From Brevundimonas sp. Root608 (GTDB lineage Bacteria; Pseudomonadota; Alphaproteobacteria; Caulobacterales; Caulobacteraceae), in assembly GCF_001427825.1 (NCBI RefSeq), contig NZ_LMGT01000008.1, positions 1 through 64,000 of the forward strand: a DNA stretch of 64,000 nucleotides, in the 5' to 3' direction. Below, one piece after another: positions 1 through 64,000 of the stretch (position 1 is the stretch's first letter; every line of letters starts with the position of its first letter). A model generated the notes under the pieces. It did not search any database. It saw only the letters and a list, made by a program, of their open reading frames with translations, and was not told the DNA's origin. Position numbers and translations under genes: made by a program.

Positions 1-10
1 CGCACGCCTG

Positions 11-125
11 CTTCTCCCTCCCCTTCATGGGGAGGGATGTCGGCGCGAAGCGACGACAGGGTGGGGTGCGTCCGCCATTCCCCACCCGGTCGCTGCGCCA
101 CCACCCTCCCACTTCGGGGAAGGGA
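11..125. repeat. Two-hairpin intergenic repeat, two inverted copies
   Basis: Non-coding DNA beyond the mltA stop. Copy 1 has a perfect 8-bp hairpin (CCCTCCCC at 16-23, GGGGAGGG at 29-36), then a second GC-rich hairpin centred on GCGCGAAGCG and a GGGTGGGG tail. From about 80 to 125 the same element runs in inverted orientation (CCCCACCC, a GCTGCGCC core, CCCTCCCACTTCGGGGAAGGGAG). Related copies occur at 11321-11444, 14697-14797, 17355-17408 and 36866-36985. Confidence 0.7.
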
Positions 126-158
126 GAACGCAGTCCCGGTCTTTGAAAATTGAACGCC

Positions 159-1283
159 CTACGGCCTCGGAACCAGACGCCACATCCTCAGCGGATGCCT
201 CACCGTCCCGGCCTCCTCGCCGGCCGCCGCGCCGCGGCCCATGTAGAAGTCGGCGCGGACCGGGCCGCGGATGGCGCTGCCGGTGTCGAGCGCCATCATC
301 AGGCCGCGATAGCTGTCGCGCGCCCCGACCAGTCCGCCGCCCTCGGCGTCGATCCACACCAGGTCGCCATAGCGCCAGCTGGCCGGGTCCACCGCGATGG
401 CGCGCCGCGCCGGCAGGGGGACGCCCGCCGCCCCCGCCGGATCGCCGCCGTCGTCGGGCTGCATGGCGAAGAAGACATAGCGGGGATTCAGCGCGGTGAC
501 CGCGTCCGCCTCGGGACCCCGGTGGGCCGCCAGCCAGGCGCGGATCGCCTCGCCCGAGGCTCCGCCGGCGGGCAACAGCCCCTGTTCGACCATGCGGTTG
601 GCGATGGCCACGAAGGGCCGGCCGTTGTTGGCGGCGTAGGCGGCGCGGCCCCGGCCCCCGTCCTCGAACGTCAGATAGCCCGACCCCTGCAGCTGCATGA
701 AGAACAGCTCCTCGGCCTTCATCCAGGCCAGAACCGCGCCAGGGGGCGCCGCCTCGATCGCGGCCCGGTCGGGGTAGGGGCCGGTCGAGCCGTCGGCCCG
801 GCGCTGCAGGACCCGCGACGGGTCGGCCGGGTCGACGACCAGATCGGCCGGCCGGGCCACCACCGGCGTGTCGAACGGCCCCTGCGGCGTCCGCCGGGCG
901 GCGTATTCGGGTGCGAAATAGGCGGTCAGCCGGCCCTCGCCCTCCGAGGCGACGACGGTGAACCGGGTCTCGAAGAAATCGCGCGCGGCCCGGGCCGTGG
1001 CGCCCCCGTCCCGCAGCGCGCGGCCCTGGCGGCAGGCGGCGGCTCCCGCCGGGTCGCGGGCCGCGCCGCAGCCGGCGGCATAGGCGTTCAGCGCCGCCAG
1101 ATGGTTCTCGTTCGCCCACCCGGGCAGGGTCGTCGGCGAGACGCCCGCGGCCTCGACGGGCGCGGGCGACGGGGCGGGAACAGGCGCTGGCGGAGCCGGC
1201 GGCGGGGCGGAGGCGCAGCCGGCGACCAGAAACACGGCCGCGAGGGCGGCGCCCAGGCGTCGCCGCGCGCCGCCCGCGATCAT
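159..1283 (-). CDS. mltA: Murein transglycosylase A (lipoprotein)
   Basis: A 374-residue lytic transglycosylase expected to cleave peptidoglycan glycan strands, releasing 1,6-anhydro-muropeptides at the outer membrane. It has a lipoprotein signal peptide with lipobox LVAGC (Cys23), then a Pro/Ala-rich linker, the MltA domain, and a C-terminal 3D domain with LDTGSAIRGPVRADFYMG, whose first Asp (about residue 333) is the expected catalytic acid. The ATG at 1283 was chosen because it overlaps the upstream TGA as ATGA and puts the lipobox at the correct distance; an in-frame extension upstream looks untranslated. It is coupled to the Tim44-like gene. Confidence 0.9.
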   Translation of the reverse strand: MIAGGARRRLGAALAAVFLVAGCASAPPPAPPAPVPAPSPAPVEAAGVSPTTLPGWANENHLAALNAYAAGCGAARDPAGAAACRQGRALRDGGATARAARDFFETRFTVVASEGEGRLTAYFAPEYAARRTPQGPFDTPVVARPADLVVDPADPSRVLQRRADGSTGPYPDRAAIEAAPPGAVLAWMKAEELFFMQLQGSGYLTFEDGGRGRAAYAANNGRPFVAIANRMVEQGLLPAGGASGEAIRAWLAAHRGPEADAVTALNPRYVFFAMQPDDGGDPAGAAGVPLPARRAIAVDPASWRYGDLVWIDAEGGGLVGARDSYRGLMMALDTGSAIRGPVRADFYMGRGAAAGEEAGTVRHPLRMWRLVPRP

Positions 1284-1921
1284 GCGGCGGCGGGCTCGGT
1301 GCGGGCCAGGACCCAGTTGGGATCGCTGGCGCCGAGGGTCCGTTCGAAGGTCCACAGTTCGGCGACGCGGCGTTCCTCGATCTGTGGTTCGGCGGCGGCG
1401 TCCGCCGAGGTCACCGTATTGCGCAGCTCGGCCAGGAAGCGGACCTTGGCCGTGGCCCGGTTCTCCTCGGCCGAGGCCTGTTCCAGGTCGGCGCGGGCCG
1501 GATGCAGGAATTCGGCGATCTCGGTCTCGCCCCGGCTCTCGCGGGCGGCGATGCCGGCCTCGAAGGAGTCCATCACCGCCGGGGTCAGCAGCGGCTTCAG
1601 CGTCTCGCGGTCGCCGGCGGCATAGGCCCGCACGATGGTCTCATGGGCCTGGCGGGCGCCTTCGAGGAAGCGGACGGGGTCGAAATTCGGATCGCGCGCC
1701 TTCAGGCTGGCGATCGAGGCCAGGGTGACGGCGTCGAGGATGCCCGGACGGCCGGCGGCTTGCTCCGGCCGGGCGCCCGCCGGCGCGAGGACGGCCGGCT
1801 TGGATCGCGCATCGTCTTCCGGCTGACGGCCGACCTTCTTGCCCAGCACATTGTACAGCTGGAACAGGACGATGGCGGCGATCACGGCGAAGATGATGAT
1901 CTGGATCTGGACCGGCGGCAC
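1280..1921 (-). CDS. Tim44/TimA-like membrane-anchored protein
   Basis: A 213-residue protein with one N-terminal membrane anchor (IIIFAVIAAIVLFQLYNVLG), a charged linker, and a C-terminal Tim44-like domain with the typical ending LWTFER...DPNWVLARTE. Bacterial homologues are inner-membrane proteins of uncertain role related to mitochondrial Tim44. The open frame reaches 2038, but the GTG at 1921 has an AGGGAA ribosome site just upstream and places the anchor at the N terminus as in the family. The gene overlaps mltA and is divergent from secB. Confidence 0.85.
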   Translation of the reverse strand: MPPVQIQIIIFAVIAAIVLFQLYNVLGKKVGRQPEDDARSKPAVLAPAGARPEQAAGRPGILDAVTLASIASLKARDPNFDPVRFLEGARQAHETIVRAYAAGDRETLKPLLTPAVMDSFEAGIAARESRGETEIAEFLHPARADLEQASAEENRATAKVRFLAELRNTVTSADAAAEPQIEERRVAELWTFERTLGASDPNWVLARTEPAAA

Positions 1922-2029
1922 TGGCGTTCCCTGGCTGGCGTCCGCGAAACGGCGGGCGCGGCGACTGACGATTAGGGGCTGATATAGGGTCGCGCAACAT
2001 GAACCGCTGCTGAGGTCGGGCGAGCGTCG

Positions 2030-2057
2030 TTGCCGCACCCCCGGCCCCGTGCTAGTC
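2030..2057 (+). promoter_or_regulatory. Candidate housekeeping promoter for secB
   Basis: TTGCCGC at 2030-2036 and GCTAGTC at 2051-2057 are separated by 14 nt, resembling the Caulobacter housekeeping sigma pattern (TTGaCg, 10-14 nt, GCTANAWC). It lies about 60 bp upstream of the secB ATG in the region divergent from the Tim44-like gene. This is a pattern match only. Confidence 0.4.
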
Positions 2058-2117
2058 GCCGCGCCTTCCGGGGCGTCTCAAAGGGCGCCGTTCACCCTAT
2101 TCAGACAGACCCGATCG

Positions 2118-2636
2118 ATGACCGACGCCGCCCCTCCCGCCGACGCCAACACGGCCGCGCCCGCCGACAACGCCGCCCAGGGGCCGCAGGGCCCCGGCTT
2201 CCGCATCGTCGCCCAGTACGTCAAGGACCTGTCGTTCGAGAACCCCAAGGCCCCCGACAGCCTCCGCGTCGACGGCAAGCCCGCCATCGACATGGGCGTC
2301 GAGATGAACGCCCAGGGCCGCCCCGACGGCCTGTTCGAGGTCGACCTGCGCCTGACCATCAAGGCGACCACCGAGGCGATGACCGTCTTCAACGTCGAAC
2401 TGCTGTACGGCGGCCTGTTCGCCCTGCACGGCGTGCCCGAGCAGGACATCGAGCCGCTGCTGCTGATCGAATGCCCGCGCTACCTCTTCCCGTTCGCCCG
2501 CGAGATCATCGCCCGCGCCACCTCGGACGGCGGCTTCTACCCGCCCTTCATGCTGGACCCGATCGACTTCGCCGGCATCTACGTCGCCCGCCAGCAGTCC
2601 ATCGCCCGCGGCCCGGCCGAAGCCGGCAAGGCCTAG
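2118..2636 (+). CDS. secB: Protein-export chaperone SecB
   Basis: A 172-residue SecB homologue. SecB binds unfolded preproteins in the cytoplasm and delivers them to SecA. After an Ala/Pro-rich N-terminal extension come the typical family segments [22 protein letters not shown] and [15 protein letters not shown], followed by [14 protein letters not shown] and YVARQQ near the C terminus. The ATG at 2118 begins MTDAAPP; the upstream in-frame stretch is out of character. It is the only plus-strand gene left of the predicted origin, convergent with dnaQ. Confidence 0.95.
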
Positions 2637-2697
2637 GCCTCAAGCCGCTCGCCGCCGCGCGGCGAGTGGTAGGCCACAAGAAATGAAGGGGCGTCCG

Positions 2698-3423
2698 TCA
2701 GGCGGCGGACGCCTTTTCCATGTCCAGGCCATAGCCCTTCCACAGCGACCAGTCCTTCAGCGTCGCCCGCAGGAAGGCCTCGTGCGCCGCGTGCTCCGCC
2801 TCGCCGCCGCGCGGTTCCAGCGGACGCGGCCGGGGCGGATAGCCCGCCGCCGCATGGGCCGCCGCCGCGGCGCTGACGACGCGCGAGGCCGACAGGTCCA
2901 GCCGGCGCTCCTTGCCGCCCTTCAGCTCCAGATAGACCTCGGCCAGCAGCCGGGCGTCGATCAAGGCGCCGTGCAGGCTGCGCTCGACCAGGCTGATCTT
3001 GTAGCGCTTGCACAGGGCGTCCAGCGAATTGGCCATGCCCGGAAACCGCGTCTGGGCCAGCTTCAGCGTGTCGATCCAGCGGTCCTCGTGGAACAGGGCC
3101 CGGCCGCAGCGGCCGAATTCGTGGTCGATGAAATTGCGGTCGAACTGGGCGTTGTGGGCGATGATCGGCGCGTCGCCGATGAAGTCGCACAGATCGATGA
3201 CGATCTCGGCGAATTTCGGCGCGTCCTTCACATGATCGTCGGTGATCCCGTGCACCCGGATCGCATCGGCCGGGATCGTCCGCTCGGGATGGATCAGCCG
3301 GTGAAAGGTCCGCCCCGTCGGCAGCAGATCCTCGATCTCGATGCAGCCGACCTCGATCATCCGGTCGCCCGTACGCGGGTCGAAGCCGGTGGTTTCGGTG
3401 TCGAGAACGATTTCGCGGGACAT
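2698..3423 (-). CDS. dnaQ: DNA polymerase III epsilon subunit (3'-5' proofreading exonuclease)
   Basis: A 241-residue DEDDh exonuclease that proofreads for the replicative polymerase. Visible motifs are ExoI DTETTGFD (catalytic Asp8 and Glu10), ExoII HNAQFDRNFI, and ExoIII HGALIDARLLAEVYLEL with its His and Asp. It lies 6 bp downstream of coaE and ends the leftward run PPDK regulator-maf-aroE-coaE-dnaQ that starts at the predicted origin, the same neighbourhood as in Caulobacter. Confidence 0.95.
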   Translation of the reverse strand: MSREIVLDTETTGFDPRTGDRMIEVGCIEIEDLLPTGRTFHRLIHPERTIPADAIRVHGITDDHVKDAPKFAEIVIDLCDFIGDAPIIAHNAQFDRNFIDHEFGRCGRALFHEDRWIDTLKLAQTRFPGMANSLDALCKRYKISLVERSLHGALIDARLLAEVYLELKGGKERRLDLSASRVVSAAAAAHAAAGYPPRPRPLEPRGGEAEHAAHEAFLRATLKDWSLWKGYGLDMEKASAA

Positions 3424-3429
3424 GCCCCC

Positions 3430-4071
3430 TTAATGGGGCGGTTCGTCCGCTTTCGGAAGACCGCGCCGGGGCGGCGACCACCCCTCGGCCAGAACCATCC
3501 CCACGATTTCCTTCACCCGGGCCCGCGCCGCCTCCAGCCCCTCGCCGGTGTCGACGACGAAGTCGGCCCGGCGGCGTTTCTCGGCGTCGGGCAGTTGCCG
3601 CGCCAGGATGGCCTCGAACCGCTCGCGGGTCATGCCGGGCCGCTCCAGAACCCGCGCCGCCTGCACCGCGGCCGGCGCCGTGACCACCACCACCGCATCG
3701 ACGTCGGCGTCCCCGCCGGTCTCGAACAGCAGCGGAATGTCCAGCACCGCCAGCCTGACGCCCCGCGCCTCGGCCGCCGCCAGATCCTCGATCCGACCCT
3801 GCAACACCAGCGGATGAACGATCGCCTCCAGCCGCCGGAAGGCCTGATCGTCCCGCCCCAGCGCCTCGGCCAGACGCGTCCGGTCCACGGCCTCGTCCGC
3901 GACCACCCCCGGAAACGCCTCGCCCACCGGACCGACCGCCGCACCGCCCCTGGCGTAGAGCCGGTGCACCGCCTCGTCCGCGTTCCAGACCATGGCCCCG
4001 GCGTCGGCGAACATCGCCGTCGTCGTCGACTTGCCCATGCCGATGGAGCCGGTCAGGCCCAGGACGATCAT
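3430..4071 (-). CDS. coaE: Dephospho-CoA kinase
   Basis: A 213-residue kinase for the last step of coenzyme A synthesis (phosphorylation of dephospho-CoA at the ribose 3'-OH). The P-loop GSIGMGKST is at residues 8-16, followed by a [17 protein letters not shown] segment and the family-typical [13 protein letters not shown]. The ATG overlaps the aroE stop as ATGA, so the two are probably translationally coupled. Confidence 0.95.
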
Positions 4072-4865
4072 TCGGCCTCTCCCAGGGTCGCCAGCGCCAC
4101 GGCGCGGACATCCACATCCGGCGGTTCAACGCCGAACAGGGCCCGGAACGACGGCCTCGCCTGACCGATCAGCATGGCCAGCCCGTCCACCGTCGTCAGC
4201 CCCCGCGCCCGCCCCTCGGCCAGAAACGGCGTGAGCACCGGGCGATAGGTCATGTCCATCAGCACCGCGTCGGCCGGCAGCGCCGCCGGATCGATCGTCG
4301 GCGGCACGCTCAGCGCATTGACCACCAGCGCCGCCTCGCCCAGCGCCCGCGCATCGACCACCGCCACGCCCAGATGATCCGCCAGCGCCTGCGCCCGCTC
4401 GGCCGTCCGGTTCAGCACTCCGACTTCCGCTCCCGCCGCCTTCAGCGCCGCCGCCGCCGCGCGCCCCGCCCCGCCCGCGCCCAGCACAACGGCCGGCCGG
4501 CCTCGCACGTCGAGCCCAGGCGCCTGTTCAGCCAGGGCCGCCATCAGGCCAAGGCCATCTGTGCTCTCGGCCCGGATCCGGCCGTCCTCGAACACCAGCA
4601 GATTGGCCGCGCCGCAGGCCAACGCCGTTTCACCGGCCTCGTCCGCCAGCCCCAGGGCCTGCGCCTTGAACGGCGCCGTCACATTCAGGCCGCGCAGGGC
4701 GCCGCGCCGCCCCTGATCGACCAGCTCCGCAAAGGCCTCGGCGTTCGCCGGCCCGAAGGCGCGATAGACCGCGTCCAGCCCGGCCGCCTCGATCCACGCT
4801 CCGTGTATGACCGGGCTCAGCGAATGGGCGATCGGCTGGCCGGCGACGCCGGCGACCACGGTCAT
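4068..4865 (-). CDS. aroE: Shikimate dehydrogenase (NADP+)
   Basis: A 265-residue enzyme reducing 3-dehydroshikimate to shikimate in aromatic amino acid synthesis. AHSLSP binds the shikimate side, [11 protein letters not shown] carries the catalytic Lys, [13 protein letters not shown] and the following NRT form the NADP site. The ATG at 4865 overlaps the maf stop (ATGA); a longer in-frame start exists but lies inside maf and adds an atypical Gly/Ala-rich stretch. Confidence 0.95.
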
Positions 4866-5461
4866 GACCGCAGCACTCCGGCCCGCCGCAGCTCCGCCAG
4901 CACCGGCCACAGCGGCAGGCCCAGGACGGTGAAATAGTCGCCCTCCACAGCCTCGAACAGCTGCGACCCCATCCCCTCCAGCCGATAGGAGCCGACGCAG
5001 GCCAGCAACCGCTCGCCCTCGGCCTTCAGATAGGCGTCCAGAAAGGCGTCCGAGAAATTGCGCATCCGCAGATCGACCGTATCGACCCCGGCCCAGACCA
5101 CCTGCCCGTTCCGCGCCAGGGCCGCGCCCGAATGCAGTTGATGCGTCCGGCCCCGCATCGACGCCAGCTGCCTCCGCGCGTGTTCCAGAGACCCGGCTTT
5201 CGACACCAGCCCCCCGTCGAAGGCCAGGGTCTGGTCCGCGCCCAGCACCCAGGCGTCGGCGTCATGACGCGACACCGCCAGCGCCTTCACCCGCGCCAGT
5301 TCGACCGCCAGCCCCGCCGCATCGGCGGGATCGTGCGTCGCCTTGACGGCGTTCTCGTCGACGTCGGCGACCTGCACCGCGAACGGCACGCCGGCGCCCT
5401 CCAGCATGGCCTGCCGGGCAGCGCTCTTCGAGGCGAGGATGAGACGTTCCCCGCTCACCAT
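4862..5461 (-). CDS. Maf-family nucleotide pyrophosphatase
   Basis: A 199-residue Maf/HAM1-superfamily house-cleaning pyrophosphatase. The N terminus LILASKSAARQAML is the family substrate loop. The active-site segment reads GADQTLAFDG rather than GADTVV, which resembles the YceF (m7GTP-type) subgroup more than dTTP/UTP-type Maf; this assignment is inference. The ATG at 5461 overlaps the end of the upstream gene by 7 bp, and a GTG at 5458 (GTGA overlap) is equally possible. Confidence 0.88.
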   Translation of the reverse strand: MVSGERLILASKSAARQAMLEGAGVPFAVQVADVDENAVKATHDPADAAGLAVELARVKALAVSRHDADAWVLGADQTLAFDGGLVSKAGSLEHARRQLASMRGRTHQLHSGAALARNGQVVWAGVDTVDLRMRNFSDAFLDAYLKAEGERLLACVGSYRLEGMGSQLFEAVEGDYFTVLGLPLWPVLAELRRAGVLRS

Positions 5462-6339
5462 GCCGCTCCCAGCCGACGCGTACGGCGCTCGTTCAGGACG
5501 TTGATGATCGCCGCCGCCGTCTCCTCGACCGAACGGCGGGTCACGTCGATGACCGGCCAGCCGCGCCGCTCGAAAGCGCGCCTCGCCTTGACCGTCTCGT
5601 CGCGCACCGCGTCGTGGTCCACATAGGAGGAAGCCCGGGTGGCGTTCAGCCCGTCCAGCCGGTTCTTGCGGATCTGCACCAGCCGGTCCGGCGACACGGT
5701 CAGGCCGACGATCAGGGGGTTCTTCAGCCCAACCAGCCGCTCGCCGTCCTCCTGGCCCGGCACCAGCGGCACATTGGCCGCGCGGATGCCGCGGTGGGCC
5801 AGATAGATGCAGGTCGGGGTCTTTGACGTGCGGCTGACTCCGCACAACACCACGTCGGCGCTTTCCAGCTGGGCCGTCGTGCCCTGGCCGTCGTCATGGG
5901 CCATGGCGAAGTCCAGCGCCGCAATGCGGTTGAAATAGTCGGTGTCCAGCGCGTGCTGCGCTCCCACGCGGGTCGACAGGGCCGCGCCCAGATAGCGTGA
6001 CAGGGCCCCGACCAGAGGATCCAGGGCCGCGATCTGGGGCATGTCCAGCTTGCGGCAGCCCGTCTCCAGCTGTTCGCGCAGCTCGCGGTCGACCAGGGTG
6101 TGCAGAACCACGCCGGGCGAGGCGGCGATCTCCTCCAGCACCCGCTCCATCTGCTTGTCGTTCCGCACCAGGGCATAGATGTGCTCGATCGGAATGACCC
6201 CGTCGAAGCGCGCCACCACGGCCTTGGCCATGGCGTTCAGGGTCTCGCCGGTGGAATCCGACACCAGGTGGACGTGGAAATAGGTCGCCAGCCGCGAAGG
6301 GCCCGTCGTGCGGCCCGTCCCCGTTGCGCCCGGCGTCAT
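5455..6339 (-). CDS. Pyruvate, phosphate dikinase regulatory protein (PPSR/DUF299)
   Basis: A 294-residue bifunctional kinase/phosphorylase of the DUF299 family, which controls pyruvate phosphate dikinase or PEP synthase by phosphorylating or dephosphorylating a Thr. The hallmark P-loop GVSRTSKTPTCIYLA is near residue 160-175, preceded by YFHVHLVSDSTGETL at the N terminus and DFAMAHDDGQ before the P-loop. It is the first leftward gene from the predicted origin; in Caulobacter the origin is likewise bounded by a DUF299 gene and hemE. Confidence 0.92.
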   Translation of the reverse strand: MTPGATGTGRTTGPSRLATYFHVHLVSDSTGETLNAMAKAVVARFDGVIPIEHIYALVRNDKQMERVLEEIAASPGVVLHTLVDRELREQLETGCRKLDMPQIAALDPLVGALSRYLGAALSTRVGAQHALDTDYFNRIAALDFAMAHDDGQGTTAQLESADVVLCGVSRTSKTPTCIYLAHRGIRAANVPLVPGQEDGERLVGLKNPLIVGLTVSPDRLVQIRKNRLDGLNATRASSYVDHDAVRDETVKARRAFERRGWPVIDVTRRSVEETAAAIINVLNERRTRRLGAAW

Positions 6340-6527
6340 CGGCAGCTGTCCATATGTGCGAGACTCCTGTGGACGGGGCGGGGCGCCGTTGGTCCGGGGC
6401 TGTCAGCCTTTTCCTATAGCCGGACCGGGCGAGGGCGGCGAGCGGGGACAAGGGTGGACGGGACATCCATCGCGGGGGCGGTTCATCCCACGGCCGCGAC
6501 CCGTCGCCGGTCCGCCTGTGGAGATCC

Positions 6528-6542
6528 TTAACAAGACCTTAA
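6528..6542. promoter_or_regulatory. CtrA binding box in the origin
   Basis: TTAACAAGACCTTAA is an exact TTAA-N7-TTAA full site for CtrA, the cell-cycle regulator that silences the Caulobacter origin when phosphorylated. It lies about 300 bp before hemE, next to a TGTGGA DnaA-like core at 6517-6522. Confidence 0.75.
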
Positions 6543-6605
6543 TGGCGCCCAGCCTGCCGACAAGGCGCCGGCTCTGAAACCCCGCCCTTGAGGCCTCGTC
6601 AGGAT

Positions 6606-6614
6606 TTATCCCCG
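6606..6614 (+). promoter_or_regulatory. DnaA-box-like 9-mer
   Basis: TTATCCCCG matches the first six bases and position eight of the DnaA consensus TTATCCACA. The identical 9-mer recurs in the same orientation 91 bp downstream. Confidence 0.5.
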
Positions 6615-6696
6615 CTGTCACCAGACCGGTGAACGGCCGTCCGCCGTCTGTGACTGTTTGCGGAAAACCCGTCCGTCCGCGCCCAAATGCGCCAGC

Positions 6697-6705
6697 TTAT
6701 CCCCG
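6697..6705 (+). promoter_or_regulatory. DnaA-box-like 9-mer, second copy
   Basis: An exact repeat of the TTATCCCCG at 6606-6614, in the origin gap. A further core, GGATAA at 6757-6762, is on the opposite strand. Confidence 0.5.
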
Positions 6706-6823
6706 CCATCCCCCGCCCTGCCTTCTACCTCCCATTCTTCGAATCTTTCCTGAGAAGGATAAGGAGGGTGCGACACGGGCCGGGCTTGAGCCTGGACCGG
6801 GCCGCCGGTAGGACCGGGATCAC

Positions 6824-7870
6824 ATGATCACCTCGCCCCCCACACCGTTGCTTCTCAAGGTTCTCGCCGGGGAGACGCCGTCGCGTCCGCCGGTCTGGTT
6901 CATGCGTCAGGCCGGGCGCTACCTGCCGGAGTACCGGGCGCTCAGGGCGACGACCCCGGACTTCATCTCCTTCTGTCTGGATCCCGAGAAGGCCGCGGAG
7001 GCGACGTTGCAGCCGATGCGGCGGTTCGGATTCGACGCCGCCATCGTCTTCGCCGACATCCTGCTGATCCCCCGGGCGCTGGGCCAGGAGGTCTGGTTCG
7101 AGGCCGGAGAGGGGCCGCGGCTGGGCGCCCTGCCTCCCGTCGAGGCCATGCGGGACCTGACATCCGGGGCTGGCGAGGCGCTGAAACAGGTCGGCCAGAC
7201 CCTGTCGATCGTGCGGTCGCAACTGGAGCCTGAGCGCGCCCTGATCGGCTTCGCCGGCGCGCCCTGGACCGTGGCCACCTATATGCTGGACGGCGAGGCC
7301 CGCAGCATCGGCAAGGGCGAACGCGCCCAGGCCCGGACCTACGCCTACAGCGAGCCGGAGAAGGTCGCGGCCCTGCTGGACGTGCTGGTCGAGGCCACGG
7401 CCCATTATCTGAAGATGCAGGCCGACGCCGGGGCCCAGGTGCTCAAGATCTTCGAAAGCTGGGCCGAGGGTCTGCCGGAAGACCTGTTCGAAAGCCTGGT
7501 CCTGCGGCCTCACCAGCAACTGGTTCGCCGGGTGCGCGAACTGGGCGTCACCGTGCCCCTGATCGGCTTCCCGCGCGGCTCGGCGGCCCTGGCGGAACGC
7601 TATGCGGCCGAGGTCGACGTCCAGGGCGTGGCGCTCGATACCGCCTGTCCGCTGGAGATCGGACGCCGCGTCCAGGTGATCAAGCCGATCCAGGGCGCGC
7701 TCGATCCCCTGCTGCTGCGCGCCGGGGGTCCGATGCTGGATCGCCGCGTCGACCAGCTGCTCGAGGCCTGGGGGCAGGGGCCGTGGATCTTCAACCTCGG
7801 CCACGGCATCCTGCCCGACGTGCCGATCGCCCATGTCGAACAGGTGCTGAAACGGATCGGCGCACAATGA
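6824..7870 (+). CDS. hemE: Uroporphyrinogen decarboxylase
   Basis: A 348-residue cytoplasmic enzyme that decarboxylates uroporphyrinogen III to coproporphyrinogen III in haem synthesis. The N-terminal signature PPVWFMRQAGRYLPEYRA is present, with GFAGAPWTVATYMLDG in the middle and FNLGHGILPDVP at the C terminus. It is the first rightward gene from the predicted origin; in Caulobacter its promoters overlap Cori, so origin activity and hemE transcription may interact here too. The ATGA overlap couples it to hemH. Confidence 0.97.
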   Translation: MITSPPTPLLLKVLAGETPSRPPVWFMRQAGRYLPEYRALRATTPDFISFCLDPEKAAEATLQPMRRFGFDAAIVFADILLIPRALGQEVWFEAGEGPRLGALPPVEAMRDLTSGAGEALKQVGQTLSIVRSQLEPERALIGFAGAPWTVATYMLDGEARSIGKGERAQARTYAYSEPEKVAALLDVLVEATAHYLKMQADAGAQVLKIFESWAEGLPEDLFESLVLRPHQQLVRRVRELGVTVPLIGFPRGSAALAERYAAEVDVQGVALDTACPLEIGRRVQVIKPIQGALDPLLLRAGGPMLDRRVDQLLEAWGQGPWIFNLGHGILPDVPIAHVEQVLKRIGAQ

Positions 7871-8928
7871 CCGGAGCGGCCTCCGGACGACGGATCGCGG
7901 TGGTCCTGTTCAATCTGGGCGGGCCTGACGATCCGGCCTCGGTGCGGCCTTTCCTGTTCAACCTGTTCCGCGACCCGGCCATCATCGGCCTGCCCGATCC
8001 GTTCCGGACCTGGCTGGCGGGCCTGATCTCCAGCCGACGCGAGACCGGCGCCCAGGCCAACTACGCCCTGATGGGCGGCGGCTCGCCCCTGCTGGCCGAG
8101 ACGCGCAAACAGTCGGCCGCGCTGGAACAGACGCTGAGGACGCGGCTGCCGGACGACGACGTCCGCGCCTTCATCGCCATGCGCTACTGGTCGCCGCTGA
8201 GCGAACAGACGGCCGCCGAGGTGACCGCCTTCGCGCCGGACGAGATCGTCCTGCTGCCCCTTTATCCGCAGTTCTCGACCACGACGACGGACTCGTCGTT
8301 GAAGCTGTGGAACACGGTCTATGAGGGCCCGGGCGCGAGCCGCACGATCTGCTGCTATCCGCGGGCCGCGGGATGGATTGAAGCCCAGGCCAGGGCTGTG
8401 CGTTCGAAGCTCTCGGAGGCGGGTGGCCGGCCCGTCCGCGTCCTCTTCTCGGCCCACGGCATTCCCGAGAGTCTGATCGCGAAAAAGGGCGATCCCTATC
8501 AGGAGCAGATCGAGGCCACCTGCGCCGCCATCGCGCAAGCGGTCGGTCTGGGTGAACGCGAGACCGACTGGACCATCTGCTACCAGAGCCGCGTCGGGCC
8601 GATGAAGTGGCTGGGCCCGTCGACCCCCGAGGCCATCCAGCAGGCCGCCCGCGATGGCGTCGGCGTGATCGTGACCCCTGTCGCCTTCGTCTCCGAACAC
8701 ATCGAGACCCTGGTCGAGCTCGACATCGAATACGCCGAACTGGCCCATGAACTGGGCGTCGCGCCGTATCTGCGCGCGCCGGCCGTCGGAGTGGCGGCTC
8801 CCTTCATCGGGACCCTGGCCGACGCGGTCCTGGAGGCCTTGTCGCGCGAGGGCGTCGCGCCCCACGGTCCGGGATGCCGGGCGGCCTGGAAGGCGTGCCC
8901 GGCCCAATGCGCGCGGAGGGCGGCCTGA
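7867..8928 (+). CDS. hemH: Ferrochelatase
   Basis: A 353-residue enzyme inserting Fe2+ into protoporphyrin IX, the last step of haem synthesis. Family segments include VVLFNLGGPD at the N terminus, YPQFSTTTT, FSAHGIPESLI with the catalytic His, and FVSEHIETLVELD. The C-terminal tail has Cys337, Cys344 and Cys348, which fits the [2Fe-2S]-cluster ferrochelatases known from Caulobacter. The ATG overlaps the hemE stop by 4 bp; the stop overlaps the hemJ start (TGATG). Confidence 0.95.
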   Translation: MTGAASGRRIAVVLFNLGGPDDPASVRPFLFNLFRDPAIIGLPDPFRTWLAGLISSRRETGAQANYALMGGGSPLLAETRKQSAALEQTLRTRLPDDDVRAFIAMRYWSPLSEQTAAEVTAFAPDEIVLLPLYPQFSTTTTDSSLKLWNTVYEGPGASRTICCYPRAAGWIEAQARAVRSKLSEAGGRPVRVLFSAHGIPESLIAKKGDPYQEQIEATCAAIAQAVGLGERETDWTICYQSRVGPMKWLGPSTPEAIQQAARDGVGVIVTPVAFVSEHIETLVELDIEYAELAHELGVAPYLRAPAVGVAAPFIGTLADAVLEALSREGVAPHGPGCRAAWKACPAQCARRAA

Positions 8929-9410
8929 TGCTGGATGGCACGACATTCGAAATCGTCCGGGGTCTGCATATTCTCGCGGTCATCGCCTGGATGGCCGGCA
9001 TGCTCTTCCTGCCGCGGCTCTACGCCTATGACGCAGAACAGGCGGACAAGGCCGAACCTCTGCGATCGGAGATGCAATCACTGCTCCGGATCTGGCAGCG
9101 GCGGCTGCTGAAGATCATCATCAATCCCGCGATGAGCCTGGCCTGGGTGTTCGGTGTCTGGATGATCTTGATCCACGTCTATGGCTTCGGCGCGGGCTGG
9201 GGCTTCCTGGCCCAGCCGTGGATGGCGACAAAGCTGCTGGCCGTCCTGGCCCTCAGCGGCTGGCACGGCTTCCTGTCGAAAGAACTGAAGCGCATCGCAG
9301 CCGGGACCTCGACCCGCACGGGCCGGTTCTGGCGGATGACCAACGAAATCCCCTTCGTGATCGCCATCGTGGCGGTGCTCTCGGTCACGACCCAATGGAC
9401 CTTCGGCTAG
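8928..9410 (+). CDS. hemJ: Protoporphyrinogen oxidase HemJ
   Basis: A 160-residue four-helix membrane protein of the HemJ (UPF0093) family, which oxidises protoporphyrinogen IX to protoporphyrin IX. LHILAVIAWMAGMLFLPRLYAY carries the conserved His of helix 1, and later helices include MSLAWVFGVWMILI and TKLLAVLALSGWHGFL. The ATG at 8928 shares a base with the hemH stop and follows a GGAGGG ribosome site. With hemE and hemH it supplies three late haem steps in one operon. Confidence 0.92.
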   Translation: MLDGTTFEIVRGLHILAVIAWMAGMLFLPRLYAYDAEQADKAEPLRSEMQSLLRIWQRRLLKIIINPAMSLAWVFGVWMILIHVYGFGAGWGFLAQPWMATKLLAVLALSGWHGFLSKELKRIAAGTSTRTGRFWRMTNEIPFVIAIVAVLSVTTQWTFG

Positions 9411-9618
9411 GTCCCGCTTGACCTGACGGCCCCCGCGTGGTTCCCCTCATCCCGAACCGTTCCTGGCAGCGCCGGGCGGTCCCTCTCTCCCAGCGACGCC
9501 GATCGGATCTCTCCCGTCGGACCCCGTCGTTTCCCTGCCGGCCGCGAGGCCAGACATTGTCAGCCCGCCCGGCCTCGCTTGCGCGAGCGCCCGGCTGCGC
9601 ATGTGTAAGAAGCCTCCC

Positions 9619-11034
9619 ATGACCGACGTCCGCGACACCGATCCCACCGCTCCTGAAGCCGAAAACCTCGACGGCGATCTGCCGACGACGGAAATCGCCG
9701 CCGCCGACCTGCCCATGGTCGATCAGGAGTCCGGGGAGGAAGAGGACGACGGCGAACCGATCGTCCCCAACGGCCGCATCACCCTGCAGGAACTCAACGA
9801 CAAGACGCCGGAGGAACTGGTCGCCTTCGCCGAGAGCCTCGAGATCGAGAACGCCGGCAACCTGCGCAAGCAGGACCTGCTGTTCGCCATCCTCAAGACC
9901 CTGGCCGACGAAGAGGTCGAGATCATCGCCTCCGGGACGCTGGAAATCCTGCCCGACGGCTTCGGTTTCCTGCGCAGCCCCGACGTAAATTATCTTCCGG
10001 GTCCGGACGATGTTTATGTCTCCCCCTCGCAGATCCGCCGCTTCGGCCTGCGCTCGGGCGACACCGTCCACGGCGCCGTCCGCGGCCCGCGCGAGGGCGA
10101 GCGCTACTTCGCCCTGCTCAAGGTCGACACGATCAATTTCGAGGACCCGGAAACGGTCAAGACCAAGGTCCTGTTCGACAACCTGACCCCGCTCTATCCC
10201 GAAGAGCGGCTGCACATGGAAATCCAGGACCCGACGCTGAAGGACCGCTCGGGCCGGGTCATCGACATCGTCGCCCCGCTCGGCAAGGGCCAGCGCTGCC
10301 TGATCGTCGCCCCGCCGCGCGTCGGCAAGACGGTGATGCTGCAGAACATCGCCAAGTCGATCGAGCGCAACCACCCCGAGGTGACCCTGATGGTGCTGCT
10401 GATCGACGAGCGCCCCGAGGAGGTCACCGACATGCAGCGCACGGTGAAGGGCGAGGTCATCGCCTCGACCTTCGACGAGCCGGCCACCCGCCACGTCGCC
10501 GTCGCCGAAATGGTGATCGAAAAGGCCAAACGCCTGGTCGAGCACAAGAAGGACGTCGTCATCCTGCTCGACTCCATCACCCGTCTGGGCCGCGCCTACA
10601 ACGCCACCGTCCCGTCCTCGGGCAAGGTCCTGACCGGCGGCGTCGACGCCAACGCCCTGCAGCGGCCGAAGCGGTTCTTCGGCGCCGCGCGCAACGTGGA
10701 GCAGGGGGGCTCGCTGACCATCATCGCCACCGCCCTGATCGACACCGGCAGCCGGATGGACGAGGTGATCTTCGAAGAGTTCAAGGGCACCGGCAACTCC
10801 GAGATCGTGCTTGACCGCAAGGTCGCCGACAAGCGCATCTTCCCCGCCATCGACGTGCTCAAGTCCGGCACCCGCAAGGAAGAGCTGACCACGCCCAAGG
10901 ACCAGTTGGCCAAGACCTATGTCCTGCGCCGCATCCTCAACCCCATGGGCCCGCAGGACGCGATCGAATTCCTGATCGACAAGCTGCGCCAGTCCAAGAA
11001 CAATGCGGACTTCTTCCAGTCGATGAACACCTGA
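9619..11034 (+). CDS. rho: Transcription termination factor Rho
   Basis: A 471-residue hexameric RNA-dependent ATPase that terminates transcription. It has an acidic N-terminal extension, the Rho N-terminal helices ([19 protein letters not shown]), the cold-shock-like RNA-binding domain ([19 protein letters not shown]), and the RecA-like motor with P-loop PPRVGKT and the Walker B strand [16 protein letters not shown]. An ATG six codons upstream at 9601 is an alternative start; neither has a strong ribosome site. The 208-bp leader from 9411 shows no other gene. A parS site follows the stop codon. Confidence 0.95.
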
Positions 11035-11046
11035 TGCGGCCCCGGC

Positions 11047-11062
11047 TGTTTCACGTGAAACA
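11047..11062. promoter_or_regulatory. parS site 1 (ParB binding)
   Basis: TGTTTCACGTGAAACA is a perfect 16-bp palindrome matching the bacterial parS consensus. It sits between rho and the DUF6489 gene, about 4.4 kb from the predicted origin and about 5.2 kb from parB. Confidence 0.93.
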
Positions 11063-11074
11063 TGGAGCGGCGGC

Positions 11075-11314
11075 ATGAAGGTCAATATCGAGATCGAGTG
11101 CGAACCGGCCGAGGCGCGCGCCTTCCTCGGCCTGCCAAATGTCGAGCCGCTGAACGATCATCTGGTCGCCGAGATGAAGCGGCGCATGGACGAGAACATG
11201 AACGCCATGCAGCCCGACGAACTGATGAAGACTTGGACCAGCTTCGGCCTCCAGGCCCAGGACCAGTTCCGCAAGCTGATGGAGACGGCGGTCGGCGGAG
11301 CCAGCAAGCCGTGA
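11075..11314 (+). CDS. DUF6489 family small protein
   Basis: A 79-residue acidic helical protein without signal peptide or membrane segment, beginning MKVNIEIECEPAEARAFLGLP. It resembles the DUF6489 family of alphaproteobacteria, whose function is unknown. The start follows GGAGCGG and lies 13 bp after parS site 1. A two-hairpin repeat begins 7 bp after the stop. Conserved placement between rho and mnmE suggests a housekeeping role, but nothing in the sequence shows what it is. Confidence 0.75.
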   Translation: MKVNIEIECEPAEARAFLGLPNVEPLNDHLVAEMKRRMDENMNAMQPDELMKTWTSFGLQAQDQFRKLMETAVGGASKP

Positions 11315-11320
11315 CAGCGT

Positions 11321-11444
11321 CTCCTTCCCCTTTATGGGGGAGGTGGCGCGCGCAGCGCGACGGAGGGGGCAAACCCCGGACACCGGCGGATGCGGCCAGC
11401 CCCCTCCACCGCTTCGTGGCTCCCCTCCCCCATAAAGGGGGAGG
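11321..11444. repeat. Two-hairpin intergenic repeat, two copies head to head
   Basis: Copy 1 (11321-11370) has a C/T-rich arm, a TTTAT loop and GGGGGAG, then a GCGC-rich second hairpin and GGAGGGGGC. Copy 2 (about 11399-11444) is inverted and ends in the perfect hairpin CCTCCCCC-ATAAA-GGGGGAGG (11424-11444). The last arm is also the ribosome binding site of mnmE, 6 nt before its ATG. Confidence 0.8.
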
Positions 11445-11450
11445 ATACAC

Positions 11451-12758
11451 ATGACCGACACCATCTTCGCCCTCGCCACCCCCCCGGGCCGAGGCGCCAT
11501 CGCCATCGTCCGCCTCTCCGGTCCGGCGACCGACGCCGCCCTGATCGCCCTCGGTGCCGGAGGCCTCAAGCCGCGCTTCGCCTCCCTACGCGCCCTGACT
11601 CACGCCGGCCGGCCCATCGACCAGGCCCTGGTCCTGCGGTTCCTGGCGCCCAACAGCTACACCGGCGAGGACTGCGCCGAACTCCACCTCCACGGCGGCC
11701 GGGCGGTGGTCGAGGCGGCCAGCCAGGCCCTGATCGCGCTCGGCCTGCGCCCGGCCGAACCGGGCGAGTTCACCCGCCGGGCCTTCGAGAACGGCCGTAT
11801 GGATCTGGCCCAGGCCGAAGCCGTCGCCGACCTGATCGACGCCGAAACCACGGCCCAGGCCTCGCAGGCTCTGGGCCAGCTGGACGGCGCCCTGTCGCGG
11901 ACCTACACGGGCTTCCGCCGCGACCTGCTCAAGGCCATGGCGCTCGTCGAGGCCGAGATCGACTTCCCCGACGAGGACATCCCCGACAATCTGGCCCGCA
12001 CCGCCGGTCCTGTTCTGGACCAGCTGATCGAGGATCTGCGCGCCGCCCTGGCCGACGCCCGACGCGGGGAGCGGGTGCGCGAGGGCTACCGCATCGTCCT
12101 GATCGGCGAGACCAACGCCGGGAAATCGTCGCTGTTCAACGCCCTCGTCGCGCGCGAGGCCGCCATCGTCACGCCCATCGCCGGCACGACCCGGGATGTG
12201 CTGGACGCCGATCTGATCATCGGCGGCTACGCCGTGACCCTGTCCGACACCGCGGGCCTGCGGGAGTCGGGTGATATCGTGGAGGCCGAGGGCGTCCGCC
12301 GGGCCCGGGCCCGGGCCGAGGCGGCTGAGCTGCGGCTGTGGGTCCGGGGCCCGGGCGATCCGCCGGGCGTCGCCGCCGACTATGTCCGGCCCGGCGACCT
12401 GCTGATCCGCAACAAGTCGGACATCGGCCAGGTCGATCCCGTGGAGGGGCTGGAAGACCTTGTGGTCAGCACAACGACCGGCGAGGGTATGGCAGAACTG
12501 CACGACTGGATCGCCGCGCGCCTGGCCCGCGACCTGTCAGGCGCCGACTTCCCGGCCGTGACCCGCGAACGGCATCGCCGACGCCTTGGTGAGGCCCTCG
12601 CTGACGTCGAGGCGGCCCGCCGCGCGCTCGACCGCGCGCCGGAGATGGCGGGCGACGACCTGCGCCGCGCGGCGGAAACCCTCGGCCGGGTCACGGGCGC
12701 CATCGGCGTCGAAGACATTCTCGGCGAGGTCTTCTCGACCTTCTGCATCGGCAAGTGA
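11451..12758 (+). CDS. mnmE: tRNA modification GTPase MnmE
   Basis: A 435-residue GTPase that with MnmG installs the 5-carboxymethylaminomethyl group on wobble uridine 34 of tRNAs. It has the N-terminal tetrahydrofolate-binding domain (LATPPGRGAIAIVRLSG), a helical domain, the inserted G domain with G1 GETNAGKSS and G3 DTAGLRES, and the C-terminal CIGK motif whose Cys is needed for modification. The GGGGGAGG ribosome site is part of a repeat hairpin. mnmG follows after a 57-bp gap holding parS site 2. Confidence 0.97.
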   Translation: MTDTIFALATPPGRGAIAIVRLSGPATDAALIALGAGGLKPRFASLRALTHAGRPIDQALVLRFLAPNSYTGEDCAELHLHGGRAVVEAASQALIALGLRPAEPGEFTRRAFENGRMDLAQAEAVADLIDAETTAQASQALGQLDGALSRTYTGFRRDLLKAMALVEAEIDFPDEDIPDNLARTAGPVLDQLIEDLRAALADARRGERVREGYRIVLIGETNAGKSSLFNALVAREAAIVTPIAGTTRDVLDADLIIGGYAVTLSDTAGLRESGDIVEAEGVRRARARAEAAELRLWVRGPGDPPGVAADYVRPGDLLIRNKSDIGQVDPVEGLEDLVVSTTTGEGMAELHDWIAARLARDLSGADFPAVTRERHRRRLGEALADVEAARRALDRAPEMAGDDLRRAAETLGRVTGAIGVEDILGEVFSTFCIGK

Positions 12759-12760
12759 CG

Positions 12761-12776
12761 TGTTTCACGTGAAACA
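12761..12776. promoter_or_regulatory. parS site 2 (ParB binding)
   Basis: TGTTTCACGTGAAACA, identical to the site at 11047-11062, starts 2 bp after the mnmE stop codon. Confidence 0.93.
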
Positions 12777-12815
12777 GCCAAACGGCCCCGGTGGCGTTTC
12801 GGGCGCTTTTCCCCT

Positions 12816-14684
12816 ATGTCCCCGGCCATGAAATCCTTTGATGTCATCGTCATCGGCGGCGGGCACGCCGGCTGCGAGGCCGCGGCCGCGTCGGCGCGCG
12901 CCGGCGCGAGGACGGTGCTTCTGACCCAGAAGCTCGAGACCATCGGCGAGATGTCGTGCAACCCGGCCATTGGCGGACTGGGTAAGGGCCATCTGGTCCG
13001 CGAGATCGACGCCATGGACGGCGTCATGGGTCGTCTCGGCGACGTCTCGGGCATCCAGTTCCGCCTGCTCAACCGCTCCAAGGGCGCGGCGGTCCAGGGC
13101 CCCCGCAGCCAGATCGACCGCCGCCTGTACCGCGAGGCCATGCAGGCCGAGCTGGCGCAGACGCCGAACCTGACCCTCATGGCCGGCACGGCCGAGCGCC
13201 TGATCCTCGACGGCGGCCGCGTCGTCGGCGTGGTGACGGGCGAGGGGACCGAGGTCCACGCCGGCGCCGTGGTCCTGACCACGGGCACCTTCCTGAACGG
13301 CGTCATCCACAAGGGCGACCAGCGCATTCCCGCCGGCCGCCACGGCGAGGCGCCCTCGACCGGCCTGGCCGCCGATCTCTATGGCGCCGGCCTGCAGATG
13401 GGCCGGCTCAAGACCGGCACGCCCGCCCGTCTGGACGGCCGCACCATCGCCTGGGACCGGCTGGAAATGCAGTCGGCCGACGCCGAGCCCGTGCCGTTCA
13501 GCTTCCTGACCGACCGGATCACCACGCCCCAGATCGCCTGCGGGGTGACCCACACCACGGCCGAGACGCACCGGATCATCGCCGACAACCTGGGCGACAG
13601 CGCCGTCTATGGGGGCCACCTGTCCGGCCGGGGCCCGCGCTACTGTCCCTCGATCGAGGACAAGGTGGTCCGGTTCGCCGACAAGACCTCGCACCAGATC
13701 TTCCTCGAGCCCGAGGGCCTGGATGACCCGACCGTCTACCCCAACGGCATTTCGACCTCGGTGTCCGACACGACCCAGGCCGCCTTCCTGCGAACCATCC
13801 CGGGCCTCGAGGCGGTCGAGGTGTTCCGCTTCGGCTACGCCATCGAATACGACTACGTCGACCCGCGCGAGCTGACCCCGGCGCTGGAGGTCAAGAAGCG
13901 TCCCGGCCTGTATCTGGCTGGCCAGATCAACGGCACCACGGGCTATGAGGAGGCGGGGGCGCAAGGTCTGATCGCCGGGCTGAACGCCGCCCGCGCCGCC
14001 GCCGGCTCGGACCCGATCGTTCTCGGCCGGGACCAGGCCTATATCGGCGTCATGATCGACGATCTGGTCACACGTGGCGTGACCGAGCCCTACCGGATGT
14101 TCACCAGCCGGGCCGAATACCGGCTGACGCTGCGGGCCGACAACGCCGATCAACGGTTGACCCCCCTGGCGATGGAGGCGGGCATCGTCTCTTCCCGTCG
14201 TGGCGAGGCTTTCCGGGCCAAGTCCGCCCAGCTGGCCGAGGCGGCGGCTGTTTCACGTGAAACGGTGTTCACGCCCAAGGAGGCTGCGGCGCTCGGGATT
14301 CACGTAAACGCCGATGGCCAGCGCCGTTCGATCCGCGACCTTCTGGCCTTCCCCGGTGTGACCCTGGAGACCTTCGCCTCGACCCGTCCGGAGATCGCGG
14401 GCTGGTCGAATCAGGTCCGCCAGCAGATCGAGATCGACGCGGGCTACGCCGGTTATCTCGATCGTCAGGCCTCGGACGCCGAGGCCTTGCGGCGCGAGGG
14501 GGCCCTGGCCCTCCCGGTCGACCTCGACTACGCCGCCGTCGGCAGTCTCTCGAACGAGGTCCGCGAGAAGCTGACCCTGGTCCAGCCCCGCACCCTCGGT
14601 CAGGCCGGCCGCATCGAGGGCATGACCCCCGGGGCGCTGACCGCGCTTCTGTCCCACGTCAAACGGACGCGGGTGGCGGCATGA
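12816..14684 (+). CDS. mnmG: tRNA uridine-5-carboxymethylaminomethyl modification enzyme MnmG (GidA)
   Basis: A 622-residue FAD enzyme, partner of MnmE in wobble-uridine modification. The FAD-binding [10 protein letters not shown] is at the N terminus, [19 protein letters not shown] follows, and [20 protein letters not shown] is the second signature. A parS site is embedded in frame and encodes VSRET at residues 479-483. The ATG at 12816 gives [10 protein letters not shown]; the ATG at 12828 would give MKSFDV and is equally reasonable, since no clear ribosome site separates them. Confidence 0.97.
14249..14264. promoter_or_regulatory. parS site 3, inside mnmG
   Basis: TGTTTCACGTGAAACG differs from the perfect palindrome only at the last base. 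It is read in mnmG as Val-Ser-Arg-Glu-Thr, the usual peptide signature of a coding parS. Confidence 0.9.
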
Positions 14685-14696
14685 TCCAACGCCCGT

Positions 14697-14797
14697 CTCC
14701 TCCCCATGCCATGGGGAGGGGGACCCCGAAGGGGTGGAGGGGACCCATCCGTCATGCCGCCGCGCGGCGCGGCGCCTCCCCATTTCATGGGGAGGAG
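14697..14797. repeat. Two-hairpin intergenic repeat, two copies head to head
   Basis: Copy 1 (14697-14743) has hairpin 1 CTCCTCCCCATGCCATGGGGAGG, hairpin 2 ACCCC-GAA-GGGGT (14723-14735), then GGAGGGG. Copy 2 is inverted and ends with the perfect 9-bp hairpin CCTCCCCAT-TTC-ATGGGGAGG (14775-14795), which contains the rsmG ribosome binding site (GGGGAGGAG, 14789-14797). Confidence 0.8.
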
Positions 14798-14805
14798 ACC
14801 CGTCG

Positions 14806-15426
14806 ATGACTCCCGAAGAATTCCAGATCCAGACCGACGCGACCCCCGCGCAGATGGCCGACCTCGAGACCTTCATCGCCCGCCTGACCGAGGCCAATGC
14901 GGTGATGAACCTCGTCGGGCCCGACAGCCTGCCCGACGTCTGGAACCGCCACATCTGGGATTCGGCCCAGCTGCTGGAGATGAAGCCCACCGCAAAAACC
15001 TGGGCCGATCTCGGCGCCGGCGCCGGCTTCCCCGGCTTGGTGCTCGCCATCCTGCTGAAGGACCGGTCCGACAGCCATGTCTGGCTGATCGACAGTCTGG
15101 GCAAGCGCTGCCGCTTCCTGCAGGAGGTGGTTGAGACCTTGTCCCTGCGGGCCACGGTCATCAACGGCCGGGCCGAGGAGCAGAGGGTCAAGGTCGACGT
15201 CGTCACCGCCCGCGCCGTCGCTCCGATGGAGAAGCTTCTCGGCTATGCACAGCCTTATCTACAGCGGGGCGCACAGGGGCTGTTTCTCAAGGGGGAAAAG
15301 GCCGAGGCTGAGTTGATCGACGCCCGCAAGGTCTGGCAGTTCGATAGCGACCTCTCCGTCTCGCGCAGCGATCCGCGCGGCCGTATCGTTTCCGTCCGGA
15401 GCCTCCGCCGTGTCCCCCACCGGTAA
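14806..15426 (+). CDS. rsmG: 16S rRNA (guanine-527-N7)-methyltransferase RsmG (GidB)
   Basis: A 206-residue SAM-dependent methyltransferase modifying G527 of 16S rRNA. NVWNRHIWDSAQLL-type sequence precedes the SAM-binding DLGAGAGFPGLVLAI, with LIDSLGKRCRFLQEV and VTARAVAPMEKLL further on. The ATG at 14806 was chosen because a strong GGGGAGGAG site lies 8 nt upstream; upstream in-frame sequence is intergenic repeat. Its last 17 bp overlap the start of parA. Confidence 0.95.
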   Translation: MTPEEFQIQTDATPAQMADLETFIARLTEANAVMNLVGPDSLPDVWNRHIWDSAQLLEMKPTAKTWADLGAGAGFPGLVLAILLKDRSDSHVWLIDSLGKRCRFLQEVVETLSLRATVINGRAEEQRVKVDVVTARAVAPMEKLLGYAQPYLQRGAQGLFLKGEKAEAELIDARKVWQFDSDLSVSRSDPRGRIVSVRSLRRVPHR

Positions 15427-16222
15427 GACCCGCGTCCTCGCCGTTTCGAACCAGAAGGGCGGCGTCGGCAAGACCACCACGGCGATCAATCTGGGCACCG
15501 CCCTGGCCGCGATCGGCGAGAAGGTGCTGATCGTCGACATGGATCCGCAAGGCAATGCCTCCACGGGTCTGGGTGTTCCACGTGAAACACGGCGGGTGAC
15601 GATCTATGACGTGATCGTCGATGGGCGCTCTGTCGACGATTCCGCCGTCCAGACGTCGGTCCCGGGTCTGCATATCATCCCCGCCGACGCCGACATGTCG
15701 GGCGTGGAGATCGAACTGAGCCAGGCCGACCGTCGCTCGTTCCGCCTGCGCGATGCGCTCGCCGGGCAGGGGGCGGACGGCCAGACCCGGTATGACTATG
15801 TGCTGATCGACTGCCCGCCGTCGCTGAACCTGCTGACCCTCAACGCCATGGCCGCGGCCGACGCCGTGCTGGTGCCGCTGCAGTGCGAATTCTTCGCCCT
15901 CGAGGGGCTGACCCAGCTGATGAAGACCATCGAGATGGTCCGCCAGAGTCTGAACCCGACACTGGAGATCCAGGGGCTGGTCCTGACCATGTTCGACCGG
16001 CGCAGCGCCCTGTCGGGACAGGTCGCCAACGACGTGCGGAACCACTTCGGCGACAAGGTCTATGAATCGGTCATTCCGCGGAATGTGCGGGTGGCCGAGG
16101 CGCCGTCGTTCGGCAAGCCGGCCCTGATCTACGACCTGAAATGCGCTGGCAGCCAGGCCTATCTGCGCCTCGCCCGCGAGGTGGTGGCGCGCGAGAAATC
16201 CCGTCGGCTTCAGGCCGCGTGA
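15410..16222 (+). CDS. parA: Chromosome partitioning ATPase ParA
   Basis: A 270-residue Walker-type ATPase that moves ParB-parS complexes so the new origin reaches the opposite cell pole. The deviant Walker A NQKGGVGKTTTAINLG is near residue 15-30, VDMDPQGNAS follows, and DYVLIDCPPSLNLLTLNA is Walker B. A parS site inside the gene encodes VPRET (residues 56-60). The start is GTG at 15410 within the end of rsmG. Confidence 0.97.
   Translation: MSPTGKTRVLAVSNQKGGVGKTTTAINLGTALAAIGEKVLIVDMDPQGNASTGLGVPRETRRVTIYDVIVDGRSVDDSAVQTSVPGLHIIPADADMSGVEIELSQADRRSFRLRDALAGQGADGQTRYDYVLIDCPPSLNLLTLNAMAAADAVLVPLQCEFFALEGLTQLMKTIEMVRQSLNPTLEIQGLVLTMFDRRSALSGQVANDVRNHFGDKVYESVIPRNVRVAEAPSFGKPALIYDLKCAGSQAYLRLAREVVAREKSRRLQAA
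15574..15589. promoter_or_regulatory. parS site 4, inside parA
   Basis: TGTTCCACGTGAAACA has one base different from the symmetric site (C for T in the left arm), a variant common among Caulobacter parS sites. Read in parA as Val-Pro-Arg-Glu-Thr. Confidence 0.9.
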
Positions 16223-16244
16223 TTAGAAGAATGGAATCAGTGTC

Positions 16245-17135
16245 TTGAGCGAACGTCAGCGCGGTCTGGGGCGGGGTCTTTCCGCCCTTCTGGGTGAACA
16301 GGTGGCCGAGAGCGCCCCGATCGACGGCGCGCCCGCGCCCGCCGGCGTGCGCATGGCCCCGATCGAGAGCCTCAAGCCCAACCCGGAACAGCCCCGCAAG
16401 CTGTTCAACAACGAGGATCTGGCCGAGCTGTCGGCGTCGATCCGCGACAAGGGGGTGCTGCAGCCGATCCTGGTGCGGTCGCAGCCGGGCCATGACGGGG
16501 TCTGGCAGATCATCGCCGGCGAACGCCGCTGGCGCGCTGCCCAGCTGGCGCGTCTGACCGAAGTGCCGGTCGTCGTCCGCGAGATGGACGATGTCGAGGT
16601 GTTCGAGGTGGCGATCATCGAGAACGTCCAGCGCAGCGACCTGAACCCGCTGGAGGAGGCGGACGCCTATCGCATGCTGATGGAGCGGTTCGGCCGCACC
16701 CAGGACGCCGTCGCCGGCGTGGTGGGCAAGAGCCGCAGCCATGTGGCCAACACCCTGCGTCTGCTCCAGTTGCCGGAAGAGGTTCTCTGGTTCGTACGGC
16801 ACGGCAAGATGAGCGCCGGCCACGCCCGCGCCCTGATCACGGCCCCCAACCCGGGCGTCCTGGCCCAGCAGATCGTCGACGAGGGACTGAACGTCCGTCA
16901 GGCCGAGGCCCTGGCGCGGCGCGCCGCCGAAGGGCCGAAGCCCGACAAGGCGCGGGCGAAGGTCTCGTCGTCGGGCGAGGGCGCGGCCGATGTCGCCGCG
17001 CTTGAGCAGGATCTGGCCGACGCCCTCGGCCTGAAGGTGCAGCTGGCGGACAAGGGCGGCAGGGGCGAGATCACCATCCGCTACGGCTCGCTGGAACAGC
17101 TGGACGACCTGTGCCGCCGGCTGATGCGGGGCTGA
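16245..17135 (+). CDS. parB: Chromosome partitioning protein ParB
   Basis: A 296-residue parS-binding CTPase clamp. The N terminus RGLGRGLSALLG is the ParA-interacting peptide. IESLKPNPEQPR begins the ParB domain, and GERRWRAAQLA and ENVQRSDLNPLEEA are CTP-binding motifs. A helix-turn-helix (QDAVAGVVGKSRSHVANTLRLL) and a C-terminal dimerisation domain follow. The start is TTG at 16245, 22 bp after parA; a nearby ATG at 16231 hits a stop after five codons. Its targets lie at 11047-15589. Confidence 0.95.
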   Translation: MSERQRGLGRGLSALLGEQVAESAPIDGAPAPAGVRMAPIESLKPNPEQPRKLFNNEDLAELSASIRDKGVLQPILVRSQPGHDGVWQIIAGERRWRAAQLARLTEVPVVVREMDDVEVFEVAIIENVQRSDLNPLEEADAYRMLMERFGRTQDAVAGVVGKSRSHVANTLRLLQLPEEVLWFVRHGKMSAGHARALITAPNPGVLAQQIVDEGLNVRQAEALARRAAEGPKPDKARAKVSSSGEGAADVAALEQDLADALGLKVQLADKGGRGEITIRYGSLEQLDDLCRRLMRG

Positions 17136-17153
17136 CGGCAACCTGTGCTAGGC
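17132..17153 (+). promoter_or_regulatory. Candidate promoter directly before the 61-aa gene
   Basis: CTGACG at 17132-17137 and GCTAGGC at 17147-17153 resemble the Caulobacter housekeeping pattern with a rather short 9-bp spacer. The -10-like part ends 7 bp before the ATG, so a transcript from it would be leaderless or nearly so. Confidence 0.3.
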
Positions 17154-17160
17154 TGGGGTC

Positions 17161-17346
17161 ATGACCGACAAGCCGAGCAATCCGACCGCCGAAGCCATGA
17201 AGCGCGCCCTCGCCGCCAAGAAGGCGGGCGGGGGACCGTCCCACGGCGGCCTCCACGGCTCGGCCCGCGCCGAGGAAAAGGCCCAGCAGGCCCGCAGCGC
17301 CGCCCTGGCCAAGCCCGCCTTCCGCAAGGCGTCGAAGCGGGGGTGA
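17161..17346 (+). CDS. Small conserved-looking basic protein, unknown function
   Basis: A 61-residue Lys/Ala-rich, helix-forming protein beginning MTDKPSNPTAEAMKRALAAKKAGG and ending AFRKASKRG, with no signal peptide or membrane segment. Codon use matches its neighbours and it starts 25 bp after parB. I do not recognise a named family with certainty. No ribosome site is evident, consistent with the leaderless-promoter candidate just upstream. Confidence 0.6.
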   Translation: MTDKPSNPTAEAMKRALAAKKAGGGPSHGGLHGSARAEEKAQQARSAALAKPAFRKASKRG

Positions 17347-17354
17347 TGGCCGGT

Positions 17355-17408
17355 CTCCTCCCCACGCGTGGGGAGGTGGCGCGGCTTCGCGCCGTGACGG
17401 AGGGGGGG
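17355..17408. repeat. Two-hairpin intergenic repeat, single copy
   Basis: Hairpin 1 is the perfect 20-bp palindrome at 17357-17376 (CCTCCCCACG and its complement); hairpin 2 is GGCGCG-GCTT-CGCGCC at 17378-17393; then GTGACGGAGGGGGG. This is the cleanest single copy in the window. Confidence 0.8.
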
Positions 17409-17465
17409 CGACGCCGGTCTCGACCGTCTGTATCCCCTGTCTCCCGTTTCTTCCGATCCGTGGTC

Positions 17466-17497
17466 GAATTCCTCGCGAATCCGTCGCTGAATTCCTC
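17466..17497. repeat. 23-nt-period duplicated GAATTCCTC element
   Basis: GAATTCCTCG occurs at 17466-17475 and again at 17489-17498, exactly 23 bp apart, between the 61-aa gene and the holA stop. On the minus strand the unit reads GAGGAATTC, 3-5 variable bases, GACGG or CACGG. The same unit and period occur at 50425-50471. Confidence 0.5.
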
Positions 17498-17514
17498 GGC
17501 GTTTTCGGGCGGTT

Positions 17515-18567
17515 TTAAAGCCCGAGTCGCCGCGCCCGGGCGGAGATTTCCAGCAGCAGCCGTTCGGCGATCAGCTGGTCGGGCGAACCGGTGGTCTTGG
17601 TCGCCACGTCGGCCGTGTTGATGCTGTCCAGCACCCTGTCGAGATCCTCCAGCCGCCAGCTGCGCGCCTGACGCAGCATCTCGGCCTCCTGTTTCCAGAA
17701 CACCCCCGCCGCCTTGGCCGCCTCCTTGGCTCCGGCGCCATTGGCCTGAAGCACATTGATGCGGCGCAGGCGGCCCAGGTGGATCGAGGCCTGTCTCACC
17801 GCCATGACAGGCGATTCCCCCTCGGCCAGGGCGCGCCGCAGGCCGGACTGGGCCGGGGCCGGGCGGCCGCCGAAGGCCTGCAGCGCGGCGTCCTGAAGGG
17901 AGGCGTCGGCCTCGACCCCCAGGTGCTGCTCCAGTTCGGCCACGTCGATGGTCTTGCCCGAGCCGGGGCCGATATAGAGGGCGAGACGCTCGATCTCCTG
18001 CCGCATCAGACCGCGTTCGCGGGGCAGGCGGCTGACGAACCGGTCCAGGGCGTCGCCGGTCAGGCCGACCTTGTCCGCCGCCAGGGCCTCGCGCGTCATC
18101 CGGGCCACATCGCCCGTCTCATCCTCATAACAGGCGATGCCGACGGCGCCGGACGCCCCCTCGGCGGCCTTGCGCAAGGCGGAATCCCGGCCCAGGGCCC
18201 CGGCCTCGATCACCAGCATGGCGTCAGGATTGTAGGCGCCCTCGGCATGGCGCTTGAGCGCCGCGGCCAGCATCTTGTCGATCGAGGCCTTCTCGGACCC
18301 CAGCCTCACCCGAACCAGACGGCGGCCGCCGATCATGCTGAGCGCGGTCAGGGCCTCCTCCAGACGCGCCTCGTCGCCGTCGATGTCGCTGTCGGTCAGG
18401 ACGGTCACGTTGAAGGGGTCGTTCAGGTCGGGGGTGATCGCCCTGCACAGGATTTCGGCGCGTTCACCGACGCCCGAGCGGTCCTTGCCATGGATGACGG
18501 CGGCGCGGACGCCGCGGTCGGGCGCGGACAGAAAGCGGTCGACCTCCGGCCGTTTGGTCAGGATCAT
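17515..18567 (-). CDS. holA: DNA polymerase III delta subunit
   Basis: A 350-residue clamp-loader delta subunit that opens the beta sliding clamp. Begins MILTKRPEVDRFLSAPD, with AVIHGKDRSGVGERAEIL at the Walker-A-like position (no canonical GKT, as in the family), GGRRLVRVRLGSEK and a C-terminal helical collar domain (QASIHLGRLRRINVL). It follows lptE by 10 bp in the leftward run leuS-lptE-holA. Confidence 0.93.
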   Translation of the reverse strand: MILTKRPEVDRFLSAPDRGVRAAVIHGKDRSGVGERAEILCRAITPDLNDPFNVTVLTDSDIDGDEARLEEALTALSMIGGRRLVRVRLGSEKASIDKMLAAALKRHAEGAYNPDAMLVIEAGALGRDSALRKAAEGASGAVGIACYEDETGDVARMTREALAADKVGLTGDALDRFVSRLPRERGLMRQEIERLALYIGPGSGKTIDVAELEQHLGVEADASLQDAALQAFGGRPAPAQSGLRRALAEGESPVMAVRQASIHLGRLRRINVLQANGAGAKEAAKAAGVFWKQEAEMLRQARSWRLEDLDRVLDSINTADVATKTTGSPDQLIAERLLLEISARARRLGL

Positions 18568-18577
18568 GCGGCGACCC

Positions 18578-19069
18578 TCAAGGCCGCGCCGACAGCGCCC
18601 GCAGGATGTCCAGCCGGATCAGGCGCGCCAGTTCGGCGGCGGCGCGTTCCTCGCCGTCCTGCTGGGCGGCGATGGCGGCATAGGGCTGGTCGGCGGCGGC
18701 GTAGGTGGTGGTGACGGTCTCGACGCCGGCGATCGGTTCGCCGCCGCCCACGGGGGTCAGGGTCCAGGCCCCGCGCACGGTCAATTCATAGCGGGTGGCC
18801 GTGTCGTCGATCCGGCGTCCCAACGACTGACGCGACTGCTCAAGCGTGGTCTGCAGCCGCCACAGGGGCTCTCGCGACCCGTCGCGGCCCAGGGCGTCCT
18901 GCAGCTGCTCGCGCACGCGATAGCCGAGCCGGTCGTCCTGGGTGGCCACGGCGATCCGCGACAGGGACGAGCCCGCCCCCGCGTCGCCGTACAGGGGCGT
19001 GAAGCCGCAGCCGGATAGTCCCACAAGAGAGACAAGCGCGATTACAGACGCCAGTCGGGAGCGAAGCAT
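18578..19069 (-). CDS. lptE: LPS-assembly lipoprotein LptE
   Basis: A 163-residue outer-membrane lipoprotein expected to plug the LptD barrel that inserts lipopolysaccharide. It has a signal peptide with lipobox LSGC (Cys21) followed by the family-typical GFTPLYGDAGAG. The ATG shares one base with the leuS stop (TGATG), the usual leuS-lptE-holA operon arrangement. Confidence 0.9.
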   Translation of the reverse strand: MLRSRLASVIALVSLVGLSGCGFTPLYGDAGAGSSLSRIAVATQDDRLGYRVREQLQDALGRDGSREPLWRLQTTLEQSRQSLGRRIDDTATRYELTVRGAWTLTPVGGGEPIAGVETVTTTYAAADQPYAAIAAQQDGEERAAAELARLIRLDILRALSARP

Positions 19070-21627
19070 CAGCCGACCACCAGATTGACGATGCGATCCT
19101 TGACCACCACGATCTTCCTCACCGTCTGACCCTCCAGTCGCGCCTGCACATCGGCGTCGGCCATGACGATCGCCTCGACCTCGGCCGGCTCCAGGCCGCG
19201 GGCGACGCGGATTTCGCCGCGGCGCTTGCCGTTGACCTGGATCGGCAGGACCACTTCGTCATCCGCCGCCAGGGCCGGATCGAACGCCGGCCAGGGCGCG
19301 TCCAGCACCATCCCCCGTTCGCCGAGGCGCGTCCAGCACTCCTCGGCCAGGTGGGGGGTGAAGGGGGCGATCAGCCGGGTCAGGGCGGACAGGGCCTCGC
19401 GCCGCGCCGCGCCGCCGGCCCTGGGCGTGTCGCGGATGGTGGCGATGAAGCCGTACAGCTTGGCGATCGCCGAGTTGAAGCGGAAGGCGGCGACGCCTTC
19501 GGACACGGCCTTGATGGCCTTGTGCGTCTCGCGGACCAGAGCCGCGTCGGCCTCGGGTTCGCCGGCGGCGGCGGCGTCGAAGCCATCGACCTCGGCCCAG
19601 ACGCGCTGGACGAACCGGCCGGCGCCCTCGACCCCGCCGGGGGTCCATTGCACGTCGCGTTCGGGTGGACTGTCGCTGAGCACGAACAGGCGGCCGGCGT
19701 CGACGCCGTACCCCTCGACGATCTCCTGCGGGGCGACAACGTTCTTCTTAGACTTCGACATCTTCTCGATGTCGCCGATGATCAGGGTCTCGCCGGTCGA
19801 CAGCTGGCGGGCCGAGCGTTTGCCGGCGTCATTGGTCAGTTCGACATCGGTGGGCTCGACCCAGCCGCCGTCGGCGCGGCGGTAGGTCTCGTGCACCACC
19901 ATGCCCTGGGTGAACAGGCCGGCGAACGGCTCGCGCACCGACATCAGGCCGGCGTCGCTGAGGGCGCGGCTGATGAAGCGGGCGTAGAGCAGGTGCAGGA
20001 CGGCGTGTTCGACGCCGCCGATATACTGGTCGACCGGCAGCCATTTGTCGGCGGCCGCCTTCGAGATCGGCTCGGCGGCGGTCGGGTCGGTGAAGCGGGC
20101 GAAATACCAGCTGGAGTCGACGAAGGTGTCGAGCGTGTCCGTCTCGCGCACCGCCTCGCCGCCACAGGTCGGGCAGGGGACATGCTTCCATGTCGGGTGC
20201 CGGTCCAGCGGATTGCCGGGCGTGTCGAAGGTCACGTCCTTCGGCAGTTCGACCGGCAGCTGGTCGGTCGGCACGCCCACCGGGCCGCATTTGGCGCAGT
20301 GGATCACGGGGATGGGACATCCCCAGTATCGCTGGCGGCTGACGCCCCAGTCGCGCAGGCGATAGATGGTCGCGCCCTGGCCCTGACCCGCCGCCTCGAC
20401 GCGGGCGATGGCCGCGGCCTTGGCCGCTTCGATCTCCATTCCGTCCATGAAATCGGACTGGAACAGGCGACCCGGCCCGACATAAGCCTCTGTAGCGACA
20501 GCGAAATCATCGCCCGTCCCGTCGGGCCTCACGACCGGGATCACGGGCAGGGAATATTTGCGGGCGAAGTCGAGGTCGCGCTGGTCGTGGGCCGGGCAGC
20601 CGAAGATAGCGCCGGTGCCGTATTCCGACAGGATGAAGTTGGCGATCCAGACCGAGACCTCGCGGCCGTCGAACGGATGGAGCACCTTCAGGCCAGTGTC
20701 GAAGCCGATCTTCTCGGCCTGTTCGATCTCGGCCTGGGTCGAGCCGCCCTTTCGGCATTCGGCGATGAAGGCGGCGGCTGCCGGATCGGTTTCGGCGATC
20801 TCGCGGGCGATCGGGTGGTCGGGGGCCACGCCCATGAAGCTGGCGCCGAACAGGGTGTCGGGGCGGGTGGTGTAGATCTCCAGACCGTCGGGCGCGGCGG
20901 CGGGCGCGTCGCCGGCCCATTTCCATGTCATCTGCAGGCCCTTCGACCGGCCGATCCAGTTCTCCTGCATCAGCCGGACCTTGTCGGGCCAGCGGCCTTC
21001 CAGTTCCTTGAGCCCCTCGATCAGGTCGTCGGCGTAGTCGGTGATGCGCAGGAACCACTGGTTCAGCTTGCGCTTCTCGACAATCGCGCCCGAGCGCCAG
21101 CCGCGGCCGTCGACGACCTGCTCATTGGCCAGGACGGTGTTGTCGACGGGGTCCCAGTTGACCACCGAGTCCTTGCGATAGACCAGGCCGCGCTTGAACA
21201 ACTCCAGGAACCAGGCCTGCTGCTTGCCGTAATAGGCCGGGTCGCAGGTGGCGAACTCTCTGGACCAGTCCAGCGACAGGCCCAGCAGCTTCAGCTGGTC
21301 GCGCATGGCCGCGATGTTGGACCAGGTCCAGTCGCCGGGATGGACGCCGCGTTCGATGGCCGCGTTCTCGGCGGGCAGGCCGAAGGCGTCCCAGCCCATC
21401 GGGTGCAGGACGTCGAACCCCTGCGCCCGCTTCGAGCGCGCCACGACGTCGCCCATGACGTAGTTGCGGGCGTGGCCCATGTGGATGGCCCCCGACGGAT
21501 AGGGGAACATCTCCAGCACATAGTATTTGGGCTTGCCCGTGCTTTCCGTGGGCGTGCGGAAGGCGTCGGCGGCCGCCCAGCGGGCCTGCTGGCGGGGTTC
21601 GGCGGTCTTGGGCTCGTATCGGGCCAC
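19069..21627 (-). CDS. leuS: Leucyl-tRNA synthetase
   Basis: An 852-residue class I synthetase charging tRNA-Leu. The HIGH motif is HMGHARNYV near residue 50. A CP1 editing domain holds TTRPDTLFG and the Zn-type pairs CAKC and CPTC. The KMSKS motif is [12 protein letters not shown]-terminal anticodon domain ends in [12 protein letters not shown]. Length is normal for the family. Start is the ATG at 21627, the first gene of the leuS-lptE-holA operon. Confidence 0.97.
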
Positions 21628-21692
21628 GGGAATCCTTCAGGCGTCGCTCCTGAAGGCCGGGCCAGAAGGAGGCGGGGGTCGTAGGGGGAGGG

Positions 21693-22163
21693 TTAGCCGG
21701 CGTTCTGGAGGTTGAGCTGGCGCGCCTTGGTCAGGATGGCGTTTTCCAGGTCGGTCTCGGTCTGGGCCGCCACGCGTGCGCCGATCCACTGGCCGGTCGC
21801 GTCGCGGACTTCCTTGGTCACGGTCACGTTCAGCGCGTCGGCGCGCAGACGCGTGTCGAGGATGAAGACCGTGGCCTTGAACCGCTCGTTCGGCGTCGCC
21901 GGGTCGGTGTACCAGTCGTAGTTGATGACGCCGCCCCAGGGATCGGCGTTGGCCAGGGGCATGAAGGCCATGGTGTCGAGGGTGGCGCGCCACAGGAAGG
22001 CGTTGACGCCGATGCCGGGCTGGCTTGAGGCGGCCGACCGTCGGGCGCCGTCCATGCCGAACACGTCGCCCACCGTGGGCCCGAAGGGGCGTTCGGCCGT
22101 GCAGCCGCCAAGCAGGACGCCCGAGGCGATCAGGGCGAGCGTCGCGCCGCGAACCAGCACCAT
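21693..22163 (-). CDS. DUF3576 domain lipoprotein
   Basis: A 156-residue predicted lipoprotein of the alphaproteobacterial DUF3576 family, function unknown. The signal peptide ends in lipobox LLGGC (Cys21). The body has NAFLWRATLDTMAFMPLANADPWGG followed by DWYTDP, the family core. The ATG at 22163 was chosen over a start 16 codons upstream because it places the lipobox correctly and follows a GGAG site. Confidence 0.85.
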   Translation of the reverse strand: MVLVRGATLALIASGVLLGGCTAERPFGPTVGDVFGMDGARRSAASSQPGIGVNAFLWRATLDTMAFMPLANADPWGGVINYDWYTDPATPNERFKATVFILDTRLRADALNVTVTKEVRDATGQWIGARVAAQTETDLENAILTKARQLNLQNAG

Positions 22164-22498
22164 CGAGAAACTCCATTCGATCGAGACGTGCGGCGGACCG
22201 TTTCCACCCACGCGCTGGCTCGCCCGAACGTGGGTCGCAGCCGAAGCGAGGCTCTATAACACGGCGAAAAGGGGCGATGACAAGGCGAAGACGCGTCCGG
22301 AGCCCAAGGATCGTGTCGGGCGGCGGGCGTTCGCGTGTCGCGAGAGCCGGCGGGCCGTGACGCTCGCGCCACAGGAGTCTTCCAGAGTCGCGCGGAACCC
22401 CCCTCCAGCGGCGCCGTTTCGTTGACCGGGCTGACCAGCGGTGTCTAGTTGCTGGAAGAGATCGCGGCGGGACCCCGTCGCGGCGTGAAGGGCAGGAC
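22164..22498. other. Divergent intergenic region, no gene seen
   Basis: 335 bp between the DUF3576 gene and the ntrZ-like gene. A possible ntrZ promoter is TTGACC at 22422-22427 with TCTAGT at 22444-22449. On the minus strand TATAGAG near 22251-22257 could serve the lipoprotein gene. No open frame here has credible protein character. Confidence 0.45.
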
Positions 22499-22891
22499 AT
22501 GCGCGGAAAAAGCGCCGTCATCGCTGGACTGGCCGCGGGGCTTGCGCTCCTGGCCGTGGCCGACGTCGCGTCGGCCCAGACCGCTGCCCGGACCCGCGCG
22601 CCCGCCGTCTCCCTGACCGAAGCCCAGTCCGCCCGCGTGGTCGGCAGCCCTTCGCGCCTGCGCTTCACCGAACGCGGCCGCTGGGGCCTCGACCTGAACC
22701 TCAGCCAGCCGGAAACGCGCGACAGCAATGTCGGCGACGTCGAGGCCGGCGCCTATTACCGCGTCAATCCGCGCCTTCGCGTGGGCGCCGCCGCCGGCCT
22801 CGCCGAGACCGACACCGATCCGGCCCGCGGCCCCCAGACCGAGCGACGCTCGGCTCCGCGCTTCCGGCTGGAATCGATCTTCCGCTTCTGA
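22499..22891 (+). CDS. ntrZ: NtrZ-like periplasmic regulatory protein
   Basis: A 130-residue secreted protein. A signal peptide ends near ASA-Q (residue 26/27), and the mature part contains RLRFTERGRWGLDLNLSQP and VEAGAYYRVNPRLRVGAAAGL. This matches what I recall of Caulobacter NtrZ, a small periplasmic protein acting on the NtrY sensor kinase, and its place next to leuS near the origin is also the Caulobacter one. No ntrX/ntrY genes are in the window. Ribosome site AAGGG lies 6 nt before the ATG. Confidence 0.7.
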   Translation: MRGKSAVIAGLAAGLALLAVADVASAQTAARTRAPAVSLTEAQSARVVGSPSRLRFTERGRWGLDLNLSQPETRDSNVGDVEAGAYYRVNPRLRVGAAAGLAETDTDPARGPQTERRSAPRFRLESIFRF

Positions 22892-22897
22892 CGCGGG

Positions 22898-23533
22898 TCA
22901 GGCGCTGAACGCCGCCTGGATCGCCGACACCCCCGCCAGACCGCACGCGCCCGAGCCGATGAGGCCGCGCGCGTTCCCGGCGTCTATTCCGCCCAGGGCG
23001 TAAACGGGGACGGCCGCCGCCGCCGCCAGCGCCCGGAAAGCCGCCAGTCCCAGCGCGGGCGTATCTGACGAGGCGCCGCCCGCCGCGAAGACCGGCGACA
23101 GGACCCGCGCGTGGAGATGCGGGGCGTCCAGCGCGGCGCCGGCGTGAGCCGCGCCGGTGATCAGCCAGTCGGGGCGCGTCTCTGACAGGGACCGGGCCTG
23201 ATCCAGCGCCCGTTCGGGCAGATGAAGGCCGTCCGCACCGACGGCCCCGGCCAGATCCGCATCGAGACCGATCAGCAGGATTACACCGCCCGCCGCCGTG
23301 GTCTCGCGCAGCCGCAACGCCGTTTCACGGGCGTCCGGTCGGCCGAAATGGCGGAACACGACGCCGGAGCCCGCGGGCAAGCCCGCGGCCGTCTCCCAGG
23401 GACGCGGGGTGCGGACAGGGTCGGTGAAGAACAGCAGGGGCGGCAGAGGCCGCGGCGAGCGGCTGACTTTGGCGGCGTCGCGTGCGAGGACACGGGCGAC
23501 TTCCCACAGGGTTTCGGCGTCCGAGCGGTTCAT
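22898..23533 (-). CDS. ThiE/TenI-like protein with altered active-site residues
   Basis: A 211-residue TIM-barrel protein resembling thiamine-phosphate synthase: GADGLHLPE corresponds to the family GADGVHLGQ, and PVYALGGIDAGNARGLIGSGACGLAGVSAI to the C-terminal phosphate-binding part. The NDR-type motif before GADG is replaced by GLD, and the expected Thr-Lys after the GPVF-like strand reads Ala-Gly-Gly. It may therefore not be a true synthase. No other thiamine genes are nearby. Its ATG overlaps that of yggS on the other strand. Confidence 0.75.
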   Translation of the reverse strand: MNRSDAETLWEVARVLARDAAKVSRSPRPLPPLLFFTDPVRTPRPWETAAGLPAGSGVVFRHFGRPDARETALRLRETTAAGGVILLIGLDADLAGAVGADGLHLPERALDQARSLSETRPDWLITGAAHAGAALDAPHLHARVLSPVFAAGGASSDTPALGLAAFRALAAAAAVPVYALGGIDAGNARGLIGSGACGLAGVSAIQAAFSA

Positions 23534-24248
23534 GGCCTCCTCATCCCCCGATCACACGGGCGCGTCCAGCGTCGCCCGCCGCCTCGAGGCGGTCCAGCGG
23601 CGGATGGCCGAGGCCAGCGCCGCCGCCGGCCGCGCGCCCGACAGCGTCGTCCTGACCACCGTGACCAAGACCCAGCCGCCCGAGGCGATCGACGCCATTC
23701 TCGCGGCCGGCCAGCGGGTGTTCGGCGAGAACCGGGTGCAGGAGGCCCGGGCGCGATGGGCGGAGCGCCGCGCGGCGACGCCTGATCTCGAACTGCGCCT
23801 CATCGGGCCGCTGCAGACCAACAAGGCCGCGGACGCCGTCGCCCTGTTCGACGTGATCGAGACGCTGGACCGGCCGAAATTGGCCGAGGTCCTGGCGGCC
23901 GCGGGCGCGAAGGCCGGCAAGACGCCGCGGGTGCTGGTCCAGGTCAACACCGGGGCCGAGCCGCAGAAGGCCGGCGTCCTGCCCGGGGACGCCGACGCCC
24001 TGATCGCGCAGGCCCGGGCGCTGGGCCTGAGGGTCGAGGGGCTGATGTGCATTCCGCCCGCGGACGAAGAGCCGGACTCCCACTTCGCCCTGCTGGGAGA
24101 GATCGCCCGTCGCAACGGGCTGGCGGTCCTGTCGATGGGGATGAGCGGCGACTATGAGACCGCCATCCGCTTCGGCGCGACCCATGTGCGAGTCGGTTCG
24201 GCGCTGTTCGGGGAACGAAACACCCTTCAAACACCCTCTATGGACTGA
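23532..24248 (+). CDS. yggS: Pyridoxal-phosphate homeostasis protein (YggS/PLPBP family)
   Basis: A 238-residue PLP-binding protein that buffers vitamin B6 and has no known enzyme activity. TTVTKTQPPEAI carries the PLP Lys (Lys46). FGENRVQEA, HFALLGEIA-type and LSMGMSGDYETAIRFGATHVRVGSALFG segments are family signatures. The ATG at 23532 overlaps the start codon of the divergent ThiE-like gene (shared CATG, 23531-23534). Confidence 0.92.
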   Translation: MASSSPDHTGASSVARRLEAVQRRMAEASAAAGRAPDSVVLTTVTKTQPPEAIDAILAAGQRVFGENRVQEARARWAERRAATPDLELRLIGPLQTNKAADAVALFDVIETLDRPKLAEVLAAAGAKAGKTPRVLVQVNTGAEPQKAGVLPGDADALIAQARALGLRVEGLMCIPPADEEPDSHFALLGEIARRNGLAVLSMGMSGDYETAIRFGATHVRVGSALFGERNTLQTPSMD

Positions 24249-24310
24249 AAACCGCGCCGCTTGCGGTCCAACCCTTGGCGGAACCGCCGACGCTCGCCAT
24301 TCTGGTACCC

Positions 24311-24997
24311 ATGCCCACGCCCAAGACCATATTGATCATCGACGACGACGACGACCTGCGCGAGGCGCTGGCCGAGCAACTCGCGTTGCACGAAGCCTTC
24401 CGGCCGGTGCAGGCCTCGACCGCCGCCGAAGGCGTCCGCATGGGGCGCGAGGTGCGCGCCGACCTGATCCTGCTGGATGTCGATCTGCCTGACATGGACG
24501 GCCGCGAGGCCTGCCGGCTGCTGCGCAAGGACGGGGTGTCGACGCCGATCATCATGCTGACCGGCCAGACGTCGGATTCCGACACCGTGCTGGGGCTGGA
24601 GTCGGGGGCCAACGACTATGTCACCAAGCCCTTCCGCTTCGCCGTCCTGCTGGCCCGCATCCGGGCCCATCTGCGCAGCCACGAACAGTCCGAGGACGCC
24701 GTCTTCCGCATCGGCCCCTATGAGTTCCGGCCCGCCGCCAAGGTCCTGGTCGACGACAAGGCGCGCAAGGTGCGCCTGACCGAGAAGGAAACCAGCATCC
24801 TGAAATACCTCTATCGCGCCGGGGCCAAGGCCGTGTCGCGCGAAGAGCTGCTGACCGAGGTCTGGGGCTATAACGCCGGGGTCACGACCCACACGCTGGA
24901 AACCCACATCTACCGCCTGCGCCAGAAGATCGAGCCCGAGCCGGGCCAGGCGCGGCTGCTGCTGACCGACGCGGGCGGGTACCGGCTGCAGCCGTGA
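24311..24997 (+). CDS. cenR: OmpR-family response regulator, CenR-like
   Basis: A 228-residue regulator with an N-terminal receiver (acidic cluster DDDDD at 11-15, phospho-acceptor Asp56 in LLDVDLPDMDGREAC, Thr84, Lys106 in DYVTKPF) and a C-terminal winged helix (LTEKETSILKYLYRAG, EVWGYNAGVTTHTLETHIYRLRQKIE). The sequence and position near the origin match Caulobacter CenR, an essential regulator of cell-envelope functions; its kinase CenK is not in this window. The ATG at 24311 was preferred to one 12 codons upstream because the receiver starts directly after it. Confidence 0.8.
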   Translation: MPTPKTILIIDDDDDLREALAEQLALHEAFRPVQASTAAEGVRMGREVRADLILLDVDLPDMDGREACRLLRKDGVSTPIIMLTGQTSDSDTVLGLESGANDYVTKPFRFAVLLARIRAHLRSHEQSEDAVFRIGPYEFRPAAKVLVDDKARKVRLTEKETSILKYLYRAGAKAVSREELLTEVWGYNAGVTTHTLETHIYRLRQKIEPEPGQARLLLTDAGGYRLQP

Positions 24998-25365
24998 TCC
25001 GGTGGCGTTGGGCCGAAACGGCCTTCCGCATCAGGATTGTCCGCCGGCCTGCCGGGGAAGCGCCGGAATGGGTGCGGGACGCATGGATCGGCATCGAGAT
25101 CCCGCTGCTGGTCGCGGAGCCGGTGTCGACATCCGGCTTCGGCGTTCTGACCGGTCCCAAGAATATCGTTCTCGACTGGTTTCTATGCCTTGCCGGACGA
25201 GCGAAGCCGGTCGCAGGCTATGTGGTCGCGGCGGATACCGCGGTCGCCTGCTTGGCCGAGCATGCGCCCGCCGCTGCCGACTGGTGGCGAACCGAGGTCC
25301 CTTATCTTGTCAGACCGGGGGCGCGGTTCGTGTTCGATGAGCCGTCCTCTGAACGGATTGGCTAG
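24994..25365 (+). CDS. Unknown protein translationally coupled to cenR
   Basis: A 123-residue protein beginning with GTG inside the cenR stop (GTGA overlap). It has no signal peptide or clear membrane helix; it contains WVRDAWIGIEIPLL, NIVLDWFLCLAGRA and ADWWRTEVPYLVRPG, with six Trp and two Cys. I do not recognise a family. Part of it (about 25140-25210) is less GC-rich than its neighbours. The coupling implies co-expression with the response regulator. Its TAG shares the palindrome CTAG with the stop of convergent xthA. Confidence 0.65.
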   Translation: MIRWRWAETAFRIRIVRRPAGEAPEWVRDAWIGIEIPLLVAEPVSTSGFGVLTGPKNIVLDWFLCLAGRAKPVAGYVVAADTAVACLAEHAPAAADWWRTEVPYLVRPGARFVFDEPSSERIG

Positions 25366-26156
25366 ACCGCCAGATCGACCGTGACCGGCGCGTGGTCGCT
25401 GGGCTGGGTCCATTCGCGGACCGTGTCGTGGATGCGGGCCGAGCCGGCGGCGACCGCCGGGGTCAGGCCGGGCGAGGTCCAGAGGTGGTCGAGGCGCAGG
25501 CCGCGGTTGGACTTGCGGAAGTCGGCGGCGCGGTAGCTCCACCAGCTGGCCAGTTTGGTCGGTTCGGGGATCTGGTCGCGGACCACGTCGGCGAAGCCGC
25601 CGGCGGCCTGGAGGCGGCGCAGGGTCTCGACCTCCAGCGGCGTGTGGCTGACGATCTTCGACATGTAGCGGTGGTTCCAGACGTCGTTCTCGCCCGGGGC
25701 GATGTTGAAGTCGCCCGCCAGCACCAGCGGGCGCTGTCTGTCCCGGCCCGCCATCTCGGCGGTGAGCCGCTCGTAGAAGTCCATCTTGTGATCGAATTTC
25801 GGGTTCAGCGCCCGGTCGGGCGTGTCGCCGCCGGCGGGGATGTAGAAATTCTGGATCTCGACACCTTCGACGACCACCCCGACGCAACGGGCGTGTTTCT
25901 CACGGCAGACGTCGAGCGCCGGGGCCGCCGTGATCGGCTTGCGGCTGGCGATGGCGACGCCGTGCCAGCCCTTCTGGCCGCCGATCTTCAGGTGGGGCAG
26001 GCCCATGGCCTCGAAGGCGGCGCGGGGGAACTGGTCCTCGAGGCATTTGATCTCCTGCAGGCACAGGACGTCGGTGCCGCTCTCCTCGACGAAGCGAGCG
26101 ACCTGGTCGATGCGCAGGCGGACGGAGTTGATGTTCCAGGTGGCGATGCGAAGCAT
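25362..26156 (-). CDS. xthA: Exodeoxyribonuclease III (AP endonuclease)
   Basis: A 264-residue Mg2+-dependent exonuclease/AP endonuclease for base-excision repair. Visible are WNINSVRLR, CLQEIKCLE with the metal-binding Glu, LAGDFNIAPGENDVWN, and the C-terminal SDHAPVTVDL with the catalytic Asp-His. The stop codon overlaps that of the cenR-coupled gene as CTAG. A terminator hairpin stands just upstream at 26174-26205. Confidence 0.95.
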   Translation of the reverse strand: MLRIATWNINSVRLRIDQVARFVEESGTDVLCLQEIKCLEDQFPRAAFEAMGLPHLKIGGQKGWHGVAIASRKPITAAPALDVCREKHARCVGVVVEGVEIQNFYIPAGGDTPDRALNPKFDHKMDFYERLTAEMAGRDRQRPLVLAGDFNIAPGENDVWNHRYMSKIVSHTPLEVETLRRLQAAGGFADVVRDQIPEPTKLASWWSYRAADFRKSNRGLRLDHLWTSPGLTPAVAAGSARIHDTVREWTQPSDHAPVTVDLAV

Positions 26157-26173
26157 GGCTGGGCTCTAGCACA

Positions 26174-26205
26174 CAAAAAAGCGCCCGATCGGAGGGACCG
26201 GGCGC
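26174..26205 (-). terminator. Rho-independent terminator downstream of lolA
   Basis: Read on the minus strand, the arm GCGCCCGGTC, a CCTCC loop and the arm GATCGGGCGC form a near-perfect 10-bp stem, followed by TTTTTT. It lies about 120 bp after the lolA stop and before the xthA start, so it should separate these two leftward genes. Confidence 0.85.
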
Positions 26206-26328
26206 TGGAAGGTTCGTCTCTCGCCGCCGGGAAGGGGATGAAATCCGTAGCGGTCAGGCCGACTCCCGCCGACCTGTTGCCAAAGTGCCACGCGCCGGAA
26301 AAAATGTCAAACTCCCCTCGGGCGGGAA

Positions 26329-26961
26329 TCAGCTCCGGCGGGGGCGGCGCGTCGGATCGCTGAGCTGGAACAGGCTGGCGGCGAGGCCGGGGGCCGGCTG
26401 CAGAGAGGTCAGCTGGGTGCGGGTGCGGCCGCCCTGGGCGTCGGTGATCGTCCATTCGTGCAGACGCAGGGGCGAACCCGCGAAGGACAGGATGACCGAA
26501 CCGTCATTGGGACGACGGTTGTCCCGGGCGGTGATGGCGAAGGCGCCCGAGGCCATGCGGGTCACGCGGTCGATGCGCACGCCCTGGTCCAGACGCACGG
26601 TCCGGGCGAGGAAGGTCGACAGCGGGGTCGAACCCAGCGGCACCTGACGGAAGACGTTCAGGCGCGGGTCGTAGCGTTTGACGTTCGAACCGTCCGACAC
26701 GACCAGCAGGCCGGCCGGGTTGGTGTATTCGAAGCGCATCTTGCCCGGGCGCTGCAGCCAGAAGCGGCCCTCGCGGCGCTGGGCCCCCGAGGTCTCGACG
26801 AAATTGCCCCGGGCCGAGGTCAGGCCCTGCAGATAGGCCTGGGCCTGGGCCACGACGGCGCGGTCCTCGGCCGACAGGCCGGACTGGGCGGCCGCCGGCA
26901 GGGCGGCGACCGCGGCGAGGGCGGCGGATCCAAGAGCGAAGGCGCGGCGCGAGACGGTCAT
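26329..26961 (-). CDS. lolA: Outer-membrane lipoprotein carrier LolA-like protein
   Basis: A 210-residue periplasmic protein with a Tat/Sec-like signal peptide (SRRAFALGSAALAAVAALPAAAQ) and a LolA-type fold: ARGNFVETSG, GRFWLQRPGKMRFEYTNPAGLLVVSDG, and a C-terminal LRLHEWTITDAQGGRTRTQL. LolA shuttles lipoproteins to the outer membrane. The position between ftsK and xthA is common in alphaproteobacteria. The ATG at 26961 was preferred because it directly precedes the signal peptide. Confidence 0.85.
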   Translation of the reverse strand: MTVSRRAFALGSAALAAVAALPAAAQSGLSAEDRAVVAQAQAYLQGLTSARGNFVETSGAQRREGRFWLQRPGKMRFEYTNPAGLLVVSDGSNVKRYDPRLNVFRQVPLGSTPLSTFLARTVRLDQGVRIDRVTRMASGAFAITARDNRRPNDGSVILSFAGSPLRLHEWTITDAQGGRTRTQLTSLQPAPGLAASLFQLSDPTRRPRRS

Positions 26962-27316
26962 AGGGGTCTTCTCCCGTTCGGGATGGTTGTCGATCATGCC
27001 GTCATGCGGAACGCGAAAGGCCGGGGCATGGCCCGAGCCTGACCATATTCCGGCGCTGCGATGAAGCCCTGTTCAGCTTCACCCGGGGACGGCGGGCCCT
27101 GACGAACGCGGACAGGGCCGCTCCGTTGCGCAGAACCGGAGGGAGAGTCCGCTCGCAAACAGGGGACATTGCGGACACATCGGACTCTTTTCCCTCTCCT
27201 TCCAGCGCCGCGAAACAGCGACCCTCCATCATACCGCCGCCGCCGAGGGCGCCAGGAATAAGGGCGAAAAAAATGGAAAGCCGTGTGAAATCAGCGCGAT
27301 GGGCTCCCGCCGACTG
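26962..27316. other. Intergenic region between ftsK and lolA, nothing identified
   Basis: 355 bp with no credible coding sequence, no tRNA-like fold and no repeat of the families seen elsewhere. A run of seven A lies near 27268 on the plus strand without a stable hairpin before it on the minus strand, so a terminator for ftsK is not convincing. Confidence 0.5.
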
Positions 27317-29719
27317 CTACATTGGCGGCGGGCCGGCGAGGATGTCGCGCTTGCCGGCGTGGTTGGCCTGGCTGACGACGCCTTCCTGCTCCATCCGTTC
27401 GATCAGGGAGGCGGCGCGGTTGTAGCCGATCTGCAGGCGGCGCTGGATGTAGCTGGTCGAGGCCTTGCGGTCGCGGGTGACCACGGCCACGGCGCGGTCG
27501 TAGAGGTCGTCGCCCGAGCCGCCGCCGCCCTCGTCGTCGAAGGCCGCGTCGCCGTCGCCGTCCGGATCGTCGGTGATCAGGTCGAGGTAGTCGGGCTCGG
27601 CCTGGCCGCGCAGGTGTTTGCAGACCTCGTCGACCTCCTGGTCCGTCACGAACGGGCCGTGCAGGCGGGTGATGCGGCCGCCGCCGGCCATGTAGAGCAT
27701 GTCGCCCTGGCCCAGCAGCTGTTCGCCGCCCTGTTCGCCGAGGATGGTGCGGCTGTCGATCTTCGAGGTGACCTGGAAGCTGATCCGGGTCGGGAAATTG
27801 GCCTTGATGGTGCCGGTGATGACGTCGACCGACGGGCGCTGGGTGGCCATGATCAGGTGGATGCCGGCGGCCCGGGCCATCTGGGCCAGACGCTGCACCG
27901 CGCCCTCGACGTCCTTGCCGGCGACCAGCATCAGGTCGGCCATCTCGTCCATGACGACGACGAGGAAGGGCAGGGGTTCGGGGCGGATCTTCTCGGACTC
28001 GTAGACGGGACGGCCCTGGTCGTCGAAGCCGGTCTGGACGGTGCGCTCGAAATGCTCGCCCTTGGCCACGGCCTCGCGGGCGCGCTCGTTGTAGGAGGCG
28101 ATATTGCGCACGCCGAGCTTGGACATGCGGCGATAGCGGTCCTCCATCTCGCGCACGGTCCATTTCAGTGCGACGACGGCCTTCTTGGGATCGGTGACGA
28201 CCGGGGCCAGCAGGTGCGGGATGCCGTCATAGACCGACAGCTCCAGCATCTTGGGGTCGATCATGATGAAGCGGCACTCGGCCGGCGTCATCCGGTAGAG
28301 GATCGACAGGATCATCGCATTGACGCCGACCGACTTGCCCGAGCCGGTGGTGCCGGCGATCAGCAGGTGGGGCATGCGCGCCAGGTCGGCGACATAGGGC
28401 TCGCCGCCGATGGTCTCGCCCAGGGCCAGCGGCAGCAGGTGGGCGGGCTTGTCGTATTCGGTCGAGGCCAGCAGGTCGCGCAGATAGACGGTCTCGCGCC
28501 TGGCGTTGGGCAGTTCGATGCCGATGGCGTTGCGGCCGGGGACGACCGAGATGCGGCAGGCGCGGGCGGACATGGAGCGGGCGATGTCGTCGGACAGGGC
28601 CACCACGCGGCCGTGCTTGACCCCGGGCGCGGGCACCAGTTCGTACAGGGTGACGACGGGGCCGGGGCGGATCTGGTCGATGACGCCGCGCACGCCGAAT
28701 TCCTGCAGCACGCCCTCCAGCATCTTGGCGTTCTGCTTCAGCGCCTCCTCGTCGACCGAGGCGACCCGCTTGGCCGGCTTGGTCAGCATGCCCAGCGGCG
28801 GCAGTTCGAATCCGCCGGAAGGCCGGGCGAAGTCGAAGGCGGCCTGGCTGTCGTCGAGCTCGCGCTTCGAGGCCTTGGGGGCCTTGGCGGCGGCGACCTT
28901 CGGCTCGGGCGCGTCGCGGGCGGGGACGGGACCGTCCCACGGCGGCTCATCCCGCGCGTCGAGCCCGATCGGGGCATAGTCGTCGGGTTCGGGCGCCGGG
29001 CGCGGGCGGGGCGGCGCCTTGACGGCGGCGCGGCGGGCTTTCGCCGGAGGCGGGGCCATGGAGCGGCCGCTGCGGGCCCAGGCGAAGGCGTCGCCGAGGT
29101 CGGACGCGCGCAGGCCGATGGCGTAACCGATAGCCCACAGCGCCATGGGCAGGAATAGCACGCCGGCGATGACCGGAGCGCCGGGAAGGCGCAGGGCCGT
29201 GCAGGCCATGCGGATCAGGCCGACGATGGCGTCGCCCCACAGGCCGCCGAGGCCCGCGGCCAGCGGCCAGGCAGCGGGCGGGGCCAGCGCCGACAGGGCC
29301 GCGGACAGGGCCAGGACGCCGCCGGCGGCCGAGAGCGCCTTCAACGCCGTGGGCTTGAGCCGTTGCTGGATCACGTCGCCGATGGCCGCGGCCAGACCGA
29401 AGGCGATCAGCAGCAGGGCGGCGGGAAAGGCGGCCAGGCCCAGCGACTGCATGAACAGGTCGGCGAACAGGGCGCCGTTCAGGCCCAGCCAGTTGGTCGG
29501 GGCGACGCCGGAGGCGGCGTTGAGGCTGGGATCGGCCGGATTCCACGACACCAGGGCGGCCAGCAGCAGCGCCGCCAGCAGGGCCTGGAGCACGCCGCGG
29601 AATTTGATGGCGATGGGCGCGCCCCAGACGATGCGGGCGCTCTCGAAGGCGCGATGGCCGATGGCGAGGGCGGCGGACATTGCGGCGACGGACTCCGGAG
29701 GATCGAACTGAACCGTCAT
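27317..29719 (-). CDS. ftsK: DNA translocase FtsK
   Basis: An 800-residue septal DNA pump that clears the chromosome terminus from the division plane and helps resolve dimers. Four to five N-terminal membrane helices (residues about 40-220), a Pro/Ala/Lys linker, and the hexameric motor with Walker [15 protein letters not shown] (about 450-465) and Walker [13 protein letters not shown] (about 588-600). The C-terminal gamma winged helix is [24 protein letters not shown]. The ATG at 29719 follows GAGGG; a longer in-frame start lacks support. A CtrA-like box lies 17 bp upstream. Confidence 0.96.
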
Positions 29720-29735
29720 TGTCGCCCTCGCAGGG

Positions 29736-29750
29736 TTAAGAGGCTGTTTA
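29736..29750. promoter_or_regulatory. CtrA-like box between ftsK and the UbiH-type gene
   Basis: TTAAGAGGCTGTTTA matches TTAA-N7-TTAA except for one base. It lies in the 97-bp divergent gap, 17 bp upstream of the ftsK start codon. Confidence 0.4.
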
Positions 29751-29816
29751 CCAGCTCCGTCGAACCGCGACCTTGCGGCACTGGACGCGCCCCCGATCCG
29801 GCGCGACAACCGCGGC

Positions 29817-31070
29817 ATGAGCACGCCCGACCGTCATGACGTCATCATCGCCGGCGCCGGCCTGGCCGGGGCGACCTTCGCCCTTGCCGCCGCACAGGGC
29901 GGGCTGAAGGTCGTGCTGTTCGATCCGCAGCCGTTCTCGCTGCAGCTGGCGCCGACGTTCGACGGACGGTCGACGGCCATCGCCTTCTCGACCTTCCGCA
30001 TGCTGGACGCGCTGGGGGTCGGCGCGGCCCTGCGGCCCCACGCCTGCCGGATGGACCGGATTCTGGTCACCGACGGGCGGCGGCCGGGGGCGGCGTCGCG
30101 GCCCGCCGGATCCGCCTTCCTGCGCTTCGACGCCGACGAGATCGGCGACCGCACCGACGGCGAGCCCCTCGGCTATATGGTCGAGAACCGGCGTATCCGG
30201 ACGGCGCTGGCCGAGGCCGTCACGGCCGCCGGGATCGAGATCCGGGCGCCCGCCGCCGCCGCCAGGATCGAAGCCGGGCCCGGTCTTTCGACCGTGACGC
30301 TGACGGACGGCTCCCGGCTTCAGGCGCCCCTGGTCGTGGGCGCGGAGGGCCGCTTCTCGCCTGTGAGACAAAGCGCGGGCATCGAGACGGTCGGCTGGGG
30401 CTATGGACAGAGCGGGGTCGTGGCGACCGTGTCCCTGGGCCGGGACCATGGCAATGTCGCCCATGAGTATTTCCTGCCCTCTGGCCCGTTCGCCATCCTG
30501 CCGCTGACGGAACAGCGCGCCAGCCTGGTGTGGACCGAGACGACGCGCCGGGCGGAGGCGCTGAAGGCCGCCTCGGACGCCGCCTTCCAGTCGCATCTGA
30601 TGCGGCGGTTCGGCGACTTCCTCGAGGATGTGACGGTGGTCGGGCCGCGCTTCGTCTATCCGTTGTCGCTGCAGCTGGCCGAGGCCCTGACCGGCCCGCG
30701 CGCCGCCCTGATCGGCGACGCCGCCCACGGGGTGCATCCGGTGGCGGGCCAGGGGCTGAACATGGGGCTGAAGGACGCGGCCGCCCTGGCCGAGGTGCTG
30801 GTCGAGGCCATGCGGCTGGGCGAGGACATCGGCTCGGAGACGGTGCTGGACCGCTACGCCCGCTGGCGGCGGTTCGACAACGTCGCCCTGGCGGCGGGGT
30901 TCGACGCCTTCGTGCGGCTGTTCTCGAACGACGTCGCGCCGGTGCGCCTGGCCCGGGGTCTGGGCATCGCCGCCGTCAATCGCATCCCGGCCCTGCGCCG
31001 CGCCTTCATGCACGAGGCGGGCGGGGCGACGGGGGACTTGCCGCGGTTGCTGAGGGGCGAGGCGGTCTAG
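29817..31070 (+). CDS. UbiH/UbiF-family FAD-dependent monooxygenase
   Basis: A 417-residue flavoprotein hydroxylase of the family that hydroxylates the aromatic ring of ubiquinone precursors. [14 protein letters not shown] binds FAD at the N terminus, and [21 protein letters not shown] is the family FAD/ubiquinone-hydroxylase signature near residue 300. Which ring position it hydroxylates cannot be told from sequence alone. It is divergent from ftsK and convergent with the Trm112-like gene. Confidence 0.88.
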
Positions 31071-31076
31071 TTTTCT

Positions 31077-31112
31077 CTCCGCTCAACCCGGCTTTCGCCG
31101 GGATGAGCGGAG
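31077..31112. terminator. Extended palindrome between convergent genes
   Basis: CCGCTCA-ACCCGGC-TTTC-GCCGGGA-TGAGCGG forms a long hairpin with one internal mismatch, between the stops of the UbiH-type gene and the Trm112-like gene. It may terminate both transcripts, but no T-run follows on either strand. It also resembles dispersed GGCGAAAGCC-type repeats of this order. Confidence 0.5.
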
Positions 31113-31117
31113 TGGCG

Positions 31118-31312
31118 TTAGTCCAGCGTCCGCGCCTCTTCCGGCAGCATGATCGGCACGCCGTCGCGGATCGGATAGGCCAGCTTCGCGCCCTTCGACA
31201 CCAGCTCCTGACGCTCGCGGTCATAGGTCAGCTTGCCGCGCGTGACCGGGCAGACCAGCACTTCCAGCAGGCGGGGATCGACCGAGGCGGGGGTGTGGAA
31301 GGTGTCGGACAT
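31118..31312 (-). CDS. Trm112/UPF0434 family small protein
   Basis: A 64-residue protein with [23 protein letters not shown] and [18 protein letters not shown], the UPF0434/Trm112 pattern. Eukaryotic Trm112 activates methyltransferases; the bacterial form is poorly characterised. Only one Cys is present, so a zinc site like the yeast one is unlikely. The ATG at 31312 (MSDTFHTP) was chosen over an upstream in-frame start. Confidence 0.85.
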
Positions 31313-31327
31313 GGCTCGGTGGCTAGT

Positions 31328-31404
31328 GGCTGGTGACGAGGAAGACCGTAGGGCGCCGAGGCAGTGTTGGCGACAGCCGGAATGCCGCGCACCAATCACC
31401 AGCC
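31328..31404. repeat. Inverted repeat GGCTGGTGA ... TCACCAGCC
   Basis: A perfect 9-bp inverted pair (31328-31336 and 31396-31404) extends imperfectly to about 17 bp and spans the gap between the Trm112-like and LON-domain genes. It could be a degenerate miniature element or simple chance; no terminal duplication is obvious. Confidence 0.3.
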
Positions 31405-31418
31405 GCCAGCCCCTGCCC

Positions 31419-32078
31419 TCACTGGATCGACGGCGTCTCGCCCTCGCCGTCGCTGGCGGCGTCGATGGTCAGCAGGGCGGTCAGGACGGCGGAGCGGTCG
31501 GTCAGGCTGACGGCTTCCAGCAGGGCCTGTTTCTCCGGCGGCTCGAACGGCAGGGCCATGGACAGGCTGTTGATCAGGGCCTCGGGCGGGGCGGTCTCGG
31601 CGGTGTCCCAGTCTATGTCGAGGCCGCGCGTCTCGAGATAGGCGCGCAGGGCGTCCAGCAGGCCGTCCCGGTCAAGGCCGACGTCATCGACGGGCGGCGC
31701 GCTGAGGTCGTTCTCGAAGGGGGCGAAGTCGGCGCGGATCTGGCGATAGGGCGTCTGGGCGGGCAGTTCGCTGGCCAGACGGAAGCGGGCGCAGCCGGTC
31801 AGGGTGATCAGATAGCGGCCGTCCGAGGTCTCGGCGAAGCTGGTGATGCGGCCGGCGCAGCCGACCGGGGCCAGGCTGGGCAGACGGCGCGGCCCCACCT
31901 GGGGCTGCAGCATGCCGATGATGCGGTCGCCGGCCATGGCGTCGTCGACCATGTTCAGATAGCGCGGCTCGAAGATGTTCAGGGGCAGCTGGCCGCGCGG
32001 CAGCAGGATGGCGCCCGGCAGCGGGAACACCGGGATCACCTGCGGCAGGTCGACGGCCTTCACATATCCCTGCGCCAC
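31419..32078 (-). CDS. LON peptidase N-terminal (substrate-binding) domain protein
   Basis: A 219-residue protein consisting only of the Lon N-terminal domain: [26 protein letters not shown] at the N terminus and [24 protein letters not shown]. No ATPase or protease domain follows, so it is not Lon itself; such stand-alone proteins have no settled function. The start is GTG at 32078 with an AGGAGA site close upstream. It lies 9 bp after the thioredoxin-TPR gene, the usual pair in alphaproteobacteria. Confidence 0.88.
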
Positions 32079-32087
32079 CCGGGTCTC

Positions 32088-32984
32088 CTATGCGAACAGG
32101 ATGGAGGACAGGCGGCGGCGCCCGTCGCGGGCGACCTCGGACGCCCCGCCGGCGGCGTCGAACACGACCAGCAGCTGTTTGCGGGCGGCCTGGTCGTTCC
32201 ACTCCCGGTCGGCGGCGACGATGGCCAGCAGGCTCTCGACCGCCCCCTGCAGATCGCCGGCCGCGGCCTGGGCCAAGGACAGGTCGTAGCGGGCCTGATG
32301 GTCGGCCGGATCGGCGGCGACCCGGGCTTCCAGTTCGGATGCGGCGCCGCTCGGGGCGGCCGAGGCGAGCGACAACTGCGCACGCACGCTCTGGACCGTC
32401 GGCTCTCTGGAATCCTGCGGCGCCATGGCGATGGTCTGGCGGGCCTGGTCCGTGTCGCCGTCGGCGAGATAGACGCGCGCCATGCCGGCGATGGCCTTTT
32501 CGTTGGCCGGCTCCAGCGTCAGCAGCTGGGCGAAGGCCTGGGCCGCGCCGCCGAGGTCGTTCAGCGACAGGGACTCCTCGCCCAGGGACAGCAGCTGTTC
32601 GATGTCGGAGTTGGCGCTCTCGCCGCCGGTCAGCTTGTCGATGAAGGCCTTGAGCTGGCTGTCGGGCACGGCGCCCTGGAAGCCGTCGACCGGCTGGCCG
32701 TTGACGAAGGCGTAGACGGTGGGGATCGACTGGACGCGCAGCTGGCCGGCGTAGGCCGGGTTCTTGTCGACATCGATCTTGACCAGTTTGACGGCCCCGC
32801 CGGCGGCGCGCACGGCCTTTTCGATCATCGGCGTCAGCGTCCGGCACGGCCCGCACCAGGTGGCCCAGAAATCGACCAGCACGGGCTGGGTCTTCGAGGC
32901 CTCGATGACGTCGGTCATGAAGCCGGCGTCGGAGCCGTCCTTGATCAGGTCATCCGGCAGGGTGATGGGGTCGGCGAGGCTCAT
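32088..32984 (-). CDS. Thioredoxin-domain protein with TPR tail (CnoX/YbbN type)
   Basis: A 298-residue cytoplasmic protein with an N-terminal thioredoxin domain (VLVDFWATWCGPCRTL, Cys44 and Cys47) and a C-terminal helical part of TPR-like repeats. The E. coli homologue CnoX is a chaperone-redox protein that passes clients to GroEL and has lost the CxxC; here WCGPC is intact, so reductase activity is plausible. The AAGGA site precedes the ATG. It is followed by the LON-domain gene. Confidence 0.88.
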   Translation of the reverse strand: MSLADPITLPDDLIKDGSDAGFMTDVIEASKTQPVLVDFWATWCGPCRTLTPMIEKAVRAAGGAVKLVKIDVDKNPAYAGQLRVQSIPTVYAFVNGQPVDGFQGAVPDSQLKAFIDKLTGGESANSDIEQLLSLGEESLSLNDLGGAAQAFAQLLTLEPANEKAIAGMARVYLADGDTDQARQTIAMAPQDSREPTVQSVRAQLSLASAAPSGAASELEARVAADPADHQARYDLSLAQAAAGDLQGAVESLLAIVAADREWNDQAARKQLLVVFDAAGGASEVARDGRRRLSSILFA

Positions 32985-33069
32985 GATCGTCCTTGGGGGG
33001 TCGGTGGTCCGAAAGGTAACGCGGCAGTCCCCAGATGGTCGCGGCGACCGTTCGTCTCAAGGGCGGCGG

Positions 33070-34878
33070 TCAGGAAGGATCGCCGCCCGCCCCGGCGGGG
33101 CTCAGTTTCCAGCGGATCTTGGTTTCGGAATCGGTGCGGGCCGAGCCGCGCACCACGATCTGCAGCGAGCGACGGCTCAGCCCCTCGTCGATATGGACGG
33201 AAGGCTCGATGGCCACGTCCGGCCCGTCGGTGCGGAACCACCAGCCCCGGCCTGAATGGCCGCGCAGCAGGATGGAGCGGCGGTCGCGGGCCAGAGAGGC
33301 CTGAACGCCGGGTTCGAGCTGGAAGCGTACGGCATAGGGGGCGGCGATGGCGCGGACCACGTCCCTGTGGCCGGGGGCGGGGTGCAGCCGTTCCTCGGCG
33401 CGCAGTTCGTCGAGCCGCTGGTCCAGATAGAGGCGGCGCTGGTGCAGCAGGCCGTAGTCGTGAACCCAGCCGTCGTGTTCGACCTCGAGCCAGACCGCGC
33501 CCTCGCCGTCGCGCTGGTCGACGGCGAGGTGCAGCGGCCGGCCGACCAGACGATGGCCCAGCAGCTCGCCGCGCCAGCCGCCCAGGGGTTCGCCGGTCGA
33601 GCCTTCTCCCAGGGTGAGGGTCGAATGGCCGGGGGCGAGGCGCAGGCCCTGGCGATCGGGGGCGCGCGGGGTCCAGCCGCAGCCGGTGACGATCCGGTCC
33701 TTGCCGCAGACGATCTCCAGCGCCATCGGCTGGGCGCAGGCCGCGCCGGACCAGGCGCCGCGCGCGGGGGCGGCGATGTCGGCGGCGATCGTCAGCAGGG
33801 GGCTGCGGATGCGGGCGACGCCGGCGACCGTGCCGCTGACGGCGTCGCTGTGGGCGTCGTCATGGGCCCGGCCGGCGGCGACCCGGGCGGCCGTCGAGGG
33901 CCCGCCGCCCTGCAGGGTGATCAGCCGGCCGTCGGGCAGGGTCTGCAGCCGCAGGGCGTGGGTCAGGCGCCGGATCGTGGCGCGCACGGCGTCGGGGGTC
34001 GCTTCCGAGACCTGCGACAGGGCGTCGTCCAGCGTCAGCAGGTCGAGCAACAGTTCGAGCCCGGCTTCCGGGCTGCGGCTGGCGTGGCCGCCGTCGGGGC
34101 CGACGGTGCGGTCCAGCGCGCCGGGCAGGCCGCGCAGGGCGGAGCGCCGCAGACCGGCGCCCGTCCCGCCGGCGAGGGTGCAGCCGGCGATGGCGGCGGC
34201 GGTCAGGCGCCCGGCCTTGCCGGCGAGACCGCCGGGGGGCCGCAGGAGCTGACGGCCTTGCCGGCCGAGGATGTCGGCCAGCCGGAGCCGCTCGGCCTCC
34301 GTCGCCACCTGGCCCATGCGGCGGGCGGCGCAGGCCAGGTTGATGGTGCGCCGGGCGAGGATCTCGGGACCCCAGGCGAAGGGCGACCAGCGGGCGAAGG
34401 CGTCGGCCCATGCCAGGGTCAGCCGCACCGCCTCGCGCGCGCCGCGCTCGCCCTGCAGCATCAGCGACGGCAGCCAGGCGAAGCTGTGCAGCTCGACCGC
34501 GAAGGCGCGGGTCGGGCTGGCCCGGTTCCAGGGGTCGGCGGGCGCGGCGGCCTCGAGGCTGGATCCGGCGAGCGCGAATTTTCCGCCGAGCACCGTCTTG
34601 CCTTGGGCGGGATCGACCGGACGGAAGTCGCGCGGCGTGGCCGCGAAGCCTTGGGCCGGGCGGCCCTTCAGGGTCAGGCTGTAGCCGGGCAGGCCATAGA
34701 GTTCGATCCACAGCTGGCGGGTCAGCAGGCGACCGATGACGGCGGGCCAGAGGCCGGGTCCGCTGGACGCGCCGCTGGTCCGGACCGGCGTCCGCATCGG
34801 GGCGCCGCGCAGGCCCGGAATCTGTCCCGGCGCGGGACTGTCGGCTTCGGGGCGGGCGAAGGGGCCGAGAGGGCTCAC
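33070..34878 (-). CDS. Heparinase II/III-like protein
   Basis: A 602-residue protein of the heparinase II/III family: an N-terminal alpha/alpha toroid with WGPEILARRTINLACAARRMG and ADPWNRASPTRAFAVELHSFAWLP, and a C-terminal beta-sandwich with EHDGWVHDYGLLHQRRLYLD and GSARTDSETKIRW. No signal peptide is seen, so a cytoplasmic location is likely and the substrate is unknown. The GTG at 34878 overlaps the rpe stop (GTGA). A heparinase-like gene beside rpe and purH recurs in alphaproteobacteria. Confidence 0.85.
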   Translation of the reverse strand: MSPLGPFARPEADSPAPGQIPGLRGAPMRTPVRTSGASSGPGLWPAVIGRLLTRQLWIELYGLPGYSLTLKGRPAQGFAATPRDFRPVDPAQGKTVLGGKFALAGSSLEAAAPADPWNRASPTRAFAVELHSFAWLPSLMLQGERGAREAVRLTLAWADAFARWSPFAWGPEILARRTINLACAARRMGQVATEAERLRLADILGRQGRQLLRPPGGLAGKAGRLTAAAIAGCTLAGGTGAGLRRSALRGLPGALDRTVGPDGGHASRSPEAGLELLLDLLTLDDALSQVSEATPDAVRATIRRLTHALRLQTLPDGRLITLQGGGPSTAARVAAGRAHDDAHSDAVSGTVAGVARIRSPLLTIAADIAAPARGAWSGAACAQPMALEIVCGKDRIVTGCGWTPRAPDRQGLRLAPGHSTLTLGEGSTGEPLGGWRGELLGHRLVGRPLHLAVDQRDGEGAVWLEVEHDGWVHDYGLLHQRRLYLDQRLDELRAEERLHPAPGHRDVVRAIAAPYAVRFQLEPGVQASLARDRRSILLRGHSGRGWWFRTDGPDVAIEPSVHIDEGLSRRSLQIVVRGSARTDSETKIRWKLSPAGAGGDPS

Positions 34879-35534
34879 GCTGCCTTCAGGGCCTGGATGT
34901 TGGCGGCGTAGGCGGACGGCCCGCCCCGGAACACGGCGGTGCCGGCGACCAGGGCGTCGGCGCCCGCGGCGACGCAGGCGCCGGCGTTGGCGGCGGTGAC
35001 CCCCCCGTCGACCTGCAGGTGCGCCTTTGATCCGGCGGCGTCGAGCAGGGCGCGGGCCCGCTCGATCTTGCGCAGGGTGGCGGCGATGAAGGACTGGCCG
35101 CCGAAGCCCGGGTTGACCGACATCAGCAGCACCAGGTCGACCAGGTCGATGACGTCTTCCAGAACGCCGAGCGGCGTCCCCGGATTCAGGACCACGCCGG
35201 CCTTCGCCCCCAGCTGGCGGATGCGGCCCAGGGTCCGGTGCAGGTGCGGCCCGCTTTCCGGATGGACCGTGAGGATATCGGCCCCGGCCTCGCGATAGGC
35301 CTCCAGCCAGGGATCGACCGGGGCGACCATCAGGTGGACGTCGAACGGCAGGGCGGTGTGCGGACGCAGCGCCTTCACCACATCCGGGCCGATGGTGATG
35401 TTGGGCACGAAATGCCCGTCCATCACGTCGACGTGAATCCAGTCGGCGCCCGCGGCGTCGAGCGCGCGAACCTCCTCGCCGAGGCGGGCGAAGTCGCTGG
35501 CGAGGATCGAGGGGCAGATCAGGGGCGCGGCCAT
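34875..35534 (-). CDS. rpe: Ribulose-phosphate 3-epimerase
   Basis: A 219-residue TIM-barrel enzyme interconverting ribulose 5-phosphate and xylulose 5-phosphate in the pentose phosphate pathway. ICPSILASDFARLGEEV, DWIHVDVMDGHFVPNITIG with metal-binding His/Asp, VLLMSVNPGFGGQSFI and LQVDGGVTAANA are all present. It overlaps the heparinase-like gene by 4 bp and probably leads that operon. Confidence 0.96.
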   Translation of the reverse strand: MAAPLICPSILASDFARLGEEVRALDAAGADWIHVDVMDGHFVPNITIGPDVVKALRPHTALPFDVHLMVAPVDPWLEAYREAGADILTVHPESGPHLHRTLGRIRQLGAKAGVVLNPGTPLGVLEDVIDLVDLVLLMSVNPGFGGQSFIAATLRKIERARALLDAAGSKAHLQVDGGVTAANAGACVAAGADALVAGTAVFRGGPSAYAANIQALKAA

Positions 35535-35635
35535 GTCAGCGGGATAAGGCGGGTCGGGGGCGGGAGCAAGGCGCAGGCTTGGGTCGGGAGGGTTCCGGCG
35601 CTACACGGTTCGGTCATCACCGCAGGGAAACCGTC

Positions 35636-36100
35636 ATGAGTGAACATCTCGCCACCGTGGAATGGAGCCGCGGCGATCAGGATTTCACCGGCGCCCGCTA
35701 CTCGCGCGCCCACGACTGGCGCTTCGACGGCGGGGCGGTGGTGCGCGGCTCGTCTGCGCCGTCCGCCCTCGTGCCGGCGCCGCTGTCGGATCCGGCCGCG
35801 GTCGACCCTGAGGAGGCGCTCGTGGCGGCCCTGAGCAGCTGCCACATGCTGTTCTTCCTCGCCTTTGCGGCCAGGGCCGGCTTCACCGTCGATTCCTACC
35901 GCGACGAGGCGGTCGGAGTTCTGGCGCGGGACGAACGCGGCAAGACCTCGATCACGACCGTCGCGCTGAGGCCCGCCGTCGTGTTCTCCGGCGACCAGAC
36001 GCCCGACGCCGTCGCCATCGACGATCTGCATCACCGGGCTCACAGCGCCTGCTACATCGCGAACTCGATCCGGGCCGAGGTGACGATCGAGCCGCGCTAG
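35636..36100 (+). CDS. OsmC-family peroxiredoxin-like protein
   Basis: A 154-residue OsmC/Ohr-superfamily protein. The two redox Cys are Cys69 (LSSCHMLFFL) and Cys139 (HRAHSACYIANS). The family reduces organic hydroperoxides. It resembles the OsmC-like branch rather than Ohr. Ribosome site AGGGAA lies 6 nt before the ATG. Its stop codon shares CTAG with the stop of the convergent hydrolase gene. Confidence 0.88.
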   Translation: MSEHLATVEWSRGDQDFTGARYSRAHDWRFDGGAVVRGSSAPSALVPAPLSDPAAVDPEEALVAALSSCHMLFFLAFAARAGFTVDSYRDEAVGVLARDERGKTSITTVALRPAVVFSGDQTPDAVAIDDLHHRAHSACYIANSIRAEVTIEPR

Positions 36101-36852
36101 ACCTTCGGCGCCACGGCGACGTCGTTCAGCAGGGCGGTGAAGCGCCGCACGGCCTCGTCGGCCAGTTCGGGATGATAACGCATCGGCGGCGCCGTCATGG
36201 GCTCGTCGAAGGAATGGGTGCCGTCGGCGATCCAGGTCTCGACCTCGACCCCGCAGCGGCGGACCATGTCGTGCACGCGCTCGGCGTTGCGGACGGTGGT
36301 GAGGTGATCGGTGCGCGAGATCACGGCCAGGGTCTTCGGACAATGGGTCCATGGCCGCATCCGGTTCACCGCGCCGACGCCGACGTAGGGATAGGCCAGA
36401 TAGGCGCCGACCACGCCGTCGAGCGGGACAGCCCCGGGGTCCTCGACGCCCAGCATGCGGCGCCCGCGTGGCGAGCTCATCGCCTCCATGATGCCCCAGC
36501 CGCCATGGCTCCAGCCGGCCAGCACGATCTTCGAGGCGTCGACGTCGGGCCGTCGCGACACGCCGTGCAAGGCGGCCAGCACGTCGCCCGCCCTCTGCGA
36601 GCCGTGCAGCAGGACGCCCGTGCAAACCATGGCCATGGCGAACTGGCGGCTCCAGCCGCGCGGCGCATAGGAGTCGACGATCACGGCGCGCCAGCCCGCG
36701 GCGACAGCGGCCGCGGCGTAGCGGGGCAGGTGATCACGCAGGCCGCCGCAGCCGTGGAACAGGATGACGGTCGGGCGCGCCCGGTCGTCGTCGGGGCCGA
36801 CGACGGTCGTGTGCGGCTCGAGCATCGACCAGCGCTGGGAGAGGGTTTGCAT
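36097..36852 (-). CDS. Dienelactone-hydrolase-like alpha/beta hydrolase
   Basis: A 251-residue alpha/beta-hydrolase. FHGCGGLRD provides the oxyanion loop, GWSHGGWG the nucleophile Ser115 (true dienelactone hydrolases use Cys), and ADGTHSFDEP the catalytic His. No signal peptide. The substrate is unknown. ATG at 36852 is preferred because AGGTG lies 6 nt upstream; a GTG at 36861 is in frame. A repeat hairpin at 36867-36889 stands just before the start. Confidence 0.8.
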   Translation of the reverse strand: MQTLSQRWSMLEPHTTVVGPDDDRARPTVILFHGCGGLRDHLPRYAAAAVAAGWRAVIVDSYAPRGWSRQFAMAMVCTGVLLHGSQRAGDVLAALHGVSRRPDVDASKIVLAGWSHGGWGIMEAMSSPRGRRMLGVEDPGAVPLDGVVGAYLAYPYVGVGAVNRMRPWTHCPKTLAVISRTDHLTTVRNAERVHDMVRRCGVEVETWIADGTHSFDEPMTAPPMRYHPELADEAVRRFTALLNDVAVAPKV

Positions 36853-36865
36853 GGCTTTCACCTAT

Positions 36866-36985
36866 CCCTTCTCCCCTTGCGGGAGAAGGCGGCCCGCGTA
36901 GCGGGTCGGATGAGGGGTTTCACGGGCGTTGCCGGGCCGGCGGTGCGACCCCTCGCCCGTCGGCGCAAGGGGAGAGGGAGCGCGG
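36866..36985. repeat. Two-hairpin intergenic repeat, one full and one decayed copy
   Basis: Hairpin 1 is CCTTCTCCC-CTTGC-GGGAGAAGG (36867-36889), hairpin 2 GGCCCGC-GTA-GCGGGTC (36891-36907), followed by GATGAGGGG. An inverted copy at about 36950-36985 keeps the ends but has lost hairpin 1. It fills the gap between the hydrolase start and the purH stop. Confidence 0.7.
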
Positions 36986-38590
36986 CTAGTGCCGGAAGAC
37001 CCGCACTCCCGTAAAAGCCATCGTTACCCCGGCCTCGTCGGCGGCGGCGATGACCTCGTCGTCGCGGATCGAGCCGCCGGGCTGGATCACCGCCGTTGCG
37101 CCCGCCGCGACCGCTTCCAGAAGACCGTCGGCGAAGGGGAAGAAGGCTTCCGAAGCACAGGCGGAGCCCTCCGCCAGCGAATGCGCCAGACCCTTGGCCT
37201 CGCCAGCCTCGCGGGCGCGGATGGCGGCGATGCGGGCCGAGTCGCGGCGGTTCATCTGGCCGGCGCCGATGCCGGCGGTCTGGCCGTCCTTCGCATAGAC
37301 GATGGCGTTGGATTTCACATGCTTGGCCACGGTGAAGGCGAACAGCATGTCCTCGATCTCCTGCGGCGTCGGCTGGCGACGGGTGACGATCTTCAGATCG
37401 GAGGCGGCGATGCGGCTGCGGTCGCGCGACTGGACCAGAAAGCCGCCGGCCACCGAGCGGAACACCTCGCCGGCGGCCAGCGGGTCGGGCAGGCCGTCGG
37501 TCAGCAGCAGGCGCAGGTTCTTCTTGGCGGCGAAGATCGCTTGGGCCTCGTCGTCGGCGCCGGGGGCGATGACCACCTCGGTGAAGATGTCGGTGATCAG
37601 TTTCGCATCGGCGCCCGACAGCGGCCGGTTCACCGCGACCACCCCGCCGAAGGCCGAGACGGCGTCGCATTCCAGGGCGCGGGCGTAGGCGGCCGACAGG
37701 TCATTGCCCACGGCCACGCCGCAGGGATTGGCGTGTTTGACGATGACGCAGGCGGGGCTCTCGAACTCGGCCACCAGCTCATAGGCGGCGTCGGCGTCGG
37801 CGATGTTGTTGTAGCCCAGCTCCTTGCCCTGCAGCTGGCGGGCGTGGGCGACGCCGGGTCGCGCGTCGCCGGTACGGTAGAAGGCGCCGGTCTGGTGCGG
37901 GTTCTCGCCATAGCGCAGCGTCTGGGCCAGGGCGCCGCTGATCGATTTGCGCGCCGGGGCGGCGTCGCCGACCTGGCCGGCGAACCAGCCGGAGACGGCG
38001 GCGTCATAGGCGGCCGTGCGGGCGAAGGCGCGGGCGGCGAGGCGTTTGCGCAGGGCCAGGGTGGTGGCGCCCTCGGCCTTCAGGGCCTCCAGCAGTTCGG
38101 CGACCGAGGCCGGGTCGACGCAGACGGCGACATAGCCGTGGTTCTTCGAGCCCGAGCGGATCATGGCCGGGCCGCCGATGTCGATGTTCTCGACCACGGC
38201 GTCGAAGCCGCCGCCCGAAGCGACCGTGGCCTCGAACGGATACAGGTCGACCCAGACGATATCGATGGGGCCGATGCCGTGGGTGGTCATGGCCTCGGCG
38301 TGGGCGGCGGCGCCGCGCACCCCCAGCAGGCCGCCGTGGACCACGGGATGCAGGGTCTTGACCCGGCCGTCCATCATCTCGGGGAAGCCGGTCAGGTCGG
38401 CGACGTCCTTCACCGGTACGCCGAAGCCGGCGATCGCGGCGCGGGTGCCGCCGGTCGAGACCAGTTCGACGCCGAGGCCGTGCAGGGTGCGGGCGGCCTC
38501 TTGCAGCCCGGCCTTGTCGGACAGGGAGATCAGGGCGCGCTTCGGCGCCACGCGGTCCGGCGCGGGGGGAAAGTCGGGAGCGGCGGGCAT
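36986..38590 (-). CDS. purH: Bifunctional AICAR transformylase/IMP cyclohydrolase
   Basis: A 534-residue enzyme for the last two steps of purine synthesis. The N-terminal cyclohydrolase domain starts [12 protein letters not shown] with STGGTRAAI and [16 protein letters not shown]. The transformylase domain contains [21 protein letters not shown], and the ending [17 protein letters not shown]. Length is normal. Confidence 0.97.
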
Positions 38591-38776
38591 GGCGGCGTCC
38601 GTATCTGGCGTGAGGGGTCGGGGAGACGCGCCGCCTCTAGCACCGGACGCGCCGCGATAGAACCGCCGGGGTGGATCAGACCGCCGAAATCGACCCCGAT
38701 CGGCGCGTGGACGGGAAGAGCGGGTCCGGCTGGAGAAGGCCGGATCTTCCGGATGTCGCAGGGGCTTAAACCGGCA

Positions 38777-40048
38777 TCAGATCATGGCGAACATCGCAAT
38801 CGCCGCAGCGGCCATGCAGCCGGTCGCGAACCAGCCCGTCAGGCGCAGCGGCAGCGGGGCGACGAACGCGCCCATTTCGTCGCGACGCGACGCGACGATC
38901 ATCATCGCGGCCATCAGGGGCACCGCGATCACGCCGTTGACCACGGCGCTCCAGAACAGCGCCTTGATGGGATCGAGCGGCGAATAATCGACCGCCACGC
39001 CGACCAGGACCGCCAGCCCGATCACCGCGTAGAAGCCCACCGCGTCGCGCGGCTTGTGCTCGAGCCCGACCGGCCAGCCGCGCGATTCGCAGACGGCATA
39101 GGCCGCCGATCCCGCCAGCACGGGCACCGCGAGGAGGCCGGCGCCGATGACGCCCAGGCTGAACAGCCCATAGGCCAGGTCGCCCGCGATCGGACGCAGC
39201 GCGCGGGCCGCGTCAGCGGAGGTCTGGATGTTGGTCACGCCCGCGGCGTGCAGGGTGACGGCCGTGGTCAGGATGATGAAGAAGGCGGCCAGATTGGCGA
39301 AGCCCATGCCGAAATAGGTGTCCCAGCGGATGCGGCTGAGCTGGGAAGGCCCCTGTTCGGGATGCTCGATCAGCGGGTCCGTCGTCGGATCGGCCTCGTC
39401 GTCCTCGACTTCCTCGGACGCCTGCCAGAACAGCAGGTAGGGACTGATCGTGGTGCCGAAGAGCGCCACGATCATCGTCACCGCCGCCCCGGTGAGCGAG
39501 AGCTGCGGCATGACGGTGCGCCGCGCGACTTCGCCCCAGTCGACATGCACCGTGAGCGCGACGGCGAAATAGGCCAGCAGCGCCAGCGTCAGCCATTTGA
39601 GGAAGCGGACATAGCGATGATAGGGCACCAGGATCTGAAGCGTCAGGGATACGCCCGCGAAGACCAGGGTGAAGACGTGACGCCCCCAGCCCAGGGCCAG
39701 TTCCGCCGCCGCGCCCATCGCGGCGAGATCCGCGCCGATGTTGATCGTGTTGGCGATGAACAGGAGCGCCACCAGGGCGGTGACCACGGGCTGTGGAAAC
39801 ACCCGACGCAGATTGGCGGCGAGACCATGTCCGGTGACGCGGCCGATCCTGGCGCTGATCAGCTGGATCGAGGACACCAGCGGATACAGGAAGACCATGG
39901 CCCAAAGCATGTTGACGCCAAACTGCGCGCCGGCCTGCGAATAGGTGGCGATGCCGCTCGGATCGTCGCCAGCCCCGCCCGTTATGAGCCCCGGGCCCAG
40001 CCGCTTGAGCAACGCCGCGCGGCGCAGTCTGCCGGAGGTCGGTTTCAT
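38777..40048 (-). CDS. NRAMP-family divalent metal transporter, atypical motif
   Basis: A 423-residue protein with about 11 membrane helices of the NRAMP fold. Helix 1 reads GAGDDPSGIATYSQAGAQFG, so the canonical DPGN is DPSG, and helix 6 reads ALFGTTISPYLLFWQASEE without the usual MPH. The metal-binding residues thus differ from Mn2+/Fe2+ NRAMPs, and Mg2+ or another ion is possible. ATG at 40048 follows a GGGAC site. The 128-bp stretch 38649-38776 downstream of it shows nothing notable. Confidence 0.85.
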   Translation of the reverse strand: MKPTSGRLRRAALLKRLGPGLITGGAGDDPSGIATYSQAGAQFGVNMLWAMVFLYPLVSSIQLISARIGRVTGHGLAANLRRVFPQPVVTALVALLFIANTINIGADLAAMGAAAELALGWGRHVFTLVFAGVSLTLQILVPYHRYVRFLKWLTLALLAYFAVALTVHVDWGEVARRTVMPQLSLTGAAVTMIVALFGTTISPYLLFWQASEEVEDDEADPTTDPLIEHPEQGPSQLSRIRWDTYFGMGFANLAAFFIILTTAVTLHAAGVTNIQTSADAARALRPIAGDLAYGLFSLGVIGAGLLAVPVLAGSAAYAVCESRGWPVGLEHKPRDAVGFYAVIGLAVLVGVAVDYSPLDPIKALFWSAVVNGVIAVPLMAAMMIVASRRDEMGAFVAPLPLRLTGWFATGCMAAAAIAMFAMI

Positions 40049-40290
40049 CGTCTTGTCCCGTCCCGCCGGCGCCCCGGGCGCATGCTCAAATCCAGACGTG
40101 CGCTTAATCGATAGGGGAGGGCGCCGCATAACAGCGCGATCCCGCCCACAATGATGGCTTGGCCATACCGAGTCTATTCCATGATCTGGATGAGGGATGT
40201 GGGCCGCGAGAGGCGCATGCCGGAATCCGCTGCGCGGCGTCGGCGCCGGGTTCGCACGCGGATCCCTTGGGCCGGTCCCGGAAGCGGGCG

Positions 40291-40818
40291 TCAGGCCGCC
40301 AGTTGACTGAAATCCACCACCATCGGCTCCCGCCCGATCAACGACAGAAAGCGCCGGAACGCGGCCTGATCCAGCGCCGTCGTCGCGGTGTTGGTCAGGG
40401 GATGGAAATTGACGATATCGGCATCCCACAGGGCCTTGTCGAGGACGAAGGTCACCCGCCGGTCGGGGTCGTTGATCAGGCCCAGGGCCGTGACAGAGCC
40501 GCCGCGCACGCCCAGGGTCTCGTACAGCAGGGCCTCGGCGCCGAAGGATAGTTTGTCCGAGCCGATCGTCCGGGGCGCGCGCTTCAGATCGACGACCGTG
40601 TCCTGACGCGCCGAGATCAGCCACAGCCGGCCCTTCCTGTCCTTGAGGAACAGGTTCTTGGTGTGGGCGCCGGGCATGGCGGCCTTGAGCTCCAGCCCCT
40701 CCTCGACGCGGAAGACGGCCGGGTGGTCGTGGGTGGTCCGGGCGACGCCATGGTCATCCATCCACGCCATCAGGCGATCGCGGTCGAAGGCGGGCTCGGG
40801 CGTCTTGTCTTCGGTCAT
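40291..40818 (-). CDS. Prolyl-tRNA editing domain protein (ProXp/YbaK superfamily)
   Basis: A 175-residue protein of the family that deacylates mischarged tRNA-Pro. [32 protein letters not shown] carries the conserved Lys, and [19 protein letters not shown] and [12 protein letters not shown] are typical for the ProXp-ala (PrdX) group, which removes Ala from tRNA-Pro. Start is 15 bp from the divergent DUF6065 gene. Confidence 0.88.
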
Positions 40819-40833
40819 GAGGGGCCGCTAGGG

Positions 40834-41610
40834 ATGGAAACGTCACTCGATACCGCCCGGAGCCCGCTCGTGGAACTCGAATGCTATCCGATGACGCAGA
40901 CGCCGCCGGACCTGGTGCCCGGACGCCAGTCGCGCAACTGGATGGACGCCTTCGCCAGCCGCCACCCCTATCGCTGCCTGCCGCTGACCATGGCCAACAC
41001 CACGGGCTGGGAGCTCCTGTGCCCCCTGACCTTCACCGCCGAATGGAACGGCGGACCCAGCCAAGCGGACATCGTCATCACGCCCGAGCGTCCGACCGCC
41101 GACCTGACCCATGTGGTGACCTCGCATTTCTCGCGCGGGGTCCTGACCATGCATCCGCAGTATCTGTTCCGCACGCCGCCGGGCTGGGGCCTTCTGGCCG
41201 GCGGCTCGCCCAACCACATGAAGGACGGCATCCAGCCGCTGACCGGCCTGATCGAGACCGACTGGCTGCCCTTCCCCTTCACCATGAACTGGCTCTTCAC
41301 CCGGCCCGGCCGGGTGAAGTTCGAGAAGGGCGAACCCTTCTGCTTCATCACCCCGATCGAGCACCGCAAGGTCGAGACCATGCAGCCGGTGATCCGGTCG
41401 CTGGAGTCCAATCCGGTCATGCACGGCCAATTCGAGGCCTGGAACCGGGCCCGCACCGACTTCAACAAACGGCTGGCCTCGGGCGACCCGGACGCCGCCA
41501 AGGAGGCGTGGCAGCGCTATTATTTCAAGGGCGAGATTCCCGAGGATCTCGGCGCGGCGCCGGAAACCCACGTCAACAAGCGCCGGCTCAAGTCGCCGCG
41601 CGTGGGCTGA
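40834..41610 (+). CDS. DUF6065 family protein
   Basis: A 258-residue soluble protein with LPLTMANTTGWELLCPLTF and AEWNGGP, SHFSRGVLTMHPQYLFRTPPGW and FEKGEPFCFITPIEH, which I recognise as the DUF6065 pattern; function unknown. It starts 15 bp from the divergent tRNA-editing gene, so promoters must overlap the neighbouring coding region. A hairpin repeat (41614-41633) follows its stop. An ATG at 40885 is a possible later start. Confidence 0.75.
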   Translation: METSLDTARSPLVELECYPMTQTPPDLVPGRQSRNWMDAFASRHPYRCLPLTMANTTGWELLCPLTFTAEWNGGPSQADIVITPERPTADLTHVVTSHFSRGVLTMHPQYLFRTPPGWGLLAGGSPNHMKDGIQPLTGLIETDWLPFPFTMNWLFTRPGRVKFEKGEPFCFITPIEHRKVETMQPVIRSLESNPVMHGQFEAWNRARTDFNKRLASGDPDAAKEAWQRYYFKGEIPEDLGAAPETHVNKRRLKSPRVG

Positions 41611-41613
41611 ACT

Positions 41614-41633
41614 CTCCCCGCCGAAGCGGGGAG
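41614..41633. terminator. Hairpin between convergent genes, repeat-like
   Basis: CTCCCCGC-CGAA-GCGGGGAG is a perfect 8-bp stem with a CGAA tetraloop between the stops of the DUF6065 gene and the lipoprotein gene. It resembles hairpin 1 of the dispersed repeat and may terminate both transcripts; there is no T-run. Confidence 0.5.
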
Positions 41634-41640
41634 GTCAGGG

Positions 41641-42189
41641 TTACATCGGCCGGGTGACGCGGGGGCCGAGGTTGGAGATGACCTCGCCAGCGTCGAAGGC
41701 GTTGGGGTCGCCGGCCGGTTTGGGGCCGCGGCCCATGACGATCTCGGCGGAGGCCTCGAAGCGGTCGATCTCGCGCACGTCGAAATCGCGGGCGAACGGA
41801 TCGCCCCACGGGCTCCAGTAGCCGCGGCGATAGTAGCGCCACGACGGACCCCAGTAGGGGCCGTACCGGTCGTAGTAGAAGGGGTCGGGCGTGGCCTGCA
41901 GGCGGACGTCGCGGTCGGTGGCGCGGTTGACCGTGGCGAACCAGTCATAGCCGTTTTCGCGGGTGATCTCGGCGGCGCGCAGCAGCAGGGCCATCTCGAC
42001 CTGGTCGCGCGAGGTGACGGAATTGCCCGAGAAGCTGACGCGGTAGCGGTCGGCGTCGACGCGCTGTTCGGAATAGCCATAGCGGCTGTCGACGCCGGCG
42101 GGTCCGTAGGGGGTGGCCGTGGCGCAGGCGGACAGGGCCAGGGCCGCCGTCGCCGCCAGTAGCACGGGCTTGAGGAACCGGTATCTCAT
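41641..42189 (-). CDS. CC0125/CC1285-family lipoprotein
   Basis: A 182-residue predicted lipoprotein with lipobox LSAC (Cys22), then ATATPYGPAG, YRVSFSGNSVTSRDQVE, LLLRAAEITRENGYDWF and a Tyr/Trp-rich stretch. This fits the Caulobacterales CC0125/CC1285 lipoprotein family of unknown function. AGGAGAG precedes the ATG at 42189. The first codons of a longer frame upstream lack lipoprotein character. Confidence 0.8.
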   Translation of the reverse strand: MRYRFLKPVLLAATAALALSACATATPYGPAGVDSRYGYSEQRVDADRYRVSFSGNSVTSRDQVEMALLLRAAEITRENGYDWFATVNRATDRDVRLQATPDPFYYDRYGPYWGPSWRYYRRGYWSPWGDPFARDFDVREIDRFEASAEIVMGRGPKPAGDPNAFDAGEVISNLGPRVTRPM

Positions 42190-42271
42190 GGGAACTCTCC
42201 TTGACGCGTCATGACGCGCCCTGCCTGCTGAACGGGACATGAACAGCGCGGTTCCGTCTGGCCGCAAGCCC

Positions 42272-42904
42272 TTATAAACGCGAAACAATAAGGACGGCGG
42301 CGGCCAGCAGCAAAACACCGGTCATGAGGGCGAAACCCTTGCGGAAACGTGGCTCGTTCATGCGCCGCGCAAGGGCGGCTCCCCCCAGACCGTAGGCGGA
42401 CATCGAAAGCACGTCCATGCCGATGGTGGCGAGGGCGAACAGGGCCAGCTGGGGGACCGCGGGGCGGTTCACGTCGAGGAAGGGCGGCAGGACGGCGGTG
42501 AAGAAGAGTATGGCCTTGGGGTTGGCGATCTGGACCATGAAGCCGTCGACCAGGGCGCTGCGCCCCATCCGGACGGTCGGCGCATCGGGGTCCGCGGCGG
42601 TGCGGAAGGCGCCGCGCAGGGCGTTGAGTCCCAGCCAGGCCACATAGAGGGCGCCGCCGATCGAGATCAGCCGGAACACCTGCGGAAAGGCGATCACCAG
42701 GGCCCCCAGCCCAAGGGCGGCGGCTGCGAACCAGACCAGGGTGGCGGCGTTCATGCCGACCACGCCCAGAAGCGCCCCGGCCTTGCCGCGCTGGACCCCG
42801 TTGGCGACCGAGAAGATGTTGGCCGGCCCCGGGGTGATCGCCATCACCGTCATGACCCCGAGGAAGGTCAGATACAGGTGCGGATCGACGGGAAGGCTGG
42901 CCAT
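42272..42904 (-). CDS. LysE/RhtB-family amino-acid exporter
   Basis: A 210-residue six-helix membrane protein of the LysE superfamily. MAITPGPANIFSVANGVQRG is the family signature at the N terminus, with ALYVAWLGLNALRG and DGFMVQIANPKAILFFTAVLPPF in the middle. These proteins export amino acids or related metabolites; the substrate is not predictable here. Confidence 0.9.
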   Translation of the reverse strand: MASLPVDPHLYLTFLGVMTVMAITPGPANIFSVANGVQRGKAGALLGVVGMNAATLVWFAAAALGLGALVIAFPQVFRLISIGGALYVAWLGLNALRGAFRTAADPDAPTVRMGRSALVDGFMVQIANPKAILFFTAVLPPFLDVNRPAVPQLALFALATIGMDVLSMSAYGLGGAALARRMNEPRFRKGFALMTGVLLLAAAVLIVSRL

Positions 42905-42952
42905 GCCGTCCTGTCGGGCGGGCGGCGGTTGCGGTCAAGCCTGTCGGGCGGC

Positions 42953-43420
42953 TCAGTAGCCGGTGGAGGGCTGGGTGTTGCGCGGTTGCTCGGGCGCGGA
43001 GCGGGCCTGTTGCGCCAGACCGGCGCGGACCTGATCGGGGACGCCGCGGACCCGGGCGACGCTGGCGGCGCCGGTCTGGACGATCGAGGCGCGGGCTTCG
43101 TCCGTGGCCGCCGCCGCGGCGCGCCGGCTGAACCAGGCCTCGAGCTGGACGGCGAAACTCTCGAACCCCGGCTGATACCGCGCCAGGACTTCCTCCACGC
43201 GCGCCGACGCCCGGCGGCGGCTGGATCCGGCGGCCTGCACGGCGGCGCGGACCTCGGCGTTCATCGCCTCGACCTGGGTGCGAAACGCATCCGCCGCGGT
43301 GTTGATGTCGGCGTCGGACGGGGCGAGGGCCCGGGCGGGCGCCGGCGCCGCATCCTGTGCGAGGGCGGGAGCGCCGATGGCGAGGCCGGCGGCAAGGGCG
43401 AGGATCAGACCGGAAGGCAT
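42953..43420 (-). CDS. Secreted protein, tandem paralogue A
   Basis: A 155-residue protein with a signal peptide (cleavage near ALA-Q) and an Ala-rich helical mature part: ADAFRTQVEAMNAEVRAAV, VLARYQPGFESFAVQLEAWF, GVPDQVRAGLAQQA. It is clearly related to the genes at 43470-44063 and 44175-44636, sharing the YQP core and spacing. No named family recognised. The C-terminal tail is Gln/Pro-rich. Confidence 0.7.
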   Translation of the reverse strand: MPSGLILALAAGLAIGAPALAQDAAPAPARALAPSDADINTAADAFRTQVEAMNAEVRAAVQAAGSSRRRASARVEEVLARYQPGFESFAVQLEAWFSRRAAAAATDEARASIVQTGAASVARVRGVPDQVRAGLAQQARSAPEQPRNTQPSTGY

Positions 43421-43469
43421 GGCTCTCTCCTGTCGGCGCGCCCCCCGGGCGCCATGTCAGACCGGCCGA

Positions 43470-44063
43470 TCAGGTCCCGTCGTCGTGTTCCGGGGCTTCG
43501 TCCGTTTCGTCAGCGTCTTCGGCGCGGCCGGCGGCGACTTCGACCTGCGCTTCGTCCAGCGAATCCATGGCCTCGCCGACGGCGTATTCGGCGACCAGGC
43601 CGTAGGTGACCATGTGTTCCGGATCGTTGGAGGCCCAGGAGCCGTTCGTGGCGATGCCCTGGGCGACGGCCAGGGCGCCCGGGACCTGGGCCATGGCGTC
43701 CGAGACGACCGCGCCGACATCGACCCCGGCCAGGGCCTCGGCGACGATCGCATTCACATCGATCGCGGCCAGGGCCTCGGCGGCGATCGACGAGGCGTGC
43801 TGCGTGGCCACGGTGGTGAAGGCGGTGACGTCGGGCTGATATTCGGTCCAGAGAGCGGCGATGCGGAGCTCGCGCTGATCCTCGGTCAGGCTCTTGTCTT
43901 CGGAAATGGCCTCGGCGCGTTCGCCGAAGGCCTCCATGCGCGCCTCGAATGCGTTGGCGGCGGCTTCCAGCGCGTCCTCGGACGGGCCGCGCGCGTCCTC
44001 GGCGACGGCGGCCGAGAGCGGCAGCAGGGCCAGGGCGGCGGCGAGGGAGAGGGCCTTGATCAT
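43470..44063 (-). CDS. Secreted protein, tandem paralogue B
   Basis: A 197-residue protein with a signal peptide (LAAALALLPLSAAVAED) and ANAFEARMEAFGERAEAI and LWTEYQPDVTAF, aligning with paralogues A and C. It has a longer central region with repeated ALAAIDVNAIVAEALAGVDVGAVV units and an acidic C-terminal tail. The ATG at 44063 gives the signal peptide directly. Function unknown. Confidence 0.7.
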   Translation of the reverse strand: MIKALSLAAALALLPLSAAVAEDARGPSEDALEAAANAFEARMEAFGERAEAISEDKSLTEDQRELRIAALWTEYQPDVTAFTTVATQHASSIAAEALAAIDVNAIVAEALAGVDVGAVVSDAMAQVPGALAVAQGIATNGSWASNDPEHMVTYGLVAEYAVGEAMDSLDEAQVEVAAGRAEDADETDEAPEHDDGT

Positions 44064-44133
44064 CGGTCGGGTTCCTTGAGCGAGCCCACCGAGGTTCCGC
44101 CGAACGCCGTCCGCTCTCAAGTGAAATCGCGGT

Positions 44134-44161
44134 AAGGCGGCGGACCCGGAGCCGCCGCCTT
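44134..44161 (-). terminator. Strong hairpin after paralogue C
   Basis: AAGGCGGCGG and CCGCCGCCTT form a perfect 10-bp stem around an 8-nt loop, 13 bp after the stop of the gene ending at 44175 (minus strand). There is no T-run, so it may be a Rho-assisted or RNA-stabilising hairpin. Confidence 0.55.
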
Positions 44162-44174
44162 CCGGATCAATAAC

Positions 44175-44636
44175 TTATTGCGGCGTCGCAGGCGCGGCGG
44201 GCGCCGCCGCGGCCGCGGCGGCCTGTGTGATCTGGCCGCGCACCATGGCCGGCAGGCCCTGGATCATGGGCACGACGGTCGAGGCCGCCGACGCCATCTC
44301 CGCCTTCTCTTCCTCGGTCCCGGCGGCCGCCTTCGCGTCGAAGAACGCCTTGAGCTCGGCGCTGAAGGCGTCGGCGTCAGGCTGGTAGCGCGCGACGATG
44401 GCGTCCAGCGCGGCGTCGGCGGCGGCCGTATCGCCCGCCGCAGCGGTGACGGCGGCCTGCATTTCACCGCCCATGGCTTCCATGCGGGCGCCGAAGGCTT
44501 CGCCCTTCGCGTCCAGCGCGGCTTCGGCCGGATCGACCGCTTCGGCGGCCGGCGGCGCAGCGGGCCCGTCCTGGGCGAAGGCGGGGACGGCGAAGGCCAG
44601 GGCGGCCGAGGCGGCGAGGATCATTCGGATGGACAT
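44175..44636 (-). CDS. Secreted protein, tandem paralogue C
   Basis: A 153-residue protein with a signal peptide (ILAASAALAFAVPAFAQ). The mature part has GEAFGARMEAMGGEMQAAV, LDAIVARYQPDADAFSAEL and GLPAMVRGQITQAA, matching paralogue A almost without gaps. An Ala/Pro tail follows. Helical and Ala-rich; predicted periplasmic. Function unknown. Confidence 0.7.
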   Translation of the reverse strand: MSIRMILAASAALAFAVPAFAQDGPAAPPAAEAVDPAEAALDAKGEAFGARMEAMGGEMQAAVTAAAGDTAAADAALDAIVARYQPDADAFSAELKAFFDAKAAAGTEEEKAEMASAASTVVPMIQGLPAMVRGQITQAAAAAAAPAAPATPQ

Positions 44637-44723
44637 GACGGTTCCTGGTGCGGGGAAGGAGCCCGTGCTCCCGTCCGCAGGATGACGGATATTCCGGAAC
44701 GGAGCGAGGCCAATCTCCCGGGA

Positions 44724-45956
44724 TCAGCCCCGGTCGCGCGCGTCCCGCTTGCCCAGCACCCGAAGGCGCAGGGCGTTCAACTTGATGAAGCCGGCGGCGT
44801 CCTTCTGGTCATAGGCCACGGCGCCGTCCTCGAAGGTGACCAGCTCCTGGTCGTACAGGCTCTCGGCGCTCTCGCGACCGATGACGGTCGCGTTGCCCTT
44901 GTACAGCTTGACCCGCACCGTGCCCGAGACCTTCGCCTGCGAATGGTCGATGGCCGCCTGCAGCATCTCGCGCTCGGGCGAGAACCAGAAGCCGTTGTAG
45001 ACCAGATGGGCGTATTTGACCGCCAGCTCGTCCTTCAGATGCATGGCCCCGCCGTCGAGGGTGATGGACTCGATCCCACGGTGGGCGGCCAGCAGGATGG
45101 TCCCGCCGGGGGTCTCATAGACGCCGCGCGACTTCATGCCGACGAAGCGGTTCTCGACCAGGTCCAGCCGGCCGATGCCGTTGTCGTGGCCGTACTGGTT
45201 CAGGGCGGTCAGCAGGGTCGCCGGCGACATGGCGTCGCCGTTGATCGAGACAGGATCGCCCTTCTCGAAGCCGATGGTGATGACGGTGGCGACGTCGGGC
45301 GCGTCCTCCGGCGACAGGGTGCGCTGGTGCACGAATTCGGGGGCCTCGACCGACGGATCCTCAAGCACCTTGCCCTCGGAGGAGCTGTGCAGAAGGTTGG
45401 CGTCGACGCTGAACGGGGCCTCGCCGCGCTTGTCCTTGGCGATCGGGATCTGGTGCTTCTCGGCGAAGTCCAGCAGGTGCTCGCGCGACTTGAAGGCCCA
45501 TTCGCGCCACGGCGCGATGACGCGGATGTCGGGCTCGAGCGCATAGTAGCCCAGCTCGAAGCGGACCTGATCGTTGCCCTTGCCGGTGGCGCCGTGACAG
45601 ACGGCGTCGGCGCCGACCATGCGGGCGATCTCGATCTGGCGCTTGGCGATCAGCGGCCGCGCGATCGAGGTGCCCAGCAGATACTGGCCCTCGTACAGGG
45701 CGTTGGCCCGGAACATGGGGAAGACGTAGTCGCGCACGAACTCCTCGCGCAGGTCGTCGATGAAGATGTTCTCTTCCTTGATGCCCAGCTTCAGCGCCTT
45801 CTCGCGCGCCGGCGCCAGCTCCTCGCCCTGGCCGAGGTCGGCGGTGAAGGTGACCACCTCCGCGCCGTATTCGGTCTGCAGCCATTTCAGGATGATCGAG
45901 GTGTCGAGACCGCCGGAATAGGCGAGGACGACCTTCTTGGGCGCGGACTGGGTCAT
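44724..45956 (-). CDS. argG: Argininosuccinate synthase
   Basis: A 410-residue ATP-dependent ligase joining citrulline and aspartate in arginine synthesis. The ATP pyrophosphatase loop [18 protein letters not shown] is at the N terminus, with [20 protein letters not shown] in the middle. ATG at 45956 follows AAGGA; the upstream in-frame extension is Pro/Arg-rich and unlike the family. Confidence 0.97.
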
Positions 45957-46053
45957 GCGGAATCCTTCGTAGAACGCGGGGAGGCGTTCGGCGGCGTTGC
46001 GCGCGCTTAAAGGACCAGACGCCCCGCGATGCAAGGGCGGGAATGCGGCAGGA

Positions 46054-47010
46054 TCAGCCCCAGGGGCCCGAGCGGCCGGCGGGCGTGACGGGGACGCTGG
46101 TCGTCGCCGTCCCGGGCGCGGCGTCTGCGAAGGCTGCACGGCGCGGCGCCCGACCGATCTTCGTCCCCATCTCCATCAGCGCCTTCACCCGGTTGCCGGT
46201 GGCCGGATGGGTCGAGAACAGGTTGTCGGCCCCGCGGCCTGCCAAGGGGTTGATGATGAACAGCTGGCCCGAGGCCGGATTGCGCTCCGCCGTCGGATTG
46301 ACGATCCGGCGGGCCGAGGCGTCGATCTTCTGCAGCGCCGCGGCCAGCGCATGCGGATCGCCGGCGATGTCCGCGCCGACGCGGTCGGCCTCGTATTCGC
46401 GCGAGCGGCTGATGGCCATCTGCACCAGGCCGGCGGCCATGGGCGCGAGGATCATCAGGGCCAGGGTCCCGACGACGCCACCCGGCCGTTCCCGGTCGTC
46501 GCCGCCGCCGAAGAACATCGCGAAATTGGCCAGGGCGGCGATGGCCCCGGCGACGGTGGCGGTGACCGTCATGGTCAGGGTGTCGCGGTTCCGCACATGG
46601 GCCAGTTCGTGGGCCATGACGCCGCGAATCTCGTCGCGCGTCAGCATGTCCAGCAGGCCGGTGGTGGCGCAGACGGCGGCGTTGGCCGGATTGCGGCCGG
46701 TGGCGAAGGCGTTGGGCTGGTCGTTGGGGATGATGGCGATGACGGGCCGGGGCAGGCCGGCGTTCCGGGCCATCTGCGCCACGTCGGCGACATAGGCGCG
46801 GACCACGGCGTTGGGGTGCTGTTCGTCGACCGGCTGGGCCCGGTACATCTTCAGCACGATCCTGTCGGCGTTCCAGTAGCTGAACAGGTTCAGGCCGCCG
46901 GCGACGACCAGGGCGATCAGCATCCCCGTCGCGCCGCCGATCATGTAGCCGACGCCCATGAACAGGGCGGTCAGGGCGGCGAGAAGAATGAAGGTCTTCA
47001 GGTGGTTCAT
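46054..47010 (-). CDS. htpX: Membrane zinc metalloprotease HtpX
   Basis: A 318-residue inner-membrane protease for quality control of membrane proteins. Two N-terminal helices precede NAFATGRNP, and the zinc site [10 protein letters not shown] lies near residue 140, followed by two more helices and the glutamate ligand in [13 protein letters not shown]. Ends in a Thr/Pro-rich tail. Confidence 0.95.
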
Positions 47011-47096
47011 GTCGGTTTTACCGGAACGCCGCTGGCGCCTTCGGGGAGAAGGCCTAACTTGTGGGGTTCAACGCCCAGGCTCAAGGCGAGGCCGCT

Positions 47097-47333
47097 GTGA
47101 CCGATCATCCCACCCCCGAACCCGGCGCCGCGCCGCAGCTGAACCAGGACGTGCCCCACGCCGCGCCCGACCGGCCGCTGAGCGACGCCGCGCGCCGGGC
47201 CCTGCTGGAAGCCGCCGGGCGCCGCGCCGCCGCGACGGCAGCCGAGCCCCAGACCGAACACGGCGGGCCGCGCGGGCCCGAACCGACCCGCTACGGCGAC
47301 TGGGAGAAGAAGGGTCTGGCGGTCGATTTCTAA
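47097..47333 (+). CDS. DUF1674 protein, SdhAF4-type succinate dehydrogenase assembly factor
   Basis: A 78-residue protein whose end, PTRYGDWEKKGLAVDF, is the DUF1674 signature. The family member SDHAF4 helps assemble the flavoprotein subunit of succinate dehydrogenase. The N-terminal part is disordered and Ala/Pro-rich. GTG at 47097 has AAGGCGAGG before it; an in-frame GTG at 47061 is less likely. No sdh genes are nearby. Confidence 0.82.
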   Translation: MTDHPTPEPGAAPQLNQDVPHAAPDRPLSDAARRALLEAAGRRAAATAAEPQTEHGGPRGPEPTRYGDWEKKGLAVDF

Positions 47334-47403
47334 GCCGATTTCCAGGCCGGGCGAACGAAGGCGGGCGAACGGCGTTAACCGTTCCGTTCAGGAGACGCCG
47401 CCG

Positions 47404-47874
47404 ATGTTACGACCGCTCGCCGCCGCAGCTCTCGCCACGCTCGCGCTCGCCGGGGCCGCCTCGGCCCAGACCTACGGGCAGCCGATCTATCTCAATGCAT
47501 ACGGCCGGCCCGTTGGCGGGACGCCGCTGTCCGAGGTGGAGACCCGCTCCTACGTCGAGACCGGACGCTGGGGCGACGGCTATTCCGATCGGCCGCAGGT
47601 CTATGTGCCCGCGCCCGGCTATGGGCGGCCCTATGTCCGCTACGGCAGCGGCTACCGGTCCTACGGCTCCCATGGCCATGGCGCCTACGGCTATGACCGG
47701 GGTTATCGATATGGCGGCCATTACGACCCGCCCCCCCGCCCCGGCTATCGGGACGCGTGGGGTTACAACGACGACCGGCCGCCGTCGGCCTGGAGAGGGC
47801 GCGGCGAGCGGCGGGTGCGCCATCAGCATGACCGCGATTGCGGCTGTCCGGATGTCTATTTCTATGACCGCTGA
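47404..47874 (+). CDS. Secreted Tyr/Gly-rich protein 1
   Basis: A 156-residue protein with a signal peptide (cleavage ASA-Q at about 22) and a mature part rich in Tyr, Gly, Arg and Pro, such as VPAPGYGRPYVRYGSGYRSYG and RDCGCPDVYFYDR at the end. It has no recognised domain and is probably periplasmic or surface-exposed. It stands directly before a second Tyr/Gly-rich gene ending in a similar CDC/CGC-type cluster, suggesting a related pair. Confidence 0.65.
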   Translation: MLRPLAAAALATLALAGAASAQTYGQPIYLNAYGRPVGGTPLSEVETRSYVETGRWGDGYSDRPQVYVPAPGYGRPYVRYGSGYRSYGSHGHGAYGYDRGYRYGGHYDPPPRPGYRDAWGYNDDRPPSAWRGRGERRVRHQHDRDCGCPDVYFYDR

Positions 47875-48012
47875 TCCGGCGGACATCGCGCCGGCAAGGT
47901 TAAATTGGAGGGTCACAGGGGAATGAAGCCGTCCCGGTTTCACCCCTGCGGTGTAATCCGAACCCTTTTCTTTCCAGAGACTTAGGATGGCTCCAACACC
48001 GGAGCCTGTCTC

Positions 48013-48888
48013 ATGCGTATGCTTACCGTCGCGGCCGGAGCCGCCTTCCTGATCCTCGCCGCCGGCCCCGCCATGGCGAGCGGCCCCACGGGCGGTCATG
48101 GCGGCCATCCGGGCGGCGGTTGCGGCAGCTGCGGCGGCGGCGGGAACCGCAACATCAACGTCAACGTCAATGCGAACGCCAGCGCCAGCGCATCCGCGAG
48201 CGCCTCGGCCCGCTCGTACCTGAACGCCCGCGCCTACAGCGTCGGCGGCGCGCGGGGCGCGGTCGGCGGCGGAACGGTCTATGTCGGCGGCGGCTACGGC
48301 GGGGACGCCGGCGGCTATTACGGCGGGCCGGTCCATTACAACGAGGTCGCCTATGAGGGCCGCGCCTGCGCACCGGCTCCGTTCGGCTATGTGCTGGGCG
48401 GCTTCGGGCGCGACGAGCGCTACGCCCCCGTCTGCGGCAATCGGTACTATGAGGATGCCGACCGGGGCGGCCGCTACGGCTACAGCGAGCGGCGGGATTC
48501 CTATGCGGAGAGCCGGTACGAGGAAAACCGGTACGAGTCCCGGGAGGCGTACAGTTCGTTCGAAGGCGGGGCCGTCTGGCGAGACGCCGACCATGGGCGC
48601 CGGGAAGAGCGGTACGAGGACCGCGGCGGCCATGACGTCGAATATGGCGCCCGCGAGTACGACCGGGGCTATATGGACGGACGGCGCGATTGCGATTGCC
48701 GCCCGGACGGTCGGGACGGCGAGCCCTATGTCCATGCGCCCGAGCCGGCCCCGTATGGCTATGCGCCCGAGCCGCCGCCCGCGCCCGTCTATGAAGCGCC
48801 CATGACCCCGAACCAGTACTATGGCATCGGCGGTGAAGCGCCGCCGCCCCGGCAGTATTACAGCCAGGAACCTGGCGAGCGCGGCTAG
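48013..48888 (+). CDS. Secreted Gly/Tyr-rich protein with alternating Asn-Val/Ala-Ser tract
   Basis: A 291-residue protein: signal peptide to about residue 22, a Gly/His/Cys-rich segment with CGSC (37-40), the tract NINVNVNANASASASASASA (residues 47-66), then Gly/Tyr-rich and Arg/Glu/Tyr-rich repeats (RYEENRYESRE), RDCDCRPDGRDG, and a Pro-rich end with YYGIGG. The alternating pattern suggests beta structure on a surface or in a fibre; that is inference. No family with known function recognised. Its stop shares CTAG with pyrF. Confidence 0.7.
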   Translation: MRMLTVAAGAAFLILAAGPAMASGPTGGHGGHPGGGCGSCGGGGNRNINVNVNANASASASASASARSYLNARAYSVGGARGAVGGGTVYVGGGYGGDAGGYYGGPVHYNEVAYEGRACAPAPFGYVLGGFGRDERYAPVCGNRYYEDADRGGRYGYSERRDSYAESRYEENRYESREAYSSFEGGAVWRDADHGRREERYEDRGGHDVEYGAREYDRGYMDGRRDCDCRPDGRDGEPYVHAPEPAPYGYAPEPPPAPVYEAPMTPNQYYGIGGEAPPPRQYYSQEPGERG

Positions 48889-49604
48889 GCGGCGCTCATC
48901 TCGGCGACGATGGCTGCCGCGGCCTGAGCCGGATCGTCAGCGCCGACCACCGGCCGGGCGACGACCAGATGGGTCGCGCCGGCGCGCAGGGCGTCGGCGG
49001 GCGTCGCCACGCGCTGCTGGTCGCCCCTGTCGGCGCCGGCGGGCCGCACGCCCGGGGTGACGATCAGGAAGTCGGGCCGGCCCGCCGCGACGGCGATCTC
49101 GCGCACCCGGGCCGCCTCCAGCGGGCTGGAGACCACGCCGTCGACGCCGCAGTCCAGCGCCTGTCGCACCCGCCGCTCGACAAGCTCGGCCGCCGAGAAG
49201 CCGTAGCCGAGCTCGGTCAGGTCCGCGTCCGACAGGCTGGTCAGGACGGTGACGGCCAGCAGTTTCGTGTCCGACCCGGACGCGTCCCGGCCCCTGACCG
49301 CGCCGCGCATCACCTGGGGTTCGGCGTGGACGGTCAGCAGGTCGCAGCCGCCCTCGGCCACGGAGCGCGCGGCGCCTTCGACCTGGGCCCCGATGTCGTG
49401 CAGCTTCCAGTCCTGAAACACGGATTTGCCCGCCGATCGGAGTTCATGGGCGAAGGCGACGCCTCCGGGACGGGCCAGGAGGGTCAGGCCGATCTTGTAG
49501 GAGATCACCGCCTCGCCCAGCCGGTCGACCATGGCGCGGGCGGCGTCGACGGAGGGCAGGTCCAGGCCGACGATCAGGCGGGGGTCGGTCTTCGCAGCCG
49601 TCAT
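48885..49604 (-). CDS. pyrF: Orotidine-5'-phosphate decarboxylase
   Basis: A 239-residue enzyme for the last step of UMP synthesis. LIVGLDLPS at the N terminus, VFQDWKLHDIG with the catalytic Lys-Asp pair, LTVHAEPQ, and IVTPGVRPAGADRGDQQRVATP as the phosphate-binding signature. Convergent with the secreted Gly/Tyr-rich gene, sharing CTAG. Confidence 0.95.
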   Translation of the reverse strand: MTAAKTDPRLIVGLDLPSVDAARAMVDRLGEAVISYKIGLTLLARPGGVAFAHELRSAGKSVFQDWKLHDIGAQVEGAARSVAEGGCDLLTVHAEPQVMRGAVRGRDASGSDTKLLAVTVLTSLSDADLTELGYGFSAAELVERRVRQALDCGVDGVVSSPLEAARVREIAVAAGRPDFLIVTPGVRPAGADRGDQQRVATPADALRAGATHLVVARPVVGADDPAQAAAAIVAEMSAA

Positions 49605-49690
49605 GACGTCTCCGTTCCGACGCAGGGGGTGGACGCGCGCGATCGCGTCGGCCCTTATGCGTTCGATTCAATTGGGGGCGAGGTCAGCAC

Positions 49691-50389
49691 ATGGACGCGG
49701 TCGATCTGGGGGTCAACCTGTTCGTGGCCCTGTTCGCCCTGGTGGATCCGATCGGCAATATCCCGATCTTCGCCGCGGCGACGGCGGGAGCCACGACGCG
49801 CCAGCGGCTGTCGGTCGCCGCCCTGATCTGCCTGTTTGCGGCGGCCTTCCTGGCCTTCTTCTTCTTCACCGGTCTGGGCCTGCTGCAGTTCTTCGGCATT
49901 TCGCTGGCGGCGTTCCGCATCGCCGGCGGCATCCTGCTGCTGCTGCTGGGCCTCGACATGACGCGCGGGGACTTCCTCAAATCCTTCGCTGACAACGACC
50001 CGGACAGCAATCCGGCCGACGTGCGCGGCTATGCCCGACGGCGGTTCCAGCGGCTGGTGGTGCCCTTCGCCATGCCCCTGATGATCGGGCCGGGGGCCAT
50101 CTCGACCATCATCATCCAGGCCGGCGAGGCGTCGAAGATCGGCTATCAGGGCCAGGTCGCGGGCATGGCGGCCATCATCGCGGCCTGTATCGCCACCTTC
50201 CTGTGCTTCGCCCTGACGGGTCCCATCAGCCGCATGCTGGGCGAGGTCGGCATGTCGATCATCGTCCGCGTGCTGGGCCTGATCCTGTGCGCCCTCGCCG
50301 TCCAGTTCATCCTGATGGGCCTGTCCGAAGCCCTGCCCGGCATGATCTCGGGCGCCGTGACCACGCCCTATCCGACGGGCGGTCACTGA
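49691..50389 (+). CDS. MarC-family integral membrane protein
   Basis: A 232-residue protein with six membrane helices of the MarC/UPF0056 family (FALVDPIGNIPIFAAAT, FRIAGGILLLLLGLDM, VPFAMPLMIGPGAISTII). Once linked to multidrug resistance, the family now has no confirmed function. A cytoplasmic loop of about 25 residues separates helices 3 and 4. Confidence 0.9.
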   Translation: MDAVDLGVNLFVALFALVDPIGNIPIFAAATAGATTRQRLSVAALICLFAAAFLAFFFFTGLGLLQFFGISLAAFRIAGGILLLLLGLDMTRGDFLKSFADNDPDSNPADVRGYARRRFQRLVVPFAMPLMIGPGAISTIIIQAGEASKIGYQGQVAGMAAIIAACIATFLCFALTGPISRMLGEVGMSIIVRVLGLILCALAVQFILMGLSEALPGMISGAVTTPYPTGGH

Positions 50390-50424
50390 CGCCGAAAGAC
50401 CTGCGGAAGGCGGCGAATTCCGTC

Positions 50425-50471
50425 GAGGAATTGGAAGACGGTTTTCGGAGGAATTCGAAGACGGTTTCCGG
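50425..50471. repeat. 23-nt-period tandem GAGGAATT element
   Basis: Two 23-bp units (50425-50447 and 50448-50470) share GAGGAATT, GAAGACGGTTT and CGG with only a few differences. They lie between the convergent marC and SDR genes; a GAATTCC half copy lies just before at 50415-50421. The same unit and period appear on the minus strand at 17466-17497. Confidence 0.6.
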
Positions 50472-50513
50472 CCCGAAAGTGCGACATGGAATACAGCGGA
50501 GACTGCGTCCGGG

Positions 50514-51326
50514 TCAGATCCGCTTCAGCCGCTTCGCATGGCCGCCGACCATGTTCAGGGCGACGCGATCCGGCAGGTGTTTGGCCAGCCCGGCCAGCAG
50601 ATTGTTCATCACCCCCGGCGTGACCTTCGGGCGGTTGGCCTCGCAGGCGGCGTAGCCGACGCGGGCGACGTGGTCGGCCGTCTGCCACATCCAGGCGGGA
50701 TAGGCGGTCGAGACCTCCTCGCGCGTGCCGTTGACGTCGTGGAACTCGGTCAGGGTGTAGCCGGGGCACAGGGCGGTGACGTGGACGCCCGTTCCGCGCA
50801 GCTCGAGGTACAGGCCCTGCGAGGCCTTGATCAGGAAGCTCTTGATGGGCCCGTACAGGGTGTCGCCGCCGGTGGCGGGCATCTGGCCGGCCAGGGAGGC
50901 GACGTTGAGGATGCGGCCATAGTCCCGCTCGACCATGCCGGGGGCGAACAGCCGGGCCAGTTCGACCGGGGCGGCCAGCATGACGCGGATCATGGCGGCG
51001 TGGGCCGCCGGGTCGGTGTTGAGAAAGCCCGCCGTGCGGCTGAAACCGGCGTTGTTGACCAGACCGTCCACCGTCAGGCCCCGCTGCGCGATGGCGCCGA
51101 ACAGGCGGCGGGGCGCTTCCGGGTCGGCGAGATCTTCCGTCAGGACGGTGCTGGCCGCGCCCGCATGGGCAAGCTCTTCGGCGAGGGCCTTCAGCGGCGT
51201 CTCGCGCCGCGCCGTCAGCACCAGGTCCCAGCCGTGCCCGGCATAGACCCGGGCGAGGGCGGCGCCGATGCCGGCGGACGCGCCCGTGACCAGCATGACC
51301 GGCCTCGGCCGCGAGGGCAGGCTCAT
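50514..51326 (-). CDS. Short-chain dehydrogenase/reductase
   Basis: A 270-residue NAD(P)-dependent oxidoreductase. VTGASAGIGAALARVYA is the cofactor loop, LVNNAGFSRTAGF the NNAG motif, NVASLAGQ holds the catalytic Ser, and YGPIKSFLI the catalytic Tyr and Lys. Substrate unknown. It begins 1 bp after the stop of the upstream Rrf2-type regulator, so the two are one operon. Confidence 0.9.
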   Translation of the reverse strand: MSLPSRPRPVMLVTGASAGIGAALARVYAGHGWDLVLTARRETPLKALAEELAHAGAASTVLTEDLADPEAPRRLFGAIAQRGLTVDGLVNNAGFSRTAGFLNTDPAAHAAMIRVMLAAPVELARLFAPGMVERDYGRILNVASLAGQMPATGGDTLYGPIKSFLIKASQGLYLELRGTGVHVTALCPGYTLTEFHDVNGTREEVSTAYPAWMWQTADHVARVGYAACEANRPKVTPGVMNNLLAGLAKHLPDRVALNMVGGHAKRLKRI

Positions 51327-51327
51327 C

Positions 51328-51798
51328 TCAGGCGGCGACCGGGCAGGATGGGTGCGGAGCGAACGCCTTCAGCGAGACGGGGTCCTGGTCCAGCAGGTCG
51401 GCGATGGTGATCTTCGACAGGGCCGCGCCGGCGGCCTGGTCGGCGGCGGTCAGGGCCCTGGCCACCTGACGGGGGATGTGTTCGCTGACCGGACAGCCCT
51501 TGGCCCCCGCGGGCGGCGAGCCGAGGTGGGCGCAGCCGTTGACGGCGCGCAGCACGGTCTCGAGCGAGATGTCCTCCGGCCGGTGCAGCAACCAGGCGCC
51601 GCCCGAGGCCCCCGGACGGGTGGCGATCAGCCCGGCCTTGGCCAGCAGGGCGGTCACGCGCCGAACGACGACGGGATTGGTCGGAATGGAGGCCGCCAGA
51701 ATCGCGCTCGCCGCCGCGTCGGCGGGCGAATAGGCGCCCTTGTGGGCCAGATAGGCCAGGGTGTGGGCGGCGACGGGGAAACGTTGGCTGTCTGACAT
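51328..51798 (-). CDS. Rrf2-family transcriptional regulator
   Basis: A 156-residue regulator with a winged helix (LAASIPTNPVVVRRVTALLAKAGLI) and ATRPGASGGAWLLHRPEDISL, typical of Rrf2. Cys residues in NGCAHLG and KGCPVSEH and one near the end could bind a metal cluster or sense redox change. ATG at 51798 follows GGAGG. It precedes the SDR gene and probably controls it. Confidence 0.87.
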   Translation of the reverse strand: MSDSQRFPVAAHTLAYLAHKGAYSPADAAASAILAASIPTNPVVVRRVTALLAKAGLIATRPGASGGAWLLHRPEDISLETVLRAVNGCAHLGSPPAGAKGCPVSEHIPRQVARALTAADQAAGAALSKITIADLLDQDPVSLKAFAPHPSCPVAA

Positions 51799-51905
51799 GA
51801 TGCAGCCTCCAAGATAGGCGTTGCCAAGCTCTTTCACAAACCGGACATCTTCAGGGCGGCGCCCTTGCAACCTTCGCACTCGCAGTACGATTGAACCGCG
51901 GAATG

Positions 51906-51932
51906 AAAGAGCCTAAAGGCTCGCCGCTCTTT
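51906..51932 (+). promoter_or_regulatory. Two mutually exclusive hairpins before kup
   Basis: AAAGAGC (51906-51912) pairs with GCTCTTT (51926-51932), while GAGCC (51909-51913) pairs with GGCTC (51918-51922) around TAAA. The arms overlap, so only one can form. The region is 40 bp upstream of the kup start; a role in control is only a suggestion. Confidence 0.35.
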
Positions 51933-51971
51933 TGATGGGAACCGCGTTGTGCGGGGTCCCGGAGGAACTCT

Positions 51972-53960
51972 ATGGCCGGGGCCTCTCCCCAAGGTGAAGA
52001 CGGCGCCGGCGCCGCCACCTCCAATTCGCAAACTCCCTCCGACAAGTCCGTCGCTCCGGCCCATCCGCATCCCGCGGCGGCCGGCGAGGGCGGTCACGTC
52101 AAGGCCGGCAAATGGGGCCTGATCATCGGCGCCATCGGCGTGGTGTTCGGCGACATCGGCACCAGCCCGCTCTACGCCATGCGTGAGGCCCTGCACCACT
52201 CGAGGGGCGGCGGGGCGGAAGAACTGGCCGTCCTGGGCGTCGTCTCCCTGGTGTTCTGGGCGCTGCTGCTGGTCGTGACCCTGAAATACGTGGTCTTTCT
52301 GATGAAGGCCGACAACAAGGGCGAGGGCGGGACCCTGGCTCTGATGGCTCTGGCCCAGCACGCCATCGGACGGCGCTCCGGGCTCATCTTCATCCTCGGG
52401 GTTTGCGGCGCGGCCCTGTTCTACGGCGACGGGGTGATCACGCCCGCCATCTCGGTCGTTTCGGCGGTGGAAGGTCTGCGCGACGCGCCGGGCGTCAGCG
52501 ACGCCCTCAGTCCCTACGTCGTACCGATCGCGGCCGGCATCCTGATCGCCCTGTTCCTGATCCAGTCGCGCGGCACCGCCAGCGTGGCGCGGTTCTTCGG
52601 CCCCCTCACGCTCGTCTGGTTCCTGATCCTGGCCGCGTTGGGCGTCTATCACATCTTCGACGACCCCTCGATCCTGCGCGCCCTGTCGCCCCACTACGGA
52701 GTGCTGTTCCTGTTCGACAACGGCTTCCTGGGCTTCGTGATCCTCGGCAGCGTCTTCCTCGCCGTCACCGGGGCCGAGGCTCTCTATGCCGACATGGGCC
52801 ATTTCGGAAAGGCGCCGATCAGGCTGGGCTGGCTCTGGGTCGTTCTGCCCTGCCTGACCCTCAACTATCTCGGTCAGGGCGCCCTGGTGCTCGACACCCG
52901 CGCCGCGGCGGCCAATCCCTTCTGGATGATGGTCCCGGACGTCGTGTACTGGCCGGTCCTGATCATGGCCACGATCGCCACCGTTATCGCCTCGCAGGCG
53001 GTCATCACCGGCGCCTTCTCGGTGACGCAGCAGGCGGTGCAACTGGGTCTGCTGCCGCGCATCGACATCCGCAACACCTCGGAAAGCCAGGCCGGCCAGA
53101 TCTTCGTGCCCTCGATCAACATGATGCTGATGGTGGGGGTTCTGGCTCTGCTGGTGACCTTCCAGACCTCAACCAGTCTGGCCGCCGCCTACGGCATTGC
53201 GGTTACCGGATCGATGTTCGTCGACAGCCTGCTGGCCTGGTTCATCGTCCGCAAGCTGTGGAAATGGAGTCTGCCCCTGTCGCTGGCGGCGATCAGCCCG
53301 CTGGTGGCCATCGACCTGGTCTTCCTGACCTCCAACATGCTGAAAATCCCGCAGGGGGCGTGGTTCCCGCTGGTGCTGGGCGCGGCGCTGGTCCTGCTGA
53401 TGTGGACCTGGGTGCGCGGCACGCAGATTCTGTCGGAAAAGACCCGCAAGGACAGCCTGCCGCTGACCGATCTGATCGAGATGCTGCGGGCCCGCCCGCC
53501 GCACCGGGCCCCTGGCACGGCCATCTTCCTGACCAGCGACCCCGACGTCGCCCCGGTCGCCCTGATGCACAATCTCAAGCACAACAAGGTGCTGCACGAG
53601 AAGAACGTCATCCTGACCGTCCGCACCACCGACAGGCCGCGCGTGCCGGACAGCCAGCGGGTGACGATCGAGCCGATCTCGGATGACTTCAAGAAGCTGA
53701 CCATCAGCTACGGCTTCATGGAACAGCCCAACATACCCAAGGCCCTGGGCGTGTGCCGGAAGCAGGGGCTGAAGTTCGACATCATGTCGACCAGCTTCTT
53801 CCTCGGCCGGCGCTCGGTGGTCGCCTCGGCGTCGCAGGGCATGCCGCTGTGGCAGGACCGGCTGTTCATCTTCCTGACCCGCAACGCCGCCAACCCGACC
53901 GACTTCTTCCACATCCCGCCGGGCCGGGTGGTCGAGCTGGGTACACAGGTGGTGGTGTGA
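51972..53960 (+). CDS. kup: Low-affinity potassium transporter Kup
   Basis: A 662-residue KUP-family K+ symporter with about 12 membrane helices. IGVVFGDIGTSPLYAMREAL is the helix 1 signature, YGDGVITPAISVVSA and VTGAEALYADMGHFGK follow, and a cytosolic C-terminal domain begins after helix 12. An extra N-terminal region of some 40 hydrophilic residues precedes helix 1. GGAGG lies 6-10 nt before the ATG. Confidence 0.96.
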   Translation: MAGASPQGEDGAGAATSNSQTPSDKSVAPAHPHPAAAGEGGHVKAGKWGLIIGAIGVVFGDIGTSPLYAMREALHHSRGGGAEELAVLGVVSLVFWALLLVVTLKYVVFLMKADNKGEGGTLALMALAQHAIGRRSGLIFILGVCGAALFYGDGVITPAISVVSAVEGLRDAPGVSDALSPYVVPIAAGILIALFLIQSRGTASVARFFGPLTLVWFLILAALGVYHIFDDPSILRALSPHYGVLFLFDNGFLGFVILGSVFLAVTGAEALYADMGHFGKAPIRLGWLWVVLPCLTLNYLGQGALVLDTRAAAANPFWMMVPDVVYWPVLIMATIATVIASQAVITGAFSVTQQAVQLGLLPRIDIRNTSESQAGQIFVPSINMMLMVGVLALLVTFQTSTSLAAAYGIAVTGSMFVDSLLAWFIVRKLWKWSLPLSLAAISPLVAIDLVFLTSNMLKIPQGAWFPLVLGAALVLLMWTWVRGTQILSEKTRKDSLPLTDLIEMLRARPPHRAPGTAIFLTSDPDVAPVALMHNLKHNKVLHEKNVILTVRTTDRPRVPDSQRVTIEPISDDFKKLTISYGFMEQPNIPKALGVCRKQGLKFDIMSTSFFLGRRSVVASASQGMPLWQDRLFIFLTRNAANPTDFFHIPPGRVVELGTQVVV

Positions 53961-55354
53961 GCCGCTCGCCCGAGCCGGGGCGCAGCTCCGCCGCCCGCGG
54001 TCGCCGCATGGCGGACAAGGCAAGGGCCGGAACCCGGCCGCCGCGCCCGCCCAGGGTCGAGGTCCATGACGACAGCCCCGACATCGGCGTCGAGGCGCGG
54101 ATCGCGGCCGGCGTCCTGCTCAACGCCGCCCTCGAAGGGCGGGGCGGGCTGGATGCGGCCCTGTCGTTCCGGGAGGTTTCCAGCCTGCCGGGGCCGGACC
54201 GGGCCTTCGCCCGCGCCGTGGCCATGGCGGCGCTGCGGCGGCTGGGCGAGATCGACCAGATCCTTGACCGCAAGCTGCAGAAGGGCCCGCCGCTGGCGGT
54301 GCGCACCATCCTGCGCGTCGCCCTGGCCCAGATGCTGATCCTCGAGACGCCGGCCTTCGCGGCGGTGTCGACGGCGGTCAAGCTGGCCGAGCGCGAGCCC
54401 AAGACGCGGCCCTACAAGAACCTGGTCAACGCCGTCCTGCGCGGCATCGACCGCGAAGGGCCCGGCCTGACGACGGCCGAGAGCAACCTGCCCGAATGGC
54501 TGGCCGCCCGCTGGCGGGCCGCCTATGGCGAGCCGGCGCTGGTCGGCCTGGCCCTGGCCGCCCGCGAGGAGCCGGCGACGGACCTGAGCGTCAAGCCGGA
54601 CGTCGAGGCGGCGGCGGTCGCGGAAGCGGTCGAGGGCGAGGTCCTGCCCGGGGGCTCGATCCGCACCGGTCTCAGGGGCGATGTCGCCGCCTGGCCGGGC
54701 TTCGAGGACGGCGTCTGGTGGGTCCAGGACGCGGCGGCGGCCGTGCCCGGCCGGCTGCTGGCCCCGAAGGCCGGCGAGACCGTCATCGACCTGTGCGCCG
54801 CCCCGGGGGGCAAGACGCTGCAACTGGCGGCCTCGGGCGCCAGCGTGGTGGCGCTGGACCGGTCGGCGGTGCGGCTGAAGCGGCTGACCGAAAATCTGCA
54901 GCGGACCGGCCTGAACTCCGAGGTCGTGACCACGCCCGCCGAGGACTGGGACGACCCGCGCACCTTCGACGCCGTCCTGCTGGACGCGCCCTGCACCGCC
55001 ACCGGCACCTTCCGGCGCAACCCCGAAGTCCTGCGCGCCACCAAGCCCGCCGACGTCGCCAAACTGGCCGATGTGCAGCACCGGCTGCTGGACGCCGCCG
55101 CCGAACGGGTCAAGCCGGGCGGACGGCTGGTCTATTGCGTCTGTTCGCTGGAGCGCGAGGAGGGCGAGACCCAGATCATCGCCTTCCTGCGCCGGAACCC
55201 GGCGTTCAGGACGGCGCCCGCCGTCCCCGCCGAGGTCGGCGCGCCCGACGAAGCACTCACTTCCGAGGGCTGGCTGCGCATCCTGCCGTCGATGTGGGCG
55301 GAAAAGGGCGGGCTGGACGGCTTCTTCATCGCCCGTCTGGACCGGGTCGGCTGA
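53957..55354 (+). CDS. rsmB: 16S rRNA (cytosine-967-C5)-methyltransferase RsmB-like
   Basis: A 465-residue enzyme with an N-terminal NusB-like RNA-binding domain (ARIAAGVLLNAALEG, YKNLVNAVLRGI) and a C-terminal methyltransferase: VIDLCAAPGGKTLQLAA binds SAM, DAPCTATGTFRRNP and VCSLEREEGE carry the two catalytic Cys. The GTG at 53957 overlaps the kup stop (GTGA); ATG at 54008 is an alternative. Confidence 0.92.
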   Translation: MSRSPEPGRSSAARGRRMADKARAGTRPPRPPRVEVHDDSPDIGVEARIAAGVLLNAALEGRGGLDAALSFREVSSLPGPDRAFARAVAMAALRRLGEIDQILDRKLQKGPPLAVRTILRVALAQMLILETPAFAAVSTAVKLAEREPKTRPYKNLVNAVLRGIDREGPGLTTAESNLPEWLAARWRAAYGEPALVGLALAAREEPATDLSVKPDVEAAAVAEAVEGEVLPGGSIRTGLRGDVAAWPGFEDGVWWVQDAAAAVPGRLLAPKAGETVIDLCAAPGGKTLQLAASGASVVALDRSAVRLKRLTENLQRTGLNSEVVTTPAEDWDDPRTFDAVLLDAPCTATGTFRRNPEVLRATKPADVAKLADVQHRLLDAAAERVKPGGRLVYCVCSLEREEGETQIIAFLRRNPAFRTAPAVPAEVGAPDEALTSEGWLRILPSMWAEKGGLDGFFIARLDRVG

Positions 55355-55405
55355 GATCGGGCGGATCGAGACTCCCGCCTCTCCCGGCCCGCGACTCCCG
55401 GAGCG

Positions 55406-56092
55406 TCATTCCGGCCCGTGCAGCACCGTGTAGGTGACTGGCGTCCGCACGGTGAACCCGAGCGTCTCATACAGGGTGATGGTCGCGGTATTGGCGGCAT
55501 AGGCGTGCAGGAAGGCCTGTTCGCCGCGTTCGAGGATGCGCTGCGTCACCACCCGCATCAGGGCGCTGGCGTAGCCATGGCCGCGGTGGTCGGGATGGGT
55601 GCAGACGCCCGACACCTCGGTGAAGCCCGTCGGCCGCATCCGTTCCCCGGCCATGGCGATCAGCCGACCGTCCCGTTTCACGCCGATGAATTCGCCGAGC
55701 TGGTGGGTCTTCTCGAAGAAGGGACCCGGGACAGTCAGGGTCGCCAGCGCCAGCATCTCGCCGGCGTCGGCCTCGCCCAGAGGCTCGAAGGCGATGTCCC
55801 GCCCGCCCGCCGTCAAGGCCGAGGCCGTCATCTGCACGCACAGCGCGGCCGATCGGACGCGGCAGCCCGAGGGCGGGGGCATGTCGCCCGCCTCCACCAG
55901 CCCCATCCCGTTGGGCGACGTATTGAGAGCCGCCAGCGCCGCCTGGCTCTCCGGCGAGGCGTCGGCGGCCGCGCCGAACAGGGCCCAGGCCGGATCGAAC
56001 CGCAGCGCCCGCGCATCGCCGAGCGCCAGATCGGCCTGGCGGCTGGTCAGGGTGCTCCAGACCGGGCGATCCAACGGATGGGCAGGGCTCAT
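55406..56092 (-). CDS. GNAT-family N-acetyltransferase (FR47-like)
   Basis: A 228-residue acetyltransferase whose C-terminal half has the acetyl-CoA loop VCTHPDHRGHGYASALM followed by AYAANTATITLYETLGF. The N-terminal half, about 110 residues, is a degenerate extension. Substrate unknown. Convergent with rsmB. Confidence 0.85.
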   Translation of the reverse strand: MSPAHPLDRPVWSTLTSRQADLALGDARALRFDPAWALFGAAADASPESQAALAALNTSPNGMGLVEAGDMPPPSGCRVRSAALCVQMTASALTAGGRDIAFEPLGEADAGEMLALATLTVPGPFFEKTHQLGEFIGVKRDGRLIAMAGERMRPTGFTEVSGVCTHPDHRGHGYASALMRVVTQRILERGEQAFLHAYAANTATITLYETLGFTVRTPVTYTVLHGPE

Positions 56093-56160
56093 CGGCCTTG
56101 TCTAGCGCAAGCGCGACGGTCCGCCAGAGGGACCGGAAAGGCGGGGTCCGAAAGCCGCCG

Positions 56161-57207
56161 TCAGGCGCGCCAGAAGCCGACGATCCTCTTGACCTCGTCG
56201 ACCACCGGATCGGCGATGGCGGCGGCGCGTTCGGCGCCGTCCCTGAGCACCCGGTCGATCTCGGCCGTATCGGCCATCAGCCGGCGCATCTCGGCGGTCA
56301 CCGGGGCCATGGAGGCGACGGCGAGGTCGGCCAGCCTCGGCTTGAAGGCGCCGAAGCCCTGGCCGGCGTATTCGGCCAGCACGGCCTCGCGGCTCATGTC
56401 GGCCAGGGCGGCGTAGATGGTGACGAGGTTCTTCGCCTCGGCGCGGCCCTCGAGGCCTTCGAGGGTCTCCGGCAGCGGATCCGGATCGGTGCGGGCCTTG
56501 CGGATCTTGGCCGTGATCGCATCGGCGTCGTCGGTCAGATTGATGCGCGACTGGTCCGAAGGATCGGACTTGGACATCTTGGCCATGCCGTCGCGCAGGC
56601 TCATGACCCGCGGCGCCGGCCCCTGGGTCAGGGGCTCGGGCAGGGGGAAGAAGCCCGGGGCGCTGAAGTCGGTGTTGAACTTCTGGGCGATGTCGCGGGT
56701 CAGCTCGAGGTGCTGTTTCTGGTCCTCGCCGGTCGGCACCTCGGTGGCCTTGTAGAGCAGGATGTCGGCCGCCTGGAGCACCGGATAGGTATAGAGGCCG
56801 ACGGACGAGCGTTCCTTGTGCTTGCCCGACTTCTCCTTGAACTGGGTCATGCGATCGAGCCAGCCGAGGCGGGCGACGCAGTTGAGGATCCAGGCCAGCT
56901 CGGAATGGGCGCGCACCGCCGATTGGGGCCAGATGATCGACCGGGACGGATCGAGGCCGGACGCCAGATAGGCGGCGGCGATCTCGCGCGTCTGGGCGGT
57001 CAGCAGGGCCGGGTCCTGCCAGACGGTGATGGCGTGCAGGTCGGCGACGAACAGGAAACAGGGCGCGCCGCTGTCCTGCAGCTGGGTGAACCGCTTCAGG
57101 GCCCCCAGATAGTTGCCCAGATGCAGGGCGCCGGAGGCCTGGATGCCCGACAGGACACGGCGCGGGCCGGTGTAGGCGGGAGCGGCGGCGGGGGAGGCGT
57201 CGGTCAT
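56161..57207 (-). CDS. trpS: Tryptophanyl-tRNA synthetase
   Basis: A 348-residue class I synthetase charging tRNA-Trp. [18 protein letters not shown] contains the HIGH equivalent HLGN and [15 protein letters not shown] the KMSKS loop. ATG at 57207 ([10 protein letters not shown]) was chosen; the open frame upstream runs into murJ. It is last in the series mutS-glnD-murJ-trpS. Confidence 0.97.
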
Positions 57208-57248
57208 GTCGAGGCGCAATGCCCGACCGTCGCCCAAGGAGCAAGCCG

Positions 57249-58958
57249 TTACTTGCCTGTCCGCCGCAGCAGGCCCTTCACTTCCGCCGGCGTGATCGCC
57301 CGGGTGGCGAAGGCCAGACCGATGTAGGCCAGACCCCCGGCGGCGGTGACCAGCAGCAGGGCGGCCTCCTTGGCGCCGACGCCGATGCCGATGGCGCCGA
57401 GGATATCGGCCACCGGCGCCTCGATCCGCGACCGGCCGGCGGCGGCGAGGCCGACGACCAGCGCCAGACCGGCGGCCGACAGGCCGATGCGGGCCAGGCG
57501 CGCCAGAGCCTGGGGGCCGGGCCGGTAGAGCCCGCGGCGCCAGAGGGTCGCGGCCAGCAGGATCACATTGGTCCAGGCGGCGGCGGACACCGCCGCGGCG
57601 ATGCCGGCTATGCCCCAGCCGAGGTTGAACAGCCCGATGGCCAGGGCTGCGTTCACCGCCACGGAGATGAGGGCGAAATTCATCGGCGTCCGGGTGTCGC
57701 GCCGGGCGAAGAAGGCGGGCGCGAGGATGCGGATCAGGACGAAGGCGGGCACGCCCCAGCCGAACTGGAACAGGGCGCGGGCCGTATTGACGGCGTCCAC
57801 CTGCAGGAAGGCGCCCCGGGTGAACAGGGCGTCGATCAGGAAATAGGGCATGGCCATCAGCGCCGCTGCGGCCGGCAGCGTCAGGGCCATGGACAGGATC
57901 AGGGCCTCGTCCATCGAGGCCTGTTGCTGGCCGTGATCCTGCGACGCCACGGCGCGGGACAGGCGCGGCAGAAGGGCGATGCCGATGGCGACGCCGACCA
58001 GGCCCAGCGGCAGCTGGTACAGCCGGTCGGCCGTGGCCAGCCAGGTCCGTCCGCCGGCGACGAAGCTGGACAGGTTGCCCGAGATGAAGACGTTGATCTG
58101 GGTCGCGGAGTTGCCGATGGCGGCCGGAATCGCGGTGATGATGATGGCTTTCACCGCCGGCGTCAGCCGCGGCAGGGCCAGACGGATGTCGGCGCCCGCC
58201 CGGCGCGCAGCCCACCAGCACAGGCCGGCCTGCGAAATTCCGGCGACGAGCACGGCCCAGGAGGCGGCATAGGCCGCGCCGATCTGGCCGCCCTGGGCCG
58301 GGATCACCGCGACCAGCATGATGAGGTTGAGCAGGACCGGATAGGCGCCCGAGACGATGAACCGTCCGCGCGCGTTCAGCACGCCGCTGAGCAGGGCCGC
58401 CACCGCCATGCAGGGCAGGTAGGGCATGGTGATCTGGGTCAGGACCACCGCCAGCTTGAAGCGCGCCGGATCGTCGAGGAAGCCGACGTTGATCACGGCC
58501 ATCAGCCACGGCATGGCCAGCTGGGCGACAATGGTCAGCGCCAGGGTGGCGAAGGCCACCGCCGCCAGGGCGTCCGTGGCGATCTTGTCCGCCACCGCCT
58601 CGCCCTCGGTCTCCAGGGTCTTGGCGTAGGCCGGCACGAAGGCGGCGGCGAAGGCGCCTTCGGCGAAGATGCGGCGGAACAGGTTGGGGAAGTTCAGGGC
58701 GGTGTTGTAGGCGTCCGCCGCCGGTCCGACCGAGGCGCCCAGGGCCGCCGAGATGACGATGTCGCGGGCGAAGCCGGCGAAGCGGCTGACGAGGGTCAGG
58801 CCGCTGAAGATCGCCGACGACCGCATCATGCCGCCGCCCTTGCGCGAGGTGGTGGCCGAGGCCGGCGGCTGAACCATCGGATCGGTTATGGCCGTGGCTG
58901 AAGGCACAGGCGGCGCGGCCTCGATCGGTTGGGCTTCAGGGTCGATCTTTTTGGCCAT
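57249..58958 (-). CDS. murJ: Lipid II flippase MurJ
   Basis: A 569-residue, 14-helix inner-membrane flippase that exposes lipid II for peptidoglycan assembly. [21 protein letters not shown] and [22 protein letters not shown] are MurJ signatures, with conserved Arg residues in the central cavity helices. A hydrophilic Pro-rich N-terminal stretch of about 40 residues precedes helix 1. 9 bp after glnD. Confidence 0.95.
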
Positions 58959-58967
58959 GTCAGCGCC

Positions 58968-61658
58968 TTAGCGTGGTTCCGGCGCGCGCGATACGGGCTC
59001 TTGAGCCGAGCGGCGGCGACCGACTTCGGAGACGTCGCGCAGGCTGGCCCGAACGGGGGCCGAGACGCGGTGGCCGCCCCGCTCGGTGAAGTCCAGGACG
59101 GTTTCCAGATCGGCGCGCAGCGCGTCCAGCTTTGGCCCCGGCTTCGGCTTTCTGCCCGCCGCGTCGGTGACATAGAAGCTGTCGACCGCGCGCTCGCCGA
59201 AGCCGGCGATATGGGCCGAACGGATCGAAAGGCGGTGGATGGCGAAGGCCCGGGCCAGGTCGGCCAGCAGGCCGGGGCGGTCGGCGCCCGACACCTCGAC
59301 CACGGCGGCGGTGGGGCTTTCGTCCAGATCGACCATGGCCGTGGGCCGCACGTCGAAGGCGGCGCGGCGCGGATTGGGCGGGGCGACCGGCGGCGGCGCC
59401 GTGGGAACGCCGCCGCGCGCCGCCGTCTCAAGCCCCTCGATCAGCCGGGTCAGTCGGCGCGGCTCGGCCTGGCCGTAGGGAGCGCCGCCCCCGTCCTGAA
59501 GCTCGAACACGTCCAGAGCCGTGCCGTCGGGGGCAGTGGCGACACGCGCGCCGACGACGTCTGCCCCGGCGGCGGCGAGGGCGTCGGCGAGATCGACGAA
59601 CAGGCCCGGTCGGTCGCGGGCGGCGACGGCGACGCGGGTGGCGGCGCGCTCATCCTCCCCGCTCTCCTCGACCGTCAAGGCCTCGGCGGCGGCGCCGTCG
59701 GCGCGGGCGCGGGCGACCAGTGCGGGATAGTCGTCCAGCGGATCGGCGTGGGTGACGTCCTCGCCCCGGAACACGCCCTCGGTGCGCAGATAGAGGTCGC
59801 GGATGAGATTGCCCTTCCAGGCGTTCCAGACGCCGGGCCCGACGGCGCGGATGTCGGCCACGGTCAGGATCAGCAGGGTCCGCAGCCGCTCGGGGTCGCC
59901 GACCAGCCGGGTGAAGGCGCGGACCGTCGCCGGGTCCGAGACGTCGCGCTTCTGGGCGTAGTCGCTGAGGGCCAGGTGGTTGCGCACGAGCCAGACCACG
60001 AACTCGGTGCGGCGCGGGTCGAGGCCCAGCCGGTCGCAGGCGCGGCGCGCGGCGATGGCCCCGTCTTCCAGCTGGCCGCGGTCGCCGCCCTTGCCGACGT
60101 CGTGCAGCAACATGGCCAGCATCAGGGCCTCGAAATCGTCGATGCGGTGGACGATCTCGGTCGAGGACGGATGGTCCGCCTTGAGCTTGCCGCGCCAGAT
60201 GTCGTTGATGATGCCGATGGCCTGCAGCGTGTGCTCGTCGACCGTATAGGCGTGGTACATGTTGAACTGGGTCTGACCGACGATCCGCCCCCATTCGGGC
60301 AGGAACCGGCCCAGCAGGCCGGTCTCGTTCATCAGCGTCAGGACGCGGTAGGGGCGCTGGCCGTGGGCCAGGATGTCGAGGAAGGCGCGGGTGGCCTCGG
60401 GGTCGCGGCGCAGCGACGGGGTCACCAGCGACAGCGACCGGCTGACGGCCGAGAAGGCGTCGGGGTGCAGGTCCAGATCGTGTTCGTCCGCCGTGCGGAA
60501 CAGCATCAGCAACTTTTCAGGCGCGGCGGCGAAGACCTCGGGGCCTGTGACCGACAGGCGGCCGGCGTCCTCGGTGAAGCCCTCGACGCCGAGCTTGCGT
60601 TTGCGGCCCGGGATCAGGCGCGACAGGCTCATGGTCGGCTTCTGCTGGCGCGCCTCCAGCTTGGCCGACATGGCGCGGGTCAGGGCGCCGACGTCGCGAG
60701 CGACGAGGAAATACCGGCGCATGAAACGCTCGACCGCCGGCTCGTCGCCGCGTCCGCGCCAGCCCATGCGGCGGGCCACCTCGGGCTGGAGGTCGAACGT
60801 CAGCTTTTCCTCTGCCCGCCCGGCCGTCAGGTGCAGATGCGCCCGGGTGCGCCAGAGAAAGTCGAAGGCTTCCTCGAAGGTCCGGCGTTCGCGGGCGGTC
60901 AGCAGGTCGTCCAGCACCCGGGCGCCCAGCGGGCTTTCGGGGGCCAGGGAGCGGGCGATCCAGAACAGGGTGTTGAGGTCGCGCAGGCCGCCCTTGCCGT
61001 CCTTGACGTTGGGCTCGACGCGATAGCGGACGGCGCCGGATTTCTGGTGGCGCAGGTCGCGCTCCACCAGTTTGGCGGCGATGAAGGGGCGGGGATCGGC
61101 CCGCGTCACGAAGGTCCGGAAGCGGGCGATGAAGTCCTGGGCCAGACGGTCGTCGCCGGCCAGGGGCCGCGCCTCCAGCAGGGTGGTGCGGATCACCATG
61201 TCGGACTTCGCCAGCGCCAGGCATTCGTCGATCGACCGCGCCGACTGGCCGACCTTCACGCCCAGGTCCCACAGGACGTAGAGCATGAATTCGATCACCT
61301 GTTCGGTCCGCGGGATGGGTTTCCACGGACGCAGGAACAGCAGGTCCAGGTCCGAGAAGGGCGCCAGCACGCCCCGGCCGTAGCCGCCCACCGCGATCAG
61401 GCTGAGCCGCTCGGCCTCGGTCGGATTGTGGGCGGGATAGAGGGTCTCGGTGGTGAAGCGCCAAAGGGCGATCAGCAGCTCGTCGGCGGCGAGGGAATAG
61501 AGCCGGGCCACCTCGACGCCCTCGCCCCCGGCGTCGAGGCGGCGGGCGGCGCGGGATTGGGCGGCGGCGTAGCTTTCGCGCAGGATTTCGGCGACCGCCT
61601 TGCGCACATCGGGGGCGGACGCGGCGTCAACCAGCCGGTCGTCGAGGGCGGGGGTCAC
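58968..61658 (-). CDS. glnD: PII uridylyltransferase/uridylyl-removing enzyme
   Basis: An 896-residue nitrogen sensor that uridylylates and deuridylylates PII. The nucleotidyltransferase site is GGYGRG (91-96) with Asp103 and Asp105. The HD domain for removal is in YHAYTVDEHTLQAIG and MLLHDVGKGGDRGQ. Two C-terminal ACT domains sense glutamine ([38 protein letters not shown]). The GTG at 61658 overlaps the mutS stop (GTGA); longer starts lie inside mutS. Confidence 0.95.
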   Translation of the reverse strand: MTPALDDRLVDAASAPDVRKAVAEILRESYAAAQSRAARRLDAGGEGVEVARLYSLAADELLIALWRFTTETLYPAHNPTEAERLSLIAVGGYGRGVLAPFSDLDLLFLRPWKPIPRTEQVIEFMLYVLWDLGVKVGQSARSIDECLALAKSDMVIRTTLLEARPLAGDDRLAQDFIARFRTFVTRADPRPFIAAKLVERDLRHQKSGAVRYRVEPNVKDGKGGLRDLNTLFWIARSLAPESPLGARVLDDLLTARERRTFEEAFDFLWRTRAHLHLTAGRAEEKLTFDLQPEVARRMGWRGRGDEPAVERFMRRYFLVARDVGALTRAMSAKLEARQQKPTMSLSRLIPGRKRKLGVEGFTEDAGRLSVTGPEVFAAAPEKLLMLFRTADEHDLDLHPDAFSAVSRSLSLVTPSLRRDPEATRAFLDILAHGQRPYRVLTLMNETGLLGRFLPEWGRIVGQTQFNMYHAYTVDEHTLQAIGIINDIWRGKLKADHPSSTEIVHRIDDFEALMLAMLLHDVGKGGDRGQLEDGAIAARRACDRLGLDPRRTEFVVWLVRNHLALSDYAQKRDVSDPATVRAFTRLVGDPERLRTLLILTVADIRAVGPGVWNAWKGNLIRDLYLRTEGVFRGEDVTHADPLDDYPALVARARADGAAAEALTVEESGEDERAATRVAVAARDRPGLFVDLADALAAAGADVVGARVATAPDGTALDVFELQDGGGAPYGQAEPRRLTRLIEGLETAARGGVPTAPPPVAPPNPRRAAFDVRPTAMVDLDESPTAAVVEVSGADRPGLLADLARAFAIHRLSIRSAHIAGFGERAVDSFYVTDAAGRKPKPGPKLDALRADLETVLDFTERGGHRVSAPVRASLRDVSEVGRRRSAQEPVSRAPEPR

Positions 61659-64000
61659 CGGCGGCCCAGACCCTTCAGCCGGTACAGGGCCTCGAGCGCC
61701 TCGCGCGGGGACAGTTCGTCGGGTTCGATGGCCTGAAGCGCGTCCTCGACGGCGGACGAACGCGGGGGCGGCGGGGCCTCCGCCATGGCGAACAGGGGCA
61801 GGTCGTCGAGGCTGATCGCGGCGCCCTTCTCGCCCTCCAGACGTTCCAGCACCTCGCGGGCGCGGCTGACGACGGCGGCGGGGACGCCGGCCAGTCTGGC
61901 GACCTGGACGCCGTAGCTGCGGTCGGCGGCGCCGGGGGCGGCCTCGTGCAGGAAGACGAGATCGCCGTTCCACTCCTTGGCCACCATGGACAGGTTGCAG
62001 ACGTGGGCCAGCCGCGTCTCGAGTCCCGCCAGCTCGTGATAGTGGGTGGCGAACAGGGTGCGGGCCCGGTTGCGGTCGTGCAGGGCCTCGGCGACGGCCC
62101 AGGCGATGGCGAGGCCGTCATAGGTGGCGGTCCCCCGGCCGATCTCGTCCAGCACCACGAAGCTGCGTTCGGTGGCCTGGGTCAGGATGGCGGCGGTCTC
62201 GACCATCTCGGTCATGAAGGTGGAGCGGCCGCGGGCGAGGTCGTCGCCGGCGCCGACGCGGCTGAACAGCCGGTCGACCACGCCGAGACGCATGGCGCGG
62301 GCGGGCACGAAGGCGCCGGCCTGGGCGAGGACGACCAGCAGGGCATTCTGGCGCAGGAAGGTCGACTTGCCCGCCATGTTCGGGCCGGTCACGATCGACA
62401 GGCGGGCGCAGGCCGCGCCGGAGCCGTCGAGCCGGCAGTTGTTGGGCGTGTACGGATCGCCCTGCGCCTTCACCGCCGCCTCGACCACGGGATGGCGGCC
62501 GGCGGTGACTTCGAAACATGTCGTGTCATCGACGGCCGGGCGGACGGCGCCGACCTCTTCGGCCCATTCGGCGAGGGCGGAATGGGCGTCCAGCTCCGCC
62601 AGAGCCTCGGCCACGGCCTGAAGCGGTTGAGCGAGCGACTGAACCGTTGCGCGCCAGACCTCGAAGGTCTCGCCCTCGATGGCGAGGGCGCGATGGCCGG
62701 CCTGGCTGATCTTCGCATCGAGCTCGGACAGTTCGACGGTGGTGAAGCGGACCTGATTGGCCAGGGTCTGGCGGTGGATGAAGGGGCTCTCGCCGGTCGG
62801 GCGCAGCAGCGGTTCGGCGGCCCTGGCGCTGGTCTCGAGGAAATAGCCCAGCACGGCGTTGTGGCGGATCTTGAACGGCACGCCCGCCTCGGCCACGGCG
62901 CGGGCCTCGAGGTCGGCGACGACGCGGCGGCTGTCGTCGCGCAGGCGGCGGGCCTCTTCCAGCTCGGGACGGTAGCCGGCCGAGACGAAGCCGCCGTCGC
63001 GGGCCAGATGCGGCGGCTCGGCGACCAGACCCTCGGCCAGATCGACCAGAAGGCGGCCGAGATCGGGCGACAGGGTCAGCCGGTCCAGCGCCGCGACGAT
63101 GCGGGCGGGCGGGCCGGTCAGCGGGTCGCGGGCGGGCGGGAACAGGCCGGCTAGTCCCTCGGCGATCGACAGGCCGGTGCGGATGGCGACGAGGTCGCGC
63201 GGTCCGCCGCGGCCCAGCACGAGCCGCGATGTGGCGCGGGCGACGTCCGACGAGGCGCGCAGCCCCTCGCGCAGGTCGCGGCGCAGATCGCGGCGCTCCA
63301 GCAGCCATTCGACGGCGTCGAGGCCGTGGTTGATGGCCGTGGTGTCGCGCAGCGGGCGGGCGATGCGTTCGGCCAGCGCGCGCGCTCCGCCCGAGGTGAC
63401 GGTCCGGTCGATGCAGGCCAGCAGCGACCCTTCGCGCTCGCCGCGCTGGGTGCGGTCGATCTCGAGGCTGAGCCGGGTCGCCGGATCGATGGCGAGGAAG
63501 CCGCTGTCGCCCGAGCGGCGCGGCGGGGACAGGGCGGGAATCTTGCCGGCCTGGGTCGTTTCCAGATAGGCGGCGATCAGGCCCAGGGCCGAGACCTCGG
63601 CCTCCTCGAAGGCGCCGAAGCCGTCCAGCGAGGCGACGCCGTACAGCCGCTCGACCCGGACCCGGGCGCCAACCGGCTCGGCGAGAGCCTGAGGCAGGGC
63701 CTGGACCACGCCGCCGGAGCCGTCGAGCGCGGCCCTGGTCGCCTCGTCCGAGAACAGGCGGTCGGGGACCAGCACTTCGGACGGGCGGAAGGACGCGAGG
63801 GTCGCGCCGAGGTCTTCCAGCGAACAGGCGACGGCGTCGACCGACCCGGCCGACAGCTCGACCACGGCGACGGCGGCGCGGCCCTTGCGGACCGAGACGG
63901 CGGCCAGACGATTGGCCCCGCGCGCGTCCAGCAGACTGTCCTCGGTCAGGGTGCCGGGGGTGACGACGCGGACGATGTCGCGATGGACCACGGCCTTGGA
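61655..64000 (-). CDS. mutS: DNA mismatch repair protein MutS, N-terminus outside window
   Basis: About 781 residues are visible; the gene continues beyond the right edge. It recognises mismatches and recruits MutL. The visible part begins in the mismatch-binding domain (VHRDIVRVVTPGTLTED), has the lever/clamp region, and the ATPase with Walker A TGPNMAGKSTFLRQNALL, ENRARTLFATHYHEL-type and EIGRGTATYDGLAIAWA. The stop is coupled to glnD. Confidence 0.96.
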   Translation of the reverse strand, partial: SKAVVHRDIVRVVTPGTLTEDSLLDARGANRLAAVSVRKGRAAVAVVELSAGSVDAVACSLEDLGATLASFRPSEVLVPDRLFSDEATRAALDGSGGVVQALPQALAEPVGARVRVERLYGVASLDGFGAFEEAEVSALGLIAAYLETTQAGKIPALSPPRRSGDSGFLAIDPATRLSLEIDRTQRGEREGSLLACIDRTVTSGGARALAERIARPLRDTTAINHGLDAVEWLLERRDLRRDLREGLRASSDVARATSRLVLGRGGPRDLVAIRTGLSIAEGLAGLFPPARDPLTGPPARIVAALDRLTLSPDLGRLLVDLAEGLVAEPPHLARDGGFVSAGYRPELEEARRLRDDSRRVVADLEARAVAEAGVPFKIRHNAVLGYFLETSARAAEPLLRPTGESPFIHRQTLANQVRFTTVELSELDAKISQAGHRALAIEGETFEVWRATVQSLAQPLQAVAEALAELDAHSALAEWAEEVGAVRPAVDDTTCFEVTAGRHPVVEAAVKAQGDPYTPNNCRLDGSGAACARLSIVTGPNMAGKSTFLRQNALLVVLAQAGAFVPARAMRLGVVDRLFSRVGAGDDLARGRSTFMTEMVETAAILTQATERSFVVLDEIGRGTATYDGLAIAWAVAEALHDRNRARTLFATHYHELAGLETRLAHVCNLSMVAKEWNGDLVFLHEAAPGAADRSYGVQVARLAGVPAAVVSRAREVLERLEGEKGAAISLDDLPLFAMAEAPPPPRSSAVEDALQAIEPDELSPREALEALYRLKGLGRR

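Follow-up and report, generated by a model that had tools for sequence, protein, structure and literature searches.

The DNA analysed here (the window, 64,000 nucleotides from Brevundimonas sp. Root608) carries two neighbouring genes, C and B, which form a conserved pair that is often placed between argG and the gene of a LysE-type exporter. Our best explanation, which we put forward tentatively, is that C and B make up a pair, restricted to Brevundimonas, of exported and soluble all-α proteins, most likely periplasmic, which would bind a partner without catalysis, that C-type genes turn over through extra copies, loss and replacement of types, and that a third gene, A, next to the pair is an old paralogue.

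Six genes follow one another on the minus strand: argG (argininosuccinate synthase, 44724-45956, start read from the sequence), C, B, A, the LysE-type exporter gene (42272-42904; PF01810, E 7.2e-32) and a lipoprotein gene of the CC0125/CC1285 family (41641-42189; NF047637, E 1.3e-62; start assigned by eye, guided by the lipoprotein signal). The three open reading frames recognized earlier from the sequence were confirmed, each with an ATG start and a purine-rich, ribosome-binding-like stretch just upstream. Gene C (P0003, 44175-44636, minus strand, 153 aa) encodes a predicted exported, acidic, Ala-rich helical bundle protein and is the most widespread member in the genus. Gene B (P0002, 43470-44063, minus strand, 197 aa) encodes its putative exported acidic partner, comprising a C-like N-terminal hairpin, a second part and an acidic tail, while gene A (P0001, 42953-43420, minus strand, 155 aa) encodes a paralogue with an export-like N-terminus, the sole basic member (pI 9.9). 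The gaps calculated from these coordinates are 87 bp (argG-C), 111 bp (C-B), 49 bp (B-A) and 48 bp (A-LysE). GC3 is 0.88-0.89 and GC2 0.48-0.62 in the three genes, as expected of coding DNA at such GC content. The genome assembly consists of 11 contigs that total 2.79 Mb. A search of 42200-46200 revealed no sigma-70-like promoter, and the single terminator-like match there scored below the shuffle mean and lay on the opposite strand; an Rfam scan of 41000-48000 returned nothing at gathering score. Two export-like, Gly/Tyr/Arg-rich open reading frames on the plus strand (47404-47874 and 48013-48888) had no match in Pfam or NCBIfam, and the second of them contains N-V-N-A followed by an S-A repeat stretch.

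Export signals were judged by eye, from a hydrophobic core followed by A-x-A. They are apparent in all three proteins, as the sequence-only reading had proposed, that of A being the least typical since its N-terminus (MPSGLILAL...) does not have the usual Lys or Arg. A, B and C are devoid of both a lipobox and Cys, and a pattern search for a lipobox, the mark of a bacterial lipoprotein, found none in the 84 aligned B, C and A sequences. As the three proteins are homologous, bear export signals and match no named domain, an envelope or extracellular location is likely.

The motif shared by A, B and C is AF-x4-EA[M/F], with YQP 36 residues after the F and a further F at Y+7; looser versions of it were seen across the family alignments (A1 and A2). 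The common spacing of YQP had been described correctly, but the first element is F-x4, not F-x5. The tails are unlike each other, as also stated before: rich in Gln, Pro and Arg in A, acidic in B and rich in Ala and Pro in C. A and C do align almost without gaps (35% identity over 122 residues, 3 gaps, E 1e-7), and the remaining single-sequence links are weak (A-B, E 0.001; B-C, E 0.015). Profile-profile comparison (hhalign) of the cores was made with signal peptides removed, A left out of the C profile and 60 column shuffles as control. The B and C profiles matched with a score of 69.9 (probability 97.4%), against at most 15.1 for the shuffles (n=60) and 10.4 for a reversed profile. A and C scored 112.3 and A and B 25.3 (probability 17.9%), the best of 60 shuffles reaching 16.6 in both cases. 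Because these scores exceed those of the shuffle controls, the kinship of the three proteins goes beyond shared Ala-richness, which bears out their description as paralogues; the direct A-B link is weak, so A and B are connected chiefly via C.

The second part of B is itself conserved in sequence (N-G-[AS]-W ... D-P-E ... T-Y-G-L-x-A-x-Y), and 17 positions are invariant among 33 B sequences, one of them inside the signal peptide. B of the source genome contains two copies of a 13-residue unit (IDVNAIVAEALAG / VDVGAVVSDAMAQ; 43686-43763, minus strand). A pattern search in 47 distinct B proteins found one copy in 39, two in five, three in one and none in two, and variation in copy number was noted in loci L136, L127 and L147-L149. 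As the spacing is exactly 13 residues, these repeats probably arose through small duplications in frame.

AlphaFold2 predicted C as a confident helical bundle (mean pLDDT 86.2, pTM 0.71) with helices at residues 36-66, 70-105, 108-126 and 128-144. The model of B is confident only in its hairpin, which is similar to that of C (27-54 and 61-100; pLDDT above 90 for residues 31-90). It continues with shorter helices and then a long helix (148-187) at low confidence, with pLDDT values of 55-82 beyond residue 100 and a pTM of 0.48. Foldseek found nothing in the PDB under E 1 for either model, and a BFVD fold search with the C model gave no match under 0.4. The best VIA-align match of C was a synthetic EPCR-binding bundle (Z 9.6, rmsd 3.2, 102 residues aligned), and that of B reached Z 8.4, a value shared by several rows, of which the first has an rmsd of 8.6 over 102 aligned residues; for models of helical bundles, these scores are at chance level. 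The Foldseek and VIA-align rows listed for both monomer models were generic bundles and unrelated structures. The hydrophobic moments of all four C helices, calculated from the single sequence and as alignment averages, were within the shuffle range, while one short B helix was weakly above it (0.03-0.04; one among many tests). The helices being no more amphipathic than shuffles, they are of no help to a model with a specific binding face.

We mapped 40 distinct loci, most of which had been picked because they matched and which are hence not a fair sample. C was present in 38, B in 33 and both in 32, and in all 32 loci with both genes C directly precedes B on the same strand, with gaps of 31-139 bp. 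B is followed by the LysE gene in 24 mapped loci. argG precedes C in 31, at a distance of about 69-136 bp in 23 loci and about 1412-1503 bp in eight, values that are approximate since argG ends were taken from tblastn. The eight long stretches are alike in DNA and seven of them hold a long open reading frame on the opposite strand; the one tested encodes a glucose/sorbosone dehydrogenase (GSDH; PF07995, E 1.3e-13). In L008/L136 (2593-4004), the corresponding stretch has 79% DNA identity to the GSDH-holding stretch of L144, yet no long intact open reading frame on that strand, and is perhaps a decayed GSDH copy.

The sequence 5' of C is partly conserved in an alignment of ten loci (A3; mean column identity 62%, start of C included), among them L144 and L136, where the GSDH gene or its remains intervene. 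As this sequence is kept in spite of the intervening gene, the C-B pair probably has a control region and promoter of its own; in the source genome, the candidate promoter or leader is the argG-to-C spacer (44637-44723, minus strand). Each pair of a 5-pair stem in this spacer is formed in nine of the ten rows, and compensatory change or covariation was absent from these ten rows. In one locus (L158, genome G207), argG adjoins a LysE-type gene with neither C nor B between them, a natural empty site. In five others (L128, L131, L132, L153 and L159), pieces of 26-30 bases within the first 70 bases after argG match from locus to locus in reverse orientation, a sign that these loci have an inverted repeat in common, possibly the terminator of argG.

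Sequence searches of 199 Caulobacteraceae genomes found C in 39 of 40 Brevundimonas genomes and, weakly, in three of the 159 others (best E 3.2e-4). B was found in 34 of the 40 and in none of the 159, after subtraction of one genome (G177) from a raw count of 35, its match falling on the C gene. C occurs without B in six of the 40 genomes and B without C in one (G143), so the pairing is not obligatory. Searched against 289 genomes of the class, the profile of B (from alignment A1) matched two Brevundimonas genomes and gave two weak partial matches to parts of longer frames (E 2.3e-4 and 0.006). The profile from alignment A2 matched 136 of the 199 family genomes at E 0.01, and the matches listed from outside the genus fell mostly on the signal-peptide columns (about 1-45). 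Two nearly full-length A2 matches in another genus (g3; L116 and L117) were rejected as homologues because they were lost once the signal peptide had been removed. Core models without signal peptide had no match in 35 argG loci of other genera, which covered up to 1.5 kb on each side and several of which ended at contig ends. In the genomes searched, and at the sensitivity used, the C/B family thus is restricted to Brevundimonas as judged from sequence. A LysE or lipoprotein gene lies near argG in six of the 35 loci. Forward-strand open reading frames of at least 60 aa between those genes, read by eye in all six and, in like manner, in two further loci that lack such neighbours, had no likeness to the family. 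Since argG occurs with these neighbours and with unrelated reading frames in other genera, the C-B pair probably arose in, or joined, an older neighbourhood.

The sequence-only reading had suggested that the genes are under selection, and purifying selection is seen on C and B among near species by rough Nei-Gojobori estimates. Between the source genome and two near species (loci L006 and L007), C has a dN/dS of 0.18-0.20 and B one of 0.26-0.41, compared with 0.06-0.07 for argG, 0.07-0.17 for LysE and 0.16-0.24 for the lipoprotein gene over the same pairs. Among near species, C falls into strongly divergent types. C of the source genome is 86-90% identical to C of L006 and L007 (86% for L006) vs 53% to that of G211, and over similar comparisons LysE is 91% identical to both L006 and G211, and argG 98-99%. 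Replacement of the C type, or loss from a tandem set, would fit this pattern better than a steady rate.

In 23 of 28 near-panel pairs, the identity of C was below that of B; in the other five, all of them close pairs, B was lower. Between L118 and L150, for example, C is 89% and B 76% identical, and B of G211 (L118) is 75-76% identical to that of L144 and L150 (dS 0.63-0.70), against 85-89% for C (dS 0.21-0.38). From these close pairs, B may be exchanged too, independently of C, and the idea of B as a fixed scaffold with C as the variable part is weakened, as it holds only between types. Three C-like genes each were found in L010, L128 and L152, some of the extra ones weak (18-66 bits). In L010 (5052-5942) and L152 (3162-3953), two strongly diverged C-like genes (18-66 bits to the C model) precede the usual C. 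Turnover of C-type genes, through extra copies, loss and type replacement, is part of our joint explanation and shares its tentative standing.

Gene A was searched in 131 Brevundimonas genomes, 110 of which have a completeness of 90% or more and a contamination of 5% or less, and none of the 130 genomes other than the source contained an orthologue. Absence of the three-gene set from close relatives, which the sequence-only reading had named as a refuting result, is what was found: A is missing from L006 and L007 (argG 98-99% identical) and from G211 (argG 99%). After itself, the best match of A is a C-type gene (39% identity, E 1e-19), and A is about equally distant (35-40% identity) from all nine C genes of the near panel. 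Forcing A and C of the source genome as sisters costs 17 log-likelihood units (AU p 0.0115), a tree result to be read with caution as A sits on a long branch and is odd in composition. In addition, by rough Nei-Gojobori estimates, dS between A and this C is about 1.06, against 0.26-0.44 between the same C and its orthologues in two near species. Tandem duplication in the simple sense, which had been proposed for the three genes, is therefore not supported, and a simple recent tandem triplication was rejected because near relatives lack A and because A and C are not sisters.

Of the 84 B, C and A rows, 83 are acidic (pI 4.1-6.4), and A is the exception. In the B-LysE spacer of L006, 44 ungapped bases are 77% like the last codons of A, in collinear place and orientation; 14 of 5000 shuffles scored as high, and this spacer was the best of 24. 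The corresponding match in L007 was not significant (731 of 5000 shuffles as high). The L006 trace is suggestive, no more, of a remnant of A and hints at loss in relatives rather than gain by this species. We infer that A is an old C-type paralogue that has been kept here and has reversed its charge from acidic to basic, with an old origin and, perhaps, loss elsewhere.

How might such proteins act? Neither Pfam nor NCBIfam gave a match above cut-off for A, B or C, in agreement with the earlier statement that they contain no named domain, and nothing convincing came from PDB sequences, PHROGs or PADLOC, from plasmids searched with B or from phages searched with C. A member-by-member Pfam scan of 37 C and A proteins yielded no consistent family for C. 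As no catalytic family was found, the anatomy of the two proteins favors a non-enzymatic binding role. C and B would be encoded, C first, as a small unit with its own upstream control region and exported, presumably to the periplasm. Both would be built on a common helical-hairpin core (AF-x4-EA[M/F] ... YQP-x4-F), which C extends into a small bundle and to which B adds its second part. The bundle could bind a protein or a small ligand in the envelope, with C and B possibly acting together and C varying most from one type to the next. The most likely role of C and B would thus be that of binding or scaffold proteins of the periplasm whose types turn over.

Alternatively, they could act like Spy/CpxP or Skp, envelope-stress chaperones whose helical cradles hold unfolded periplasmic or outer-membrane proteins. 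The export signal and the soluble, all-helical make-up of about 130-180 mature residues would suit this role, and B of the source genome has an S-L-T-x-x-Q-R stretch at the hairpin turn, which we take to resemble the LTxxQ motif. We nevertheless consider it doubtful, as neither LTXXQ and Metal_resist nor OmpH (Skp) appeared among the Pfam families listed for A, B or C at E 1. When all members were scanned at E 0.1, the first two were also absent from the 20 families of B members and from the 25 of 27 families listed for C and A members; OmpH was matched by none of 33 B members and by one of 37 C/A members (E 0.0066). No such chaperone was among the Foldseek rows listed, though a fold in common with the four-helix cradle dimer of Spy/CpxP is still compatible with the monomer models.

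It is unlikely that C and B are young, weakly constrained genes of little function, Ala-rich and export-competent reading frames tolerated by the cell. The genus restriction, the uniqueness of A and the rapid change of C from one type to another (dN/dS about 0.5) would be expected in that case, but C is present in 39 of 40 genomes, B retains its invariant positions and dN/dS is 0.18-0.41 among near species.

A role in biotic conflict, as surface or periplasmic proteins giving toxin immunity or shielding against phage adsorption, with turnover driven by changing partners, seems rather unlikely. The C types, which share only about 50% identity even where the argG genes of the species share 97-99%, the extra C copies in three loci and the reversed charge of A are consistent with it. 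Against it speak the neighbours within the window (one gene of amino-acid biosynthesis and those of an exporter, a lipoprotein and HtpX), the nearly universal rather than patchy presence in the genus, dN/dS below 1 and the lack of a match in PHROGs and PADLOC (A, B and C), plasmids (B) and phages (C). A further proposal is very unlikely to hold in full: C-B would be a Brevundimonas-specific envelope recognition pair with type-switching parts, C foremost, through recombination or loss of tandem copies, and the basic A would bind the acidic B or C in a species-private hetero-complex. Amphipathic helices like those of apolipoproteins A1/A4/E that coat or carry lipid, an idea prompted by the Ala-rich helices, the 13-residue repeats of B and a weak sub-threshold Apolipoprotein match of A (E 0.063), are the most improbable, being disfavored by hydrophobic moments of the C helices no higher than those of shuffles and by only one short B helix weakly above them.

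We return to our preferred reading of C and B as periplasmic binding or scaffold proteins and compare them with known systems. The best recurring sub-threshold Pfam match is the SXP/RAL-2 Ani s 5-like family (PF02520), presumably a nematode family, found for 18 of 33 B members (best E 4.7e-4). It spans the hairpin of B (residues 32-88) and covers positions 51-107 of 109 of the profile, with 19.2 bits against a gathering cut-off of 29.3; unlike for B, it is absent among the families listed for C and A members. Lipase_chap (8 of 33 B members, best 2e-4) and MOSP_N (7 of 33, best 1.7e-4) also recurred below threshold, and all three are likely helical look-alikes. To the Spy/CpxP (LTXXQ) chaperones, C and B are alike in being small, soluble and all-helical with an export signal, but they differ in having no LTXXQ match among the Pfam families listed for A, B, C and the family members. 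In the literature on Brevundimonas proteins, orphan genes and Spy LTXXQ, with most subscription papers outside the coverage, none of the titles listed dealt with the A, B or C genes.

A further comparison is with orphan secreted families, with which C and B share small size, export, fast change and, in our searches, the lack of a convincing homologue outside the genus. They differ from these in their two-gene unit and in their near-universal presence within the genus, most orphan families being patchier in distribution. The pair represents a protein family that the libraries searched do not name and that occurs almost throughout one genus. It has an exact core motif and is laid out as two genes, which makes it an easy knock-out target for the study of genus-specific envelope proteins. 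The switch of C type beside nearly unchanged neighbours is, in turn, a natural experiment in the change of small exported proteins. As an orphan secreted family, C and B are ordinary in kind; what sets them apart is the type switching of C and the lone basic A.
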